Below, one piece after another: positions 1-64,000 of a stretch of 64,000 bases of DNA. The DNA lies in the NCBI GenBank assembly GCA_002937505.1, contig PTJY01000004.1:1-64000 (forward strand). Direction: 5' to 3'. This DNA is from Alphaproteobacteria bacterium MarineAlpha12_Bin1. Its GTDB lineage: Bacteria; Pseudomonadota; Alphaproteobacteria; UBA6615. Below the pieces are notes generated by a model. The model had not been told where the DNA came from, searched no databases, and saw only the letters and a program-made list of their open reading frames with translations. The position numbers and the translations under genes were made by a program. The stretch's first letter is position 1. Every line of letters begins with the position of its first letter.

Positions 1-939
1 TATCTAAGTGGAGATATTGAAGCCCGAGAACAGTTTGCAGTTGATTTGCGTGCCATACAGGAAAGTTTAGGGTTTTTTGTAATTGTAAATCATGGTGTAG
101 AACAATCCTTGATTGATCGAAGTTTTGAACAAGTGGCAGATTTATTCTCGCTACCTGTAGAGACCAAAATGAAATATAGAGTTGATTTTCACCATATTGG
201 TTATATTCCAGATAAGGCAACAGTTTTACGCTGGTCTAAGATTGCCGACAATCAGAAAAAAGATAAAAATGAGGCCTGGGCATTTATGCGAGAGAGGAAT
301 AGTGATGACCCTAAGGTCATTGCTAATGTGCGTCATCGTGGGCTGAATAAATGGCCTGAAGAGCTACCTGACTTTAAACCCATAATTTTATCATATCAGG
401 AAACAATGGCTGATCTAGCTCAGAAGATGCTGCCTGTATACTCTAGAGCTCTTGACTTGCCGCCCGATTACTTTGATAAATTCTTTTCCACTCCTGAATA
501 TTATAATCGTTGTGCTTGGTATCCTCCTGCGGAGGTTGAGGAAGGCCAATTTTCTTTAGCGCCACATTCCGACCATAGTTCTATAACGTATCTTCCATTG
601 ATGGATGTTCCTGGTCTTGAGGTTATGGCGCCTTCTGGCAAATGGATAGAGGTTGATCCTCTCAGAGGAGGTATTGTTGTCAACACAGGAGAATTTCTTA
701 ACAGATGGACTAATGGTCGTTTTATTGCAACCCCGCATAGGGTAGTTCCACCTAAAAAGGATCGCTATGCATTAACTTTTTTCTTTAATTCGAACGACGA
801 AACAATTGCAGAGCCTATATCAACCTGCATCACCCCTGGTGAGAAGCCGAAATATGACCCAATGTCTTTCCATGATTTTTTTATAACTTATATGGATGGC
901 AACTACATTTATCGTACGGCAGAAATGGACGAACAATAA
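1..939 (+). CDS. Isopenicillin N synthase-like 2-oxoglutarate/Fe(II) oxygenase, 5' truncated
   Basis: The frame is open from base 1, so the gene begins upstream of the window; the TTG at 46 lies inside the conserved N-terminal helix (the line DLRAIQESLGFFVIVNHGV is typical of the DIOX_N domain) and is not the real start. Numbering from that TTG, the facial triad is His174 and Asp176 (HSD) with distal His231 (ATPHRVV), and Arg240 in RYALTFFFN is the likely 2-oxoglutarate contact; many relatives have RxS here, this one RxA. Cytosolic, no signal peptide. The family hydroxylates, desaturates or cyclises small molecules (flavonoids, gibberellins, penicillin, ethylene precursors in known members); the substrate cannot be read here. 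The gene is followed by a 128-base spacer and is probably not in the downstream mutase operon. Family confident, substrate unknown. Confidence 0.88.
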   Translation, partial: YLSGDIEAREQFAVDLRAIQESLGFFVIVNHGVEQSLIDRSFEQVADLFSLPVETKMKYRVDFHHIGYIPDKATVLRWSKIADNQKKDKNEAWAFMRERNSDDPKVIANVRHRGLNKWPEELPDFKPIILSYQETMADLAQKMLPVYSRALDLPPDYFDKFFSTPEYYNRCAWYPPAEVEEGQFSLAPHSDHSSITYLPLMDVPGLEVMAPSGKWIEVDPLRGGIVVNTGEFLNRWTNGRFIATPHRVVPPKKDRYALTFFFNSNDETIAEPISTCITPGEKPKYDPMSFHDFFITYMDGNYIYRTAEMDEQ

Positions 940-975
940 ATATTTATTATTAATTTCTTTTTTAAGAGGCAAAGT

Positions 976-1003
976 TTGTTTGTTATAATTTATTTGTTAT
1001 ACA
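976..1003 (+). promoter_or_regulatory. Candidate sigma70-type promoter of the mutase operon
   Basis: TTGTTT at 976-981 and TATACA at 998-1003 are separated by 16 bases, about 65 bases ahead of the first gene of the operon. A second -10-like TATAAT lies at 984-989. In such AT-rich DNA matches like these arise easily by chance, so this is a weak call. No cobalamin-riboswitch-like structure was recognised in the 128-base leader. Confidence 0.25.
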
Positions 1004-1067
1004 GACCGTCAATAGTAAATGTTAGCAGTCTTAGCTGTGGTGCAGAAGAACGGAGTTACTAGTTACA

Positions 1068-1841
1068 ATGACAGAAAACCATCTTCTGGCTGAGGTGCGG
1101 GACAAAGTTTTATACGTAACTTTTAACCGCCCAGAAAAACATAATGCACTTAGTCAACAGTTATTGAGTGACCTCAAGGGACTTTTTGAGAACCATTCAA
1201 TGAACGAATCCCTTGTTGCGGCTGTTCTTACTGGCTCAGGGAGAAAAACATTTGCAGCTGGTGGTGATCTTCGTGAGCTATCGAAAATTAGAACTGAATC
1301 CGCAGCTAGAGAAATGTCTTATAATTCCAAGTCAGCCTTGAATTCCATCCGAACATTTCCTTTGCCAGTTATAGCAGCTCTTAATGGCAATACTTTTGGT
1401 GGAGCTGCCGAATTGGCTGTTGCATGTGATTTTCGTATTGCCGACTCCCATGCTAAAATTGGTTTTGTGCAGGGTCGATTAGCTCTGTCAACTGCTTGGG
1501 GCGGGGGCGCTGATTTATTTCAATTGGTGGGGCGCTCAAATGGATTAAACCTATTATTAACTGGAAAAATGCTGTCTAGTTCAGAAGCTCTAGAGATAGG
1601 TCTGGTAGATCTAGTGGTGAGTGCTGAGGGAGAATTAAAATACTCTGTTGAAGAGTTTTTGATGCCTCTAAGAAATCAACATGCTCATGTAATAAGAACT
1701 TTTAAGGAACTAGCTGATGCAAAGAGACGAGGCGATTCTACAAGTGAACTTAATGAGCTAGAAACTAAATTATTCGTTAATAATTGGGTAAATGACGCTC
1801 ATTGGGAGGCTGCTGAAAAAGTATTACCAACACGGAAATAG
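1068..1841 (+). CDS. Enoyl-CoA hydratase/isomerase family, ECHDC1-like acyl-CoA decarboxylase
   Basis: A 257-residue crotonase-fold protein. The first oxyanion-hole segment is AAGGDLRE (63-70) and the second is GGAAELAVACDF (111-122). The following stretch, FVQGRLALSTAWGG (133-146), resembles the FVxxxxGxxxxWGG segment of ethylmalonyl-/methylmalonyl-CoA decarboxylase ECHDC1 rather than the PEITLG segment of true enoyl-CoA hydratases. ECHDC1 removes side-product ethylmalonyl-CoA and methylmalonyl-CoA by decarboxylation. Its place three bases upstream of a B12 acyl-CoA mutase fits either a repair role or a true pathway step on a branched dicarboxylyl-CoA. Family is sure; the decarboxylase reading is inferred from motif and context. 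Confidence 0.85.
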   Translation: MTENHLLAEVRDKVLYVTFNRPEKHNALSQQLLSDLKGLFENHSMNESLVAAVLTGSGRKTFAAGGDLRELSKIRTESAAREMSYNSKSALNSIRTFPLPVIAALNGNTFGGAAELAVACDFRIADSHAKIGFVQGRLALSTAWGGGADLFQLVGRSNGLNLLLTGKMLSSSEALEIGLVDLVVSAEGELKYSVEEFLMPLRNQHAHVIRTFKELADAKRRGDSTSELNELETKLFVNNWVNDAHWEAAEKVLPTRK

Positions 1842-1844
1842 AAA

Positions 1845-3488
1845 ATGGCTATAAGTAAAAACTCTTCTGCTGAAATTGTTAAGGAGGTAGAGAAGACACC
1901 TCCAAACCACCCTGACCCAATCACTCCCTCAGGTATAGAAGTTCCTGTTGTGGTGGGGCCAGATATGATTGATTTCTCAAAACTAGAACAACCGGGAGCT
2001 TATCCATTCACTCGAGGTATATTTGAGAATGGTTTTAGAGGCCGGCTCTGGACAATTCGCCAGTATTCAGGGTTTGGAACTGCTGAAGAATCTAATGAAC
2101 GTTATAAATTTTTGCTTGATCAGGGACAAACTGGTTTGTCTGTAGCTTTAGATTTACCGACACAGTGTGGTTACGACCCAATAGATCCAATGGCCCGTGC
2201 TGAGGTAGGAAAGGTTGGCGTATCTTTATCTAATTTAGGCGAAGTAGAGCGTTTATTTAAAGACATAGATGTAAGTGGTATTTCTACATCATTCACAATT
2301 AATGGAACTGCTTCAATAATCTATGCCATGTATTGTGCTGTGGCAGACAAGCAAGGAGTTGATCGTGATAAATTAACGGGCACGATACAAAATGATATTT
2401 TGAAAGAATACGTAGCACGAGGTACTTGGATATTTCCAGTTAAACCATCTATGAGGTTAATAGCAGATACCATACTTTTTTCGAATAAACACACACCTCG
2501 TTTTAATGCCATATCAATTGCAGGAGCTCATGTACGAGACGCTGGTTGTACTGCAGTAGAAGAAATGGGCTATACTTTAGCCAATGGATTGGCTTATACA
2601 GATGAGCTTATAAGAAGGGGGGGAGACGTAGAAAAGTTTGCTCGGCGATTGAGTTTCTTTTTCTATGTTCATATGGATTTCTTTGAAGAGATTTGTAAGT
2701 TTAGAGCTGGACGTAGACTTTGGGCTAAATTAATGAATGAGCGATACGGAGTCGAAGATCCTAAGGCTCAAATGTTTAGGTTTGGCGTGGTCTGTGGAGG
2801 TTCATCTCTAATAGGATCACAACCTCATAATAATATTGTTCGCGTTGGAACAGAAACTATGGCGGCTGTGTTGGGTGGAGCTCAGTCAATATTCACTTGC
2901 GCATTTGATGAAGCATTTCAAATTCCTACAGAACACTCAGCCGAAATAGCTCTTCGTACCCAGCAAATTATTGCACATGAATCAGGCATTGCAAGGACTG
3001 TGGACCCCCTTGGTGGCAGTTATTATGTTGAGTGGTTAACTGATCAGATGGAGAAGGGGATGTTGTCTGTTATCGAAGAAATTGAAAGCTACGGAGGGGT
3101 AGAAAAAGCAGTTGAAGATGGCTGGTTGCAGATGAAGATAGCCAAAAGAGCTTCAGAAAGAAAACAGGCAGCGGATTCTGGTAAAACGGTAATTGTTGGA
3201 CAAAACTATTTCCGTAGAGATAATCAAACTGAACAAGTGGGAGAAGTATTCAAACTGGATCCAATGGCCACGGCCCGTGTAATTGATAAGTATGAAAAAA
3301 ATCGTGACACACGGGATACAGGTTTAGTTGAAAAATCTCTTATTGCTCTGGAAAATGCTGCTTCAAAAGATAAGAGTAATATTATGCCCTACCTCATAGA
3401 TTGTTGCCATGCTTACGCCACTGTGGGTGAAATGGTTTCTACACTGAAAAACCAATGGGGCGAGTTTCAAGAACCTGTCCGTCTATAG
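1845..3488 (+). CDS. B12-dependent acyl-CoA mutase, large (catalytic) subunit, methylmalonyl-CoA mutase type
   Basis: 547 residues carrying only the TIM-barrel catalytic part of methylmalonyl-CoA mutase (MCM); the B12 domain is the next gene, as in two-subunit mutases. Residues that bind the free carboxylate in MCM are kept: Tyr74 in RQYSGFGTAEESN (Tyr89 of the Propionibacterium enzyme) and Arg192 in EYVARGTWIFP (Arg207); isobutyryl- and hydroxyisobutyryl-CoA mutases change both. Gln182 (TIQNDILKE) and His229 are also kept. Unusual: the GYH motif before the catalytic His reads GAH (Ala228), and the following QEAG reads RDAG, so the pocket above the corrin is altered. The N-terminus has a charged 40-residue lead. 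Context (own CoA-transferase, decarboxylase-like crotonase, MeaB) suggests a dicarboxylyl-CoA substrate, not necessarily methylmalonyl-CoA. Confidence 0.93.
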   Translation: MAISKNSSAEIVKEVEKTPPNHPDPITPSGIEVPVVVGPDMIDFSKLEQPGAYPFTRGIFENGFRGRLWTIRQYSGFGTAEESNERYKFLLDQGQTGLSVALDLPTQCGYDPIDPMARAEVGKVGVSLSNLGEVERLFKDIDVSGISTSFTINGTASIIYAMYCAVADKQGVDRDKLTGTIQNDILKEYVARGTWIFPVKPSMRLIADTILFSNKHTPRFNAISIAGAHVRDAGCTAVEEMGYTLANGLAYTDELIRRGGDVEKFARRLSFFFYVHMDFFEEICKFRAGRRLWAKLMNERYGVEDPKAQMFRFGVVCGGSSLIGSQPHNNIVRVGTETMAAVLGGAQSIFTCAFDEAFQIPTEHSAEIALRTQQIIAHESGIARTVDPLGGSYYVEWLTDQMEKGMLSVIEEIESYGGVEKAVEDGWLQMKIAKRASERKQAADSGKTVIVGQNYFRRDNQTEQVGEVFKLDPMATARVIDKYEKNRDTRDTGLVEKSLIALENAASKDKSNIMPYLIDCCHAYATVGEMVSTLKNQWGEFQEPVRL

Positions 3489-3509
3489 AAAAAATATTGT
3501 GATAAAATA

Positions 3510-3911
3510 ATGAGCTTAGAAGGTAAACGAATTTTAATAGCCAAACCGGGATTAGATGGCCATGACGTCGGAGCAAAAGTAATTGCGTTAGCATTACGAG
3601 ATGCTGGGGCAGATGTTATTTATACTGGTTTAAGAAAAAGCCCTGACTACATTGCTCGTGTTGCTGTTGATGAGGATGTGGACGCAGTTGGTCTAAGTAT
3701 GCTCTCTGGTAGCCATAATGAAATAGTTTCTGAAACCTTACTTCAATTAAAAGAGCTAGATGCCTCTGATATAAAAATATTTGTTGGCGGTACAATACCT
3801 AAGGATGACCATGCTGGGCTAATAGCAGCAGGAGTATCAGGAATTTATACCTCTGATATGGCAATCACAGATGTGTTAAAGGAAATTGAACTAGAGTTAA
3901 GAAATGCCTAA
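3510..3911 (+). CDS. Cobalamin-binding small subunit of the acyl-CoA mutase
   Basis: A 133-residue Rossmann-like B12-binding domain. The base-off/His-on signature is complete: GLDGHDVGAK (DxHxxG, His ligand near residue 19), LSMLSGSH for the SxL element, and FVGGTIP for the GG element that lines the nucleotide tail. It carries adenosylcobalamin and docks on the large subunit 21 bases upstream. It is the usual length for stand-alone mutase small subunits. Its last eight bases overlap the start of the CoA-transferase gene, so translation is probably coupled. Confidence 0.95.
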   Translation: MSLEGKRILIAKPGLDGHDVGAKVIALALRDAGADVIYTGLRKSPDYIARVAVDEDVDAVGLSMLSGSHNEIVSETLLQLKELDASDIKIFVGGTIPKDDHAGLIAAGVSGIYTSDMAITDVLKEIELELRNA

Positions 3912-5046
3912 CGGCCCTTTGTCAGGAATTCGTATTTTAGAAATAGGTCATGTTCTGGCTGGGCCTTTTTGTGGCATGATATTAGCTGATCTGGGCGCAG
4001 ATGTAATTAAAGTTGAGCCGCCGTTAGGTGATATGGCTCGTAATATGACAGGTAACTTTACTGGTAAATATAATGATTATTTCACCAGCATTAATCGTAA
4101 TAAAAAAGGGGTGGTGTTAGATTTAAATAGCTCTGACGGGCGGGAAAAATTGAATAAATTAGCTGCAGAATCACATGCATTGGTTACAAATTTGAGACCA
4201 TCAACTATCAAAAAATATGGTCTGACTTATAACGCTATGAAAGAATTTAACCCTAAAATAGTTTGTGTTGCGCTGACAGGTTTTGGTCTTGAGGGCCCTT
4301 ACGCTGAAAAACCCGCTTATGATTATATTGTGCAGGCATTAACTGGGGTTATGGAGTTAACTGGGGATCCTGGAAATGTACCAATTAAAGCCGGTTATTC
4401 TGCAGTTGATAATTCTACGGGTATCATGGGGGCAGTCGGTTTACTCGCAAAAATTATAGAGGGAAAAGGTGGACAGGTTGACGTATCACTGTTTGATACA
4501 ATGTTGGTTCAATTAAATTATTTAGCTTCAGCCTATCTTAATCATGGCATCAGACCGAAGCGGATAGCTAATAGCGGTCATCCTCACATGGTGCCAGCAC
4601 AGGTTTTTGAAACCAAAGATGGGTATGTGGTGCTTTTTATTAGTACTGATAAATTTTGGAAATTATTCTGTGACATTGTTGGTTGGACTAAAATGGCAAC
4701 TGATCCAAAATTTGCGACAATGACGGCACGATCTAAGAATAGATCTGAGGTGATAGACCTAACCTCTGAATTACTTAAAACAAGAACCACAAATGATTGG
4801 GTAAAAATTCTAGGGTCAGAAGGTATAGTCATATCTGGGATCGAAACATTGGATAGGGCTGTTGATGGCGAAATAGCAGAATCCAGGAAAATGATAGTTG
4901 TTATTTCTACTCCTGATGGCCCAATGCGGGTTGTTGGTAACCCTATAAAATTATCTGATCATGAAATAGATTATATGCCTCCTCCAACTCTTGGTGAACA
5001 CAATGACGACGTGTTTAGGTTTTTAAAACCTGTAAATGTCAAATGA
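3904..5046 (+). CDS. CaiB/BaiF family (class III) CoA-transferase
   Basis: 380 residues, close to the usual length. The N-terminal Rossmann part has the family line LEIGHVLAGPFCGMILADLG (11-30) and VIKVEPPLGD. The catalytic aspartate that forms the acyl anhydride is Asp169 in AGYSAVDNSTG. It moves CoA from a donor acyl-CoA to a free acid without ATP. Located between the B12 subunit (8-base overlap) and meaB (4-base ATGA overlap), it most likely supplies the mutase substrate as a CoA ester, or recovers CoA from the product; this role is inferred from the operon only. Confidence 0.93.
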   Translation: MPNGPLSGIRILEIGHVLAGPFCGMILADLGADVIKVEPPLGDMARNMTGNFTGKYNDYFTSINRNKKGVVLDLNSSDGREKLNKLAAESHALVTNLRPSTIKKYGLTYNAMKEFNPKIVCVALTGFGLEGPYAEKPAYDYIVQALTGVMELTGDPGNVPIKAGYSAVDNSTGIMGAVGLLAKIIEGKGGQVDVSLFDTMLVQLNYLASAYLNHGIRPKRIANSGHPHMVPAQVFETKDGYVVLFISTDKFWKLFCDIVGWTKMATDPKFATMTARSKNRSEVIDLTSELLKTRTTNDWVKILGSEGIVISGIETLDRAVDGEIAESRKMIVVISTPDGPMRVVGNPIKLSDHEIDYMPPPTLGEHNDDVFRFLKPVNVK

Positions 5047-5939
5047 GTGGTGGAAAATTAAATAACAGGCGTAGGATGAGCCAAGCCTTGTCTCGAGTGG
5101 CAAATGCGTCTGTTGTTGAAACACTAAAAAACCAAAAAGAATTACCAGAAGAAACTCTTTATCGTATTGGAATAACTGGAGCACCTGGCTCCGGAAAAAG
5201 TACTATTATTAGCAATTTGGTGTCTAAAAGGGTGGATAATGGATCACGGGCAGCTGTAGTGGCTATAGATCCCAGTAGCCCTTTAACAAAGGGCTCAATT
5301 CTTGGAGACAGAATTCGTATGGACACTGTTTCGAATAATCCAAACGTGTTTATACGTTCTATTCCCAGCCGACGATCCCATGATGGACTTGCGGATAACA
5401 CGGCAGATTTGCTTTGGGAAATGGAAGGATATGAATTTGATGAAGTGATTCTAGAAACTGTGGGTGTAGGGCAAGCTGAGTATTCTGTTAGAGCACTTGT
5501 GGATACCGTTATTCTAGTTTTATTGCCTGAATCCGGAGATGCAGTGCAAGCAATGAAATCTGGTATTCTGGAGATGGCGGATATTTACGTAATAAATAAA
5601 TCTGATTTGCCAGGGGCGGAACTAATTGCTGCAGAAATAAATGAAATTGTTTCGCGTAACACGTATAGTTCTGATGAATGGAAACCTTGTGTTCTTAGTA
5701 CTTCTAATAAAACTTTAGAAAGTTTTAATTTACTAAATAATGCGATCAATGAACACCGAGAATGGAGAATGAAAAGTATAGACAAGGCGTCTGAACAAAG
5801 ATCTCGTGTTAGGTATCAGGTTCAGTCATTAATGAACCGCCGAGTAGAAGAATTACTGGAAATTATGCCATTAAAAGAATTTGATGGGCATCCCAAAGAA
5901 GTTTATGAGAAGTTAATGAAGAAATTGTTAATTAAATAA
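5043..5939 (+). CDS. meaB: MeaB/ArgK-type P-loop GTPase, B12-mutase chaperone
   Basis: 298 residues of the G3E GTPase group. Walker A is GAPGSGKST (46-54), the base-specifying motif is NKSD (185-188), and the switch region includes ETVGVGQAEYSVRAL, all as in MeaB and human MMAA. MeaB gates loading of adenosylcobalamin into methylmalonyl-CoA mutase and protects the holoenzyme. The N-terminal helical part is shorter than in typical MeaB of about 320-330 residues, and dimerisation at the C-terminus (VRYQVQSLMNRRVEELLE) is retained. Four-base overlap with the CoA-transferase. Its presence supports the mutase being a functional AdoCbl enzyme. Confidence 0.94.
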   Translation: MSGGKLNNRRRMSQALSRVANASVVETLKNQKELPEETLYRIGITGAPGSGKSTIISNLVSKRVDNGSRAAVVAIDPSSPLTKGSILGDRIRMDTVSNNPNVFIRSIPSRRSHDGLADNTADLLWEMEGYEFDEVILETVGVGQAEYSVRALVDTVILVLLPESGDAVQAMKSGILEMADIYVINKSDLPGAELIAAEINEIVSRNTYSSDEWKPCVLSTSNKTLESFNLLNNAINEHREWRMKSIDKASEQRSRVRYQVQSLMNRRVEELLEIMPLKEFDGHPKEVYEKLMKKLLIK

Positions 5940-5959
5940 CTGTAACTTGATTATTTAAT
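5931..5959. repeat. 9-bp perfect inverted repeat spanning the meaB stop and next start codon
   Basis: ATTAAATAA (5931-5939) and TTATTTAAT (5951-5959) are exact inverted copies with an 11-base spacer. The left arm contains the meaB stop codon; the right arm ends inside the ATG (5958) of the AtzG-like gene. As RNA this could hide the downstream start and make its translation depend on ribosomes finishing meaB. It is pure A/T, so chance is a real alternative. Confidence 0.35.
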
Positions 5960-6176
5960 GGAGCAGAATTTGACTAAAAATGACGAAGAAAAAGACAATC
6001 AATTTGATTGGTATAGTTACATGATTGAATTAGAGCACTTAACAGGTAATAGCGTTCCCAATGAATACAGCGCTGATGTTATTTCTTACCTTAAATTGAC
6101 CAAAAAAATAGTTCAACCATTGTTAGAATGTGACATTCCTGAAGAATTTCAATCTGCTCCCATTTATAGACCATGA
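5958..6176 (+). CDS. AtzG-like small subunit (DUF4089 type) of an amidase
   Basis: A 72-residue acidic protein. The core 'Y..YMIELEHLTG...PNEYSADVISYLKLTKKIVQPLLE' pattern and the ending SAPIYRP match the short AtzG-like family, whose members end in PAPVFRP and form a GatC-like belt around the AtzE 1-carboxybiuret hydrolase. It overlaps the following amidase gene by four bases (ATGA), the arrangement expected for an obligate subunit pair. Recognition rests on length, ending and partner; sequence similarity is moderate. Confidence 0.8.
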   Translation: MEQNLTKNDEEKDNQFDWYSYMIELEHLTGNSVPNEYSADVISYLKLTKKIVQPLLECDIPEEFQSAPIYRP

Positions 6177-7579
6177 ATAATAAATTTCTCTACAAGGATG
6201 CTAGTAAAATATCATCTGCAGTGCGCAAGGGAGAGGTTAGTGCAAGAGAAATTACGGAATCTTTTCTTCAGCGAGCGATAACATTAAATGATAAGTATAA
6301 CTGTTTTTCCCAATTTTTATCGAGCCGAGCTCTTAAAGAGGCAGATAAAGTAGATGCAATAATAGAACGAGGCGGTGACCCAGGTGTTTTAGCTGGCGTG
6401 CCATATGGGGTCAAAAATCTTTTTGATGTTGAAGGTGTTACCACTTTGGCTGGTTCTGTCATGTATAAAGATAATCCAGCAGCAGAAAAAGATGCGACTG
6501 TCATTAAACGTCTTCAAAGATCTGGCGCCGTACTTATTGGTACACTGCATATGAGCGAATTTGCTTACGGGTATACCAACGAAAATAGTCATTACGGGCC
6601 TGTTAAAAACCCGCATGATATAACTAGGGTTTCGGGAGGTTCATCTGGGGGGTCTGGTTCTTCAGTAGCTGCAGGGATGGTTTCATTTAGCCTAGGATCT
6701 GATACCAATGGTTCCATTCGTTTACCGGCCGCACTATGTGGAGTTTTTGGGTTTAAACCAACTTATGGATCATTGAGCCGATTTGGAACGAAAATGTTTG
6801 CCTCAAGCTTTGACCATGTCGGTCCTTTGGCGCGCTCTGTTGAAGACATTGCTACTGCTTTTGATGCAATGTGCGGGACGGATCCTTATGATCCAGTATG
6901 TCATGGTGGGAACGATGTTTCTTTAGTTTCATCTTTAAATCAAAAAATTGACGACCTTAGGCTAGCTAGTCTTGATGGCTATTTCAAAAATAATGGATCT
7001 GACGAATCTTATGAGTCTGTTGATCATGTTTGTAAGGCGTTGAATATAACAAATAGCGTAAAAATTAGTAATACCGACAGCGCTAGAGGTGCCGCATTTG
7101 TGATTACTCACTGTGAAGGCGGATTAGAACACGAAAATGACATACGAAACAATATTGATAAGTTTGATCCAACGACACGAGCAGGCTTTATCACAGGCAC
7201 ACTTTTGCCAGCTAATTGGTATGTTAAAGCTCAAAAGTTTCGCAGTTGGTACAGAAGCCAGGTGTTAAACATATTTAATGATTTTGATATTCTTTTGGCT
7301 CCTGCGACACCATTTTCTGCCACCAAAATTGGTCAGAAGACAATGAAGTTGGATGGATCAGATGTTCCAGTATTATCTAATCTTGGTATTTATGCCCAAC
7401 CATTGTCATTTATAGGATTACCAATTTTGAGCGTTCCTATACATGGTATTGGAGGTATGCCCCATGGAGTTCAGTTGATTACTGCTCCTGGCAAAGAATC
7501 AAGCTTGATTAAAATCGCAAGTTATCTTGAAAATGAAGGAATATGCATTGCTCCTATTGCAAATGGTGCAGTGAAGTAA
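6173..7579 (+). CDS. AtzE-like amidase (amidase signature family)
   Basis: 468 residues with the amidase-signature catalytic set Lys81 (GVPYGVKNLFD), cis-Ser157 (GGSSGGSGSS) and nucleophile Ser181 in SDTNGSIRLPA. Most amidases have DTGGSIR; the DTNGSIR variant is seen in the AtzE group that hydrolyses 1-carboxybiuret and related carboxylated ureas. Paired with the AtzG-like subunit just upstream. No allophanate hydrolase, cyanuric acid hydrolase or urea carboxylase is present in the window, so the substrate need not be a triazine product. It is the last gene of the 1068-7579 operon, which links an amide-bond cleavage to the CoA/mutase steps. Family confident, AtzE-like subgroup likely. Confidence 0.9.
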   Translation: MNNKFLYKDASKISSAVRKGEVSAREITESFLQRAITLNDKYNCFSQFLSSRALKEADKVDAIIERGGDPGVLAGVPYGVKNLFDVEGVTTLAGSVMYKDNPAAEKDATVIKRLQRSGAVLIGTLHMSEFAYGYTNENSHYGPVKNPHDITRVSGGSSGGSGSSVAAGMVSFSLGSDTNGSIRLPAALCGVFGFKPTYGSLSRFGTKMFASSFDHVGPLARSVEDIATAFDAMCGTDPYDPVCHGGNDVSLVSSLNQKIDDLRLASLDGYFKNNGSDESYESVDHVCKALNITNSVKISNTDSARGAAFVITHCEGGLEHENDIRNNIDKFDPTTRAGFITGTLLPANWYVKAQKFRSWYRSQVLNIFNDFDILLAPATPFSATKIGQKTMKLDGSDVPVLSNLGIYAQPLSFIGLPILSVPIHGIGGMPHGVQLITAPGKESSLIKIASYLENEGICIAPIANGAVK

Positions 7580-7665
7580 CGGAAGATTTCCGCTCCTCCG
7601 TTAGAGGTAGGGGATGAATAACAGAGACTTCATTTATTTGTTATTACATTATTATTGAAGTATCA

Positions 7666-8559
7666 TTATTTATCGGGGCTAACAATTTTTTTTGTCTCCC
7701 CCTCAAGGATTTCGAATACTACTGCACACTCGTCCTCGAGCCGGTCGGCTTTTTCTACTTTTTTATAATATTCATTACATATACGAAGAAGTGGGGCTGA
7801 TAATCCTAATGCATCTGCTTGTTCTTGGACAATATCTAGATCTTTCCAAAGTAATTTACTTGGGCCAGCACAGGGTTGCCACTTTCTCTCCGCTATGATC
7901 GCAGCTCGCATACCAAAAACCGTTGATCCGGCAGCACTAGGGCCAACAATATCTAACATTGTTTGACTATCTAATCCCATTTTTTCTCCAAAAAGCATTC
8001 CTTCAGCAAGAGCGACTGTATTTGCTCCTACCATAAAATTAATCATGAGTTTCAGTTTGATTCCTGTCCCATAGTCTCCAACATATGATGTTTTAGGTGC
8101 CACAAGTTCAAGCATTGGTTTTACTGCTTCACATGCTGATTTATCACCACTCATCATAATCACGCCTTTACCTGCCCTAATTACGGGCTGGGTGCCGCTA
8201 ATTGGGCAATCAATAATTGTTGCAGGAGTATCATCAATTTTATCTTTTAGCTCTTCTTTTATAGAAACAGGGAAAGTGTTCATCTCAATAATTATTAAAT
8301 TTTCATGGGCACCAGAAATCACACCGTGTTCGCCATAAAACGTATCTCGAGCAGATTCAACTGTAGGTAGAGCAGAAATTAGAAAATCACTTACCTCAGC
8401 TAGTTCTCGGGGGGTTTCAACCAACTTTCCCCCCATTTCAGGAAAGTCTTCTGTGCTTTTTCTTCTAATGGCGTAACAATCATAACCATGTGGAATTATT
8501 AATTCTGCTGTTAAACGACCTATTAGTCCTAGGCCGAGAATTCCTATTTTTTCAGCCAT
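7666..8559 (-). CDS. NAD(P)-dependent beta-hydroxyacid dehydrogenase (3-hydroxyisobutyrate dehydrogenase family)
   Basis: 297 residues. Dinucleotide motif GLGLIG (9-14) at the N-terminus, substrate-binding DCPISGTQP (117-125), and the catalytic Lys170 with Asn174 in KLKLMINFMVG. Family members oxidise short 3-hydroxyacids (3-hydroxyisobutyrate, tartronate semialdehyde couple, phosphogluconate) or reduce the matching semialdehydes. It is the last gene of a minus-strand trio behind the split TPP decarboxylase, 26 bases downstream of it, so reduction of an aldehyde formed by that enzyme is a reasonable inference. Two further paralogs lie at 44792-46628. Confidence 0.9.
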   Translation of the reverse strand: MAEKIGILGLGLIGRLTAELIIPHGYDCYAIRRKSTEDFPEMGGKLVETPRELAEVSDFLISALPTVESARDTFYGEHGVISGAHENLIIIEMNTFPVSIKEELKDKIDDTPATIIDCPISGTQPVIRAGKGVIMMSGDKSACEAVKPMLELVAPKTSYVGDYGTGIKLKLMINFMVGANTVALAEGMLFGEKMGLDSQTMLDIVGPSAAGSTVFGMRAAIIAERKWQPCAGPSKLLWKDLDIVQEQADALGLSAPLLRICNEYYKKVEKADRLEDECAVVFEILEGETKKIVSPDK

Positions 8560-8585
8560 CTTTTATGTTCCTTTACAATTTATGA

Positions 8586-9164
8586 TTAGCTTAGAACTGC
8601 ATCTCTGAATCTGTTCTTCAAAAAAACTCCATCAGTGGAAGGTAAAATTTTTGGTGGTGTCTCTTGTCTCACTTTAATGTTAGCGAATGTAGGCCCCTTG
8701 CCCAAATCAAGGGTCTGGGAAAGTTCTTTTACTTTTTCAAGGTTAAATACATCATCTATAACGTTAAGGGAGCATGCGCGGGCTATCGCATTCAAGTCTA
8801 TTCCGTTAGCGGTAGCAGTAGGTTGAGCACCCGTTTCACCATAAATTTCGTTGTCCAAAACAACAATAGACAAATTTTTTGGTGCTTGAGAACCAACTGT
8901 TGTTAATGCTCCTAGGCCCATTAATAAATCACCATCACCTGTAATAACTAATACTGGTTTATTTGGCTGAGCTATCGAAAGTCCCAAGGCAACCGGAACA
9001 GAGCCTCCCATGGCACCCCATAAATAAAAGTTTTTTTCATTGTCTCCTGCAGCGGCGCAGTCATAAGTCGCAGAGCCAAGCCCTGAAACGACCAATAGGT
9101 CATTTCTCTCGTCTAAGAGGCATTTAACTACTTCTCTTCTATACAATGGCTGGTTAGAAATCAT
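8586..9164 (-). CDS. TPP-dependent decarboxylase, C-terminal (beta) subunit, sulfopyruvate/phosphonopyruvate decarboxylase type
   Basis: 192 residues containing only the TPP pyrophosphate-binding domain. The Mg/TPP motif begins GDGDLLMGLGALTTVG and ends near VVLDNEIYGETG; the GETG line is characteristic of ComE, the beta subunit of sulfopyruvate decarboxylase, and of phosphonopyruvate decarboxylases. It needs the alpha subunit encoded four bases upstream for a complete active site. The reaction expected is decarboxylation of a 3-carbon 2-oxoacid carrying a sulfonate, phosphonate or similar group to the 2-carbon aldehyde. Which acid is used is not visible. Confidence 0.87.
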   Translation of the reverse strand: MISNQPLYRREVVKCLLDERNDLLVVSGLGSATYDCAAAGDNEKNFYLWGAMGGSVPVALGLSIAQPNKPVLVITGDGDLLMGLGALTTVGSQAPKNLSIVVLDNEIYGETGAQPTATANGIDLNAIARACSLNVIDDVFNLEKVKELSQTLDLGKGPTFANIKVRQETPPKILPSTDGVFLKNRFRDAVLS

Positions 9165-9168
9165 GACT

Positions 9169-9723
9169 TTATTTTTCTATAAACTCTTTGCGCCCAATAA
9201 GACGCTGAGAAAGTAAAATAGCGACAGCCTTAGAGCTATCAAATGCGAGTTTGAGCCCTGCATCTATTGTTTCGACAACATCTTCTTGATGATCTATAGC
9301 ATGGACTACAAATCCGGATAGCCTAAGAATTTCAACAGTGTTTTGTCCCATTTGCACCTGCCAGGGATTAAATTCTCCCCACTGTCCTCGCATAGTAATT
9401 AAGGTAACAAAGGGAATCCGACACTCCGTTATTAGAGAAAACATGTTTACACAATTTCCAACACCGCTTGATTGCATAAGCATCAGCCCACGATCACCTC
9501 CAAGCCAAGCGCCCGACAAATGTGCAACACCTTCTTCTTCGGTGCTCACGACAATTGTTTCTAAACCTCTATCACTGTGACACTGGTTTATTAGAGACGA
9601 ATGCCCCGAATCAGGAACATAAACAACTTGTCTAATGAAGTGTTTATGCAAAAGTTCATATACAGAAATAGACCACTTAATTGAATTTTCATTTGTAAGA
9701 TCAGGATTTTGCGGTGAATTCAT
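9169..9723 (-). CDS. TPP-dependent decarboxylase, N-terminal (alpha) subunit, sulfopyruvate/phosphonopyruvate decarboxylase type
   Basis: 184 residues forming the pyrimidine-binding domain of a split TPP enzyme. The activating glutamate is in STEEEGVAHLSGAWLGG, and LMLMQSSGVGNCVNMFSL followed by TMRGQWGEFNPWQ matches ComD (alpha subunit of sulfopyruvate decarboxylase). Alpha and beta are four bases apart and surely co-translated. No sulfolactate or phosphoenolpyruvate mutase gene is nearby, so neither a DHPS/taurine-type sulfonate route nor phosphonate synthesis is proven. The gene diverges from the MFS carrier at 10024 across a 300-base spacer. Confidence 0.86.
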   Translation of the reverse strand: MNSPQNPDLTNENSIKWSISVYELLHKHFIRQVVYVPDSGHSSLINQCHSDRGLETIVVSTEEEGVAHLSGAWLGGDRGLMLMQSSGVGNCVNMFSLITECRIPFVTLITMRGQWGEFNPWQVQMGQNTVEILRLSGFVVHAIDHQEDVVETIDAGLKLAFDSSKAVAILLSQRLIGRKEFIEK

Positions 9724-10023
9724 ATGTAGTATAATTTCTATTGTTTCAAGTTATTGCCATCGGAAAATTATTACTATTATCTATTCTAAATTAATTTAAT
9801 GCCCTAAATTAAAACTAATTGAATATTACTAGACCTAGTTTGTTGGGCAGAAAAGATCACGTCAAGAACCATTGTGATTAAAGGCTATTTTATATTGTAT
9901 ATATTTAAATGTGTTTTTTGAGTTTAATAGTTTTATGTACATGTCCATAGATAAGAGCTGACATCTGTAATATGAACTCATTTTGGAATAAATTAAACTA
10001 ATCTTTTGATTGTGTAATTCTTC
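9724..10023. other. 300-base divergent intergenic region with an 8-bp inverted repeat
   Basis: No gene of any type was recognised here. It separates the minus-strand decarboxylase operon from the plus-strand MFS operon and must hold both promoters. TTAATTTA (9791-9798) and TAAATTAA (9805-9812) are exact inverted copies around ATGCCC and could be an operator for the decarboxylase operon, about 70 bases from its start; A/T richness makes this tentative. No tRNA-like clover leaf and no T-run terminator were seen. Confidence 0.4.
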
Positions 10024-11247
10024 ATGAAATCAGATGAGTTGACAAAGTCTTATAGCACCAGTTTGTGGCTAATATTATTGGTTACAATATCTGTACAGGT
10101 TTTAGCTACTTTTACTGCTTTGTCGTTGGCTGCGATTGCTCCTGAAGTGGCAACGGGTATTGAAGTGTCTCCGGAGTTGGTAGGGTATCAGATAAGCTTG
10201 CTTTACCTAGGTGCCGCCATAATGTCTACAGCAGCAGGTTATCAATTGAGGCGGTGGGGGCCAATTCGAGTTAGTCAAGCTAGCTTGATATTTTGTGCGG
10301 TAGGAGCAGCCCTAGCAATCGTACCATCACTATTATTCATTGCTATAGGGTCATTAATTATAGGATTGGGTTACGGCATGACTAATCCTGCTGCATCTGA
10401 AATGCTCTTAAGGTCTATGCCCGCTGATCGTCGAAATCTAATATTTTCAATAAAACAAACCGGAGTCCCAATAGGCGGAGCTCTAGCTGGCTTGCTGTCT
10501 CCGCTTATTAGCAAATCGTTTGGATGGCAATGGTCTCCTGCTGTTGCGGCTCTCCTTTGTATTTTACTAGTTATTTTCATGCAACCAATGCGTTCTGCCT
10601 GGGATTCAGAACGCAGGAATGGAGTCGTTCTCGAGAGGCGTGTTTTTGATGCAATTACTATTGTTTGGAGTTCAGTGCAATTAAGGTGGTTATCAATATG
10701 TGGTTTTTTCTATGCTGCTGTGCAGCTAACACTTGCTGCATTTATTGTAACTTTATTAGTTTCTGACGTTAGTTTTGATTTAATAGAGGCAGGCCTAGTT
10801 CTTGCTCTTATTCAGGTTTCTGGCGTTTTAGGTAGGGTGTTTTGGGGTTGGGTGGCTGATCAACTTGGCCATGGTTTGACTGTTTTAATGTTAACGGGGG
10901 GCATCTGCTTGATATGTGCTTTCTTTGTCATGAGCATTACGGAGTTGTGGGACAAAATAATCATTTATATTCTGTTTGTTGTGCTTGGATTTAATGCGCT
11001 AGGATGGACCGGGGTGTTTCAAGTTGAGGCTACACGTTATGCTCCGGTGGGTCAGGCAGGCGCTGTGATAGGAGGAATTACTGCACCTTCTTATATGGGG
11101 GTAATCGTTGGTCCTTCAATTTTTTCATTAGTCTATATTCTCAGTGGATCGTACACTAATAACTTTATCTTAATTGCTCTTTTTGCAACATTAGGTATGT
11201 TTTGCTTAGTTTTTGTTGGTTTGTCTAATAAAAAAAATAGTTCTTAA
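10024..11247 (+). CDS. MFS transporter, 12 transmembrane segments
   Basis: 407 residues with about 12 hydrophobic segments. The loop after TM2 reads GYQLRRWGPIRVSQ, a form of the MFS motif A, and TM4-5 carry GLGYGMTNPAASEML and KQTGVPIGGALAGLL, typical of the oxalate/formate and aromatic-acid side of the family. Inner-membrane uptake or export of a small organic acid is likely. It opens a plus-strand run with an alpha/beta hydrolase, cupin, RutD-like and RutC-like genes and is the probable carrier for their substrate. Substrate unknown. Confidence 0.9.
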   Translation: MKSDELTKSYSTSLWLILLVTISVQVLATFTALSLAAIAPEVATGIEVSPELVGYQISLLYLGAAIMSTAAGYQLRRWGPIRVSQASLIFCAVGAALAIVPSLLFIAIGSLIIGLGYGMTNPAASEMLLRSMPADRRNLIFSIKQTGVPIGGALAGLLSPLISKSFGWQWSPAVAALLCILLVIFMQPMRSAWDSERRNGVVLERRVFDAITIVWSSVQLRWLSICGFFYAAVQLTLAAFIVTLLVSDVSFDLIEAGLVLALIQVSGVLGRVFWGWVADQLGHGLTVLMLTGGICLICAFFVMSITELWDKIIIYILFVVLGFNALGWTGVFQVEATRYAPVGQAGAVIGGITAPSYMGVIVGPSIFSLVYILSGSYTNNFILIALFATLGMFCLVFVGLSNKKNSS

Positions 11248-11286
11248 TATACTAAATCTTTTTAATTAACTGAGGTCTATAAAAAT

Positions 11287-12150
11287 ATGGAAACAGTCGT
11301 TTCATTTGATTCTGATGGTTTTAAGCTATCAGGAATCATGCACACACCCGAGGACTTAAAATCTGGAGAAAAAAGTCCTGCATTCTTAATATTACATGGT
11401 TTTGGCACAAGCAAAGATGGATCAACCCCTGAAATTTTGGCAAATATGCTATGTGATTGGGGATATATTGCTCTCAGGTTTGATTTTCGTAGTTGCGGTG
11501 ATAGTGAAGGGGAAAGAGGTTTTGTTCGTTGTTTAGATCAGGTGTTAGACACTCAAAATGCTGTCTCATGGTTATCAGAACAGAATGAAGTTGATCCTGA
11601 ACGAATAGGAGTTATTGGACACAGCTTTGGAGCGGCGGTGGCTGTCTATGCAGGCGGTGTTGACAAGCGGATAGCGGCTGTTATTTCATCGTGCGGATGG
11701 GGAGATGGTGATACAAAATTTCAACTTCAACATACAGGCGAAGATTGGGATCAATTTACAAATAGTTTGGCTGAAGGAAAGAGACGCAGGGATGCAGGTG
11801 AAGCTGATCTAAAAATGTCCCGATGGGATATAGTGCCTATACCTGAACACTTACGCGGTAATATGGGTGAAAATGTGATTATGGAATTTCCATCAGAGAC
11901 AGCTCAGAGCATGTTCGATTTTCGAGCTAATGATGTCGTGTCTCAAATATCTCCTAGGCCACTACTTTTATTTCATGCCTCAGATGATTCAGTTACTCCA
12001 ACCGATCAATCATTGCAGTTATTTGAGAATGCGGGGCAGCCTACAGACCTATTACTTATTTCCGGAACTGATCATTTTCCTTTTTCAGATGACAACTCTC
12101 GTCCAAGAGATTCAGTCAAGGCTTGGTTAAACCAGTATTTTCCTGTGTAG
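11287..12150 (+). CDS. Alpha/beta hydrolase (dienelactone hydrolase / acyl-peptidase-like)
   Basis: 287 residues. Nucleophile elbow GHSFGA with Ser113, oxyanion-side HGFG (37-40), acid residue in FHASDDSVTP (Asp233 or 234) and His263 in SGTDHFPF complete a standard triad. The LRFDFRSCGDSEG line resembles the cytosolic esterase/FrsA-like group. No signal peptide. It lies 39 bases behind the MFS gene and 47 bases before the cupin and probably cleaves an ester or amide of the imported compound. Substrate cannot be inferred. Confidence 0.88.
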   Translation: METVVSFDSDGFKLSGIMHTPEDLKSGEKSPAFLILHGFGTSKDGSTPEILANMLCDWGYIALRFDFRSCGDSEGERGFVRCLDQVLDTQNAVSWLSEQNEVDPERIGVIGHSFGAAVAVYAGGVDKRIAAVISSCGWGDGDTKFQLQHTGEDWDQFTNSLAEGKRRRDAGEADLKMSRWDIVPIPEHLRGNMGENVIMEFPSETAQSMFDFRANDVVSQISPRPLLLFHASDDSVTPTDQSLQLFENAGQPTDLLLISGTDHFPFSDDNSRPRDSVKAWLNQYFPV

Positions 12151-12197
12151 GTTAATTACTAGTTGATTTAATTAAATAGAGGGAGAGGTAGAATACA

Positions 12198-12770
12198 ATG
12201 GCTACTGAAATATATACACCAACAGCAGAAGAATTAGACAAACGAATTGGAAGATTTAAAGACTTAAAACCTATGTCTACTACAGATGATTTGTCATGGG
12301 TTCCACAGAAGGCTTGGGAAGTATTTTTTGCGCAAACCATAAGCGCAGTTATCCTGGAGGACACAAAAAGTCCTTTTGGTAATGAAGCACCAATAAAAGG
12401 GGCTAATGGCTGTACCATGTTTATTTCAGAAATGCCTCCAGGGCAGGGTCCATGCTTACATGATCACAACAATACATTTGAGACCTTTATGGTTCTTCAG
12501 GGTACAATAGAATATCGAGTGGGTGATCCAATTGCTCATAAGCGTACTTTAAACAAGTGGGATGTTTTTTCTTGTCCTCCTGGTGTTTATCGTGAATTTA
12601 ATAATGTGGGAGAAGATACAGCGTTTCAGCTGACAGTCCTAACGGGACCAATTGAGAGGGATGATGTTACTATGCCGCACTCCGTATGGGAGAGGGTAAG
12701 TAAAGAATTTGGGAATGAAGTAGCTGATGCGTTTGGGGCATTAATGCCATTTGATCCTCCAAAAACTTAA
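12198..12770 (+). CDS. Cupin-domain protein
   Basis: 190 residues. Cupin motif 1 is GPCLHDHNNTFETFMVLQG, giving metal ligands His88, His90 and Glu95; motif 2 is in WDVFSCPPGVYREFNNVG. A preceding GAGAGG-type leader with GGGAGAGG at about 12180 gives a good ribosome binding site. Cupins of this layout are metal-dependent dioxygenases, isomerases or lyases, or sensors. A second cupin of the same design sits at 26584. It lies between two hydrolases and may act on the same pathway. Function beyond the fold is not visible. Confidence 0.85.
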   Translation: MATEIYTPTAEELDKRIGRFKDLKPMSTTDDLSWVPQKAWEVFFAQTISAVILEDTKSPFGNEAPIKGANGCTMFISEMPPGQGPCLHDHNNTFETFMVLQGTIEYRVGDPIAHKRTLNKWDVFSCPPGVYREFNNVGEDTAFQLTVLTGPIERDDVTMPHSVWERVSKEFGNEVADAFGALMPFDPPKT

Positions 12771-12813
12771 ACTCCTGTTGAAGGAATACGGGGAAAAGGG
12801 GAAAGGATCAAGG

Positions 12814-13596
12814 ATGCCCAAAATAAAAGCGAATGGAATAGATCATTATTATGAAATTTCTGGCAGTGGACCGCCATTGCTGCTTGTTGCTGGTATGGGT
12901 GGGACAGCCAATTATTGGGAACCACAAGTGGATTTTTTTTCCGATTATTATACGGTTATAACTTATGATCAAAGAGGCACAGGTAGAACTGAACACAGGC
13001 AAGTAAAGAATATCGACCAGTTGGCTAATGATATATTGTCTTTGCTAGATGAGCTCGGTGTTGGAACGGTAGATTTTGTCGGTCATTCGACAGGAGGAAA
13101 TATTGGCCAATCAATAGCAATTGATGATCCTAAAAGAATATCAAAATTAGTAATTTATGCCAGCACGACCTTTGGTGACCATTATCGGTCTAAAGTGTGG
13201 AGAGTGAGGCGTTCGATACTCGAAAGTCAGGGTGCAACCCTTTATGGTGATATGACTAGCATAATGCTCTACCCAGCTAAATGGATAGCAGAAAATTCTG
13301 TAGAGTTAGAACGACAACAGGAAGCCCAAAAAAACATGTTAGCTCCTGTTGAAATTATGACTAGCCGTATAGAGGCAGTTCAAAAATTTGACCGAAGGGG
13401 TGAGCTTCAAAAAATTACTAATGAGACATTAGTTCTTTGTTCTAGGGATGATATTCAAACTCCCTCTTATTTTTCAGAAGAACTTGCATCGAAGATACCA
13501 AACTCAAAGCTAATGCTCATGGATTACGGGGGACATGTTTTTTCACGTACAATGAGCGATGAGTTCAACAATCACGTATTAACGTTTCTTAAATAA
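12814..13596 (+). CDS. rutD: RutD-like alpha/beta hydrolase
   Basis: 260 residues from the ATG at 12814, chosen because AAAGGA precedes it at a normal distance and because an earlier in-frame ATG (12751) would overlap the cupin and add an unrelated leader. Similarity to E. coli RutD runs through the protein: GMGGTANYWEPQ, YDQRGTG (51-57), GHSTGG with Ser92, a YPAKW segment (YPADW in RutD), CSRDD and MDYGGHVF for the acid and His. RutD speeds breakdown of aminoacrylate/carbamate intermediates of pyrimidine degradation. RutA, RutB, RutF are absent, so here it probably serves another route that makes the same kind of reactive enamine or carbamate. Confidence 0.8.
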   Translation: MPKIKANGIDHYYEISGSGPPLLLVAGMGGTANYWEPQVDFFSDYYTVITYDQRGTGRTEHRQVKNIDQLANDILSLLDELGVGTVDFVGHSTGGNIGQSIAIDDPKRISKLVIYASTTFGDHYRSKVWRVRRSILESQGATLYGDMTSIMLYPAKWIAENSVELERQQEAQKNMLAPVEIMTSRIEAVQKFDRRGELQKITNETLVLCSRDDIQTPSYFSEELASKIPNSKLMLMDYGGHVFSRTMSDEFNNHVLTFLK

Positions 13597-13622
13597 AGTA
13601 CAACAATTAGAGAGGATTAAAA

Positions 13623-14006
13623 ATGTCACATGAAGCTATTATACCTAAAGGATCTGCTCCTCCTCTTGCACCATATTCACCAGGTGTCAAAGTGGGTAAT
13701 ACGGTATATGTATCGGGTGCTTGCTCTCTGGATGAAGCAGGCGATACCGTTGGCGTAGATGATATTAAGGCCCAGACTCGTCAAGTTCTTGAAATAATAA
13801 AGAGTGTCATTGAGGAGTCCGGAGGCCAAATGAGCGATATAGCCTTTAACCAAATATTTCTTTCTGACTATTCAAACTATAATGAAATGAATGAGGTCTA
13901 TGCGGAATATTTTCCGACAAATCCCCCTGCGAGGTATTGCATTAAAGCTGATTTGGTGAGGCCTCAGTTTTTGGTAGAAATATCTTCTACTGCCCATATT
14001 GATTAA
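13623..14006 (+). CDS. rutC: RutC-like RidA family (YjgF/YER057c/UK114) protein
   Basis: 127 residues. It follows E. coli RutC almost from end to end: IIPKGSAPPLAPYSPG, DDIKAQTRQVLEIIKSVIE, YAEYFPTNPPARYCIKADLV and VEISSTAHI. Arg in PPARYCIK and Glu near VEIS are the RidA ligand-binding positions. RutC/RidA proteins deaminate reactive enamines such as 3-aminoacrylate. Ribosome site GAGAGGA is seven bases before the ATG. It sits 26 bases after the RutD-like gene, the same pairing as in rut operons, but nothing else of that operon is in the window. Its last four bases overlap the end of the convergent EamA gene. Confidence 0.88.
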   Translation: MSHEAIIPKGSAPPLAPYSPGVKVGNTVYVSGACSLDEAGDTVGVDDIKAQTRQVLEIIKSVIEESGGQMSDIAFNQIFLSDYSNYNEMNEVYAEYFPTNPPARYCIKADLVRPQFLVEISSTAHID

Positions 14007-14881
14007 TTATTGTTTTTGAGTCCTGCTAAACCGGAAGCGGTTAATGCTCCAACAATAATTAATGCGCCAACAAATTGAAGGGGCATTAGCAGTTCTCCGA
14101 GAAAAACAAAAGCAGCAAAGAGAGTAAATAAAGGCTCAATATAAGAATACAAAGTTGCCTTTGCTGGTCCAATCATAGATATGGCAGCAAAATAACCTAT
14201 TATTCCGCAGGCATAAAAGATAGATGTACCTACGATACCTATCCAGCCATCGGTGTTTGTAGGTATTTGTGGGTCATATTTTATGAGGCTAAAAACTATA
14301 AAACAAACTGCAGCTGTTGCAACTATGTAGAATGTGACTTGCCTTGAGTCACCACTTTTTATGACACGGCTACTTATAGCCGAAACAATTGCTAAGCCTA
14401 TAGCTCCTATAAGGGCGTATAAAATCCCGACCAATGATAAGTTACTGATTTCAACGCCAAGTGTGAGTCCTAAACCACAAAATGCTACGATAGCCGCTAT
14501 AGCTGTTGTAGCAGTTAACTTTTCCCAGCCCATTAGAGCAACTATTAGGCTAGTAAATAGAGGAAAAAGGAAAAAGATTAGAATGGCTAATGATACAGAC
14601 AATATTTCTATTGCGTTTAAGATAGCAAATGAAAAGACTGCTGTTACTAAGCCAAGACATAAAGCGGGTATGGCGTCCTGTTTGGGCAATAACAGCTTGG
14701 CTCCTGTTACCCGCAATAATATCGCTAGAACAATAGTAGGTACTATGAACCGCGCTGTTGCAACGGTTAATGGGTCTGTGCCGCCAGTATAAGCTAGACC
14801 TGCCATGCTATTTGTTAACGCAAAGCTTATAGTAAAGAATAACACCAATGTTAAAGGTATAAGAGATTGGTGTTTGTTCAT
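14003..14881 (-). CDS. EamA/DMT-family transporter
   Basis: 292 residues with about ten hydrophobic segments arranged as two EamA repeats; the repeat signature 'YTGGTDPLTVATARFIVP' falls in the first half and 'ATLYSYIEPLFTLFAAFVFL' near the end of the second. This family exports amino acids and related metabolites across the inner membrane. Its stop codon overlaps the RutC-like stop. It is transcribed alone and diverges from the aminotransferase at 14998. A second EamA carrier is at 41239 and is only distantly similar. Confidence 0.88.
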   Translation of the reverse strand: MNKHQSLIPLTLVLFFTISFALTNSMAGLAYTGGTDPLTVATARFIVPTIVLAILLRVTGAKLLLPKQDAIPALCLGLVTAVFSFAILNAIEILSVSLAILIFFLFPLFTSLIVALMGWEKLTATTAIAAIVAFCGLGLTLGVEISNLSLVGILYALIGAIGLAIVSAISSRVIKSGDSRQVTFYIVATAAVCFIVFSLIKYDPQIPTNTDGWIGIVGTSIFYACGIIGYFAAISMIGPAKATLYSYIEPLFTLFAAFVFLGELLMPLQFVGALIIVGALTASGLAGLKNNN

Positions 14882-14997
14882 AATTTTTCCTTTGATTTAC
14901 AATCTAAAAAAACAAATTATTTTAATTTGATCATTTGCCTTTCACGTTAACTGCCGTAATCTAGGTAGTAAAGAACATAAATGGACTGGATTATACA

Positions 14998-15891
14998 ATG
15001 TCATCAGAACCTTTAATTTATTTGAACGGGGATATCTTAGAATATGAGGAGACTCGTATTTCTCCTTTTGATAGAGGATTTTTGTGGGGAGACGGAATTT
15101 ATGAAGTTACTCCGTGCTTTGACGGAAAACTATTTAGACTAGAAGACCACCTAGAAAGACTTTATCGTTCTTTAAAGTATGTAAGGATAGACCCAGGGGT
15201 AACTATAGAAGAAATGCACAACATAACTCTAAAAACTCTATCAGCAAATGAAGATAGACTAGAAACTGGGGGTATGTATAGATTAGGACATTGGATAACT
15301 CGGGGTATAGATAACCCTTCTACCAGTGTTCTTGAGGCTGGCCCGTCTACGGTTATGGTTTTCTTAAGGCAAGCCGACGTAACTCAAATTGCAAAGAATC
15401 AAGCTACAGGCGTTCGTCTATCAGTGACTGCTACGCGTCGTAATCCTCCTGAATGTATAGAAGCAAGGGCAAAAGTAACAAGTAAGATGAATCAAATTCT
15501 GGCAGAGTTGGACGCTGCCTCAAACGATTCACTTTCTCTTATGCTTGATATACAGGGCAATGTTGCAGAAAACTCAGTTGCTAATTTCTTTATTGTTAGG
15601 GAAGGAGTGGTAATTACCCCTCCGGAACGTAATATTCTTGAAGGAGTAACGAGGAAAGTAGTTTTGGAATTATGCGATAAACTGGGAATAGAGTTGCAAG
15701 AAAGAGATTTTACTATGTATGAGGTTGCGCAGGCGGATGAATGCTTTATTACCTCTAGTGCTGTCTGTGCAATGCCAGTGAGAGAAATCGATAGATTTAG
15801 ACCAAAGTCAGAAATTCCCGGCCCAATAAATAGTCGCCTTATCAGCGCCTTTGTAGAAGAAACGGGATACAATTTTAGAAACTACTTTTAG
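14998..15891 (+). CDS. PLP-dependent class IV aminotransferase (IlvE/D-amino-acid transaminase family)
   Basis: 297 residues. PLP Lys159 lies in EARAKVTSKMNQILAELDA and the family glutamate in NVAENSVANFFIV; the N-terminus LNGDILEYEETRISPFDRGF is the usual class IV start. The segment around the lysine and the phosphate-binding part place it nearer to branched-chain and (R)-amine/D-amino-acid transaminases than to aminodeoxychorismate lyase. It transfers an amino group to a 2-oxoacid. It stands as a single gene between two divergent or unlinked units, so substrate is undefined. Confidence 0.88.
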   Translation: MSSEPLIYLNGDILEYEETRISPFDRGFLWGDGIYEVTPCFDGKLFRLEDHLERLYRSLKYVRIDPGVTIEEMHNITLKTLSANEDRLETGGMYRLGHWITRGIDNPSTSVLEAGPSTVMVFLRQADVTQIAKNQATGVRLSVTATRRNPPECIEARAKVTSKMNQILAELDAASNDSLSLMLDIQGNVAENSVANFFIVREGVVITPPERNILEGVTRKVVLELCDKLGIELQERDFTMYEVAQADECFITSSAVCAMPVREIDRFRPKSEIPGPINSRLISAFVEETGYNFRNYF

Positions 15892-15899
15892 TCATATAG

Positions 15900-15958
15900 C
15901 AGCAATATATTAGTTATATACGTGTAGTTATATCAGCAATATATTAGTTATATACGTG
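15900..15958. repeat. 25-bp tandem direct repeat upstream of the porin gene
   Basis: The 25-base unit starting CAGCAATATATTAGTTATAT and ending ACGTG occurs exactly at 15900-15924 and 15934-15958, a 34-base period. The flanks also resemble each other (TAGTCATATAG and TAGTTATAT). The pair sits right after the aminotransferase stop and 34 to 92 bases before the porin promoter candidate. It could be a doubled binding site for a porin regulator or a simple duplication. Confidence 0.75.
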
Positions 15959-15991
15959 ATCAATAAAATCTCATCAAGGTATATTATTTCT

Positions 15992-16021
15992 TTGTTTTTT
16001 ATATTGAACATCTGTTATAAC
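15992..16021 (+). promoter_or_regulatory. Candidate porin promoter
   Basis: TTGTTT (15992-15997) and TATAAC (16016-16021) are 18 bases apart, giving a leader of about 45 bases before the porin ATG at 16072. Spacing and position are right, but the region is very A/T rich. Confidence 0.35.
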
Positions 16022-16071
16022 ATGACATATCGTAACATTTATTGAATATATTTTTTGAAAAGAGGAACATT

Positions 16072-17175
16072 ATGATTCGGTCAATTTTACTTTCGGGGAC
16101 GGCCATTGCTACCGCTTTGGTTACAACTCCTTTAATTGCTGGTTCTGTTGGGACGGGTAATAATATGAACGTCTCGCTTTCAGGCGAGGTTCGTTTTCAG
16201 GCTCATACAGTTAGTCAGGATAAGGATTCGAGTGTTCGACAGACAGGTTTTAAAACGGATGAAGCGGAAATGGCTATTTCAGCATCTAATACTTCAGATA
16301 ATGGTTTTTCATATGGGGTAGATGTCGTTTTAAACGTGAATACTGATGACACAACTAACGGTGATAAAGTTTGGGCAACAATATCAAGTGATAGTTTTGG
16401 TACACTTCAATTAGGTGACGTTGGTGGCGCTGCTGACAATGCTGGCATCGGTGGTGAAAACGTTTTGGCAGGAAGAGCGGGTTTTGATGGTGAACTGGGT
16501 GATGTATTTGATTTTGGAAGCACTTTTTTAGGAACTGGAAATGATCCAGTATCAGGGGGCGCTACAAAAATAAGCTATTACACCCCAGATATAAATGGCT
16601 TCCAACTAGGCGTTTCTTTTACACCAGATGCTGGTGCAGCAGGTGCCAGTTTTGGTGAAAAAGACAATAATGGAAGTTATGAAGACGTAATTAGTGTTGG
16701 AGCGTCTTATTCGGCTGAATTAAGTGGTGCTAATATTTCAGCAGCAGTTACGTATGAATTTGGAGAAAATGAAATAGCAACAAATGCATCAGCAGAGGCA
16801 CTAGGTGTTGGAGCAACGGCTACTTTTGGGAATTATTCTATAGGAGTTGGCTACGCTAATTTTTACGATACTGGTTTGACAACTGCAGATGTGTCCAGTG
16901 GTCAAGATGCAGGAACATGGTATAGCGTGGGTGTTGGATACGCAGCAGCTTCTTACAATGTTTCTTTAGGATATTACCAGGCGACTGTAGGAAATGGTGG
17001 TTCAGTTGGAGATTCAGTTAGTAAGGCAATTAGCATTGATGCAGACACCTCATTAGCAGATGGCTGGACACTAGCAGCAAGCGTTAGTTTTAGTGATGCT
17101 GAAAACAGGGGACGTGTTAGCGGTGACGATAATAGTGGTACATCTGTAATTATATATAATATATGGAGCTTCTAG
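16072..17175 (+). CDS. Gram-negative outer-membrane porin
   Basis: 367 residues from the ATG at 16072, which follows AGAGGAAC; a TTG 30 bases upstream lacks such a site. Residues 1-23 (MIRSILLSGTAIATALVTTP and on to LIAG) form a Sec signal peptide. The mature part starts NMNVSLSGEVRFQAH and shows alternating strands rich in Gly, Asp and aromatic residues, long loops with GGAADNAGIGGENV, and a final strand ending SVIIYNIWSF with C-terminal Phe, the BAM targeting signal. This is the trimeric general porin type common in alphaproteobacteria, letting small hydrophilic solutes into the periplasm. Followed by a strong terminator, so transcribed alone and probably highly. Confidence 0.93.
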   Translation: MIRSILLSGTAIATALVTTPLIAGSVGTGNNMNVSLSGEVRFQAHTVSQDKDSSVRQTGFKTDEAEMAISASNTSDNGFSYGVDVVLNVNTDDTTNGDKVWATISSDSFGTLQLGDVGGAADNAGIGGENVLAGRAGFDGELGDVFDFGSTFLGTGNDPVSGGATKISYYTPDINGFQLGVSFTPDAGAAGASFGEKDNNGSYEDVISVGASYSAELSGANISAAVTYEFGENEIATNASAEALGVGATATFGNYSIGVGYANFYDTGLTTADVSSGQDAGTWYSVGVGYAAASYNVSLGYYQATVGNGGSVGDSVSKAISIDADTSLADGWTLAASVSFSDAENRGRVSGDDNSGTSVIIYNIWSF

Positions 17176-17201
17176 GTTTTTTATTCTTGAAGTGAGTCAT
17201 G

Positions 17202-17230
17202 ACGCCCTGCTTTTGCAGGGCGTTTTTTTT
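17202..17230 (+). terminator. Rho-independent terminator of the porin gene
   Basis: ACGCCCTGC (17202-17210), loop TTTT, then GCAGGGCGT (17215-17223) form a perfect 9-bp, GC-rich stem followed directly by seven T. It is the clearest intrinsic terminator in the window and lies 27 bases after the porin stop. Confidence 0.95.
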
Positions 17231-17399
17231 GTGCTTAGAGATTAAATTTTACTCTGATTTAACAGATCTAAATATAAAGGCTAATAAATCATCAAAAGAT
17301 GACCTTTGTTTTTGAAGGTGTTATACTAAATATCTTATAGTGAGTTTGAGAGATTTTTGTTTAGAAATTAATCTACTTCTATTAGAGGAGAAACAAATA

Positions 17400-18275
17400 A
17401 TGTCTTTTAGGATTGCCGTTGTTCAGCCAATGGCACACCAGCCACCCGATGATGAGAAAAATGTTGCGGATGCAGTAGGCCACATAAAACAAGCTTCTAA
17501 TGACGGAGCAGACTTTGTTTGTTTTCCTGAATCATATCCTGGTCCGTGGCGTATGCCTGCAACATATAATCCAATTGAGCGAATAGCAGATGCGGCAGCT
17601 AAATACAATATTCACGTTCAGTTTGGTACACTTGATCCTATTAGTGAAGAAGAAAACACAGCACATAACCTTCTTATGCTTGCTTATCCTGATGGAAGAA
17701 ATCCTGTTGCTTATAAGAGAACTCATCCTCCAGGACCATGGATTTATACTGGTGGTGGGTATTGGGAATTTCAATATGTTCCAGGAGATGAGTTTCCTGT
17801 ATTTGATACTATTCACGGACGTGTTGGCATGGCTATGTGTAGTGAAGTGTATGTGCCTGAAGTTTCAAGAGCATTGGCTTTGCGCGGTGCAGAAATTATT
17901 TTTTTACCAGGGGGCGTTGATAAACAAAAGTTATGGGCGACTTGGCGAAATCTGATATGGTCAAGATCGATTGAAAACCTAGCCATAGCTGTGACTACTC
18001 AAAATTTATTTACTGCCGAGCAAAAAGGGCTCGCTATGGTTGCCTCACCAGAAGAAATTCTTTTCGAGAGTACCATTGCAGGTTCGTATATCGTTAATAT
18101 TGATTTGGCTAGAATAAGAGAGCTTCGTTCACAAAATGATGAAGTTTTGTCTGCTAATCATAATGCCGCCAAGGCTGGGGTCTTAGATCAATGGCAAAGA
18201 CCGGAACTCTATAATAGTTTTTATCCTGCTTTTACTGCAACAGATACTTTGGGTAAGGTCAGTAGTAAACCTTAG
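17400..18275 (+). CDS. Nitrilase-family carbon-nitrogen hydrolase
   Basis: 291 residues from the ATG at 17400, preceded by AGAGGAGA; an earlier GTG (17340) has no such site. The catalytic Glu-Lys-Cys set is Glu44 (CFPESYPG), Lys106 (VAYKRTHPPG) and Cys147 (MAMCSEVYVPE). The family hydrolyses amides, nitriles or carbamoyl groups. The NLIWSRSIEN line and absence of an N-terminal extension suggest an omega-amidase/aliphatic-amidase-like branch rather than a true nitrilase. Single gene convergent with the molybdoenzyme at 18312. Substrate unknown. Confidence 0.9.
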   Translation: MSFRIAVVQPMAHQPPDDEKNVADAVGHIKQASNDGADFVCFPESYPGPWRMPATYNPIERIADAAAKYNIHVQFGTLDPISEEENTAHNLLMLAYPDGRNPVAYKRTHPPGPWIYTGGGYWEFQYVPGDEFPVFDTIHGRVGMAMCSEVYVPEVSRALALRGAEIIFLPGGVDKQKLWATWRNLIWSRSIENLAIAVTTQNLFTAEQKGLAMVASPEEILFESTIAGSYIVNIDLARIRELRSQNDEVLSANHNAAKAGVLDQWQRPELYNSFYPAFTATDTLGKVSSKP

Positions 18276-18311
18276 TCAGAGGATAATTTAAATGCAGCCG
18301 TTGGTATAACC

Positions 18312-20639
18312 CTATTTGGCGATGATTCTTGGCGGTTTAAAGGCTGTAACTGGAGGAGGTGGGATATCATATTTCTCGACCTCGACTAGGGCGCTGTGTG
18401 CTATTGGGCCTTGACCTAAACGAGAAGTTCCTTTGTCTATTGTTAAAACATTTGGGTTTCCGTGTTTATCGATGCTGTTGATAGATGATGGATCAGCCGG
18501 ATCGTACCATGCTCCCGTCGATAATTGCAGCACACCTTCTTTTACTTCTGTTGTGACTAACACACCGGCAAGAATCTGCCCCCTTTTGTTATAAACTCTT
18601 ACCACGTCACCATCGCTAATGCCGCGACTTTCTGCGTCCAATGGATTTATCCATATTGGTTCTCTGTCTTGTATTTTACTTTCTCGGCTAATTTTACCAT
18701 TATCCATTTGTCCATGTAATCTAGTGCGCGGTTGGTTAGAAATTAGATGGAGGGGGTAGTTATCAGCCACATTACATCCTAACCATTCTTCTGGCTCTAA
18801 CCAAACGGGGTGCCCAGGGCAATCATCATATCCAAATTTTTCAATTGTTTCGGAAAAGATTTCAATTTTTCCTGATGGTGTGGGTAGTTTAAATATATCG
18901 GGACTTTCAAGGTAATCGGAAAACATAACATGAGGCTTTTTTGGTTTAAGAGTTTCTACGTGTCCTTCAGACCAAAAAGTATCAAATGACGGCAAAGTGA
19001 TATCTTTTTCTGCTGCTCTCTGCCGAGCTCTATCGTATATGTGTCTTAACCACTCTTGTTCATTTCGGCCTTCAGTGAATTCTGATTCGCTTCCAAGTCT
19101 TTTTGATATACCAGAAAATATATCGTAATCATTCTTGGAATCACCCAATGGCTCTATGCTTTTTTGCATTGCTAAAATAAAGCGATCGCGAGAGGTTGCG
19201 CCTATATCATTTCTTTCTAGTGTCGTAGTTGAAGGCAAAACTATATCAGAAAATTTTGCAGTTGCCGTCCACCATGGTTCATTAACAATTATCGTTTCTG
19301 GTTTGCGCCAAGCTTCAACCAAACGATTCAAATCTTGGTGATGATGGAATGGATTTCCACCACACCAGTAGATTAACTTAATATCTGGATAGACTCTTTT
19401 TTCACCATTAAAATCATACTTTTCTCCAGGATTAAGCAGCATATCAGATATGCGAGCGACAGGAATCCAGCTCGGGCATGGGTTTTCTCCAATTGGAAGC
19501 TCAGGGGACGCTATTGGCTCCCGTGGGTTCCCTATATTCCCCATGCTGCCATAACCAAAACCGAAGCCACCTCCAGGCAAACCAATTTGTCCCAGCATCG
19601 CAGCAAGAACAACTGTCATCCAAAATGGTTGCTCCCCATGGTCACCACGTTGCAAGGCCCAATTGGTATTAATTATGGTTCGCTTTGAAGCCATTTTAAT
19701 CGCTAGGGAACGAATTCTTTCTGGGGAAATTCCACAGATTGTTGATGCCCATTCCGGTGTTTTTGGCTGATTATCTGTTTTTCCAAGAAGGTATTTAGAA
19801 AAAACTGAATAGCCCACACAATAATTATCTAGGAAATCACGATTCAATAATTGTTCAGATTCAAAGATGTAGGCTAAAGCCAACATAAACGCCACGTCGG
19901 TATTTGGCCTTAAGTCGATCCATTCAGCATCTAAAAATTCACCCATGTCATCACGAATTGGTGAGATATTAACAAATTCGACTCCAGCACTTTTAGCTGC
20001 CTTTAAATAAGGGCCGGCTACATGTTGACCTGGCCCTCCCGATGTAACTTGTGTGTTTTTTAAAGGAATACCCCCAAAAGCAACTACTAATTCTGAGTTT
20101 TCAACAATTGAATCCCAAGTTGTTGCTTCAATCATCGCTGATTGTGGGGTTCCAAGAACATGTGGCAGAATTGCGTAGCCAGCAGCTATAGAGTAAGTGT
20201 GTACTTGATTAGTGAACCCTCCAATAGTGCAAAGAAATCTCTGCAATTGGGTTTTAGCATGATGAAATCGGCCGGCGCTTGACCATCCATAGGAACCACC
20301 AAAGATGGCCTGATTTCCAAAGTTAGATCTCACTCGCTCGAGCTCATTAGCTACAATATCAAGAGCTTCATCCCATGGGACAGCTATATACGGATCATAG
20401 CCTCTAGTATGTTTATCACCACCAGGTCCTTTTTCTAGCCAGCCTTTTCTAATAAACGGCCGATCAACTCTACTTTCGTCGTAAACAGCATCAATCATTG
20501 AGTGAATGATTGGTGATGGATCGGGGTCTTTATCAAAAGCTTTAACGCCAACAAGCTGGCCATTTTCAACTTGTGCGGTAAAGGTTCCCCAATGTGAAGT
20601 ATGGTGATGTATCGTTTCAGCCATTTGGCCGGGCCTCAT
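18312..20639 (-). CDS. Molybdopterin oxidoreductase of the BisC/TorA/DMSO reductase type, cytosolic
   Basis: 775 residues. The N-terminus THHTSHWGTF-like line (HHHTSHWGTFTAQ) and GGSYGWSSAGRFHHA match biotin sulfoxide, TMAO and DMSO reductases; Ser121 is the expected Mo ligand. There is no N-terminal 4Fe-4S Cys motif and no Tat signal, so it is a soluble single-subunit reductase like BisC. It would reduce an S-oxide or N-oxide. The cofactor C-terminal domain (SNQPRTRLHGQMDNG, DGDVVRVYN) is complete. An alternative start at the internal Met6 (20624) has a GAGG nine bases ahead and may be the real one. No chaperone or cytochrome partner is adjacent. Confidence 0.93.
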   Translation of the reverse strand: MRPGQMAETIHHHTSHWGTFTAQVENGQLVGVKAFDKDPDPSPIIHSMIDAVYDESRVDRPFIRKGWLEKGPGGDKHTRGYDPYIAVPWDEALDIVANELERVRSNFGNQAIFGGSYGWSSAGRFHHAKTQLQRFLCTIGGFTNQVHTYSIAAGYAILPHVLGTPQSAMIEATTWDSIVENSELVVAFGGIPLKNTQVTSGGPGQHVAGPYLKAAKSAGVEFVNISPIRDDMGEFLDAEWIDLRPNTDVAFMLALAYIFESEQLLNRDFLDNYCVGYSVFSKYLLGKTDNQPKTPEWASTICGISPERIRSLAIKMASKRTIINTNWALQRGDHGEQPFWMTVVLAAMLGQIGLPGGGFGFGYGSMGNIGNPREPIASPELPIGENPCPSWIPVARISDMLLNPGEKYDFNGEKRVYPDIKLIYWCGGNPFHHHQDLNRLVEAWRKPETIIVNEPWWTATAKFSDIVLPSTTTLERNDIGATSRDRFILAMQKSIEPLGDSKNDYDIFSGISKRLGSESEFTEGRNEQEWLRHIYDRARQRAAEKDITLPSFDTFWSEGHVETLKPKKPHVMFSDYLESPDIFKLPTPSGKIEIFSETIEKFGYDDCPGHPVWLEPEEWLGCNVADNYPLHLISNQPRTRLHGQMDNGKISRESKIQDREPIWINPLDAESRGISDGDVVRVYNKRGQILAGVLVTTEVKEGVLQLSTGAWYDPADPSSINSIDKHGNPNVLTIDKGTSRLGQGPIAHSALVEVEKYDIPPPPVTAFKPPRIIAK

Positions 20640-20746
20640 GTTGTTAGACTATATACTTTATTCCTTACTGAAGCGAAGATGTCAAAGGAAGAGATTATAA
20701 GTTAATTTATTAGCAATATAAAAGTTCAATTTTTTGGAGGATGTTT

Positions 20747-21538
20747 ATGGATATTCGTTTAGACGGAAAGACTGCGTTAATTACGGGAGGGAGCGATGGG
20801 CTGGGTCTGGCAATGGGACTCAAATTTGCTGAATCTGGTGCGAGTGTAATTCTTTTAGCACGTGATAAAGACAGACTGAACAAAGCTGCTGATTTGATAT
20901 CTGATTCTGTTAAGGGGACACAGGTCCGAGTTGAAATAATTAGCGCGGATGTAAAAGATTCTGAACAAATTAACCAGGCATGGAAAATTTCAAAAGAGCG
21001 CTTTAACCAGATAGATATACTTGTTAATAACGCTGGAACTCACGCTAGTGGTCCTTTTTTGGATATTACCGATGAGATGTGGCAGACTGATTTAGATCTT
21101 AAACTATTTGCTGCAATTCGTTTTTCACGTTTGGCAATGCCTGAAATGATTTCTCGGAAATGGGGTCGGATTATTAATGTTTTATCAGTTGCTGGAAAGA
21201 CTCCTGGTGCGTCTAGTGCACCTACATCAGTTTCACGTGCCGCTGGAATGGCTTTGACAAAAGTCCTTTCTGCAGAGGGAGGACCGGATAATGTATTAGT
21301 TAATGCGCTTCTAGTTGGACTTATTCGGTCTGGTCAACATGAGCGCCGTCACAAAAATACTGCACCGGACAAGTCTTTTGAGGAATACATTTCACCAATC
21401 GTGAAGACATTACCATTGGGGCGAATGGGAGAAGCTGAGGAATTTGCGAATATAGCTTGTTTTCTCTCCTCAGAGGCAGGGTCATATATTACGGGCTGTG
21501 CTATAAATGTTGATGGTGGTCGTTCGCCTGTTGTCTGA
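20747..21538 (+). CDS. Short-chain dehydrogenase/reductase family protein lacking the YxxxK pair
   Basis: 263 residues from the ATG at 20747, seven bases after GGAGG; the ATG at 20741 touches that site and is unlikely. NAD(P) motif TGGSDGLG (13-20) and NNAGTHASG are normal. The active-site YxxxK is replaced by T-S-V-S-R (Thr160, Arg164) in APTSVSRAAGMALTKVL. An SDR subgroup with this loss is known (the BKR-like subgroup in which SNxxRAGL replaces YSASKAAL), so it is not a decaying copy. It may bind cofactor and catalyse differently or act as a regulator. It heads the plus-strand catabolic block up to 29007. Confidence 0.87.
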   Translation: MDIRLDGKTALITGGSDGLGLAMGLKFAESGASVILLARDKDRLNKAADLISDSVKGTQVRVEIISADVKDSEQINQAWKISKERFNQIDILVNNAGTHASGPFLDITDEMWQTDLDLKLFAAIRFSRLAMPEMISRKWGRIINVLSVAGKTPGASSAPTSVSRAAGMALTKVLSAEGGPDNVLVNALLVGLIRSGQHERRHKNTAPDKSFEEYISPIVKTLPLGRMGEAEEFANIACFLSSEAGSYITGCAINVDGGRSPVV

Positions 21539-21586
21539 AGATTATTTTATTTCTCAGAAAACTTTTATGCATTTAAGGAGGTGATA

Positions 21587-22663
21587 ATGGAAAGTGAAGT
21601 TGTTGTTTCTGCCAAAAAACTAAGTCAGTTGGTACACGAAATTATTTCTTGTGGTGGTAGTCACAGCTCTGAGGCTCAAATTGTTTCTAATCACCTAGTT
21701 GGAGCTAATCTTGCTGGTCATGACAGTCATGGGGTTGGAATTATACCAACTTACTTAAATAATCTTAAAAAAGAACTATTAATTCCTAATACCCCTGTAA
21801 CGATTATTAATGATGATGGTGCATTCCTACAGTTTGACGGAGGAAAAGGTTATGGGCAAAGGGTCGCTCATGAGGCCATGAAAAAGGGAATTACCAGATG
21901 CAAGGAAATTGGTCTGGTGGTCATGACGTTAAAAAATGCACACCATATTGGAAGGGTCGGTACTTATGGTGAAATGGCCGTAGATGAAAACCTTGTTTCT
22001 TTGCACTTTGTCAACGTAACGGACCATTATGCTTTAGTTGCCCCCCATAGAGGAAGTGATGCGCGGTTTGGCACAAATCCCGTTTGTTTTGCATTACCAA
22101 CAGGCAAAAAATCAGAACCTATAATCCTTGATATGGCAACAAGTAAAGTTGCGGCTGGGAAGTTGCGTGTTTCTAATAACGCAGGCAATAAACTACCAGA
22201 TGGTTTGGTAATTGATTCTGAGGGGCAACCATCAAATGATCCTGGAATAATGTTTTCTGAACCCAAAGGGGCTCTTTTGCCTTTCGGAGAGCATAAAGGA
22301 TATGGCCTTGCCTTAATAGCTGAACTTATGTCAGGAGTTTTATCAGGAGGAGGAACGATTCAACCTGACAATATTAGACTTGATGGAATAATAAATACCA
22401 TGACGGTTATATTGATTGATCCTGCAAGACTTGGGAGCCTTGATTGGATTAAAAATGAAATAGACGCCATGGTTAATTATGCAACAGGGTCTCCTCCGTC
22501 AGATCCAAAGCTACCAGTTCTTTTGCCTGGTGAGCCTGAGAGAAAGTCAAGGACTGAAAGGGAAGAAAATGGAATTCCCTTGGACTCTGAAAGTTGGAGC
22601 CAGATTCTTGAATCAGCAGAATCATTAGGAGTTGACAGGTCTTTTTTCGCAGAATGTGGTTAA
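21587..22663 (+). CDS. Ldh2/YlbC-family NAD(P)-dependent malate/lactate dehydrogenase-like oxidoreductase
   Basis: 358 residues from ATG 21587, behind an almost perfect anti-SD complement AAGGAGGTGAT. Family landmarks are GHDSHGVGIIPTY (44-56) with the catalytic-site His48, NAHHIGRVGTYGEMA, RFGTNPVCFALP, ILDMATSKVAAGK and LPFGEHKGYGLALIAELMSG. Members reduce or oxidise 2-hydroxy acids (ureidoglycolate, 2,3-diketogulonate, sulfolactate, delta1-piperideine-2-carboxylate). Forty-eight bases after the SDR gene. Substrate unknown. Confidence 0.92.
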   Translation: MESEVVVSAKKLSQLVHEIISCGGSHSSEAQIVSNHLVGANLAGHDSHGVGIIPTYLNNLKKELLIPNTPVTIINDDGAFLQFDGGKGYGQRVAHEAMKKGITRCKEIGLVVMTLKNAHHIGRVGTYGEMAVDENLVSLHFVNVTDHYALVAPHRGSDARFGTNPVCFALPTGKKSEPIILDMATSKVAAGKLRVSNNAGNKLPDGLVIDSEGQPSNDPGIMFSEPKGALLPFGEHKGYGLALIAELMSGVLSGGGTIQPDNIRLDGIINTMTVILIDPARLGSLDWIKNEIDAMVNYATGSPPSDPKLPVLLPGEPERKSRTEREENGIPLDSESWSQILESAESLGVDRSFFAECG

Positions 22664-22703
22664 CAAGTCTCGTAGTAAAAGAAGACTAAATAATTCTATT
22701 TAT

Positions 22704-22734
22704 GACTAATGAGTTTCTTATAAGTATATTAGTC
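22704..22734. repeat. 7-bp inverted repeat ahead of the CrtI-like gene
   Basis: GACTAAT (22704-22710) and ATTAGTC (22728-22734) are exact inverted copies 17 bases apart, centred about 40 bases before the ATG at 22761. Possible operator or RNA hairpin; function unproven. Confidence 0.3.
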
Positions 22735-22760
22735 TAAACTTGAAATCTAAGGATAAAGCT

Positions 22761-24350
22761 ATGTCAGATTATGATGGAGTGGTTATCGGTGCAGGTCATA
22801 ATGGCCTGACACTGGCTGCGTACCTTTCTTTGGCTGGTCTTAAAATCGCTGTTGTTGAAAGAAATTCTCACATTGGTGGCGGAACAAGCACGCATGAGCC
22901 ACTTCTTCCAGGTTATAGATGTAATCTTCATTCTAATTTCTTCATGGGCTTTGGTAATTCGCCATTGATTAGTGATTTGAAACTGCATCGTTATGGTTTT
23001 TCATATATTGAACCGCCAGTTCAGCAAGCTGCAACTTTCAGAGATGGTTCATGTGTTGTCATCCATAAGGATCTAGAAAAAACCTGTAATTCTCTTTCTC
23101 GATTTTCCAAGAGTGATGCTGATACGTTCAGAGAGTTATACCATTTGTATGCTGTAAAGATGAAACCTTTGCTAGGTTCTCTGATGTACAATGCGCCATT
23201 ACCTTTGGACCAGCTGCGCGATCGTTTGTCTGGCCCAGAAGCCAAAGAGTTTTTATCGCATGCTGAGCACGATTTATTTTCTGTTGTAAGTAAATATTTT
23301 ACTGATGATCGGATAAGAACTCTCTTTTCTTCATATATGCACGTAATCGCCACAGAAAACCAACCTGGTGCGGGTATGGTTTTTCCTGGAATTTTCTCTA
23401 ACGTAACGGGTTTTACTTTACCAGTAGGGGGAGCGATTTCTCTACCAAATGCCCTTAGACGTATCCTTGAGGAGGGAGGGGGAAAAATAATTTTAGATAC
23501 GGAAGTAAAGGAAATAAAACTGGAAAGTGGTCGAGCAAAAAGCGTTATCCTTGATGATAGAACCCGGATTGAGGCTAACTATTTTGTGGCGAGTGCCATA
23601 GATGCTCCAGCAACAATGAGAATGATAAACGAGAAAGTGTTTTCTGATGAAGCTAGATCAAAACTTGATAATTGGCACTGGGGCAACCATAGTTTAGTAA
23701 CTTTGCACTTAGCTTTAAAAGAGAGGCCAATATACAAATCACGCAAATTTGACGCTGATATAGACTCTGCTTTTAACATATTTTTTGGAATGGATACTAT
23801 AGATCAGGTAAAACAGTGTTTTAAACATTGTGAACAAAAGAAATTCCCCGATGTTTTAATGGGTAATGGAGCTTGTAATAGTATGTTGGACCCGTCTTAT
23901 GCTCCCTCAGATGGCCACTCTGCTTTTTGGTGGCCCTTTGCACCTTATGAAGTCGATGGAAAACGACAGAATTGGGACGATCAAAAAGATCATTATTTAG
24001 ATTGTGTTTTGAACAATTGGCGTGAATACACTACGAATCTTGGGGAAGAGAATATACGTGGAAAGTTTTTGTTTACTCCTCTTGATGTTGAGCGTTTAAA
24101 CGTAAACATGAGAAAGGGTGCCGTACGAATGGGGGCATATATTCCTTCTCAATTAGGAATAAATAGACCGCATCAGGAATTATCCGGCACCCGAACCCCT
24201 GTCGAGGGCCTTTATTTATGTGGTTCATCTTCAGGAAATGGAGGGGGGGTTAATGGCGCCCCTGGTTATATCGCAGCTAACGCAATAACAAGTGATTATA
24301 ATTTTGAACGTCCGTGGGTCCCTGTTGCACTGCCCGAGTGGAGAAACTGA
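22761..24350 (+). CDS. FAD-dependent oxidoreductase of the phytoene desaturase/retinol saturase type
   Basis: 529 residues from the ATG at 22761 with AAGGA eight bases ahead (an upstream TTG is less likely). FAD-binding GAGHNGLTLAAYLSLAG (10-26) and VVERNSHIGGGTSTHE are followed by the C-terminal FAD loop 'LYLCGSSSGNGGGVNGAPGY'. It belongs with CrtI-like and pyridine nucleotide-disulfide-type proteins annotated as phytoene desaturase family, not with amine oxidases. No other carotenoid gene is present, so carotenoid synthesis is unlikely; saturation or desaturation of a conjugated organic substrate in this catabolic block is more plausible. Confidence 0.88.
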   Translation: MSDYDGVVIGAGHNGLTLAAYLSLAGLKIAVVERNSHIGGGTSTHEPLLPGYRCNLHSNFFMGFGNSPLISDLKLHRYGFSYIEPPVQQAATFRDGSCVVIHKDLEKTCNSLSRFSKSDADTFRELYHLYAVKMKPLLGSLMYNAPLPLDQLRDRLSGPEAKEFLSHAEHDLFSVVSKYFTDDRIRTLFSSYMHVIATENQPGAGMVFPGIFSNVTGFTLPVGGAISLPNALRRILEEGGGKIILDTEVKEIKLESGRAKSVILDDRTRIEANYFVASAIDAPATMRMINEKVFSDEARSKLDNWHWGNHSLVTLHLALKERPIYKSRKFDADIDSAFNIFFGMDTIDQVKQCFKHCEQKKFPDVLMGNGACNSMLDPSYAPSDGHSAFWWPFAPYEVDGKRQNWDDQKDHYLDCVLNNWREYTTNLGEENIRGKFLFTPLDVERLNVNMRKGAVRMGAYIPSQLGINRPHQELSGTRTPVEGLYLCGSSSGNGGGVNGAPGYIAANAITSDYNFERPWVPVALPEWRN

Positions 24351-24378
24351 TATTTTTTTAAATAAGGAATTTTGAGAT

Positions 24379-25320
24379 ATGGAAAAAATAGCTCTTATTG
24401 GTTCTGGCCTTATTGGAACAGGTTGGGGAATTGTCTTTTCAGAATCAGGACGTAATCCGGTTCTTTATGACACGGACATAAATGCTTTGGATAAGGCATT
24501 GATGGAAATAGAAAAAGGACTAAGTGATTTGGATGAGTATGGTTTGATTTATGAGCCACCTGAAACAATACTATCGCGTGTGTCTACATCCACAAATCTT
24601 GAAGAAGTGCTAGATGGAGCTGTTCACGTTCAAGAAAGCATCCCGGAACGGGCTGAGTTAAAAAAGGACTTGTTTGAAAAACTTGATAAAATGGTTCCTA
24701 ATGATGTGACTATAGCAAGTTCAACTTCTACCATTCCTGTGTCAGCCTTTACTGAGCATTTACCTGGTCGGGAAAGATGCATTGTTATCCATCCAGGGAC
24801 ACCTCCACATTTACTTCGGCTTGTTGAGATTGTCCCTTCACCCTGGACATCAAGTCGAGTAGTGACAAAAAGTAGGGATTTGATGGAAGATTGTAGGCAG
24901 GCCACAAGCGTTTTAAAAAAAGAAATTCAAGGGTTTGTGCTAAATCGAATTCAATATGCAGTTATCTCTGAGGTTTACAGATTGTGGGAAGACGAGGTGG
25001 CCGGAATTGAAGACATTGAAAAAACTGTTAGGGAAGCGCTGGGGCTCAGATGGTCCTTTATGGGGGCAATGGAAACTATTTCACTTAATGCTCCAGGAGG
25101 GGTGCCTGACTATAATAATAGGTATGGACAATGGGTAAATGAAATCAATACAAGCCAGAAAGCGCGTCAATGGAGTGAAGAGTCAGTCAACAGATTGGAA
25201 ACCGAGCGTCTTAAAAGCCGTCCTTCGGTAGATAATAGTAGTCGCAGAAGTTGGCGTGATAAACGTTTGATGGCGCTTTTGGCTCACAAAAGAGACCGTT
25301 CTAAGATTGAAGGTGATTAG
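24379..25320 (+). CDS. 3-hydroxyacyl-CoA dehydrogenase family, lambda-crystallin/L-gulonate dehydrogenase-like
   Basis: 313 residues. NAD motif GSGLIGTGW (8-16) and the catalytic His138-Glu150 dyad (VIHPGTPPHLLRLVEIV) are intact with the normal 12-residue spacing. The HPGTPPHLLRLVEIVP line and 'ALGLRWSFMGAMETISLNAPGG' in the C-terminal domain match CRYL1 (L-gulonate 3-dehydrogenase) and carnitine dehydrogenase rather than fatty-acid FadB-type enzymes. It oxidises a 3-hydroxy acid, probably not CoA-bound. Twenty-eight bases after the CrtI-like gene and 24 before the LLM gene. Confidence 0.9.
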   Translation: MEKIALIGSGLIGTGWGIVFSESGRNPVLYDTDINALDKALMEIEKGLSDLDEYGLIYEPPETILSRVSTSTNLEEVLDGAVHVQESIPERAELKKDLFEKLDKMVPNDVTIASSTSTIPVSAFTEHLPGRERCIVIHPGTPPHLLRLVEIVPSPWTSSRVVTKSRDLMEDCRQATSVLKKEIQGFVLNRIQYAVISEVYRLWEDEVAGIEDIEKTVREALGLRWSFMGAMETISLNAPGGVPDYNNRYGQWVNEINTSQKARQWSEESVNRLETERLKSRPSVDNSSRRSWRDKRLMALLAHKRDRSKIEGD

Positions 25321-25344
25321 CTAATGGGCTGGATAAGTTAGATC

Positions 25345-26508
25345 ATGTTTAGGGAAAATGTTAAAATGGGTGTTTTTTTACCACCTCATCATCCCAATGA
25401 TGAAGATCCTACGCTCGCCTTACAACGAGATTTTGAACTGATAGAATTTCTTGAGAGGTTAGGCTATCACGAAGCTTGGATTGGAGAACACCACTCTGGT
25501 GGTTTTGAAATTATATCTTCTCCTGAAGTCTTTATAGCTGCCGCTGCAGAAAGAACAAAAAAAATAATGTTAGGAAGTGGTGTTGTTTCTTTACCGTACC
25601 ACAATCCTTTGATGGTAGCTGAACGTTTTCTTCAGTTGGATCATCAAACAAGAGGAAGAGCTATTCTCGGAGTAGGTCCTGGGCAACTACAGTCGGATGC
25701 TCGAATGTTATGTATCGAAGCATCTAAGCAGAGACAAATGATGGCTGAGTCGCTGGATATAATTCTTAGATTATTTTCGGGTGAAGTGGTAACTCATCAA
25801 TCCGACTGGATTAATCTAAATCAAGCACAAACTAACCTTAAACCCTACACATGGCCTAGGCCGCCGGTTGCGATTGCTAGTGCTGTTACACCAACTGGGG
25901 CAAAATTGGCAGGAAGGTATGGATTAGGATTACTTTGTTTGGCCGCTAGTGTTTTTGCTGCTTACGATGTGTTGGATGTTAATTGGCGTGTAGCATGTGA
26001 GGAGGCCAAGGAACATGGAACGGAAATGCATCCTGAAAATCTGAGGCTAGTTGTACCTATGCATCTAGCAGAGACGCGTGAGCGAGCATGGTCCAATATT
26101 CAATTTGGGTTTGAGCCGTGGGAAAGTTATAGTTTTTCGGTTAATCCTAAAACTGGTTTGCTGGGGTTAGGTGGTATAGAAGAAGCCGTAAATAATGGGC
26201 TTGCTGTAGTAGGTACTCCTAATGATGCAATTGAATGCCTCGAGAAATATTGGGATAAGACTGGAGGGTTTGGCTGCTTTCTCCAATTAGCGACTAATTG
26301 GGCTGAGTTTGAAAATACCAAGAAATCGTATGAGTTGTTTGCGAGGTATGTAATGCCAAAATTTGCTTCAAGAAATAGTCAGCGTGAGCAATCATTACTT
26401 CATATGCATAGGAATCGTGAAGACTATAGTGAATCTTATAGATCCGCATCCCAGGCTGCTATAGATGAACACTTTAGTGAACATGTCAAAGGGGAAAAGA
26501 AGGAGTGA
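25345..26508 (+). CDS. LLM-class flavin-dependent monooxygenase, limonene 1,2-monooxygenase-like
   Basis: 387 residues, bacterial luciferase-like TIM barrel. MGVFLPPHHPN, LGYHEAWIGEHHSGGFE, LGSGVVSLPYHNPLMVAE and LGVGPGQLQSDARM are the lines by which the limonene monooxygenase (LimB) group is recognised. It uses FMNH2 supplied by a separate reductase; none is in the window. Expected reaction is epoxidation, Baeyer-Villiger oxidation or C-S/C-N cleavage. It is inside the 20747-29007 block, so this could be the initial oxygenation step. A second, different LLM enzyme is at 37675. Confidence 0.9.
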   Translation: MFRENVKMGVFLPPHHPNDEDPTLALQRDFELIEFLERLGYHEAWIGEHHSGGFEIISSPEVFIAAAAERTKKIMLGSGVVSLPYHNPLMVAERFLQLDHQTRGRAILGVGPGQLQSDARMLCIEASKQRQMMAESLDIILRLFSGEVVTHQSDWINLNQAQTNLKPYTWPRPPVAIASAVTPTGAKLAGRYGLGLLCLAASVFAAYDVLDVNWRVACEEAKEHGTEMHPENLRLVVPMHLAETRERAWSNIQFGFEPWESYSFSVNPKTGLLGLGGIEEAVNNGLAVVGTPNDAIECLEKYWDKTGGFGCFLQLATNWAEFENTKKSYELFARYVMPKFASRNSQREQSLLHMHRNREDYSESYRSASQAAIDEHFSEHVKGEKKE

Positions 26509-26583
26509 CAGTTAAGTGGTTTTAGATGGATAATTTAAGTATGAACAATTGCAAAATATTGTTCTGCCGTAGGGAGAAAGTTT

Positions 26584-27123
26584 ATGGATGATGAGATCTT
26601 TGTAATATCTTCAGATGACATGAAGGAGAGAGTAGCGATCTGGAAGGATCAAGTTCCAAATAAGACTATGTTGATAACCCAAAGAATGGAAGGCTATAAG
26701 CGAGATATATACAGTGTAATAGGTCAGGCGGTTTCAGAGGACTCAGAAAATAAAACTGCTATAACTGATTCAACAGGGTTCAACGTAGCTTATGTTGGGG
26801 CCGAACCAGGAAATGGGTCTACATTACACACTCACCCAGAAGAGGTTGAGGTATTTATCCCGTTTTCTGGGACATGGTCGGTATTTTGGAATGAAGGTAG
26901 CGATAGAGAAGAGGTTCGGATTGGACCAAAGGATTGTATTTCGGTGCCTCCAAAAGTAATGAGGGGTTTTCGTAATATAGGAGATGATTATGCGCATTTA
27001 TTGGTAATCATATCTGGCGCAGAAAATTCGAAAGTAACTAGGCCAGAAGACATAGTTAGAAGGGCAGCTGCAACAGGACTAAGTTTAGATTCTGAAGGAA
27101 ATCTTACTGATGCGACTGGATAG
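26584..27123 (+). CDS. Cupin-domain protein
   Basis: 179 residues behind a good AGGGAG site. Cupin motif 1 is GNGSTLHTHPEEVEVFIPFSG with His82, His84 and Glu89 as likely metal ligands; motif 2 is KDCISVPPKVMRGFRNIG. The overall plan (about 65-residue leader, single cupin barrel, 35-residue tail) is the same as the cupin at 12198, and the two look like distant paralogs. Probably a small metal-dependent dioxygenase, isomerase or ligand sensor of the block. Confidence 0.85.
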   Translation: MDDEIFVISSDDMKERVAIWKDQVPNKTMLITQRMEGYKRDIYSVIGQAVSEDSENKTAITDSTGFNVAYVGAEPGNGSTLHTHPEEVEVFIPFSGTWSVFWNEGSDREEVRIGPKDCISVPPKVMRGFRNIGDDYAHLLVIISGAENSKVTRPEDIVRRAAATGLSLDSEGNLTDATG

Positions 27124-27258
27124 AAAGTTTTATAAATAAGCAATTGGGTTTGAGTGCGAAATAAAGTTTTATTAAGGTCTGACTGATTTTTTGGTAATTA
27201 TCTTCTTCCAACTACCCTACAGAACACATGATTAAAATATTTTTAAGAAAGAGCTAAT

Positions 27259-27678
27259 ATGAGTATTCAACCTGATGACATCGTTGGTGTTTGGACACTA
27301 GAAGAAACGTACATTGAAGATGATGAGGGTAATCAAACTCCAACGCTGGGCGAGAATCCCAAAGGTCGTATTATATATACGCCTGACGGTTATATGGTGG
27401 CTATAACAGAAAGAGGCGGGCGGAAACCATTAAGTAATAGTGCTAGTGAAAACGAGAAGGCAGAAGCTTTCGACAGCTTTATGACATACTCTGGTAAGTG
27501 GAGTCTTAAAGATAATGTGGTTACCCATGAAATTGATACTGGGTCTAATCCTTCATGGGTAGGAACTAAACGTGATCGAACAGTAGATTATCATGGGGAT
27601 CGTATGGTTTTTGCTGGTTTCCTAGATGATGGTATTACTACAGCAATTATTAAATGGCGAAGAAATAAAAATTTATAA
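27259..27678 (+). CDS. Lipocalin-like domain protein (Lipocalin_5 type)
   Basis: 139 residues, cytosolic, no signal peptide. DIVGVWTLEETYIEDDEGN near the start, GRIIYTPDGYMVAI, FMTYSGKWSLKDNVVTHEID and the closing GITTAIIKWRR are characteristic of the short lipocalin-like domain often found next to small-molecule catabolic genes. Likely an eight-stranded barrel binding a hydrophobic or aromatic ligand. In this block it may be a carrier or an isomerase. Direct function is not known for most members. Confidence 0.82.
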   Translation: MSIQPDDIVGVWTLEETYIEDDEGNQTPTLGENPKGRIIYTPDGYMVAITERGGRKPLSNSASENEKAEAFDSFMTYSGKWSLKDNVVTHEIDTGSNPSWVGTKRDRTVDYHGDRMVFAGFLDDGITTAIIKWRRNKNL

Positions 27679-27717
27679 TGAACCTATTAACTTTATATAG
27701 ACGGCGAATCTCTGCGT

Positions 27718-29007
27718 GTGGATTACAAGTCAATTTTGTATGCGGAAAAATTGAATAATCGAGTTCGAATTGTATTAGGGATGATCCCGGCAGTAAGTTT
27801 AGCGTTTATGCTTGCTCATTTTTTGAGGTCTGCACCAGCGCTTATAGCCCCAGATCTAAGAACAGAACTTGATTTAACCCCCGGGCAACTAGCAAGTTTA
27901 CCAGCCGCAATTTTTTTGGGAGCTGCGTTAATGCAGCTTCCAGTGGGGGTGCTTCTAGATCGTTTTGGTCCAAGATTCTCAATGTTTAGTTTCATGCTTT
28001 TTGCTGCCTTAGGCACGTTTGTTTTTGCGTCTGCTAACAATGTATTTATGCTTAGAGCTGGTTTATTTCTTATTGGTTGTGGTGCTGCTCCAGTATTTAT
28101 GGGCGTAATAGTCTTACTTTCGAGGTGGTTTTCTAGGGATAGGCTTGCGACCGCGACGGCTGTTTCTGTTGCTATTGGAGGAATTGGGATGTTGCTTTCT
28201 GCCTCACCTTTTGCATTAGCCGTTGATGCTTATGGATGGAGAACAACATTGAAGGCTGTTGGCGTTATTACCTTTTTTGCAGCAATTTCTTTATTTTTGT
28301 TTGTTCGAGATCGTCCCCCTGATCAGCAAAAAACCACGAAAATGGAATCCCTATTGGAAGTGATGTTTGGACTAAAATATATACTTCTTGACAAGCGAAT
28401 TTACCTATTTGCTGCAGTAACATCGACTACTTTTGGTACATTGATAACGGTTCGAAATTTGTGGATAGGTCCGTACTTAAATGATGTATTTTCTTTGAAT
28501 ATTGTAGAACGAGGAAATATTATATTTTTAGTTTCTGTTGCGTGGATAGTTGGCGCTCTTGTTTACGGACCATTAGACCGTATGTTCGATACTCGTCGAG
28601 GCGTTGTTACTGGAGGATTATCAGTTTTTGCTGGAGCAACTGTGTTGTTGGCGTTAAATGATAGCTCATCGACTTTTATTGTTACTGTTTTATTGATCAC
28701 GTTTGCCTTGACTGCCGCCATGGCTGGGCCTTTATTCGCGCACGTGCGCAGTTTATTTCCTGATGAATACAGTGGACGAGTTTTTACTGCAATAAATTTA
28801 TGTACCTGGTCTGGTGTTTTTCTGATGCAAGTTTTGACTGGTGCAATCATTGACCTGTTCACCGTTGATGAAGTTGGTCGGAGTCCAGCAATAGCCTACA
28901 GAGTAATGTTCGGAGTTTTAGCCATTGGTTTAGTTGTGGTTTTATTCATTTATCGTAAAGTTGAAGATGTAACGCCATCTTCAGACACGAAATTAGAAAA
29001 TAGATAA
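27718..29007 (+). CDS. MFS transporter, 12 transmembrane segments
   Basis: 429 residues if the GTG at 27718 is used; an ATG at 27781 would leave 408 residues and keep TM1 (MIPAVSLAFMLAHFL), and neither has a clear ribosome site. Motif A is GVLLDRFGPRFSM after TM2, with TM4 GLFLIGCGAAPVFMG; this is the nitrate/hexuronate-like side of MFS. Placed 40 bases behind the lipocalin-like gene, it closes the plus-strand block and is the likely uptake system for its substrate. Confidence 0.88.
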   Translation: MDYKSILYAEKLNNRVRIVLGMIPAVSLAFMLAHFLRSAPALIAPDLRTELDLTPGQLASLPAAIFLGAALMQLPVGVLLDRFGPRFSMFSFMLFAALGTFVFASANNVFMLRAGLFLIGCGAAPVFMGVIVLLSRWFSRDRLATATAVSVAIGGIGMLLSASPFALAVDAYGWRTTLKAVGVITFFAAISLFLFVRDRPPDQQKTTKMESLLEVMFGLKYILLDKRIYLFAAVTSTTFGTLITVRNLWIGPYLNDVFSLNIVERGNIIFLVSVAWIVGALVYGPLDRMFDTRRGVVTGGLSVFAGATVLLALNDSSSTFIVTVLLITFALTAAMAGPLFAHVRSLFPDEYSGRVFTAINLCTWSGVFLMQVLTGAIIDLFTVDEVGRSPAIAYRVMFGVLAIGLVVVLFIYRKVEDVTPSSDTKLENR

Positions 29008-29078
29008 AGCCGACATACCAAATAACTGAATAATTTGTGGTTTATTAATTCACGATTCTTTATTGGTTCTTTTCTATG

Positions 29079-30281
29079 CTAAATAGCTCCATATTTTCTT
29101 AACTCTGATATTTCTTCATTTGATCTCCCGAGTTCTTTCAGCACCTCATCGGTGTGTTCTCCGAGTGATGGCGGAGGTTTTCTTATAGTTGCTTTGTTAT
29201 GTGAAAAACGAAAAGGAATACCGGGTATTTTAATTTCCCCTGCGGTTGTGTGTTTGGTCGTAGTGACAAGTTCTCTCGCGATTGTGTGTGTTGCGGTTAG
29301 CGCTTGTTCAACAGTATTTATTGGTGCACAAGACACTTTCGCCGTTTGTAGTTTTTCTAACCAAAAATTGGTTGTATTCGTTTTAAATAAATCGGAGATC
29401 ATGCCGTCACATGCTCCACGGTTTTCTACCCTATCTCTATTTCTTTTAAACCTATCATCCTCAGACCAGTTTGTTTTTCCAACAGCATTTGCAAAGTTGG
29501 CAAACTGCATGTCATTTCCTATAGAAAGAGCTATCATGCCGTCTTTAGTTGGGTAGGCATTATATGGGACAATATTGGGATGGCCATTACCGTATCGGCC
29601 AGCTGTCTTTCCGGATATTAGAAAATTTGAGGCAACATTAGCTAATAATGATACACCAGTATCGTAAAGTGAAACTTCTATAGATTGTCCTAATCCTGAT
29701 GAATGTCGGGCGTTTATTGCGCCTAAAATTGTTGATAACGCATATAGGCCCGTACAGAGGTCAACAATGGCTACTCCAAGTTTCATTGGGTCTCCGTCAG
29801 ACTCTCCTGTTATATTCATTAAACCACTTTCTGCTTGCAACAAAAAATCATAACCAGGCAAACCTGCACGAGGGCCAGTTGATCCGTAACCAAGTATCGA
29901 GCAGCGAACAACCTGGGGCGCATTAGTTTTAAACCACTCATCATCGAAGCCTAGTTTTGATAATGTACCCAATTTAAAATTGTCTATAACTACGTCTGTT
30001 TTTTGCAAAAGCTCTTTCAGAACTTTTTGGCCAGAAGGGTGTTTGAGGTTAAGTGTAATGCCTCTTTTATTTCGATTAGCTCCTAAAAAGTAAGCAGATT
30101 CATCCCCAACAAATGGTGGCCCCCAGCTTCTAGTATCATCACCTCTGCCCGGTTGCTCGATCTTAATCACATCTGCACCCATATCTCCTAATAACATGGT
30201 ACAGAAAGGGCCAGCTAAAACTCTTGTTAAGTCTATTACTGAAATATTGTTTAGGACGCCGGGCTCAGAGGTTTTCTTCAT
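29079..30281 (-). CDS. CaiB/BaiF family (class III) CoA-transferase
   Basis: 400 residues. VIDLTRVLAGPFCTMLLGDM (15-34), IKIEQPGRGDDTRSW and the catalytic Asp174 (LGVAIVDLCTGLYA) are all intact. It transfers CoA between acids. It follows a MenB/BadI-like crotonase in a two-gene minus-strand unit (50-base gap), suggesting that a free acid is activated here and then hydrated or ring-opened. Differs clearly from the enzyme at 3904. The end is convergent with the MFS gene. Confidence 0.93.
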   Translation of the reverse strand: MKKTSEPGVLNNISVIDLTRVLAGPFCTMLLGDMGADVIKIEQPGRGDDTRSWGPPFVGDESAYFLGANRNKRGITLNLKHPSGQKVLKELLQKTDVVIDNFKLGTLSKLGFDDEWFKTNAPQVVRCSILGYGSTGPRAGLPGYDFLLQAESGLMNITGESDGDPMKLGVAIVDLCTGLYALSTILGAINARHSSGLGQSIEVSLYDTGVSLLANVASNFLISGKTAGRYGNGHPNIVPYNAYPTKDGMIALSIGNDMQFANFANAVGKTNWSEDDRFKRNRDRVENRGACDGMISDLFKTNTTNFWLEKLQTAKVSCAPINTVEQALTATHTIARELVTTTKHTTAGEIKIPGIPFRFSHNKATIRKPPPSLGEHTDEVLKELGRSNEEISELRKYGAI

Positions 30282-30330
30282 ATTATTACTTTTCTAAAAG
30301 TTTTAGCTAATTCTAACGTGGGTTTATAAC

Positions 30331-31206
30331 TCACTCGGGTTTTGTTTGATTGCGATTATTATTGAAATCATCCAGATACTGATCTACTGCTTCCTTATTT
30401 TTCATTCTAAACTGCATAAAGTTTGGCTTACGTTTTTCAAGAAATGCTTCCATGCCTTCATTGGCCTCAGGACTACCCCAAACATGAGCAAGCAATTCCA
30501 TGCCATGCTGCCAGGAAGCATAAAGCTCGTCAGATTCATGATTTAATGATTTTTTTGTCATTCTAATCGTCTGACCGCTGTGAGACTTGATTGTTTCACA
30601 CCATTTTTCAGTTTCAGCACGAAGATCGCTTTGAGGCACTACTTTATTAATTAACCCTATGTTAACTGCTTCTTCAGCAGTGAATGTTCGGGCTAGGAAT
30701 ATCATTTCTCTGGCTAGCCTTTCACCTATCATTCTAGGAATGTATTGTGTTGCACCTACAGTTGGACAAGCTCCAACCTTTGCACCCGATTGGCCAAACA
30801 TCGCATTGTCAGAAGCAATAACCATATCACACCAGAGGGCAAGTTCGTGTCCTCCGCCCATGCACCATCCATTTACCATAGCTATTACTGGTATGGGGAG
30901 GCCACGAATAGTCATTGCTGTTCCAAGCATCCTGTCATTCCAATGATAGGCATTAGCCCAATTCAATTTCATCATTGCGCCAAAATCTCCACCAGCGGAA
31001 AATGAAACATCACCGGCGCCAGTTACCACTGCACATGCTATTGATGGGTCGTTTCTAGTAGACTTGAATGCCAATATTAGCTCATCCAGAGTGTGTTCGC
31101 GAAATGCGTTTCGAGATTTTGGTCGGTTAATTGTTATCCAGGCAACATTATTTTTGACTTCAAAAAGGATGTCGTTGAAATCTTCTGATGTAGGCATGTT
31201 TGACAT
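30331..31206 (-). CDS. Enoyl-CoA hydratase/isomerase family, MenB/BadI-like
   Basis: 291 residues, start supported by AGGAGG nine bases upstream. RPKSRNAFREHTLDELI resembles the RP..RNAFRPxTVDE line of MenB (naphthoyl-CoA synthase) and BadI (ring-opening 2-ketocyclohexanecarboxyl-CoA hydrolase); oxyanion loops are FSAGGDFG and MGGGHELALWCD. The GQSGAKVGACPTVGATQYIP segment also fits that group better than crotonase. Could hydrolyse or cyclise a beta-keto-acyl-CoA. Upstream gene of the CoA-transferase at 29079. Family sure, subgroup probable. Confidence 0.9.
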   Translation of the reverse strand: MSNMPTSEDFNDILFEVKNNVAWITINRPKSRNAFREHTLDELILAFKSTRNDPSIACAVVTGAGDVSFSAGGDFGAMMKLNWANAYHWNDRMLGTAMTIRGLPIPVIAMVNGWCMGGGHELALWCDMVIASDNAMFGQSGAKVGACPTVGATQYIPRMIGERLAREMIFLARTFTAEEAVNIGLINKVVPQSDLRAETEKWCETIKSHSGQTIRMTKKSLNHESDELYASWQHGMELLAHVWGSPEANEGMEAFLEKRKPNFMQFRMKNKEAVDQYLDDFNNNRNQTKPE

Positions 31207-31400
31207 GAATAATTTCCTCCTAAACCTATAATCTTAATTTTTTTATTTATTTACCAAAGTTTAATTAACAGATAATTGTATTCGTTTGTTAGAATGTATA
31301 ACTTGTCCAAACATATAAAGAGTTTTTTTCTCGCCAACAATATGAAGTTTATATTTACTCAAATTCATTATTTATAATTTATTATCGGGAGTTTTCTGGA

Positions 31401-32324
31401 ATGCTAAACCCATTTAAACAAATAGAATTAATAGAAGCCAAGGTTTTTCAGCCATTACCAGAAAAATTCCGAGATCGGCGCCGTTCCGATTGGTCTGATC
31501 CAAATCGACAAGGGGCTGAGGTTGAGTGTTTTCTTGAGGGGCCATCATTCGATAGGAAGGGAAACCTATATTTTACCGATATACCATTTGGACGTATATT
31601 TAGGATTCCTCCGGGAGGGGATATAGAACTCGTGGCAGAGTATGATGGGTGGCCTAATGGTTTAAAAATCCATAAAGACGGTAGAATATTTGTTGCTTGT
31701 TACAAGTACGGAATAATGGAGGTTAATCCTGAAAGTGGAAGTGTGACAACTGTTTTAGGGTCCGTATTTAGTGAGGGATTCAAAGGAACGAATGATCTTC
31801 ATTTTAGTAAAGATGGAGACCTTTATTTCACTGATCAAGGGCAGACTGGAGTAGTTGACCCAACAGGAAGAGTATTTCGTTGGGGGGCAGATGGTAGCCT
31901 GGATCGCCTCGCAGTAAACATACCTAGCCCCAACGGAATAACTTTAAATATATCTGAAAATCAGTGCTTTGTGGCTGTTACTCGTACCCAGCAAATATGG
32001 AGATTGCCGCTTATGGCGGATGGAAATGTTTCCAAGACAGGTGTTGCCATACAATTGTCCGGTGGTCATGCGGGGCCTGATGGAATTGAGACAGACTCTG
32101 AGGATGGTTTGCTGGTTTGTCATTTGGGTGTTGGTATTTGGCGTTTTGATAATAATGGTTTGCCAACTCATTTAATACATTCTGGTAGTGAGCATCGTCT
32201 TATGACAAATATTGCCTTTGGAGGCCCTGATAATAAACAATTATTTATAACTGATTCTTTAAATGGAAATATTATGCAAGTTGATTTCCCAATTGCGGGT
32301 AAGACAATGTACGGTCTTAGTTAA
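31401..32324 (+). CDS. SMP-30/gluconolactonase family lactonase
   Basis: 307 residues, six-bladed propeller family. Metal-ligand landmarks are Glu46 (CFLEGPSFD), an Asn in GTNDLHFSKDGD, Asn in SPNGITLN and Asp in AGPDGIETD. GNLYFTDIPFGRIFRI marks blade one. No signal peptide. Members hydrolyse sugar or organic lactones with a divalent metal. It opens the run lactonase, hydroxyacyl dehydrogenase, enolase-superfamily enzyme, which together resemble a sugar-acid or lactone degradation path. Confidence 0.9.
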   Translation: MLNPFKQIELIEAKVFQPLPEKFRDRRRSDWSDPNRQGAEVECFLEGPSFDRKGNLYFTDIPFGRIFRIPPGGDIELVAEYDGWPNGLKIHKDGRIFVACYKYGIMEVNPESGSVTTVLGSVFSEGFKGTNDLHFSKDGDLYFTDQGQTGVVDPTGRVFRWGADGSLDRLAVNIPSPNGITLNISENQCFVAVTRTQQIWRLPLMADGNVSKTGVAIQLSGGHAGPDGIETDSEDGLLVCHLGVGIWRFDNNGLPTHLIHSGSEHRLMTNIAFGGPDNKQLFITDSLNGNIMQVDFPIAGKTMYGLS

Positions 32325-32364
32325 ATAAAAATCGATTCTTTTTGATTTTACATTAGGAAAATAA

Positions 32365-33297
32365 ATGAGTGATCGAAATACTTTATCAATACAGAATGTT
32401 CTAATTTATGGTTACGGGGTCATGGGAAAAGCTGTAGCCAATACCTTCACTAAAGCTAATTTTAATGTTTCCGTTGTATCGTCTAGGGCAAAGCAACACA
32501 GTACGATCTATGAAGAAATGTCATTTTATGAAGAATTGCCTGAAGAAACACCTGATTTAGTTATAGAGTTTGTACCTGAGAACCTAGTAGATAAAAAAGA
32601 GGTCTATCGCCTTGTTGAAGACAAGTATAAGGGTGCGCCACTTATTTCATCTGGCACTTCGGGCTTGGATTTAATTAAACTTGCTAGTGATTTAGCTTTC
32701 CCAGAAAAGTTTTTAGGTCTTCATTACTTTATGCCGGCAGAAACCACATCTGTGGTAGAGGTAATGGCTGGTCCAAGCTGTCCAAAAGAAGATATCGATT
32801 TGGTATCAAAGATTCTTAATAAAACAGGTAAAGAAACGGTTGTTTTATACCAACCGGTTGTTGGGTTTTTGATAAATAGACTTCAGCATATTATATTGCA
32901 TGAGTGCTATAACTTAATTGAGGATGGTGTTGCGAGTCCTGAAGATATTGATATGTCAGCACGAAAAATGCTTGGCCCTCGCATGTGCCTAAACGGACTA
33001 ATTCAACAGAAGGATATTAGTGGATTAAAGATTCATGCTGATGCTCAGAGATCAATTGTTCCAGAGTTGCATCCTATTGATACACCAAATCAAATGTTAC
33101 AAAACATGGTTAATCGAGGAGAAGGGGGCTTAAGTGATGGTGAGGGATTTTATGATTGGAGTGGATTGGATGTACAAAAGGTGCGTGAGCAAGCAAGTTC
33201 CAGATTGACGGATTTATCAAAGTATTTGGCCTCTGATTCTGATCAAGAAATTATAGAACCAAAACCTCGATCATTTGATAAGCTTGTTGGGAAATAG
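32365..33297 (+). CDS. 3-hydroxyacyl-CoA dehydrogenase family protein
   Basis: 310 residues, start behind AGGAAA. NAD motif GYGVMG (16-21) in place of the common GxGxxG with hydrophobic third residue; catalytic His120-Glu132 dyad in GLHYFMPAETTSVVEVMAG with the correct 12-residue spacing; GFLINRLQHIILHE marks the dimer helix. Only distantly like the family member at 24379. The C-terminal part includes the LSDGEGFYDWSG segment typical of hydroxybutyryl-CoA dehydrogenases (GxGFYxY). Probably oxidises a 3-hydroxyacid or its CoA ester made in the same operon. Confidence 0.9.
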   Translation: MSDRNTLSIQNVLIYGYGVMGKAVANTFTKANFNVSVVSSRAKQHSTIYEEMSFYEELPEETPDLVIEFVPENLVDKKEVYRLVEDKYKGAPLISSGTSGLDLIKLASDLAFPEKFLGLHYFMPAETTSVVEVMAGPSCPKEDIDLVSKILNKTGKETVVLYQPVVGFLINRLQHIILHECYNLIEDGVASPEDIDMSARKMLGPRMCLNGLIQQKDISGLKIHADAQRSIVPELHPIDTPNQMLQNMVNRGEGGLSDGEGFYDWSGLDVQKVREQASSRLTDLSKYLASDSDQEIIEPKPRSFDKLVGK

Positions 33298-33334
33298 TCT
33301 ATATTATTGTTAAAGTAAAACATTAGGAAACATC

Positions 33335-34435
33335 ATGAAAATAACTGATATTAAAGCGATTCCTATTTCTTTGCCGATGACTAAGCCTTTAAAAATGGCT
33401 GGCTTTGTTTTTAACTCAAGCGATAATGTGCTCGTAAAGGTTAGTACGGATAATGGTTTGGTTGGATGGGGTGAAGCTTCTGCTGCTCCCGGCATGACCG
33501 GGGAAACGATTGAGAGTATGGTTGCTGCCATAAATTATTTAACCCCTTTTTTTATAGGTCGAGACCCTTCTGAATTTTCTGGGAATCTCTCTCTTATGGA
33601 TTTTAGACTTTATGGTAATGCAAGTGCCAAGACCTTGTTGGAAATGGCATTTTATGACATAGCAGGAAAGGCTCAACAAAAAACTGTTGCTGAATTATTA
33701 GGAACTGTAAAGAGATCGAAGATGCCAGTGCTCTGGATGCTGGCATCAGGAAAACTTGAAGAGGATCTCAAAGATGCTGGTCAGAAGTTAGAAGAGGGTT
33801 TTAAATCTTTTAAGATAAAAGTAGGAACTAACCCGGTAGAGGAAGATGTCGAACGTTCTATACGTATTCGGGATCTTGTTAATGGTGAGGTGCAACTATC
33901 TGCTGATGCAAATCAAGGCTGGAGTCGTGAGAAAGCAGTCGATTTTGTTAAAAACGTTGGTGAAACCTTGGACTTTGTTGAGCAGCCAATTCTAGGTTCC
34001 GATGTTGAAGGAATGGCTCTGATACAAAGAAACTCTAAAGTTGATATAGGAGCTGATGAAGGGCTGCACAGTTTACGCGATATAAAAACTCATAAGGAAA
34101 TGTCAGCAGCAAAGGGTGGTAGCTTGAAAATGATCAAGTTGGGAGGCATAACTCGTGCATTTGAAGCAGCTTGTGTTTGTGATGAGTTGGGTATGAATGT
34201 TAATATGGCCGGGAAAGTTGCTGAATCTAGTATATCAAGTGCTGCAGTTCTTCATATTTCCGCTGCTGCTCCTTCATTAAACTGGGGGTTAAGCATCACC
34301 AAACAGTATGTTGAGAAAGATCTTGTTCGAAACCCAATCGTTGTTGAATCTGGACAAGCAGTTTTACCAGATGGCGCAGGTTTAGGTGTTGAGGTTGACG
34401 AAGATATTGTTAATGAACTGGCTGCATTCAAATAA
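33335..34435 (+). CDS. Enolase-superfamily enzyme, muconate-lactonizing/mandelate-racemase group
   Basis: 366 residues, start behind AGGAAA. Catalytic Lys pair K160-I-K162 (SFKIKVG), metal ligands Asp191 (SADANQGW), Glu216 (FVEQPI) and Asp241 (GADEGLHS), and the opposite-face Lys265/Lys268 (GGSLKMIKLGG) are all present. Lysines on both faces indicate the MLE subgroup (cycloisomerase, o-succinylbenzoate synthase, dipeptide epimerase, N-succinylamino acid racemase) rather than mandelate racemase proper, which uses a His-Asp dyad. The reaction starts with proton abstraction next to a carboxylate. Last gene of the 31401 run; convergent, 10 bases from the GntR gene. Confidence 0.92.
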   Translation: MKITDIKAIPISLPMTKPLKMAGFVFNSSDNVLVKVSTDNGLVGWGEASAAPGMTGETIESMVAAINYLTPFFIGRDPSEFSGNLSLMDFRLYGNASAKTLLEMAFYDIAGKAQQKTVAELLGTVKRSKMPVLWMLASGKLEEDLKDAGQKLEEGFKSFKIKVGTNPVEEDVERSIRIRDLVNGEVQLSADANQGWSREKAVDFVKNVGETLDFVEQPILGSDVEGMALIQRNSKVDIGADEGLHSLRDIKTHKEMSAAKGGSLKMIKLGGITRAFEAACVCDELGMNVNMAGKVAESSISSAAVLHISAAAPSLNWGLSITKQYVEKDLVRNPIVVESGQAVLPDGAGLGVEVDEDIVNELAAFK

Positions 34436-34445
34436 AAGATTAAAT

Positions 34446-35195
34446 CTACTCGCTATTTTTCTTACCATGTTTCATATGAAGCGAGTATATGAAACGCCCT
34501 TCTGGGTGAATGCTTCTAGTTATCTCAAATAAGCGTCCAGTATTATCGTGATAGAGTCGAATTATTGTCATGGCGGAAGCGCCTTCTTGAACTTCAAGAT
34601 GTTTTGCTAGAGGTCGGCCTATCTGGCTAGCAAATATATTTAGTTGTGCTTCTTCTATTAACGACCCATGGTGTAATTCAATAATTTGATGTACGGCACG
34701 ATGATTTAAGGGCACTTGTCTGGCTGCATCTCTATATTCGGGTAGAACGTAGACGTCTTGCCAGCAAATAGGAGTATTTGAAGAGTTTGAACGGCGGATG
34801 CCACTTATTTGGAACCAAACTTCCTTTTTTATATTAAGAGTATTAGCTAGGTTCCCGTCGATCATAGCCATACCTGATTTTATGAGAGAAAAGCTTGTTT
34901 CTGGATAATTTAATAACTCTGAAAGACTATTTATTGACTGTACATGAGCATTCTTGGGTTGAGAGGATAAAACTATTGATCCTGAGCCACGACGAATGCT
35001 TACAAGTCCCATTTCCTTAATAACTCTCAGTGCTTCACGAACGGTATACCTGCTGACTCCGTAATGACTACAGAGTTCTTTTTCTGACGGCAAGCGAGAG
35101 CCGACGGAAATTCTATTAGAGGTTATTTTGTTGATTAGATCGTCCGCTATAATCTGATAACGTGGTCGTCTATGATCATCTATATCTGAGGTCAT
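34446..35195 (-). CDS. GntR-family transcriptional regulator, HutC subfamily
   Basis: 249 residues. N-terminal winged helix: YQIIADDLINKITSNRISVG, LPSEKELCSHYGVSRYTVRE and IRRGSGSIV (residues about 12-75). C-terminal UTRA ligand domain from about residue 95, with PICWQDVYVLPE and the tail 'FEITRSIHPEGRFIYSLHM'. It is the only recognisable regulator in 64 kb. It diverges from the propeller gene at 35320 and is convergent with the enolase-superfamily gene, so the best inferred targets are the 35320 unit and itself; its effector would be a small organic acid or sugar derivative. Confidence 0.93.
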   Translation of the reverse strand: MTSDIDDHRRPRYQIIADDLINKITSNRISVGSRLPSEKELCSHYGVSRYTVREALRVIKEMGLVSIRRGSGSIVLSSQPKNAHVQSINSLSELLNYPETSFSLIKSGMAMIDGNLANTLNIKKEVWFQISGIRRSNSSNTPICWQDVYVLPEYRDAARQVPLNHRAVHQIIELHHGSLIEEAQLNIFASQIGRPLAKHLEVQEGASAMTIIRLYHDNTGRLFEITRSIHPEGRFIYSLHMKHGKKNSE

Positions 35196-35285
35196 TCGGT
35201 ATTTTTGACTGATAAACGCAAATAATCTAGACCCATCTGAATTTTATTAGCTGTTTAATAGTGCTAAAAAAGAAAAAATATGTGA

Positions 35286-35308
35286 TTTTATAAATAAATC
35301 TTATAAAA
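35286..35308. promoter_or_regulatory. 8-bp inverted repeat, candidate GntR operator
   Basis: TTTTATAA (35286-35293) and TTATAAAA (35301-35308) are exact inverted copies seven bases apart, 11 bases before the ATG of the propeller gene and about 90 bases before the start of the divergent GntR gene. Position suits an operator, but HutC-type sites usually contain GT...AC cores, which this lacks, so confidence is low. Confidence 0.3.
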
Positions 35309-35319
35309 GAGGACATGTC

Positions 35320-36549
35320 ATGACCTATCCTTCGGGGGACAGCTTTTCATTAAATGTTGACAAAATTGGATATTGTGATCTTGAGGGGAGACCAGGATTT
35401 AAGTTAGCTATGCATAAGTCAGGCGACCGCTGGTATTTATATACCGCTAAGTTCTGGCATCCAGGGTTTTCCATAGTTGATGTTACAGATCCGACCAATC
35501 CAAGATTTGTTAGGTTTATTGAAGGGCCCACAAATACTTGGACCCTTCAAGTTCAAATTGCTGATAGCATTATGATCACCTCACAGGAAAAAATAATGGA
35601 GGGTTGGGGTAATACACCTGGTGAGCCAAATGGCGAGGGATTTTTGATCTGGAGCCTGGACGATCCGGAAGACCCAAAATTACTAGGTCATTTTAAGACA
35701 GGCGGAGATGGAACACATAGAAATTATTATGATGGTGGAAGATACGTATATGCGACGGGATTACCAGAAGGTTACATAGGTCAAATACTACAAATAGTAG
35801 ATATAATAGACCCTAGCAACCCAGTTGAAGTGGGACGTTGGTGGAGACCTGGACAATGGACTGCTGGTGGGGAAGATGGTCCTCGGGTTGGCACAATGCT
35901 GCATGGTGGAGCATATGTTAAAGGTGACCGTGCTTTCCTTCCTTATGGTGCAGGTGGGTTTGTCATTTTAGACATCTCTGATAAAACTAAGCCGACAATG
36001 GTGAGCGATTTACCCTTTTCACCTCCCTTTGTTAATTTTATATCTGTACACACGGCTCTTCCTCTAAACGGAAGAGATCTGGTTATTGTTAACTCTGAAG
36101 CAATAAAAGAAAATTGTGAAGAACCACTTGGCTACTGCGGCATGGTTGATGTAAGCGATGAGAAAAACCCTCATCTTATATCTTTATTTCCACTCCCGAT
36201 TCCCCCCGAAGAGGCCCCTTATAAAAACTTTTGCGAAAGGGGAGGACGCTTTGGCCCCCACAACCAGCATCAACCGCAGCATCAAGATATTCTTTATCAA
36301 GGTGAAGATTTGTCGTTTGTAACTTATTTTAATGGTGGACTGAGAATTTATGATATTTCAGATGAAAGACTGCCCCAGGAGGTTGGCTACTTTGTTCCAC
36401 CGGATCCCTTAGAGAGAAGAGGTTTATTGCCGGCGACGAAATTAGTGGCCCAGACAGAAGATGTTATAGTTGATAAACGAGGAAATATCTATGTGTCTGA
36501 TAAAAATCATGGAATTTATATTTTGCGCTTTAATGGTCTAAACCCATAA
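35320..36549 (+). CDS. LVIVD-repeat beta-propeller protein
   Basis: 409 residues made of repeated blades with the LVIVD-type consensus: FSIVDVTDPTNPRFV, FLIWSLDDPEDPKLLG, LQIVDIIDPSNPVEVG, FVILDISDKTKPTMV, CGMVDVSDEKNPHLI and LRIYDISDERLPQEVG. Start follows AAGAGGACAT. No signal peptide and no lipobox, so probably cytosolic, unlike most LVIVD proteins which are secreted. Conserved-looking His residues cluster in GDGTHRNYY, TMLHGGAYV, ISVHTAL and GPHNQHQPQHQD, reminiscent of the metal site of selenium-binding-protein/methanethiol-oxidase propellers. An enzyme role is possible; no function is established. Confidence 0.82.
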   Translation: MTYPSGDSFSLNVDKIGYCDLEGRPGFKLAMHKSGDRWYLYTAKFWHPGFSIVDVTDPTNPRFVRFIEGPTNTWTLQVQIADSIMITSQEKIMEGWGNTPGEPNGEGFLIWSLDDPEDPKLLGHFKTGGDGTHRNYYDGGRYVYATGLPEGYIGQILQIVDIIDPSNPVEVGRWWRPGQWTAGGEDGPRVGTMLHGGAYVKGDRAFLPYGAGGFVILDISDKTKPTMVSDLPFSPPFVNFISVHTALPLNGRDLVIVNSEAIKENCEEPLGYCGMVDVSDEKNPHLISLFPLPIPPEEAPYKNFCERGGRFGPHNQHQPQHQDILYQGEDLSFVTYFNGGLRIYDISDERLPQEVGYFVPPDPLERRGLLPATKLVAQTEDVIVDKRGNIYVSDKNHGIYILRFNGLNP

Positions 36550-36576
36550 GCTGACTAAGGTTACAGGATAGGTAGA

Positions 36577-37446
36577 ATGAGATCGCTATTTAAGCGAAAA
36601 CTTTTATTTGAGATCTTGCGTTATTTTATCCTTACGACGTGGTTGCTAATAGTTGCTTTTCCACTTTTTTGGATAGTTTCTACTTCACTTAAGGCTTCGC
36701 ATGAATGGATTACTTGGCCTCCTGTCTGGTGGTCAGAGGATCCAAACTTCTTTAATTATTATTTAGTTTGGATTTCTGGTGTTTTTAGTGCTGGACGTTA
36801 TACGGAATCTGTAGGTCCATGGGATGCTTTTATAAATTCACTTATAATAGCTTTTAGTGCCTCATTATTCGCTACTTTTTTTGGTGCTATAGTGGCATAT
36901 GCTGCCTCACGTTATAAAATACTTACCGATACACAACTAATAGCAACTCTTTTGCTTAGGCTAGTGCCACCCTTTGTTATTGCTGGCCCTCTTTTGCTTT
37001 GGTATTCTTTCATAGGATTGGAAGATTCAAGAATTGGTCTTATATTGTTGTATGTTATTACGACAATTCCTTTTGCTTTGCTGGTTTTGAAAAGCTTTGT
37101 GGATGATATTCCTCTTGAGTATGAACAAGCAGCAGAGGTGTTAGGAGCTCGTAGATTTCAGGTGATTGTTGAGATAATTCTTCCTCTTTTGAAACCTGGC
37201 TTGGCTGTAACATTTTTGTTTCTTTTTATTTTGAATTGGAGTGAATTCTTTTTAGCCCTAATACTCTCAAAGGCGGATGTGTCTACATTACCTATGTACC
37301 TTAATAGGTTTGGAGGTGGTGGCAGCTATGGTATTCAAGCGGCTTTATCAATCGGAGCAACGTTGCCCTTAGTTATTATTGGTTTACTTATACGAAAGCA
37401 TCTCGTGCGCGGACTTACCTTCGGTTTTGTGAAACGGCATAGGTAA
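36577..37446 (+). CDS. ABC transporter permease, MalG type (sugar/polyol family)
   Basis: 289 residues with six hydrophobic segments. The ATPase-docking EAA loop is complete: EYEQAAEVLGARRFQVIVEI followed by ILPLLKPG, and the C-terminus LTFGFVKRHR matches the usual LTxGAVKG end. It is the second membrane subunit of carbohydrate-uptake (CUT1) importers. Twenty-seven bases after the propeller gene. No binding protein, first permease or ATPase is adjacent or anywhere in the window, so it must work with distant partners or is a remnant of a larger operon. Confidence 0.93.
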   Translation: MRSLFKRKLLFEILRYFILTTWLLIVAFPLFWIVSTSLKASHEWITWPPVWWSEDPNFFNYYLVWISGVFSAGRYTESVGPWDAFINSLIIAFSASLFATFFGAIVAYAASRYKILTDTQLIATLLLRLVPPFVIAGPLLLWYSFIGLEDSRIGLILLYVITTIPFALLVLKSFVDDIPLEYEQAAEVLGARRFQVIVEIILPLLKPGLAVTFLFLFILNWSEFFLALILSKADVSTLPMYLNRFGGGGSYGIQAALSIGATLPLVIIGLLIRKHLVRGLTFGFVKRHR

Positions 37447-37674
37447 AAGAACACCGTTTATAAAAGTTATATAAAGATTAATTAGTCAAAATTTTACGCT
37501 TATCATAAAAAACTGTTATATAAAAAAATGTTTGTAAAAAACTTATTACTTGTAGTATTTCGTATGGACAAGATTTTAGGATATTATTAAATCATATAAA
37601 GTTTATAATTATAAATTATTATCATCTTTAGATGCCATCAGTTATATTTGTTTTATAATTATTGGGGCAGTATT

Positions 37675-38730
37675 ATGAAATTTGGTTTGTTTGGTGGTGC
37701 ACAGGCAGTTCCAGGAGAAGTTATTACTGAAGCAGCTCTTGGTTATCATGAATATGGTGAATATATTCAACTTGCTGAGAGGCTTGGCTACAGCAGTGCG
37801 TGGTTAGTTGAGCATCATTTTACGGGATTTTCTCAATTATCAGCAACATTGAATTACCTCTGCTATTTGGCAGGAATTACTTCCAAAATTCGACTTGGTA
37901 GTGCGGTCGTTGTTGTCCCATGGTTTAATCCAGTCTTACTGGCTGAGCAGGTAGCAACTCTCGATCAAATATCTAAAGGGCGCTATGATTTCGGAATTGG
38001 ACGAGGTTATAGAGCTAATGAATTTGCTGGATTTGGTATTAAGGTAGAAGATGCAGAAGAAATATTTCAGGAATCTATAGCAATTATAAAAAGATCCTAT
38101 GAAGAAACTGATAGATGGTCTTATAAATCTGATAGGTGGGAGTTTAATCAAATCATAGTTGAACCTCCGACTGTCCAACAACCATATCCTCCCATGTGGG
38201 TGGGTGCTGGCAGCGAAGCTTCAATAAGAAAAGCGGCAAAAAGTGGGTTTAATTTATTATTAGATCAAATGTCGCCGTTTGAAGCGATAGGAGAGAGAAT
38301 AAATTATTATCGTGATGAGGTAGAGAAGCAAGGAAGGGAATTTGATCCATATTCAGTTGCTGTTACACGCGGGCTAATGGTTGCTAATAATGATAATAAA
38401 CGAAAAGAAGCACACGTTCTTAGAGGTAAATTTATTACCGAAGTACAGGTTTTAGCCACTGACAAAAAATTCCAGGCAAAATCGTTCAATCCTGTAGCCG
38501 ATTCAAGGTGGAAAGATCGTGGTGATCCTGATCTTGTTTCTGAGGCAGGTGCAATTATAGGAAATTCTCAGGAAATGTGTGAAAGAGTACAAAAGCTCTA
38601 TGACCTTGGGGTTAGAAATATTTTAGCCCATGATCTAAGCGGATCCACTGAGGCCTTACAACAATTTGCTGAGGAGGTTATGCCGCACTTTCTAGATAAA
38701 GAAGGTCCAGTTGTACAGGCAGCAGAATAG
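37675..38730 (+). CDS. LLM-class flavin-dependent oxidoreductase (luciferase-like)
   Basis: 351 residues from the ATG at 37675, preceded by GGGGCAG; an in-frame TTG 27 bases upstream is less likely. MKFGLFGGAQ, LGYSSAWLVEHHFTGFS, IRLGSAVVVVPWFNPVLLAE and RYDFGIGRGYRANEF are typical of the alkanal monooxygenase-like group. FMN-dependent and in need of a separate reductase. Only distantly related to the enzyme at 25345. A 228-base A/T-rich spacer without recognisable features separates it from the permease. Substrate unknown. Confidence 0.9.
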   Translation: MKFGLFGGAQAVPGEVITEAALGYHEYGEYIQLAERLGYSSAWLVEHHFTGFSQLSATLNYLCYLAGITSKIRLGSAVVVVPWFNPVLLAEQVATLDQISKGRYDFGIGRGYRANEFAGFGIKVEDAEEIFQESIAIIKRSYEETDRWSYKSDRWEFNQIIVEPPTVQQPYPPMWVGAGSEASIRKAAKSGFNLLLDQMSPFEAIGERINYYRDEVEKQGREFDPYSVAVTRGLMVANNDNKRKEAHVLRGKFITEVQVLATDKKFQAKSFNPVADSRWKDRGDPDLVSEAGAIIGNSQEMCERVQKLYDLGVRNILAHDLSGSTEALQQFAEEVMPHFLDKEGPVVQAAE

Positions 38731-38875
38731 CTGTAGACATTTGAATTCTATAATTTAATAATATTAGCAAGTAACGACTGATACGATAAATAAGTCTATA
38801 TTTGTCGAGTTTTTCGAGCTGATTTGTTTATTCTAGATAATTGAAATCCTTGTTAACTTATAAAAGGAAAAAGCC

Positions 38876-41215
38876 GTGGATGTTCCAGTATTTGGCTCAG
38901 GGCCATATGCAGTCAGTCAGCCTGTAACCCGGAATGAAGACCCTCGTCTTCTTCGTGGGGGAGGCCAGTACACAGATGACATTAATCTGGAGGGTCAAGC
39001 ATATATCGTTTTTGTACGATCACCTGTTGCCCACGGAAATATTGTCTCTATAGATATAAGTGCAGCCAAATCTTCTCCTGGTATATTGGCCGTATACACC
39101 CACGATGATATTATCAAAGCAGGTTATGGTACATTGCCAAACAATTTACCATTGAAAAGCCGCGATGGTTCAGCACTCATTAAACCTCCACGACCAATAT
39201 TGGCAACGGATCGAGTTAGAAATGTCGGAGAACCGATAGTTGCAGTAATAGGCAAAACAATCACTGAAGCTCGTGATGCCGCTGAACTAGTTGTTATTGA
39301 TATAGAAGAATTGTCTGTAAGTGTTGATGTTTCTAGCTCTATTTCTGATGAGGCTTTGCAATTGCATCAAGAAGCACCTGGAAATGTATGCATTGATTTT
39401 CAGATGGGTGATGCCGAAGCAACCAGTAATGCTTTTGAAGATGCAAGTCATGTTACGAATATTAAAATTAAAAACAATCAGGTTTTTGTATCCGCAATGG
39501 AGCCAAGATCGTTCATAGGAAACTATGATCTTAAAACACTAAAATATACTGTTTATACTGGTTGCCAAGGTGTTTTTGGGATGCGTAATCTTCTTGCTGG
39601 TATTATCAAAGAAGAACCTAAAAATATTCGAGTTATTACAAATGATGTAGGTGGTTCCTTTGGTATGAAATCACTTCCTTACAATGAGTATCCAGTTGTT
39701 ATGCTTGCTTCTAAAAACCTCTCGTGTCCGGTTAAGTGGACCGCAGATCGAAGTGAAAGCATGGTTTCTGATCACATGGGCCGTGGCAGCGAATACTTTG
39801 CTGAATTAGCGCTAGATGAGAATGGAATGTTTTTAGCTGCTCGAGTGCATGGATTAGCAAACATGGGAGGGTACCTAACCGGAACTGGTCCACATGCACA
39901 AACAGTCAATGTGGGGAAAAACCTTACATGTATGTATCGTACTCCTGCAATTGACGTAAATATGCAGTGTATTTTCACTAATACGAATTATGTAGGGGCC
40001 TATCGCGGTGCCGGTCGTCCAGAGGGTAATTTTATTATGGAACGATTGGTCGATAAAGCGTCACGAGAAATGGGAATAGACCCGATTGATATACGCCGGA
40101 GGAATCTGGTTTCTAAAGAGGCAATGCCATTCACTGCGGCCAGCGGTCAAATCTATGATAGTGGGGATTTTGATCCAATGTTTGATAAAGCATTGAATGC
40201 TTCTGATTTGGAAGGATTTAAGAACCGCAGATCTGAGTCTGAAGAACGAGGCATGAAACGAGGACTTGGTGTTTGTGCTTATGTTGAAGTTTCGGCTCCT
40301 TCGGGAAAAGAAATGGGTGGTCTAAGATTTAGTGGTGATGGCCGTATTACAATTGTTAGTGGGACCCTAGATTACGGACAAGGACATCATTCAACTTTTG
40401 CGCAAATTCTTTCAGCGCGTTTGGGGGTGTCATTTGATAAAATAGATCTTCTACAGGGAGATAGTGATGAATTAATAATTGGTGGAGGGACCGGTGGGTC
40501 ACGATCAGTTATTGCTGAATCAGGGGCTATCTATGAGACAGCGGAAAAGGTTATAGAAAAAGGGAGTCAGATAGCTGGCTATATTTTGGAAGCAAGTGTT
40601 GCAGATATTGAGTACCACGAGGGCAATTTTTACGTTGCTGGAACAGATAAGTCTGTGGGTATATTTGAAGTCGCAAAAATGGCTAGAGAAAACGCCGGTG
40701 CCCACCAGTTGCCTGACAGTCTAGACACAGAATTAGTACACGAGACTGCACCCTCCTCATTTCCCAACGGCATTCACATTTGTGAGGTGGAAATTGATCC
40801 TGAGACAGGACTTACTCGTGTAGATAAATATAGTGTGGTTGATGATTTTGGTACTATAGTGAACCCTCTCTTAGCAGAGGGTCAGGTGCATGGAGGGATT
40901 GTGCAAGGTATCGGCCAGGCCCTTATGGAAGAAGTCATTTATTCCGATGATGGTCAGTTGCTAACGGGCTCTTATATGGATTACCAATTACCTCGAGCAA
41001 TCGAAATACCTGACATTATATTTGATGATCATCCTGATCCGGCGACAACTAACGTGCTAGGAGCCAAGGGTGCTGGTGAAGCAGGTTGCAGTGGGGCATT
41101 ACCGGCAGTAATGAACGCTGTCATTGATGCGCTTGCTGAATATGGGATTTCTAACATTGACATGCCTGCAACTCCCTATCGTGTTTGGCAAGCCATACAA
41201 AACAGTTCTGAATAA
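38876..41215 (+). CDS. Xanthine dehydrogenase/CoxL-family molybdopterin-binding large subunit
   Basis: 779 residues from a GTG start behind AAAAGGAAA. Landmarks: VGGSFGMKSLPYNEY for the FGG(M)K loop, GAYRGAGRPEGNFIMERLVD for the active-site loop (AYRGAGR, not the AYxCSFR of true CO dehydrogenase) and GAKGAGEAGCSGALPAVMNA with the catalytic Glu. This is the molybdenum-cytosine-dinucleotide subunit of a three-subunit hydroxylase that adds water-derived oxygen to an aldehyde or N-heterocycle. Its usual 2Fe-2S (small) and FAD (medium) partners are not next to it or elsewhere in the window. Flanked by an LLM enzyme and an EamA carrier. Confidence 0.93.
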   Translation: MDVPVFGSGPYAVSQPVTRNEDPRLLRGGGQYTDDINLEGQAYIVFVRSPVAHGNIVSIDISAAKSSPGILAVYTHDDIIKAGYGTLPNNLPLKSRDGSALIKPPRPILATDRVRNVGEPIVAVIGKTITEARDAAELVVIDIEELSVSVDVSSSISDEALQLHQEAPGNVCIDFQMGDAEATSNAFEDASHVTNIKIKNNQVFVSAMEPRSFIGNYDLKTLKYTVYTGCQGVFGMRNLLAGIIKEEPKNIRVITNDVGGSFGMKSLPYNEYPVVMLASKNLSCPVKWTADRSESMVSDHMGRGSEYFAELALDENGMFLAARVHGLANMGGYLTGTGPHAQTVNVGKNLTCMYRTPAIDVNMQCIFTNTNYVGAYRGAGRPEGNFIMERLVDKASREMGIDPIDIRRRNLVSKEAMPFTAASGQIYDSGDFDPMFDKALNASDLEGFKNRRSESEERGMKRGLGVCAYVEVSAPSGKEMGGLRFSGDGRITIVSGTLDYGQGHHSTFAQILSARLGVSFDKIDLLQGDSDELIIGGGTGGSRSVIAESGAIYETAEKVIEKGSQIAGYILEASVADIEYHEGNFYVAGTDKSVGIFEVAKMARENAGAHQLPDSLDTELVHETAPSSFPNGIHICEVEIDPETGLTRVDKYSVVDDFGTIVNPLLAEGQVHGGIVQGIGQALMEEVIYSDDGQLLTGSYMDYQLPRAIEIPDIIFDDHPDPATTNVLGAKGAGEAGCSGALPAVMNAVIDALAEYGISNIDMPATPYRVWQAIQNSSE

Positions 41216-41238
41216 TATTTTATTTTTCTCCATCAGCT

Positions 41239-42168
41239 ATGATTAGGAAGTTTCATTACATAGCTTCAAAAATGGATTCGACCGTATATGCATTCTGCCT
41301 AGTAGTATTTGCTGCAGCTCTTTTTGCCTTGATGCACAATGTGATAAGATACGTTACCACCTCGGAAGGTATACACCCATTTGAAGCTGCATTCTTTCGT
41401 AATTTATTTGGTGTTTTACTATTTGCTCCGTGGATTATAAAAAATGGATTTAGTATCCTTAGAACTGCACGTCCATTTATGCATATTGCTCGGGCAGGTT
41501 TAAACTCCATATCCTTATTAGCGTGGTTTACGGCTTTAAGCCTTATGCCCGTTGCGGATGCCACTGCCCTAGGGCTATTAAGTCCTGTATTCGTAACAAT
41601 TTTAGCGATTATATTCCTATCGGAAACTGTCGGAATAAGGCGTTGGATCGGAGTTTTTATAGCCCTTTTAGGGGGACTAATAATTGTTCGACCTGGTTTC
41701 TCAGAGATTGGGCTTGGTACATGGTTAATACTATTTGCGGCTTTAACTGTTTCGAGTTCTAAATTAATGGCTAAGGTTTTATCAAACACTGAATCAGCAG
41801 GTCAAATTGTTGGCCTTTTGACGTTATTAATGCTGCCAATAACACTCCTGCCGGCTATTTTTGTGTGGAAAACTCCCGACTTATATCAGCTAATGTTTTT
41901 AGCTCTTATAGGATTTTTTGGTGTTATAGGACATCTTCTTTTTGTTCAAGCATATAAACTGGCAGACATTAGTGTCGTAGAACCGGCAATTTTTACCCGA
42001 ATGATATGGGCGGCTTTAATAGGGTATATTATGTTCTCTGAATTTCCTGATCTCTGGACTTGGATTGGTGGTGGAATAATTGTCATTGGTACAACCTACA
42101 TTGCCAGGCGAGAAGCTATTAGAGGTGAAGAGAGAGTTCCAGTCTCTGAATCCAGGGTAGGTGATTAA
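41239..42168 (+). CDS. EamA/DMT-family transporter
   Basis: 309 residues, about ten hydrophobic segments in two EamA repeats: EAAFFRNLFGVLLFAPW in the first and DISVVEPAIFTRMIWAALIG in the second. An alternative start at Met12 (41272, MDSTVYAF) would remove a short basic leader. Likely inner-membrane exporter or exchanger of a small metabolite. It follows the CoxL-type gene by 23 bases and is convergent with the YciI gene at 42181. Confidence 0.88.
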   Translation: MIRKFHYIASKMDSTVYAFCLVVFAAALFALMHNVIRYVTTSEGIHPFEAAFFRNLFGVLLFAPWIIKNGFSILRTARPFMHIARAGLNSISLLAWFTALSLMPVADATALGLLSPVFVTILAIIFLSETVGIRRWIGVFIALLGGLIIVRPGFSEIGLGTWLILFAALTVSSSKLMAKVLSNTESAGQIVGLLTLLMLPITLLPAIFVWKTPDLYQLMFLALIGFFGVIGHLLFVQAYKLADISVVEPAIFTRMIWAALIGYIMFSEFPDLWTWIGGGIIVIGTTYIARREAIRGEERVPVSESRVGD

Positions 42169-42180
42169 GAATTTAATTAT

Positions 42181-42882
42181 TTATAAATTTAGAAAGCAGC
42201 TATAGCGCCATCTTGTTATCGTTATACTTTGAAAAACGCCTGCTTTAGTAAATGGTTCCGAAGCCACTAACTTTTTGGCTGCCTTCATGTCCTCTACTTC
42301 TATTAGAAATAAACTGCCTATCAAATCAATTCCGTCATCACTTCTTAAAGGGCCATGAGCAAAATACTTATCTATAATCTGTCCCTGATAATAGTGATGA
42401 GCCTCTGATGTTTTAGCTCGAAGATCAGTGATTTTATTTTTGTCTAGGCATTCACATACAAACAATTGCATTTGATGGTTAGGTGAACGGTCGCCAAATC
42501 GGTTTTTGTTGCTACTAATAAATCTATAAATTTCTATTTTTTCAATTAGCCCTAAATTATAATATTCGTCTTTTTTTAAAAAATTCTCGACTGAACTACG
42601 ATCTGGCATATTCATTATGTACATAATTCCTATTTCTTCAAAACCATCTTCGGAGAGAAGCGGGCCCACGAATTGGATGTCGTTAAGTGATGATTTTATA
42701 TTTAACTCATGGCTAGTAGACGCCTTTGCTAATAAATCCTTTGATTCACGCTTATAAATACACTTTGCATAAAATTGAGTGGGCTGAGATAAATAATAGT
42801 TTTTTAAGTCTTCGCCTGATAGACCGAAACGGGGGTCTTCAGGTCTGTATCCGTGAGGATTATGTGCCCTATTAGAAATCAT
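42181..42882 (-). CDS. Double YciI-domain protein
   Basis: 233 residues made of a 35-residue leader and two YciI-type ferredoxin-like domains. Domain one (about 36-120) has FYAKCIYKRESKDLLAKAS, SHELNI, FVGPLLSEDGFEEIGIMYI and LIEKIEIYRF; domain two (about 138-228) repeats the order: LFVCECLDKNKITDLRAKTS, EAHHYY, FAHGPLRSDDGIDLIGSLFL and VFQSITITRW. YciI proteins are usually single-domain and work as dimers, so a fusion gives a built-in pseudo-dimer. The family is thought to include lyases or dehydrochlorinase-like enzymes using a His-Asp pair; both domains keep a His. Eighteen bases behind the GST gene. Confidence 0.85.
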   Translation of the reverse strand: MISNRAHNPHGYRPEDPRFGLSGEDLKNYYLSQPTQFYAKCIYKRESKDLLAKASTSHELNIKSSLNDIQFVGPLLSEDGFEEIGIMYIMNMPDRSSVENFLKKDEYYNLGLIEKIEIYRFISSNKNRFGDRSPNHQMQLFVCECLDKNKITDLRAKTSEAHHYYQGQIIDKYFAHGPLRSDDGIDLIGSLFLIEVEDMKAAKKLVASEPFTKAGVFQSITITRWRYSCFLNL

Positions 42883-42900
42883 TCTCTAACTCAGGAATAG

Positions 42901-43593
42901 TTATTCTGCCGCTATGTTTGAATCTTTGATAAATGAACCGGCATAAGTTTTTCTGCGTATTAGAGAGGCAAAAAATTCTTCCTCAAAATTATCTGGTACA
43001 GCCAAAACAACTCTTTCATCGGAAAGGAGATTATCGGCCCAAGAGTCAGTATAAGGGAAATCCTTTAAGACTTTATTATTCAGTAATTTATCGATAAGCC
43101 TATATCTTTGCAGGAAAGGAGCATATGCTGCGTCTACCAAACAGAGTTTTTTCCCGTTAAAAAATGGACCGTGCTCATCTCGGTTTATCAATGCTCCCTC
43201 TATTTTTTCGAGAGCCTTATGGGCATTTAGTATGGCTTCATTCATCTCATCTAGGTTCTTTGAATAACCTATAGCTCCAAGTGCTTTGGCAAATTGGGGC
43301 ACGAAATCAGTCCAGGCTCGGTTATGAGCTTTTTTTATGGGATCCATTGGATGTAATTGTGGAGGAACTACTTCATCTAGATATTCGGCAATAGCGTTTG
43401 ATTCAAATAGAACTTTATCTTCCACTATTAGTAACGGTACTTTACCATGGGGAGAAATATCTAAAAACCATTTGGGTTTATCCAGTAAATTTATATATGT
43501 TACGTCAAATTGAACTTTCTTCGCACGCATTATGATCACGGCGCGCTGCACCCAAGGTCAGGTGAAGGAGCTAACAAGGTGGTATTTAGTCAT
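42901..43593 (-). CDS. Glutathione S-transferase family, probable selenoprotein (in-frame UGA at 43560-43558)
   Basis: Read from the ATG at 43593-43591 (AAAGGA eight bases ahead) the product is 230 residues with one internal UGA as codon 12: MTKYHLVSSFT-U-PWVQRAV. Bacterial GSTs of this type read LVSxxLCPYVQRAV or CPWVQRA, so UGA replaces exactly the catalytic Cys of the CPxV motif. The rest is intact: ISPHGKVPLLIVED (cis-Pro and glutathione site), FESNAIAEYLDE, and a helical C-terminal domain with LVDAAYAPFLQRY. Without readthrough only a GTG start at 43551 remains, which would delete strand beta1 and the active site. A hairpin downstream of the UGA fits a bacterial SECIS. Selenocysteine is the best reading; a nonsense mutation or base-call error is the alternative. 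Middle gene of TauD, GST, YciI. Confidence 0.82.
43523..43546 (-). promoter_or_regulatory. Candidate bacterial SECIS hairpin of the GST gene
   Basis: On the minus strand GCGCGC (43546-43541) pairs with GCGUGC (43528-43523), six pairs including one G-U, around a 12-base loop CGUGAUCAUAAU. The stem starts 11 bases and the loop 17 bases after the UGA, and the second loop base is G. Bacterial SECIS elements are small stem-loops just behind the UGA with a G in the first two loop positions. CUU (43556-43554) and AAG (43521-43519) could extend the stem beyond an internal loop. Coding constraints alone could also give such a hairpin. Confidence 0.55.
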
Positions 43594-43674
43594 AATTAAT
43601 TTCCTTTAATTTAGAATAAAATCGAAACCATAGCTTTCTTTGAAACGTGAGTTAAAATAACTCCGAAATTCACA

Positions 43675-44715
43675 TTACATTTGTTTTTTGGGAATACCTC
43701 CTTTTCTTACCCAGTTGTAACGCTCATCAAGTAGATGAGATAAAGGTCTTCTTTCTTTGTCCTTCAAGCCTATCCACATTCTCATTAGGTGTCTTTTACT
43801 ATTTTTCTCATCATCTATGAAGGACGAGCGTCCATGCAAGGTTCTATGATTACTTAGAAACTGCATGTCTCCTTCTTTCAGTACCATTTTGAGTCTTAAC
43901 TCTGGTCTTTGAGCCACCTGTTGAGCGAAGTCAATTGCTTCAAGTTGTTTTTTTGTTGCTGCTAGAAATTTTCCGTGGCGCGTTACCATTTGTATAAACC
44001 TACGACTAGTTATACGCGATGTAATTTTTCCTTCTGAAACACTGAACATTGGCATCGAATACCAAGGGTCAGTGCCATCTGGTTCTTCACCCGCCCAGTC
44101 AATATTAATTGGTTGATATAGGGCTTCTAGGTAGTCAGCACGTTCAGCTAGTATGACATTATGTAAGGTTTCGGCACTTACCACATAACTCTCACCACCG
44201 CTTTTTGCAGTTCTAGAACAGAAGAGTCCTAATATATCTACGGGCATAAGATCACAATGAAAATCCATTTTACTAGATGTTTGATATGGACGGGCATTAG
44301 GGTCGTTAATATCGCGGCCCTCATCGCGAACATGTCCCAATAAATGACCTCTTGAATTTTGCGATATTGGGGTGCCAATTTGGATGCAAATGCCCCAATA
44401 AATAATCTCACAGTCTGTATCACTGTATTTATCGCGGGGAAGTCCACGTAGTAGCACGATGCCAACACCCTGGCTAATTGAGTTAACCAAAGACCTTATT
44501 TTTTTGCGTAAGTTAGGTATATCAAAAGAACTGCTTGGAAATGGTATTTTAATCTTCGATTCCTTGATTAAACTTAAAGCGGATTCTATTTCATTAACAT
44601 CATCCTCATCAAGAATCATTACCCAGCTCTGGTTGTTTTGGATTTCTGGACCTAGCCAAGCTCCAGGGCCAGTTATCTCCTCAGTTATCATTTCTATATC
44701 CATCATATATCCCAA
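43675..44715 (-). CDS. TauD/TfdA-family Fe(II)/2-oxoglutarate dioxygenase
   Basis: 346 residues. Fe ligands His153 and Asp155 (DFHCDLMPVD) and distal His294 in SNHRTLHGRSSF; the Arg about 13 residues on (RHLMRMWIGL) binds 2-oxoglutarate. GVGIVLLRGLP and GTPISQNSRGHLLGHVRDEG are typical of the clavaminate-synthase/TauD-like group, not of taurine-specific TauD. Likely hydroxylates a small amine, sulfonate or ether. First of three minus-strand genes (with the selenoprotein-like GST and double YciI) and 76 bases downstream of a beta-hydroxyacid dehydrogenase. A start at Met4 or Met5 is possible. Confidence 0.9.
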   Translation of the reverse strand: MGYMMDIEMITEEITGPGAWLGPEIQNNQSWVMILDEDDVNEIESALSLIKESKIKIPFPSSSFDIPNLRKKIRSLVNSISQGVGIVLLRGLPRDKYSDTDCEIIYWGICIQIGTPISQNSRGHLLGHVRDEGRDINDPNARPYQTSSKMDFHCDLMPVDILGLFCSRTAKSGGESYVVSAETLHNVILAERADYLEALYQPINIDWAGEEPDGTDPWYSMPMFSVSEGKITSRITSRRFIQMVTRHGKFLAATKKQLEAIDFAQQVAQRPELRLKMVLKEGDMQFLSNHRTLHGRSSFIDDEKNSKRHLMRMWIGLKDKERRPLSHLLDERYNWVRKGGIPKKQM

Positions 44716-44791
44716 ATGGTTTAATAATTACAGAGTTTAGTTTGCTCAATATTAGTTCTCTCTTACTAAAAAAATAATAAATATTCACCTA

Positions 44792-45667
44792 TTAGACCCT
44801 GTTTATTCCTGTTTTTTCTTCCAGTATTTTAAGGATCACCGCAGCGTCCTGATCTTTCCATCCGCGCGTAGCTGCTTCATCGTAATATTTCCCTGCCACT
44901 TCGTATAAGGGAGTTGGAATATTGTGTTTCGCAGCAAACTCTTGAATAACTAATTTGTCCTTCAGAGTTATTCCTAGTGCCGCAGTTATGTCCTTATCAT
45001 AGTTTCCGGTGATCCACTTATCAGCACGCGTGTCAAAAATCTCTAAATGTGCGCTACTATTTTTAACTACTTTGGTAAAGAGCTCTAGATCAATACCTAC
45101 CTTTTCGGCCATTACAAAGGCTTCTGCGCAAGTTACATTATGAATGGCGATCATTAGATTTAGGATATATTTTATTTTAATGCTAACTCCAAATTCACCA
45201 ACGTAAATTACTGATCTACAAAAGCTATTAAGAATGGTTTCTACTTTGTCATAAGCGGGTCTCTCTCCACTAACGGTCATTGAGAGTTTACCTGCTTGAG
45301 ATTGTGGCCGGGCTCCTGATACTGGGCAATCAATTAGGACAATTCCATTCTCGGCTAGTGTAAGATAGGTTTGTTTCTTTGTTTGTTCTGAAAAGGTGCA
45401 TAAATCACCAACGATAAGCTTATCAGATGCATTTATAGATATAATTTGCATCACCTCATCATATGCTTCGAGTGTGGGTACTGCGACTAAAAGAAAATGA
45501 CTTTGAGAAGCTATTTCCTCAATGCTGTTTACCGAGATAGCCATGCACTCGTCCAAACGATTAGGGTCGATATCAAATCCAAGCACCCTATATCCATTTT
45601 TAGCTATATTTTTTGCAACTCCATTTCCGATATTACCTAGTCCTATGACACCAACCGTGAGATTCAT
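44792..45667 (-). CDS. NAD(P)-dependent beta-hydroxyacid dehydrogenase
   Basis: 291 residues. GLGNIG dinucleotide motif (10-15), DCPVSGARPQSQAGKL substrate loop, and the catalytic KYILN (Lys four before Asn) in IKIKYILNLMIA. It sits 64 bases after its paralog at 45732 and shares its layout, but with clear divergence, so the pair is an old duplication or came from different sources. Oxidises a short beta-hydroxyacid or reduces the semialdehyde. Likely in the same unit as the dioxygenase. Confidence 0.9.
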   Translation of the reverse strand: MNLTVGVIGLGNIGNGVAKNIAKNGYRVLGFDIDPNRLDECMAISVNSIEEIASQSHFLLVAVPTLEAYDEVMQIISINASDKLIVGDLCTFSEQTKKQTYLTLAENGIVLIDCPVSGARPQSQAGKLSMTVSGERPAYDKVETILNSFCRSVIYVGEFGVSIKIKYILNLMIAIHNVTCAEAFVMAEKVGIDLELFTKVVKNSSAHLEIFDTRADKWITGNYDKDITAALGITLKDKLVIQEFAAKHNIPTPLYEVAGKYYDEAATRGWKDQDAAVILKILEEKTGINRV

Positions 45668-45731
45668 AAAACTCTCCCATTGATCTAAATATATTTAAAA
45701 TTAACTTTTAATGCTTCTTATAGAAAATTAT

Positions 45732-46628
45732 TTATCTCGGTATTCCTGCCATTTGTTCACAAATCCGAGTGATTACTCCAGGATCATGATCGCCATATCC
45801 TTGTGATAAGGCAGCGTAGGTTAGGGACATGCTATTAAGGAATACTGGCACTGGCACACGGTAGTCTTTAGCATATTGTTCGATTAATTCATTGTCTTTC
45901 ATCATTATTGTTAAATCGGCTGTTTTAACTTTTAAGTCTGCATACTCATCGTCAATCATCAATGGACCACGGTATTCAATTACTCTTGAGTTTCCAGCAG
46001 AAGGTTTTAGTACTTCTTGAAACGTTTTTAAATTAACCCCGGATGCCCTAGCCAGAGTTATAGCTTCTGCAAAGGCTGCTCCATGTACAGAAATCAACAT
46101 GTTAATCAAAAGTTTTAATTTTGTGCTCTCGCCAAAGGGCCCTACATAGTAGTGTATTTTTGTAAACCCTGGTAATATAGACTTAATTTTGTTATAGGCT
46201 GACTTTGGCCCGCTGATCATTATTGATATTTCACCCGCTTCAGCCTGTCTACCGGCTCCACTGACAGGTGTGTCTAGCATCGCACAATTAATTCGCTTTA
46301 AAGCAGAACGGTTTCTTTCTTTTTCTGCAAAACTTACAGTACTGGCTTCAAGTAAAATTAGTTTCTTTTTGCCACTTGAAACAATTCCAGATCTACCTTG
46401 TATTACTTCATCTAAAATAGATGCTGTTGGCAATGAGGTAATAATAACATCTGACTTCAGGGCTAACTCCTTATTGCTTCGAGCAATCTTTCCACCTGAT
46501 TTTTTAAATCTTTGCTTTCTTTTAGTGTTAGGATCGTAGCCAGTTACCTGAAACCCGTTCTTAACTAGATTTGCAGCAAATGCTCCTCCCATAATTCCTA
46601 AACCGCTGACGCCTACTTTTAGATTCAT
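45732..46628 (-). CDS. NAD(P)-dependent beta-hydroxyacid dehydrogenase
   Basis: 298 residues. GLGIMGGAFA motif (10-19), DTPVSGAGRQAEAGEI substrate loop and catalytic KLLIN in TKLKLLINMLIS. GIMG is closer to canonical HIBADH (GxMG) than GNIG of the neighbour. First gene of the minus-strand cluster 46628-42181, divergent from the twin Gfo/Idh/MocA genes over about 150 bases. Substrate unknown. Confidence 0.9.
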   Translation of the reverse strand: MNLKVGVSGLGIMGGAFAANLVKNGFQVTGYDPNTKRKQRFKKSGGKIARSNKELALKSDVIITSLPTASILDEVIQGRSGIVSSGKKKLILLEASTVSFAEKERNRSALKRINCAMLDTPVSGAGRQAEAGEISIMISGPKSAYNKIKSILPGFTKIHYYVGPFGESTKLKLLINMLISVHGAAFAEAITLARASGVNLKTFQEVLKPSAGNSRVIEYRGPLMIDDEYADLKVKTADLTIMMKDNELIEQYAKDYRVPVPVFLNSMSLTYAALSQGYGDHDPGVITRICEQMAGIPR

Positions 46629-46780
46629 AAGATATCTCCTAATATTTGAGCTTGTTTTAAATGCTGCAGCCCTGTGAAGTTATAATCTTAGAATAAAAGT
46701 TCAGTTTAACATAAGGCTTTTACTAGAAAATAATTTAAATTATGTTTGTAAGTTGTGATCTCAATGGAAGGAAGTTAAAG

Positions 46781-47773
46781 ATGATTAATGCCGGTATAGT
46801 TGGTCTAGGATGGTGGGGACAAAATCTTGTTAACTCTGTTAACGATAAAAGTGAATCAATAAGGTTTAGCGCTGGCGCTGTTCGACACCCTGACAAAGTT
46901 GTTGAGTTTTCCCAAAAAAATCATCTCGAAATGTATAGTAGTTATGATCAAATGCTATCTGAAGCAGATATTGATAGCGTCGTTCTAGCAACCCCTCACT
47001 CATTACATGCTGAGCAAATGATGAATGCAATTTCGGCTGGGAAACATATTTACTGTGAGAAACCTTTCACAATGAATAAAAGTGATGCGGAAAAAGTAAT
47101 AAAGGAAGCAAACAATGCTAACCTGACAGTGGTTGTCGGCCACAATAGACGCTTTCACCCAGTTATGACAAATTTACGAAAAATGTTAGCCAGTGGAGAA
47201 TTTGGTATTCCATTACATGTAGAAGCAACAGAGTCAGTGCCCGCGGGCATAATGTTACCTCCTGATACGTGGCGTTTTGATCGAAATGAGTGGCCTGCAG
47301 GTGGTATGACTCCCATGGGTATTCACTTGATAGATGGAATGATAGATTTATTCGGAAGAGTGAAGTCTGTTTTTTGTCAGAGTGTAAACCGAGTTGTAAA
47401 GGCAGACATTGATGATACAACTTCTGTCTTACTTCAATTCGAAAATGGTATGACGGGTTACATCGCAGTTATGGTCGCAGCGCAAATGAGTTTTAGATTA
47501 ACCATTCATGGAACTGACGCCGCAGCTCATGTAACTCAAAGATCATATAATAAACTCCAGATAACCCCTATGAATGGAGAAATAGAATCCATTGACTATG
47601 GCGATTTTAATATTGAAATGGACGCTTTAAATTTAGAACTGGAAGCATTTGCAGCAGCTGTTGAAAATAGTGAAGAGTATCCTATTCCACAGGATCAAAT
47701 TATTCATGCTGTAGCTGTTTTAGAAGCTATAATTGAATCTTCTAAAACAAAGGAATTAGTTCAGGTTTCTTAA
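46781..47773 (+). CDS. Gfo/Idh/MocA-family oxidoreductase, copy 1
   Basis: 330 residues from ATG 46781, preceded by GGAAGGAAG; an in-frame ATG at 46742 lacks a site and would add an unrelated leader. NAD motif GLGWWGQNLV (8-17), TPHSLHAEQM, the family EKP (93-95) in YCEKPFTMNK, and the active-site region WPAGGMTPMGIHLIDGMIDLFG. Members oxidise sugars, inositols or related cyclic polyols. Followed after 21 bases by a paralog whose first 100 residues align without a gap and share most motifs. Probably two subunits or two substrate specificities of one path. Confidence 0.91.
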   Translation: MINAGIVGLGWWGQNLVNSVNDKSESIRFSAGAVRHPDKVVEFSQKNHLEMYSSYDQMLSEADIDSVVLATPHSLHAEQMMNAISAGKHIYCEKPFTMNKSDAEKVIKEANNANLTVVVGHNRRFHPVMTNLRKMLASGEFGIPLHVEATESVPAGIMLPPDTWRFDRNEWPAGGMTPMGIHLIDGMIDLFGRVKSVFCQSVNRVVKADIDDTTSVLLQFENGMTGYIAVMVAAQMSFRLTIHGTDAAAHVTQRSYNKLQITPMNGEIESIDYGDFNIEMDALNLELEAFAAAVENSEEYPIPQDQIIHAVAVLEAIIESSKTKELVQVS

Positions 47774-47794
47774 AACCATTTGAGTGTTTATATA

Positions 47795-48787
47795 ATGATT
47801 AAAGCAGGCATATTAGGCCTAGGCTGGTGGGGGCAAAACCTTGTTAGGTCAGTAAATAATACCGATGCCTCCATAACCTTTGTGGCGGGCTCAGTTAGAC
47901 GCCCAGAGAGAGTAACTCAGTTTTCAAATGACTTTGGGCTGAAACTTTTCGAGAATTATGACGAAATGTTAAAGGAAGAAAATTTACAAGCTATCGTATT
48001 GGCAACTCCTCACACACTGCATTCTGAACAGATAGGCAAAGCAGTCAGAGCCAATAAGCATATCTTTTGTGAGAAACCGTTCACAATGAATAAATCAGAA
48101 TGTGAGATTGCTATCTCTGAGATCACAGAAGCAGGTTTACAGGTAGGAGTAGGCTATAATCGTCGCTTCCATCCTTCTATGAAAAAAATGAGGAAGCTAA
48201 TTAAGTGTGGTAAACTAGGTACACCTCTTCATGTTGAGGCAATGGCTGCGATACCGGCGACAAATTGGATGTCTGAAGATGATTGGCGTTTTAGTGAGCT
48301 GGAGTGGCCTGCTGGAGGAATAACTCCAATGGGCGTGCATCAAATAGACCACATGGTTGAGTTGTTTGGTGAAATTTCAACTGTTTTTTGCCAAAGTGTT
48401 CGCCAAGTTGTGGACCAAGAAATAGATGATACAACTGTTGTTACTATTACATTTAAAAACGGCATGACCGGGTTTCTATCAACCTTACTTTCTGCACCTC
48501 CCGATAATAGATTTGCTGTATATGGAACCGCAGGGACCTCTGAGATACAAACGCGGTCATATAATAAGTTTCAGTTCAGGCCAATTAAGGGTGATAATGA
48601 AGATATTGATTTTGGAGATTATGACATGGACGTTGAGACCTTAAGAGAAGAGTTAGAGGCATTTTCTAGGTCTATCCTAGGACAAGAACCATTTCCTATT
48701 AGTCACGATCAAATAATGCATGTTGTTTCTGTAACAGACGCAATAATAGAATCGTCTAGAACAGGAAAACTAATTAATGTTAGTTGA
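47795..48787 (+). CDS. Gfo/Idh/MocA-family oxidoreductase, copy 2
   Basis: 330 residues from the ATG at 47795 (an in-frame TTG at 47780 has no ribosome site). GLGWWGQNLV (8-17), TPHTLHSEQI, FCEKPFTMNK with EKP at 93-95 and WPAGGITPMGVHQIDHMVELFG repeat the layout of copy 1 at identical positions, marking a tandem duplication. The His two before Asp in GVHQID replaces GIHLID, so both keep the catalytic-site His. Its last 11 bases overlap the VOC gene. Confidence 0.91.
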   Translation: MIKAGILGLGWWGQNLVRSVNNTDASITFVAGSVRRPERVTQFSNDFGLKLFENYDEMLKEENLQAIVLATPHTLHSEQIGKAVRANKHIFCEKPFTMNKSECEIAISEITEAGLQVGVGYNRRFHPSMKKMRKLIKCGKLGTPLHVEAMAAIPATNWMSEDDWRFSELEWPAGGITPMGVHQIDHMVELFGEISTVFCQSVRQVVDQEIDDTTVVTITFKNGMTGFLSTLLSAPPDNRFAVYGTAGTSEIQTRSYNKFQFRPIKGDNEDIDFGDYDMDVETLREELEAFSRSILGQEPFPISHDQIMHVVSVTDAIIESSRTGKLINVS

Positions 48788-49169
48788 TATCTTGTCGACA
48801 AATATAGAATCAATAAGTGCCATAACTTTATTCACAAGAAACATGTCAGATGCAGTCAAGTTTTACGACTCCCTGGGATTTAAACTTCTCTATGGAGGCG
48901 AAACCACTTCATTTTCTAGTTTTTCTGTCGGTCCTGGATATCTAAATTTGTCGCTATGCTCAGACGAAAATGAGCATAAAGACTGGGGAAGAGTAATTAT
49001 CTACGTTTCTAATGTTGATGTTATGCATGAACGAGCAGTATCACTAGGATTGTTTCCGCTTTCGAGACCGAAAGATGCCCCTTGGGGTGAGCGGTACTTT
49101 CATATTCGTGACCCTGATGGACACGAAATAAGTTTTGCTCGTCGTTTAGAGGATGATACTTGTATATAA
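48777..49169 (+). CDS. VOC-superfamily (glyoxalase/bleomycin-resistance fold) protein
   Basis: 130 residues forming the usual pair of beta-alpha-beta-beta-beta modules: ITLFTRNMSDAVKFYDSLGF in the first and VIIYVSNVDVMHERAVSLGL, RYFHIRDPDGHEISFAR in the second. The C-terminal metal Glu (GHE) is present; the first module has Thr/Leu where metal-binding members often have His or Gln, so metal binding is uncertain. The 11-base overlap with the oxidoreductase gene links it to the sugar-type oxidation path; isomerase or dioxygenase roles are both possible. Confidence 0.86.
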   Translation: MLVDILSTNIESISAITLFTRNMSDAVKFYDSLGFKLLYGGETTSFSSFSVGPGYLNLSLCSDENEHKDWGRVIIYVSNVDVMHERAVSLGLFPLSRPKDAPWGERYFHIRDPDGHEISFARRLEDDTCI

Positions 49170-49209
49170 GTAGAAGTATTTCATTCTAAAATAAGTCAAT
49201 CATTAATAC

Positions 49210-49968
49210 TCAGCCAGTCCAGGATCCTCCATTGACGTCAAGGGTTGCACCAGTTGTGAATGCTGCGCCAGGAGTTGAAAGGTACCAAACTGCGTGAGCA
49301 ATTTCTTCTGGCTTACCTAATCTTCCGACCGGCATTGCACTTTCTAATTGATTCATACGAGACGAATGTAAAACAGCTATACGTGGGGTCATAACTGTTC
49401 CGGGCGCAACAGTATTTACAGTTATTCCGTGGGGAGCTAACTCTATGGCTAATCTTCTTGAAAGACCTCCTACAGCAGCTTTAGCTGCTGAGTAGTCAAT
49501 GGATGCAATGAGGGCAGCTGTTCTTCCTGCTGCCGAGCCTATGCTAATGATCCGACCATATTTGTTTGATTTCATAGTAGGGACAACTGCTCTTATTGGT
49601 ATATATACGCCAGAAAGATTCCATTCTATCCCATGACTCCATTTTGAAGCATTAACCTCTTCAATTGGAGGGGCCGAATGAAATCCTCCGGCACAATTCG
49701 CAAGTATGTCAACTTTGCCCCACTTTTTAATTACTTCTGCTATGGCTGTTTCCATTTCCGATTCTGATGTGCATTCAGCTGGAGTAAACATGGCTGTTCC
49801 ACCATTTTCTTCCAACGCAGCAACTGCTGCAACTCCATTTTCTTGATCGCGATCAAGAATCGCAACTTTCGCACCTTCTGCAGAGTATCTTTGTGCGCAA
49901 GCAAGACCGATTCCTGCAGCTCCTCCAGGTATGACTGCAATTTGGTCCCTGATTGATGATATTTCCAT
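49210..49968 (-). CDS. Short-chain dehydrogenase/reductase
   Basis: 252 residues from the ATG at 49968, preceded by GAGGGGG; an upstream ATG (50001) would add 11 residues without improving the fit. GGAAGIG (15-21), NCAGG (91-95), Tyr159 and Lys163 in SIDYSAAKAAVGGLSRRLA, and the PG.V.T line VAPGTVMTPR are all normal for a classical SDR. Likely oxidises a hydroxyl group of a sugar-like or alicyclic alcohol. Convergent with the VOC gene. In contrast to the SDR at 20747, its catalytic residues are complete. Confidence 0.92.
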   Translation of the reverse strand: MEISSIRDQIAVIPGGAAGIGLACAQRYSAEGAKVAILDRDQENGVAAVAALEENGGTAMFTPAECTSESEMETAIAEVIKKWGKVDILANCAGGFHSAPPIEEVNASKWSHGIEWNLSGVYIPIRAVVPTMKSNKYGRIISIGSAAGRTAALIASIDYSAAKAAVGGLSRRLAIELAPHGITVNTVAPGTVMTPRIAVLHSSRMNQLESAMPVGRLGKPEEIAHAVWYLSTPGAAFTTGATLDVNGGSWTG

Positions 49969-50231
49969 TATTATGCCCCCTCTCAATGTGTTGCCGATCA
50001 AATACTATCATATCGATTTCTTACAATCAGATTAAATGTGTGTATGATGATTTAGTTTAAGGATATGATGTATATTAGTTTTATATTTATTTGAGTTTTT
50101 GGTGAAGATAAATACGTATTGTATTCTCTAGACAAAATAATTTGCTGAGATTAGCTTTTATCTACAGTTTAAAGCCTAATAAGGCATGCTTTGAACACTT
50201 TATTTTGAGTCATAATTCAGGGGGAGCAGAC

Positions 50232-52001
50232 ATGGACGACATAAAAGCCGGGGTTGATGATATATTTAGAAGTGAAGTTCGTGAAGGAATGCGAATAGAT
50301 TGGGATGTCCCAATTGAAATGAATGACGGGGTTGTGCTTCGGGCAAATGTTTATAGACCTGATGATAGTGGTAAGTATCCTGTTATAATGTCTTATGGTC
50401 CTTATGGAAAAGATTTACACTTTGAGGAGTTGTATAAAACCTGTTGGGATTTAATGTGTCAAAATCATCCTGATGTACCGGCTGGATCGACGAATATTCA
50501 TCAGGCTTGGGAAGTTGCTGATCCAGAAAAATGGGTTCCAAAAGGATATGCTTTGGTTCGTGTTGATTCTCGAGGGGCTGGTCGTTCACCCGGTTATCTT
50601 GAAGTTTTTGCTAGGCGAGAAACACTAGATTTTGCAGAATGTATTGAATGGGGAGGCGTCCAAAGTTGGTCTAATGGCAAGGTTGGTTTAAGCGGAATCT
50701 CGTACTATGCAATTAATCAATGGATGGTCGCAGCTGAACAGCCTAAGCACTTAGCAGCGATATGTCCTTGGGAGGGGTCTGCAGACTATTATAGAGAAGG
50801 CTCTTATCACGGAGGTATTTACTCTACTTTCGCTAAGCATTGGTATGACATGCAAATTTTGCAGATTCAACATGGTTATGGTGATCGAGGCTACACTTCA
50901 CGGGCGAACGGTGAATTGGCTGCTGGGCCAGTTACCCTCTCTGAAGATGAATTAGTAAATAACCGATTTGACCTGCATGCAACGCTAATTGCGCATCAAC
51001 TAGATGATGAATTTTATGCAGAACGCTATATTGATTTCTCTAAAATTGAAGTTCCAATTTTGAGTTGCAGTAATTGGGGTGGTGCTCCTTTACATCCCAG
51101 AGGTAATTTCAATGGGTTTATGCATTCAGCATCTGATGAGAAATATTTAGAAGTACATGGATTAGAGCATTGGTCACTATACTATACTGATTATGGAAAT
51201 GATATTCAGTGGCGTTTTTTTGATAAATACCTCAAAGGCGATGACACTGGATGGAGCGATCAGCCAAGAGTGTCTCTAAATGTACGTCATCCGGGTGAGA
51301 AGTTTGTTCTTCGTGATGAAGAGGATTGGCCTCTGCCAAGAACTGACTGGACAAAATATTTTCTAGTTCCTGAGGGGCAAGTTTTATCCAAGACTCCTAG
51401 TACTGAAAAGGCTGAGATGTCATATAAATCGATGGGTGATGGGCTAACATTTGTTTCTAGTCCTGTTGAGACTGAAACTGAAATTTGTGGACCAATGGCA
51501 GTTAAGTTATTTGTTTCTTCTGACACGAAAGATGCAGATATTTTTGTTATTCTTCGTGTGTTTCAGCCAGATCTAAAAGAGGTAACTTTTAGAGGAGCTC
51601 TTGACCCACACACACCTGTGGCTTCCGGCTGGTTAAGAGCGTCTCACCGTAAGATAGATCCAGATAAGTCAGAGAAATGGGCTCCTTATCATACGCATGA
51701 TGAAATAGAGGAATTACTTCCAGGAGAAGTATATGAACTAGATGTAGAAATACATGCGACTGGGATCGTAGTACCTGAAGGTTATCGTTTTGCTTTATCT
51801 ATAAGAGGATGTGATTATGTTTATCCAGGTGAGCCAAATACCGGATTGTCTAATATGAAAAATACCTTTACCGGCGTTGGACCTTTTTTACACGATGATC
51901 CGGTTAATAGACCTATGGAAGTGTTTGATAACTCTGTAACTCTTCATGCCGATGAAGAGAACTCACCATATGTTCTATTGCCAATTATACCTCCAAAGTA
52001 A
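50232..52001 (+). CDS. CocE/NonD-family (X-Pro dipeptidyl-peptidase S15) alpha/beta hydrolase
   Basis: 589 residues from the ATG at 50232, behind GGGGGAGC; an upstream in-frame ATG at 50142 has no site. The nucleophile is Ser157 in VGLSGISYYAINQW, matching GxSYxGxxQW of cocaine esterase CocE; VRVDSRGAGRSPG and LEVHGLEHWSLYYTDYG (His) complete the hydrolase domain, and the C-terminal jelly-roll (from about 400) ends in ALSIRGCDY. Family cleaves esters or amides such as cocaine, cephalosporin esters, glutaryl-acyl amides. Followed by a possible terminator, so probably transcribed alone. Confidence 0.91.
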   Translation: MDDIKAGVDDIFRSEVREGMRIDWDVPIEMNDGVVLRANVYRPDDSGKYPVIMSYGPYGKDLHFEELYKTCWDLMCQNHPDVPAGSTNIHQAWEVADPEKWVPKGYALVRVDSRGAGRSPGYLEVFARRETLDFAECIEWGGVQSWSNGKVGLSGISYYAINQWMVAAEQPKHLAAICPWEGSADYYREGSYHGGIYSTFAKHWYDMQILQIQHGYGDRGYTSRANGELAAGPVTLSEDELVNNRFDLHATLIAHQLDDEFYAERYIDFSKIEVPILSCSNWGGAPLHPRGNFNGFMHSASDEKYLEVHGLEHWSLYYTDYGNDIQWRFFDKYLKGDDTGWSDQPRVSLNVRHPGEKFVLRDEEDWPLPRTDWTKYFLVPEGQVLSKTPSTEKAEMSYKSMGDGLTFVSSPVETETEICGPMAVKLFVSSDTKDADIFVILRVFQPDLKEVTFRGALDPHTPVASGWLRASHRKIDPDKSEKWAPYHTHDEIEELLPGEVYELDVEIHATGIVVPEGYRFALSIRGCDYVYPGEPNTGLSNMKNTFTGVGPFLHDDPVNRPMEVFDNSVTLHADEENSPYVLLPIIPPK

Positions 52002-52015
52002 TGCTTAGTTTCTTT

Positions 52016-52040
52016 GAGCTGAGGTTAATGACCTCAGTTC
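52016..52040 (+). terminator. Hairpin after the CocE-type gene, possible terminator
   Basis: GAGCTGAGGT (52016-52025) and ACCTCAGTTC (52031-52040) pair over ten positions (one G-T) with a TAATG loop, 14 bases after the stop codon. No T-run follows, so it may be a transcript-end stabiliser or an operator rather than a classic terminator. Confidence 0.45.
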
Positions 52041-52132
52041 AAATGTGCTTTAACTATTAATTGTAAGATGACATTCTTCGTTCGAGTTGGTTTTTAAAGG
52101 TTGTGCTAAAATAATTGTAAAAGGGGAAGGAA

Positions 52133-53167
52133 ATGAAAGCTTCAGTTATGCATGAGTTTGGGGGGCCTGAAGTCCTAAAGTACGAGGAAATACAAACGCC
52201 GGAGTTGGGACCAAAAGATGTTTTAGTCAAAGTGAAGGCTGTATCGGTTAATCGAACTCTTGATCTGGAAGTTCGAGCTGATAATTATGCTCGAACTCCT
52301 CCGCTTCCTCATGTCTTGGGAGTTGACCCTTCTGGAGTAATTGAGCGGGTGGGTGAAGAAGTAGAAAATTGTAAAATTGGTGACCGTGTATACTGTAGTC
52401 TTTTTGTTCCCACGGATGATCCGTCAGCAGTCAAATTACCAGGTGTCGGAGGTGTTGATTTTTTAGGGGTAAATATTTGGGGTGGTTATGCCGAATTTGT
52501 CAAAGTTCCTGATTCTGTGGTCCATCCAATTCCTGATAATTTAGAATTCTATGATGCGACTGTGATTGGAAGACATTTAGCCACTGCCATTAACCAAGTA
52601 GAGGGTATTGGTAACATCTCTAAAAATGATTGGGTTTTAGTTATGGGGGCCGCGGGAGGTTTGGGTAGTGCTGCTGTACAGGTGGCAAAACTTAACGGAG
52701 CTAATGTAATAGCAGCAGCTGGCGCAGATGTGAGAGTTGAAGCTGCGATCTCGGTTGGAGCTGATTTTGGTGTTAATTATCGAACACAAGACTTGGCAGA
52801 GGAAGTTTCCAGAATTACTGACGGTCAGGGAGTTAAATTAGTTTGTGAAAACATAGGTGATCCTGATCTTTTTAATGGTGCTTTCAACAGCCTCGGCAGG
52901 GAAGGAAAACTTGTGACTGCTGGAGCACATGCTGGAGGTCAAGTATCTCTAGACTTGTGGAAACTATATCTTTTTCAGCTTCAAATTATTGGTGAGCCAC
53001 GTGAACAAATCGGGGGGTTGGATAAGGCACTTAAATTAGCAGGCGAGCATGAGATAAAAACATTAATAGACCGTGTCATGCCGTTAAGCGAGGCAGCAGA
53101 AGCCCACGCTTTAGTAGAAAGCCGTTCCGGTTTAGGGAAAGTCATACTTGACCCTACACTCGATTAA
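52133..53167 (+). CDS. Zinc-free MDR quinone oxidoreductase/alcohol dehydrogenase family
   Basis: 344 residues behind GGGGAAGGAA. N-terminal MHEFGGPEVLKYEE, GVDPSGVIERVGEEV and NADPH motif GAAGGLGSAAVQVAK are standard for the quinone-oxidoreductase branch. The cysteines and histidines that bind catalytic zinc in alcohol dehydrogenases are missing, so it likely reduces a quinone or an enone double bond. It is the first of a four- or five-gene plus-strand run with a FAD oxidase, class II aldolase, NIPSNAP and racemase-like gene. Confidence 0.9.
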   Translation: MKASVMHEFGGPEVLKYEEIQTPELGPKDVLVKVKAVSVNRTLDLEVRADNYARTPPLPHVLGVDPSGVIERVGEEVENCKIGDRVYCSLFVPTDDPSAVKLPGVGGVDFLGVNIWGGYAEFVKVPDSVVHPIPDNLEFYDATVIGRHLATAINQVEGIGNISKNDWVLVMGAAGGLGSAAVQVAKLNGANVIAAAGADVRVEAAISVGADFGVNYRTQDLAEEVSRITDGQGVKLVCENIGDPDLFNGAFNSLGREGKLVTAGAHAGGQVSLDLWKLYLFQLQIIGEPREQIGGLDKALKLAGEHEIKTLIDRVMPLSEAAEAHALVESRSGLGKVILDPTLD

Positions 53168-53261
53168 TTATTATTTGCTTGTTTATTATACATGAGGTTA
53201 TGTTTTTTATAATATCCACTGGTAGAATTTGTTTTGATAAATAAATAGAGGTGAATTTGTT

Positions 53262-54662
53262 ATGTCGGATGCTGCTGTAATACGTAAGGAAGTAAACCCA
53301 GAAGTAATTGAAGATTTGGCCAATTTGCTAGGAGATAGGATTACGACTACTATGGCCGTTCGGGAACATCACGGTCATGGAGAAGATTATTTTGCTGCCT
53401 TTCCTCCTGATGCCGTTTGTTTTCCGAATTCAACTGAGGAGGTTGCTGAGATTGTAAAAATTTGTGCAACCTATAACACTCCAGTAATACCGTTTGGTAC
53501 AGGCACTTCTGTTGAGGGGCATGTAACAGCCCTTCATGGTGGGATTACTATAGACCTAATGCAGATGAACGCAGTAATTGAGGTTAACTCTGAAGATCTT
53601 GATTGTCGCGTTCAAGCCGGAGTAACCAGAAAACAATTGAATGAACATCTAAGAGATACAGGTCTTTTCTTTCCCATTGATCCTGGCGCAGATGCTTCCA
53701 TTGGTGGAATGGCCGCCACAAGAGCTAGCGGTACGAATGCTGTCCGATACGGAACTATGCGTGAGAATGTCATCGGCCTTACAGTAGTTACCGCTGATGG
53801 TAGAATAGTGAGGACGGGTGGCAGGGCAAAGAAATCTTCGGCTGGCTATGACTTAACTCGCGTTTTCATTGGCTCGGAAGGGACACTGGGAGTTATAACT
53901 GAAGTTCATCTTAAACTTCATGGAATTCCAGAAAAAATAATTTCTGCAGTGTGCCAATTTCCTTCAACCGCCGATGCTGTTGATAGTGTTATATTAACAA
54001 TACAGTCCGGTATTCCAGTTGCGAGAATAGAGCTTTTAGATTCTTTAATGATGGATTGGACTATTCAGTATTCAAAGCTAGATCAGTATGAACCTAAACC
54101 TACTCTTTTTTATGAGTTTCATGGAAGTGAAGCCAATGTGGAGGAACAGACTAACCAAGTACGGGCTATTATTGATGAGTTTGGTGGGTCAGCGTTTCAG
54201 TGGGCCAGTTCAACAGAAGAGCGTAACAATTTGTGGCAGGCGAGGCACGATGTCTATCATGCTTGTATTGCGCAAGCTCCAGGTAAACAGGGTATTTCTA
54301 CTGATGTTTGTGTTCCCATATCTCAGTTAGCTGAATGTATCTCAGAGACTGAACTGGATACGAAAGAATCCGGCTTTGATGCACCCATTGTTGGGCATGT
54401 AGGGGATGGAAATTTTCATAGTATATTTCTGGTTGATATAGATGATGAAGAAGAAATGAAAAGAGCGAAAGATTGCAATGATCGAATAGTTAAAAGGGCT
54501 TTAGCCATGGGGGGCACATGCACCGGAGAGCATGGTATTGGAGCAGGAAAAATAGATTTCCTAATTGCTGAACACGGGGAGGCAGTTAGCTTAATGAGAA
54601 GTATAAAAAAAGCCTTGGATCCAGAAAATATTATGAATCCTGGAAAAGTTCTACGTGTCTGA
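53262..54662 (+). CDS. FAD-linked oxidase, GlcD/D-lactate dehydrogenase type
   Basis: 466 residues, start behind GAGGTGAA. PCMH-type FAD domain: VIPFGTGTSVEGHVTALHGG, DPGADASIGGMAATRASGTN and GSEGTLGVITEVHLKL. C-terminal domain carries HVGDGNFHSIF and TGEHGIGAGK, followed by DPENIMNPGKVL. Members oxidise D-2-hydroxyacids (glycolate, D-lactate, D-2-hydroxyglutarate) and pass electrons to a carrier or cytochrome. No GlcE/GlcF partners are next to it, so it is closer to the single-subunit D-lactate dehydrogenase (cytochrome) group. Confidence 0.93.
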   Translation: MSDAAVIRKEVNPEVIEDLANLLGDRITTTMAVREHHGHGEDYFAAFPPDAVCFPNSTEEVAEIVKICATYNTPVIPFGTGTSVEGHVTALHGGITIDLMQMNAVIEVNSEDLDCRVQAGVTRKQLNEHLRDTGLFFPIDPGADASIGGMAATRASGTNAVRYGTMRENVIGLTVVTADGRIVRTGGRAKKSSAGYDLTRVFIGSEGTLGVITEVHLKLHGIPEKIISAVCQFPSTADAVDSVILTIQSGIPVARIELLDSLMMDWTIQYSKLDQYEPKPTLFYEFHGSEANVEEQTNQVRAIIDEFGGSAFQWASSTEERNNLWQARHDVYHACIAQAPGKQGISTDVCVPISQLAECISETELDTKESGFDAPIVGHVGDGNFHSIFLVDIDDEEEMKRAKDCNDRIVKRALAMGGTCTGEHGIGAGKIDFLIAEHGEAVSLMRSIKKALDPENIMNPGKVLRV

Positions 54663-54729
54663 TATTGAATAATTATACTTTTCTAAGCCTGATTAAATAT
54701 AAAAATCAATTTTCTTTGGAAGTAAAAAG

Positions 54730-55506
54730 TTGAATGCTAATGTTGATAACCTGAGGGATATACCCTCATTACGTCATCAGGCTGGGGAGTCTGAATGGAC
54801 GGCAAGAGTTGATCTTGCTGCTGCTTATAGGTTGGCGCATGAATATGGTTGGGCAGATAGTATCTATAATCATATTTCTATGAGGGTTCCTGATGAACCA
54901 AACTATTTTTTAATTAAAGCCCATGAACTTCTTTACAATGAAGTTAGCGCATCAAATCTTGTTAAAGTTGATATGACTCAGAAAGATGTCGATGAGTCAG
55001 TGCATGTCAATAGACCTGGGTTTACCTTGCACGGAGGGCTTCTGAAAGATCGGAAGGATGTGAACTGTTGTTATCATACACATATACCAGCCTGTATAGC
55101 TGTAGCCAATCAAACTGATGGTTTACTTCCAGTGTCTCAGACTGCAATGCGATTTATCGGAGATATCGGCTATCACGACTATGAGGGTATAACAGAAAAT
55201 TTAGAAGAACGCACACGTATTGCGAGTAATATCGGCGATAAAAATGTTTTGTTAATGCGTAATCACGGTGTGGTAACATGCGGAAAATCTGTGAGGGATG
55301 CGTTTGTTCGTATGCGTGATATAGCGGATGCTTGTGAACTACAATTACGACTTCAGGCAACCGGAGCAAAATTTAGTTTGCCTTCAGAAGAAGTACTAAA
55401 AACATATAAAGCACAAAGGAAGTCACATGATTCTGGTCGTGGAAGTGCTGATTGGCCCGGTTTTTTGCGTCGTTTAGATCAAATTGATCCCTCATACAAA
55501 GATTGA
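54730..55506 (+). CDS. Class II aldolase/adducin-family protein
   Basis: 258 residues from a TTG start at 54730 behind GGAAG; the next in-frame ATG lies past the conserved YNHISMR line, so a shorter start is excluded. Zinc ligands His116, His118 (CCYHTHIP) and His179 (LMRNHGVVTCG) are complete. The reaction is probably retro-aldol cleavage or decarboxylation of a hydroxy-keto acid. Members with this YGWADSIYNHIS line also occur as adducin-like proteins without activity, but the full metal set suggests an active enzyme. Confidence 0.91.
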   Translation: MNANVDNLRDIPSLRHQAGESEWTARVDLAAAYRLAHEYGWADSIYNHISMRVPDEPNYFLIKAHELLYNEVSASNLVKVDMTQKDVDESVHVNRPGFTLHGGLLKDRKDVNCCYHTHIPACIAVANQTDGLLPVSQTAMRFIGDIGYHDYEGITENLEERTRIASNIGDKNVLLMRNHGVVTCGKSVRDAFVRMRDIADACELQLRLQATGAKFSLPSEEVLKTYKAQRKSHDSGRGSADWPGFLRRLDQIDPSYKD

Positions 55507-55633
55507 GTAAAAGACAGCTAGTACGACTGTTTATGTTTTATTTATTATCATATTTCAACTAGTGAGATTTCCTTCTGGCTCTCTAAGTTATGAAGTTTTT
55601 TAATGAGATTACCCTTCTAAGGGAGGAGGCATT

Positions 55634-55954
55634 ATGATTATTGATCATCGTACTTATTATACGAAAGCTGCTCGCACGGGGGATTTTTTGTCTCTTTGGG
55701 AAAGAATGGCCTTACCATATCAGATGAAATATCTTGAAGATTTTATCGGTATGTTTACATGTGATGTTGGGGACCTAAGCCAAATCGTTCATTTATGGCG
55801 TTATGAAAACCAAGGCGAACGAGAGAGGCGTCGAACGGAGATGTATCAGGATCCAGGATGGCTTCAATATATTGAAGAACTAAAAGCATCAGAGCTTTTA
55901 GTGAAAATGGAAAATAAAATTCTGAAACCGGTTTCTTTTTCACCAATGCAGTAA
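55634..55954 (+). CDS. NIPSNAP-family protein
   Basis: 106 residues behind a strong GGGAGGAGG site. HRTYYTKAARTGDFLSLWE, FIGMFTCDVGDLSQIVHLWR and RERRRTEMYQDPGWLQYIEE are the family pattern (ferredoxin-like fold, W-x-Y-x-N/D...R). Bacterial NIPSNAPs are small dimeric alpha-beta barrel proteins of unclear role often next to catabolic enzymes. Thirty-four bases before the racemase-like gene. Confidence 0.88.
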   Translation: MIIDHRTYYTKAARTGDFLSLWERMALPYQMKYLEDFIGMFTCDVGDLSQIVHLWRYENQGERERRRTEMYQDPGWLQYIEELKASELLVKMENKILKPVSFSPMQ

Positions 55955-55988
55955 ATAAAGTCACTCATTACTTTGGAGATATTTTTAA

Positions 55989-56660
55989 ATGTCACGCATC
56001 AGAATAGGAATAATTTCTCCTGTTGATGTAGCTTTTCCAGCTGTTAGGGAGGCTTTTACAGTTTTGTGGCCTGAGGCCTCATCAGTGTGTTTGTTAGATG
56101 AATCGTTATATGCTGATTTTGTTAATCCTGATTTTTCAGTAAGCCCAGAGTATCCTGATGAAGCCTATACAAGGATTGCTGAGCTGTTCAACTACAGCAA
56201 GAGTACCGGGGCTGATGGTATTATATTTTGTGGTTCAGTGTTTGGCCCATTAGTTGAAAAAGGAAGAATGGGGTTTGATATTCCAATACTAACCTCATTT
56301 GAAGCTATGATTGAAGAAGGGCTCAAGCACGGGCCAAGGTTAGGCATAGTGACAAGTGCCCAATCATCCCTTGGTTTTCTTACGAATGATATTATTAGGT
56401 ATACTGATGAAAGATCTCTTGATGTTTCTATAAAATCTCAGGTTGCAGAAGGGGCTTTTCAGAAAATACTAGATGGTGACATAGAAGGTTCAGATTCATT
56501 GATAATTGAGGCTGCGCAAAAAGTAACTGAATGTGATAGTTTAATGCTGGGTCAGTTCTCAATGGGTAGAGTAGTAAAAAAAATTCCTACAATGGCAAAA
56601 CGTCCTATTCTTACGGCTCCAGAGTGTGCAGTTAAAAAACTTAAATCTATTTTTCAATAA
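55989..56660 (+). CDS. Aspartate/glutamate racemase superfamily protein with one catalytic Cys
   Basis: 223 residues. The first catalytic Cys is Cys81 (GIIFCGSVFGP). Where racemases have the second Cys, this protein has Gln189 in MLGQFSMG; the LxQFSM pattern is seen in a subset of hydantoin-racemase/AroM-like family proteins. With one Cys only, a decarboxylase (as in arylmalonate decarboxylase, where the retained Cys is the other one) or isomerase role is more likely than racemisation. Ribosome site GGAGAT. Ends seven bases before the convergent E1 beta gene. Confidence 0.85.
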   Translation: MSRIRIGIISPVDVAFPAVREAFTVLWPEASSVCLLDESLYADFVNPDFSVSPEYPDEAYTRIAELFNYSKSTGADGIIFCGSVFGPLVEKGRMGFDIPILTSFEAMIEEGLKHGPRLGIVTSAQSSLGFLTNDIIRYTDERSLDVSIKSQVAEGAFQKILDGDIEGSDSLIIEAAQKVTECDSLMLGQFSMGRVVKKIPTMAKRPILTAPECAVKKLKSIFQ

Positions 56661-56667
56661 AGGTTTT

Positions 56668-57657
56668 TTAACTCATTAGTTCTTTTACTTTTTCAATAAT
56701 TCGTTCTGTGGTTACACGATATTCGTTTTCCATTGTTTCTGCATAAGGAACAGGGGTTCTTGGCGCGCCAATGCGACGTACATGGGTTTTTAGTTGATCA
56801 TTTAGATTTTCTGTAACGTCAGCAGAAATTTCAGCTCCAAACCCTGCTACTTGGACAGCTTCTTGTGTCACTAGAAGGCGCCCTGTTTTGGAGACCGATT
56901 TATAGACCAAGTTTTTGTCCCAGGGCCAAAGACTCCGCAAGTTTATAACCTCGACCGAAATATTATCCTCTTCGATGATTTTGGCGGCTTCCAGAGAATG
57001 TATAGCCATTTTTGACCAAGATACTATAGTTAAGTCACTACCTGGTTTCATTACGGTTGCTTTACCGATTTCGACCAATTCCCCCGGGTCGTCTGTAACC
57101 TCACCTTCAGCCATCCATAGATCTTTATGCTCCATATATACTACCGGATCGTCAGCTCGTATTGCAGATTTTATCAGTCCCTTGGCGTCAGCTGCTGTTG
57201 CAGGAGCTACAACTACTAACCCAGGGGTATGTATATACCATGCCTCTGTTGATTGTGAATGTTGGGCAGCCCCACCTTTACGTACTCCTATTGCTTGTCG
57301 TACCACTAGAGGCACCCTTGCTTGGCCACCAAACATATATCGAATTTTAGCGGCTTGATTAACAAGTTCGTCAACTGCACACATTGCAAAATCAGCCATT
57401 CGTAAATCTGCTACAGGTCTTGTCCCAGCAACTGCGGCGCCTACAGCAGCGCCCATTATAGTGTTTTCAGAAATTGGTGTATTTACAATTCTTTTTTCTC
57501 CAAACTCGTCGATTAGTCCACGATACTGATCAGCACTTGTTCCTCCATGAGCCGTACTTAGATCTTCACCTAATGCCCAAACTAATGGATCTCGTCTCAT
57601 TTCTTCAGCAAGACCTTCACGAACTGCAGAGGCATGTGTCATTTTGTTATTAGTCAT
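56668..57657 (-). CDS. 2-oxoacid dehydrogenase E1 component, beta subunit (AcoB type), copy A
   Basis: 329 residues. WALGEDLSTAHGG, VNTPISENTIMGAAVGAAVAG, SQSTEAWYIHTPGLVVVAPA and the C-terminal transketolase-like INLRSLWPWDKNLVYKSVSKTG are typical of pyruvate/acetoin/branched-chain E1 beta. Forms an alpha2beta2 TPP enzyme with the gene just upstream (four-base overlap). No E2 or E3 is in the window. Convergent with the racemase-like gene. Confidence 0.93.
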   Translation of the reverse strand: MTNNKMTHASAVREGLAEEMRRDPLVWALGEDLSTAHGGTSADQYRGLIDEFGEKRIVNTPISENTIMGAAVGAAVAGTRPVADLRMADFAMCAVDELVNQAAKIRYMFGGQARVPLVVRQAIGVRKGGAAQHSQSTEAWYIHTPGLVVVAPATAADAKGLIKSAIRADDPVVYMEHKDLWMAEGEVTDDPGELVEIGKATVMKPGSDLTIVSWSKMAIHSLEAAKIIEEDNISVEVINLRSLWPWDKNLVYKSVSKTGRLLVTQEAVQVAGFGAEISADVTENLNDQLKTHVRRIGAPRTPVPYAETMENEYRVTTERIIEKVKELMS

Positions 57658-58655
57658 GAGCTTTCTCCAAAATATGGACTGCCTAGATCCTGGACATCTT
57701 TATAAGTGAGTTTTTTATCAGGAAAGGGTGCTTTCTTAGCTGCTTCAAGAGCTTCCTTAATTTGTACGTAAGCCATGTTTCTAATGTTATCAATTTCCTC
57801 TTGTTTGACGCCGTTTTCAATCAGCCACTCTTTGCATTTTAGTAGAGGTTCATTAGATAAATGAGCTTGTGTTTCCCCTTCTGGTCTGTACAGCATTTTA
57901 TCTCGGGAGATATGTCCTTTAATTCGGTAAGTCCGTGCATGAAGAAAATGAGGGCCATGACCATTTCGTATTTTTTCAACTAAAGATCTAGCTATTTCAT
58001 CGACGGCGCAGACATCGTTTCCATCCACGTCAAAAGCAGGCATGCCGAAAGCCTCAGCGCGTGCTACTGGTCCAGGTCCTGCAGTTACAGTTTGTGTTGC
58101 TGTGGAGGACGCATAAGTATTATTTTCACAAACAAAAAGAATTGGAAGTTTGTATATCATGGCCCAATTTAGAGCTTCGTAGAAGGGACCACGATTTGTT
58201 GTGCCATCTCCTACAAATACTGTAACTATTGCATTTTCTTCTCTTAAAACTAAAGCCTGTGCGGCTCCTACTCCCATGGTTAGGCCGTCAGCGAGCACTC
58301 CATTCGCTCCCAACATTCCAACAGAAAAATCAGCTATGTGCATTGATCCGCCTTTACCGCCGCTTGTTCCTCCTTCTCTTCCCAAAAGTTCTTTCATCAT
58401 TGCCTCAGGGTCGGCACCTTTTGCTATGGCATGCCCATGTCCGCGATGATTTGAGAGAATATAATCGCTTCTTTTTAGGTTAGCGCATACTGCCGTTCCT
58501 ATGGCTTCTTCACCTATATATTGGTGAATCGAACCATTCACTAATCCAGCATCAAAGGCTTCTTCTGCAATCTCTTCGAAGGCGCGGATAAGAGACATTG
58601 TTCGGTACATCTCTAGTATGCGATCAGGATAATTGGTAGAGTTTTTGGCTTTCAT
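57654..58655 (-). CDS. 2-oxoacid dehydrogenase E1 component, alpha subunit (AcoA type), copy A
   Basis: 333 residues, start behind GAGGAAGAG. The TPP motif runs from GDGTTNRGPFYEALN to FVCENN about 26 residues later; HRGHGHAIAKG and GGTSGGKGGSMH are the active-site and phosphorylation-loop lines. AcoA-like rather than PdhA-like because of the short length and SMHIADFSVGMLGANG. Twenty-one bases behind the acetolactate-synthase-like gene and paralogous to the alpha gene at 60574. Confidence 0.93.
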   Translation of the reverse strand: MKAKNSTNYPDRILEMYRTMSLIRAFEEIAEEAFDAGLVNGSIHQYIGEEAIGTAVCANLKRSDYILSNHRGHGHAIAKGADPEAMMKELLGREGGTSGGKGGSMHIADFSVGMLGANGVLADGLTMGVGAAQALVLREENAIVTVFVGDGTTNRGPFYEALNWAMIYKLPILFVCENNTYASSTATQTVTAGPGPVARAEAFGMPAFDVDGNDVCAVDEIARSLVEKIRNGHGPHFLHARTYRIKGHISRDKMLYRPEGETQAHLSNEPLLKCKEWLIENGVKQEEIDNIRNMAYVQIKEALEAAKKAPFPDKKLTYKDVQDLGSPYFGESS

Positions 58656-58676
58656 CTCTTCCTCTTAAATAATATA

Positions 58677-60440
58677 TTAGGCAATTCGGTCGCCTTTTTT
58701 GATTGGTGCTGATCGGTTGTCGACTCCTGGAAGCATTTGTCCTGCATCTCGTGTAACAACTACGTCTATCAGGGTAGGCATATTGCGTTCTAATAGTGCT
58801 TCTTTAAAGGCCTCAGCTAATTTATTTGGTTTAGTAACTCTTATTCCTTTGCATCCAAGTGATTCAGCGATATCTGCATAGTTTAAATCTGAAAGATCTG
58901 AAGACTGATAACGGCCACCAAACATGGCGTGTTGTAAAGCCTTTATATAGCCTGAGGCCGCATTGTTGACTACGATCATGGTGAGTGGAACCTTTAAGCG
59001 TGCTGCTGTTTCTAAATCACCAAGTGTCATATTTAATCCGCCGTCACCTGTCAGAGAAAAAACAGATTTATCAGGCGCTGCTAATTGTGCTCCTATACCA
59101 CCGGCGACTCCATATCCAATTGACGCCATCCCTCTGTCTACTATGAAGCCTCTGCCTAATTTTTTTGTATCATATAGTAGTCCCGTCCAGTGAGCTGCAA
59201 AACCTCCATCGGCAACTAATATTGAATCTGCTGGTAAAACATTGTTTAACTCATGACACAAGCGAGCCATATTTACTGGTTCTTCATTGGACGTTAAGCG
59301 TGTATTTACATCTGCTCTCCATTTATTTTTACCTTCTATAAGTTCATTTATGTATGAGCTTCTTTCCTTTCTAGTATTTTCAGAGGTAGAGGAAAGCGCT
59401 TCACGTAACTCGTTAAGGCTCTCACGTGCATCTCCCCAAAGCCGTATATCTGTCTTTGCCCATCTGCTTATTTCTTCGGGATGGATATCTAAGTGGATTA
59501 TTGGTATTCCTGGGCGTGGTATAGTGTAACGTTTGGTTGCTATTTCGCCAAGTTTGCAACCGACTACCAAGATACAGTCACTATTATCTATAACTTGATT
59601 AGCAGTACGATCATATCTACCAAATAGTCCTAAAGAAAGTTTGTCGGTGCAGGCAATTGATCCTTTCCCAGATAAAGTGTGTGCTACTGGTATGGACTGT
59701 TCAGTTGCGAGTGCGGATAGAGCTTCTTGGGCTTGTGATATATGGACACCGCCTCCAGCAAGAATTATCGGTTTTTTAGCTTTTGAAAGTATCGAAGCAG
59801 TTTTTTTAATGTCTTCCACACTAGGTCGTGTTCTAACCGCTGGCGAGGTTATCGTTGATTCATCTACAAATAAATCGTCGGCTTCGAATTCAAATACTCC
59901 ATGACAGATATCTTCTGGTACGTCTAAGAGAACTGGCCCAGGTCGACCGGATGTTGCCACTGTATATGCGTATCTAACATGCTCAGGTATTCGTGAGCCT
60001 ACTTCTACGCGTATAACTTCTTTTACTGCTGGACGAAGCATCTCAACTTGATTTGTCTCTTGTGTCATGTTTTTCCATGAATGGACTCGGTTGGTGTCTC
60101 CAATCATGGCTATTACTGGAATTCCTGCATTTAAGGATTCGGTAAGAGCTGTTAACAAATTTGTAGCTCCAGGACCTAGAGTAGCATCGCATACACCTGG
60201 TTGGCCTGTGACTCTTGCCCAGGCATCAGCCATAAATGCCCCGCTTCTTTCATCTGCAATTAAGGTATGATTCAAGCTTAGATTGCGCACTGCGTCATAG
60301 AATGGCAGTAGCTGAAACCCTGCCATCCCAAACATCGGTCCTACTTTATGACGTTTGAACATTTCTGCAAGAACTTCGCCACCCGACATCTCAAGGCGTA
60401 CGTTGTCTCCGCTAAGTGTCTCAGTGGTCTTTTTATTCAT
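58677..60440 (-). CDS. Acetolactate-synthase-like TPP enzyme (large subunit family)
   Basis: 587 residues with the three POX-family domains. The activating Glu lies in LIADERSGAFMADAWARVTG, the middle domain has AKKPIILAGGGVHIS, and the TPP motif runs from TGDGGLNMTLGDLE to VVNNAA. No regulatory small subunit is adjacent. The FAD/pyruvate contacts of true acetolactate synthase are not obvious, so a catabolic ligase or decarboxylase (glyoxylate carboligase, benzoylformate decarboxylase or sulfoacetaldehyde-type) is equally likely. First gene of the minus-strand trio with E1 alpha and beta; 133 bases from the divergent E1 pair. Confidence 0.9.
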   Translation of the reverse strand: MNKKTTETLSGDNVRLEMSGGEVLAEMFKRHKVGPMFGMAGFQLLPFYDAVRNLSLNHTLIADERSGAFMADAWARVTGQPGVCDATLGPGATNLLTALTESLNAGIPVIAMIGDTNRVHSWKNMTQETNQVEMLRPAVKEVIRVEVGSRIPEHVRYAYTVATSGRPGPVLLDVPEDICHGVFEFEADDLFVDESTITSPAVRTRPSVEDIKKTASILSKAKKPIILAGGGVHISQAQEALSALATEQSIPVAHTLSGKGSIACTDKLSLGLFGRYDRTANQVIDNSDCILVVGCKLGEIATKRYTIPRPGIPIIHLDIHPEEISRWAKTDIRLWGDARESLNELREALSSTSENTRKERSSYINELIEGKNKWRADVNTRLTSNEEPVNMARLCHELNNVLPADSILVADGGFAAHWTGLLYDTKKLGRGFIVDRGMASIGYGVAGGIGAQLAAPDKSVFSLTGDGGLNMTLGDLETAARLKVPLTMIVVNNAASGYIKALQHAMFGGRYQSSDLSDLNYADIAESLGCKGIRVTKPNKLAEAFKEALLERNMPTLIDVVVTRDAGQMLPGVDNRSAPIKKGDRIA

Positions 60441-60573
60441 ATTGTCACCATTTTCTCTCTTATGGAGTTTTCATGTCTAGTTTATCTTTACCTAATGGAT
60501 TTGCCGAGTAATACTAACAGTAATTAGCTGCAAGCCATTTCGATAGATGTTCTATTAAGAAGGAGAAAAAAGA

Positions 60574-61572
60574 GTGGCGCAAGTCCAAACGAATGAGCCG
60601 GCTCGAATATTTAATATGTATAAAAAAATGCTTCTTATTAGAGCATTTGAGGAAGCTGCTGCTGAGAATTTTCATGCCGGAAATGTAAGAGGATCTGTTC
60701 ATCAATATATTGGTGAAGAGGCTATCGCTGTAGGAATATGCGAAAATTTGCGCAATGATGACTTACTCACCAGTTATCATAGAGGTCATGGTCACTCTAT
60801 TGCCAAAGGAGCTGATCCAAGGGCAATGATGCTAGAATTATTTGGAAGAGTTGGAGGCACCAGTGGGGGGAAGGGAGGCTCAATGCATATTGCAGACTTC
60901 TCAGTTGGGATGCTTGGTGCAAACGGAGTAATAGCAGATGGTTGTACAATCTCTGTTGGTGCTGCGCAGGCGATAAAGTTACTCAAACAAGATAAAATTA
61001 TAGTAAATTTTATTGGTGACGGTGGGATTAACAGAGGCCCCTTCATGGAAGCTCTAAACTGGGCAAAGGTATACGAATTGCCCGTTTTATTCGTTTGTGA
61101 AAATAATCAAATTGCTGCTACTACAACAACAAAAACCGTTACCGCTGGTGATGGGATTGAAGCTCGAGCAAAAAGCTATGGGATTCCAGCAATTACGATT
61201 GATGGTAATGATCTCCTATTAGTCGATAGAACGGCAGCAAGAATTGTCGACGAAATTCGTGCTGGAAGTGGACCACAATTAATTCAAGCGATGACTTATA
61301 GACTCAAAGGGCACTACGCCCATGATGAGGCTCTGTATCGAAATCCAAGTGAAGTTGAGAGTGCGTTAAAAAATGAGCCAATGCCTCGAACAGAAACTTG
61401 GTTGAAGGATCAAGGAGTTTCTATAGAAGAAATTGAAAAAGCTAAAGATGAGGCTAAGAAATTGATGGCTAATTATGTTTCAGACGCTCACGAAGCGCCA
61501 TGGCCTGATATATCTGATGCATTTACTGACGTTCAAGATGTCGGTTCACCGGCGGAAGGAACGAATTTATGA
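60574..61572 (+). CDS. 2-oxoacid dehydrogenase E1 component, alpha subunit (AcoA type), copy B
   Basis: 332 residues from a GTG behind AAGGAG. HRGHGHSIAKG, SGGKGGSMHIADFSVGMLG and the TPP motif GDGGINRGPFMEALN...FVCENN align along the whole length with copy A at 57654; both keep every motif, but they differ by many substitutions, so they are not recent copies. Overlaps the E1 beta gene by four bases. Diverges from copy A's operon. Confidence 0.93.
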   Translation: MAQVQTNEPARIFNMYKKMLLIRAFEEAAAENFHAGNVRGSVHQYIGEEAIAVGICENLRNDDLLTSYHRGHGHSIAKGADPRAMMLELFGRVGGTSGGKGGSMHIADFSVGMLGANGVIADGCTISVGAAQAIKLLKQDKIIVNFIGDGGINRGPFMEALNWAKVYELPVLFVCENNQIAATTTTKTVTAGDGIEARAKSYGIPAITIDGNDLLLVDRTAARIVDEIRAGSGPQLIQAMTYRLKGHYAHDEALYRNPSEVESALKNEPMPRTETWLKDQGVSIEEIEKAKDEAKKLMANYVSDAHEAPWPDISDAFTDVQDVGSPAEGTNL

Positions 61573-62546
61573 CGAAAATGACTTATGCTGAAGCTGCTAG
61601 GCTTGCCCTTAAAGAAGAAATGGAACGTGATTCTACTGTCTGGGCATTGGGTGAGGATCTAGGGTTTGAGGGCGGCATGGGTGGACAATATAAAGATCTC
61701 CAGGCTGAATTTGGTATTGATAGAATTGTCGATACACCGATTTCAGAAGCAACCATCATGGGAGCTGCAATTGGCGCTGCTCTGGCTGGGACACGTCCTA
61801 TTGCTGAGTTACGCTTTTCTGACTTTGCGATGTGCGCGGTCGACGAGTTGGTCAATCAAGCAGCTAAAGCACGTTATATGTTTGGAGGTCAGGCGAGAGT
61901 ACCAATGATAGCTCGTATGCCCATTGGTATTCGGGGTGGTATAGCTGCACAACACTCCCAGTCCCCTGAGGCTTGGTACACACACGTGCCAGGCCTAGTT
62001 GTCGTTACGCCGGCAACCCCCGCTGATAATCGTGGTTTGCTTAAGGCTGCAATTCGTTGTGATGATCCAGTTGTTTATATGGAGCACAAAGGGCTATGGG
62101 GAACAGAAGGTGAGGTTGAAGAAAATGATTCGCATCCTATTCCTTTAGGAATAGCCAGAAAAGTAGTTACTGGTAATGATCTTACAATCGTTACTTGGTC
62201 TGCTATGGTTGATATTGTTGAGAAGGCCGCTTTAAGTCTTGCAGATGAGGGTATATCTGTTGAAGTAATTGACCTAAGGACGTTGTGGCCTTGGGACAGG
62301 GATTCCGTTTTTAGTTCAGTTAAAAAAACAGGTCGATTAATGGTTGTGCATGAAGCAGTTCAGGTAGGTGGATTTGGTGCTGAGATTACGTCGGAAGTAA
62401 GTGAACATTTGTTCAGTATGCTGAAGGCGCCCGTTAAGCGTATGGGTGGAGCTCGTATTCCTATACCTTTCTCAATACCTCTGGAGGCTGCATATATGAT
62501 ATCTAAAGAACAAATAATAAATAAGTCAAAATCATTCTTTAGCTAG
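61569..62546 (+). CDS. 2-oxoacid dehydrogenase E1 component, beta subunit (AcoB type), copy B
   Basis: 325 residues. WALGEDLGFEGGMGGQYKDL, VDTPISEATIMGAAIGAALAG, SQSPEAWYTHVPGLVVVTPA and IDLRTLWPWDRDSVFSSVKKTG repeat the layout of copy A at 56668. Forms an alpha2beta2 enzyme with the upstream gene. As with copy A no lipoyl E2 or E3 gene follows; instead a convergent gene of unknown family overlaps its last eight bases. Confidence 0.93.
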   Translation: MTKMTYAEAARLALKEEMERDSTVWALGEDLGFEGGMGGQYKDLQAEFGIDRIVDTPISEATIMGAAIGAALAGTRPIAELRFSDFAMCAVDELVNQAAKARYMFGGQARVPMIARMPIGIRGGIAAQHSQSPEAWYTHVPGLVVVTPATPADNRGLLKAAIRCDDPVVYMEHKGLWGTEGEVEENDSHPIPLGIARKVVTGNDLTIVTWSAMVDIVEKAALSLADEGISVEVIDLRTLWPWDRDSVFSSVKKTGRLMVVHEAVQVGGFGAEITSEVSEHLFSMLKAPVKRMGGARIPIPFSIPLEAAYMISKEQIINKSKSFFS

Positions 62547-63339
62547 AATTCTTATTAATCTGTTCGACAAATTCGATTGTAGTCATGCCAACTTTGACAT
62601 TTAGATTTTTAGCGCTCTTATTAGAGTGAGATATTATTCCATCATTATATGTTGATCTCGCATCGCCAATTTTGGCGCTTGAACACGAAACCGTGACAGC
62701 CGGGATACCTAGCTTGTCCAGGTCAGGTAAGCGGCTAACCAAATTAGAGCCAGCATCATTGAATACAGCTCCTAAAACCGAAGGACGGCTTCCCCATGTT
62801 GGTGAGGATGCAAGAACTTCACCATGTGATGCAGTTATGACAACTGTATCTTCATCTTCTTCTTTTACTAAAGAAACTGAATCGCATCCTCTTACTATAA
62901 TCCCATCACTTCCATCTCGAATAATAAAACGAGCTTCTTCATAGACTGGTACTGGTTTTGAATTAAAAGTAGATAACTTCATTGCATTTGCACATTCCAT
63001 TGAGGCTTGACCAACTGAACATCCTGATTTTGCGGCGGTATCATTTACAAAACTTATCCTACCGCTACTAGCTAGACTTTGACCATTACCAATAACTGCG
63101 GTGCGGTAGTCAATCACTGCAGCTGCTATTTCTAAATTATCTAAATAACTTAAAGATCCAATTCCCGCATTATCGAGGCCTACTCCAGCGTCATGGAGTA
63201 TAATACCTCGAACTCGTGCAGTGGCGGCTTCAAATCCGGCATACACGCCGCCGTGTGATCCAGCAATCACAACGTTTTTATAGGCTTCGGGTCCTAGTTT
63301 GGTAACTGTATCAACAATTAATATTTCGCGTTTATTCAT
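62539..63339 (-). CDS. Unrecognised protein made of two homologous halves
   Basis: 266 residues, no family recognised. The halves align in order: VVIAGSHGGVYAG / VVITASHGEVLAS, GIILHDAGVGLDNAGIGSL / GAVFNDAGSNLVSRLPDL, AVIDYRTAVIGNGQS / TVSCSSAKIGDARST, GRISFVNDTAAKSGCSVG / GIISHSNKSAKNLNVKVG. Each half (about 20-120 and 165-262) is an alpha/beta unit with SHG, N/D-DAG, IGN/IGD and IS-xN marks, so the protein looks like a fused ancient duplication with a pseudo-twofold active site. No signal peptide or membrane segment. The gene lies 12 bases behind the acyl-CoA dehydrogenase gene and overlaps the end of E1 beta copy B. Function unknown. Confidence 0.85.
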   Translation of the reverse strand: MNKREILIVDTVTKLGPEAYKNVVIAGSHGGVYAGFEAATARVRGIILHDAGVGLDNAGIGSLSYLDNLEIAAAVIDYRTAVIGNGQSLASSGRISFVNDTAAKSGCSVGQASMECANAMKLSTFNSKPVPVYEEARFIIRDGSDGIIVRGCDSVSLVKEEDEDTVVITASHGEVLASSPTWGSRPSVLGAVFNDAGSNLVSRLPDLDKLGIPAVTVSCSSAKIGDARSTYNDGIISHSNKSAKNLNVKVGMTTIEFVEQINKNSS

Positions 63340-63351
63340 AATAATTACTCA

Positions 63352-64000
63352 TTACGGTCTATTTGGTCGATTAAGAAGCCCACGAGCAATGATGCCAGCT
63401 TGGATTTCAGCGGCTCCTTCAAATATATTTAAAATACGAGCATCACAAAGTAACCTAGAAATAACAAACTCTTCTCCGTACCCATTGCCACCATGTATTT
63501 GAAGGCCATTGTCTGCATTTGACCATGCAACTCGGGCAGCTAATAATTTTGCCATACCCGCTTCTATATCACATCTTTGGTCTGCGTCTCTCTGACGAGC
63601 AGCAAAGTAAGTCAGTTGTCTAACAATCATTGTTTCTACTGCCATCCAACCTATTTTTCCTGCAACACGATCAAAGTTTACTATACTACTACCAAACTGT
63701 GATCGATCATTTGCATATTTCAATGATAACTCTAACGCATTCTGTGCTACACCAACGGCTCGAGCAGCAGTTTGAATACGTGCAGTTTCAAAGCTTGACA
63801 TAAGTTGCTTAAAACCATTTCCTTCAGCTTCTCCTAGAAGAGAGTTTTTACTAATTTCAAATCCATCGAAGGCAATTTCATATTCTTTCATTCCTCTATA
63901 GCCTAGGACTTTAATTTCACTTCCACTCATTCCTGCTGCCGGGAAAGGGTTTTCAATGCTTCCTCTAGGTTTTTCGGCTAAAAACATACTTAGTCCGCCA
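63352..64000 (-). CDS. Acyl-CoA dehydrogenase, C-terminal part, 5' end outside the window
   Basis: The frame stays open to the window edge: four further codons (GGLS) precede the ATG at 63987, and [13 protein letters not shown] is the interior 'GG.S.FLV.K' line of acyl-CoA dehydrogenases, so the start is beyond 64000. The visible 216 residues hold the end of the beta domain and the C-terminal helices with [45 protein letters not shown] and [13 protein letters not shown]. The usual catalytic Glu region (HGGxGY...EGxxEIQ) is intact: IFEGAAEIQ supplies the Glu. FAD-dependent desaturation of an acyl-CoA. Upstream partner of the two-half protein. Confidence 0.93.

Follow-up and report, generated by a model that had tools for sequence, protein, structure and literature searches.

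A predicted alphaproteobacterial selenoprotein of the glutathione transferase superfamily with UGA at the catalytic cysteine codon

The catalytic cysteine of Omega-class glutathione transferases (GSTs), Cys32, forms a mixed disulfide with glutathione (GSH). Predicted GSTs with selenocysteine (Sec) at a conserved cysteine position have appeared in selenoprotein lists for two decades with no function assigned. The Sargasso Sea survey of 2005 named 'Glutathione S-transferase' among its new selenoproteins (COG0625, 4 sequences; PMC1088965), the GOS survey of 2008 included a GST selenoprotein family of 12 sequences (PMC2398784), and reviews of 2022 and 2026 repeat the listing (PMC9312934, PMC13188914), the later one describing the functions of such selenoprotein families as largely uncharacterised (PMC13188914). 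Engineered seleno-GSTs have peroxidase activity (PMC9944854), and none of the papers searched describes a biochemically studied natural seleno-GST.

The window, which is the whole 64,000-nucleotide stretch of alphaproteobacterial DNA analysed here, contains a gene that, judged from its sequence, almost certainly encodes a bacterial selenoprotein that belongs to the cytosolic GST superfamily (hereafter Sec-GST). A conserved reading frame with an in-frame UGA, the Sec machinery and homologues with Cys at the UGA position were all found. The gene, its signals and its two neighbours are arranged as follows.

42901..43593, minus strand: Sec-GST coding sequence, 230 residues with Sec at residue 12 and a TAA stop, translated with TGA readthrough
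43558..43560, minus strand: UGA codon (codon 12) predicted to be read as selenocysteine; TGA in 32 of 32 orthologues, TGC or TGT in 5 near homologues
43602..43607, minus strand: AAAGGA ribosome-binding site, seen in the sequence 8 nt 5' of the ATG at 43593
43523..43546, minus strand: predicted bacterial SECIS hairpin with a 6-bp stem (43546-43541 / 43528-43523) and a 12-nt loop, GUG at 43539-43537
42181..42882, minus strand: double YciI-domain protein (Pfam YCII), 18 nt downstream of Sec-GST
43675..44715, minus strand: TauD/TfdA-type dioxygenase (Pfam TauD), upstream of Sec-GST

Translated from 43593 to 42901 on the minus strand, the gene gives MTKYHLVSSFT, the TGA and then 218 residues, beginning with PWVQRAV, up to the TAA. 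The single TGA is the sole interruption of an otherwise undamaged 230-residue GST frame, and the Pfam domains GST_N, GST_N_2 and GST_N_3 span it (residues 4–76). With TGA taken as a stop, gene calling begins at GTG 43551 (codon 15) and gives a protein of 216 residues that has neither strand 1 nor the catalytic position. In most relatives codon 15 is GTC, GTA or GTT, and a start at this codon is therefore an artefact. Standard gene callers would lose the first 14 residues of Sec-GST, the active site included. The initial annotation, made from the sequence alone, had described a UGA at the very codon of a GST catalytic Cys, with good GST sequence, an ATG and AAAGGA on its 5' side and an intact protein on its 3' side. 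All of this was borne out: the codon at 43560-43558 aligns with the catalytic Cys of Omega GSTs, the GST_N matches cross it, AAAGGA (43607-43602) precedes the ATG by eight bases, and the codons on both sides of the TGA are constrained, as described below.

We searched 60 relatives, 385 genomes from the class and 15 from another order and obtained 32 distinct genes, the window's included, with TGA at codon 12 and 53–89% protein identity to the window. These genes come from at least five alphaproteobacterial families (groups f1, f12, f68, f81 and f96), and an ALOHA alphaproteobacterial MAG (JAKUPN010000009, 89% identity) is among the nearest relatives, which assigns the window to this class. The closest relatives that carry a name are Alphaproteobacteria of the open ocean. 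Five near homologues (L052-L056; groups f57, f104 and f113), which are 41–46% identical to the window protein, have TGC or TGT at the position of the UGA. A quick tree places the 32 Sec rows together in a single group beside the Cys rows, with moderate support only (SH-aLRT 88). Comparison of 15 sister pairs gives a dN/dS of 0.16 in the ten codons 5' of the TGA, which are under purifying selection, and of 0.12 in codons +15 to +90; these values on either side of the TGA speak against both an unrelated leader peptide and a pseudogene. Two of the checks named in the initial annotation came out in its favour: the sister genomes keep the TGA without frame damage, and homologues have Cys at its codon. 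No relative was found in viral contigs, and plasmids gave no near copy, all matches being below 60% identity and the five listed lying at 37–38%. In one genome (G018, L021:2107-2157) an extra base near codon 3 (ATGACCGACCAAATAT) seems to shift the frame at the start of Sec-GST, perhaps through an assembly error or use of another start.

The RNA 3' of the UGA is predicted to fold as GCGCGC-(CGUGAUCAUAAU)-GCGUGC. This hairpin comes right after the UGA and has a G in its apical loop, as looked for in a bacterial SECIS element. The hairpin claimed to begin 11 bases after the UGA exists, with its arms at 43546-43541 and 43528-43523, but its stability is not above that of shuffled sequences. The folding energy is ordinary against dinucleotide shuffles and marginal against synonymous-codon shuffles (z of −1.94 for the gene itself, mean of −0.42 over the 32 genes), and energy was rejected as proof of a SECIS because it is not significant against the shuffles. 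RNAalifold found no compensatory pairs in the hairpin in the orthologue alignment, in which the 6-bp stem pairs in 94% of cells without covariation; energy and covariation thus add no independent support. Constraint on the sequence is evident in the codons. Synonymous change in codons +1 to +14 is 0.20, about 40% of the rate measured further downstream (0.50); upstream it is 0.42. Codons +6 (GCC) and +7 (GTG), which sit at the predicted loop, are the only single-codon columns among 92 degenerate columns with a conserved residue in the 32 genes, and the hairpin arms and loop hold four (+5, +6, +7 and +11) of the five columns under the strongest constraint. In the Cys homologues codon +7 (codon 19) encodes alanine and is variable, and the downstream codons show no constraint. 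Some lineages (L026, L049-L051) adopt another pairing register with the GUG still in the loop. Given the ordinary energy and the absence of compensatory changes, the SECIS call is based on sequence constraint and not on folding, and it is conservation that marks the hairpin region as more than chance.

The initial annotation had named selA, selB, selC (tRNA-Sec) and selD as the genes to look for, and all are present in the genome (2.34 Mb in 12 contigs, with an estimated completeness of 100%). One tRNA-Sec scores above the Rfam cut-off (C5:175053-175144, 72.1 bits), and ARAGORN identifies the same tRNA as tRNA-Sec with the anticodon TCA (UCA). Profile searches detected SelA (TIGR00474, 592 bits) and SelB (TIGR00475, 465 bits), the ATG of selB overlapping the end of selA. 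SelD is fused C-terminal to a pyridine nucleotide-disulfide oxidoreductase domain (L010:11114-13402, plus strand; TIGR03169/TIGR00476). A PrdB/GrdB-like second selenoprotein of 410 residues is encoded outside the window on contig C5 of the same genome (G000; L010:13432-14664, minus strand, TGA readthrough), between selD and a Cys-form GST and near the tRNA-Sec gene. It has the UxxC motif VPVUPQC with Sec at residue 154, and standard ORF calling splits it into pieces of 153 and 223 aa. The machinery and the second selenoprotein together indicate that this genome has a genuine Sec trait, used by more than one gene. The adjoining Cys-form GST (SSATCPFAQR; L010:14773-15495, minus strand) is a distant paralogue of Sec-GST with ~35% identity.

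The selenoproteome search covered named stretches and family searches and is hence incomplete. Within it, a Sec-formate dehydrogenase, sought as a reason for the Sec system, was represented by a remote homologue only, without any TGA, and a search for SelW/Rdx gave none. In the class sample SelA occurs in 11 of 12 genomes with Sec-GST versus 45 of 373 others (Fisher exact 3e-9, with relatedness ignored); the exception, G034, a genome of 77% completeness, bears the TGA without a detected SelA. Each of the five Cys-form genomes (L052-L056) carries selA, which means that loss of selA does not explain the Sec/Cys difference.

A single TGA breaks the standard frame, which is what a nonsense mutation in a pseudogene or a one-base assembly error would produce. 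Such an origin is exceedingly improbable, as TGA occupies this codon in 32 genomes, even where protein identity is as low as 53%, purifying selection acts on both sides of it, and the genome has Sec machinery; conservation of the TGA refutes the pseudogene reading. Translation might instead begin after the TGA, at the GTG of codon 15, where ORF callers would place the start (43551), or at codon 19, which is GTG in 32 of 32 genes, the upstream part then being a leader or nothing. However, codon 15 is no start codon in most relatives, and a start at codon 19 would remove the catalytic site and a strand 1 that is conserved (dN/dS 0.16) and homologous to that of GSTs. The Cys homologues, moreover, have alanine codons and not GTG at codon 19, leaving an internal start very improbable.

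An in-frame TGA alone does not tell which residue is inserted, and a changed code or a suppressor could place another amino acid, such as Trp or Cys, at this site. TGA does terminate other genes of the window, however, with no homologous extension beyond it, and the tRNA with the TCA anticodon is tRNA-Sec, accompanied by a full SelA/B/D set. In relatives the residue at this position is Cys rather than Trp. Insertion of a residue other than Sec is thus highly improbable, and the predicted decoding of the UGA as Sec is strongly supported.

An AlphaFold model with Cys in place of Sec (pLDDT 90.5, pTM 0.88) adopts the GST fold, with a strand at residues 4–9, a helix at residues 13–24 and residue 12 at the helix start. 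The nearest solved folds identified by Foldseek are plant Tau and human Omega GSTs (TM about 0.8), and profile alignment matches residue 12 to the Cys of the C-P-F motif in Omega GSTs. The protein combines the GST_N thioredoxin-like domain with a helical C-terminal domain, the arrangement of the cytosolic GST superfamily; GST_C_2 scores just below the cut-off (23.1 versus 24.9 bits). The position aligned with the Omega catalytic Cys, before helix 1, is filled by the predicted Sec. The family alignment contains no other invariant Cys and the motif is UxxV, not UxxC, which makes a mono-selenol, GSH-resolved cycle the most likely one. On this basis we lean towards Sec-GST acting as a GSH-dependent mono-selenol reductase or transferase.

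In the proposed mechanism, SelB with Sec-tRNA(Sec), on the hairpin just 3' of the UGA, would direct the ribosome to insert Sec at residue 12. Sec12 would then lie at the N-terminal end of helix 1, in the place of the Omega Cys that forms the mixed disulfide with GSH. The selenolate may attack an oxidised or electrophilic substrate (a disulfide, a dehydroascorbate-like compound, a peroxide or a halo-aromatic), and the selenyl sulfide would be resolved by GSH. By analogy with the engineered seleno-GST peroxidases, peroxide reduction is a fair candidate activity.

The GST selenoproteins of the Sargasso Sea and GOS surveys likewise belong to the GST superfamily, have Sec for a conserved Cys, are marine bacterial and were predicted from Sec/Cys pairs. 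They are metagenome sequences without whole-genome setting, machinery or neighbours, and are likened to Sec-GST by family and annotation, not by sequence. The initial annotation had mentioned GST selenoproteins from marine metagenomes, correctly in view of these 4 and 12 sequences. Its phrase 'probable new selenoprotein' stands for the selenoprotein, given the UGA in 32 genomes and the Sec machinery, but not for its novelty, because the listings (PMC1088965, PMC2398784) mean that this is not a new family. What is new here are the genomes, the SECIS evidence, the Sec/Cys pairs and a conserved GST–YciI pair in one family.

Among Cys enzymes, the Omega GST (GSTO1, PDB 1eem), DHAR, Lambda and TDR1 proteins share the fold, the catalytic residue before helix 1 and the pattern C/U-P-x-x-x-R, whereas the window protein has Sec and ~25% identity to them. 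The Cys orthologues from other Alphaproteobacteria (L052-L056) have the motif TCPWV[QH]RA and genomes with selA, but a TGC or TGT codon. Engineered seleno-GSTs also carry Sec where the GST fold binds GSH, through an artificial Ser to Sec change, while that of the window protein would be natural (PMC9944854). With full-length genes, matched Sec/Cys orthologues, a gene partner and the hairpin, it becomes possible to test why a GST uses selenium.

The gene partner, encoding the double YciI protein, lies directly 3' of Sec-GST in 15 of 16 genomes of the family that have Sec-GST. It is probably co-transcribed with Sec-GST, and its product probably acts in the same pathway. Other families with Sec-GST have different neighbours and lack the double YciI pairing, which is thus a trait of the family and not of the enzyme. 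It is conceivable, though rather unlikely, that the mono-selenol GST and the double YciI protein together perform a GSH-dependent reduction or dehalogenation not described before, in which selenium is kept for kinetic reasons, with sister lineages in selenium-using genomes running the same enzyme on Cys. The setting of TauD-type dioxygenase, GST and double YciI that had been highlighted at this locus is conserved in part: the YciI gene is kept in the family, but within the 1.5-kb flanks TauD is found upstream in only four relatives (L011, L012, L014 and L019). Genes for 3-hydroxyisobutyrate-type dehydrogenases occur near Sec-GST, within the same flanks, in several genomes.
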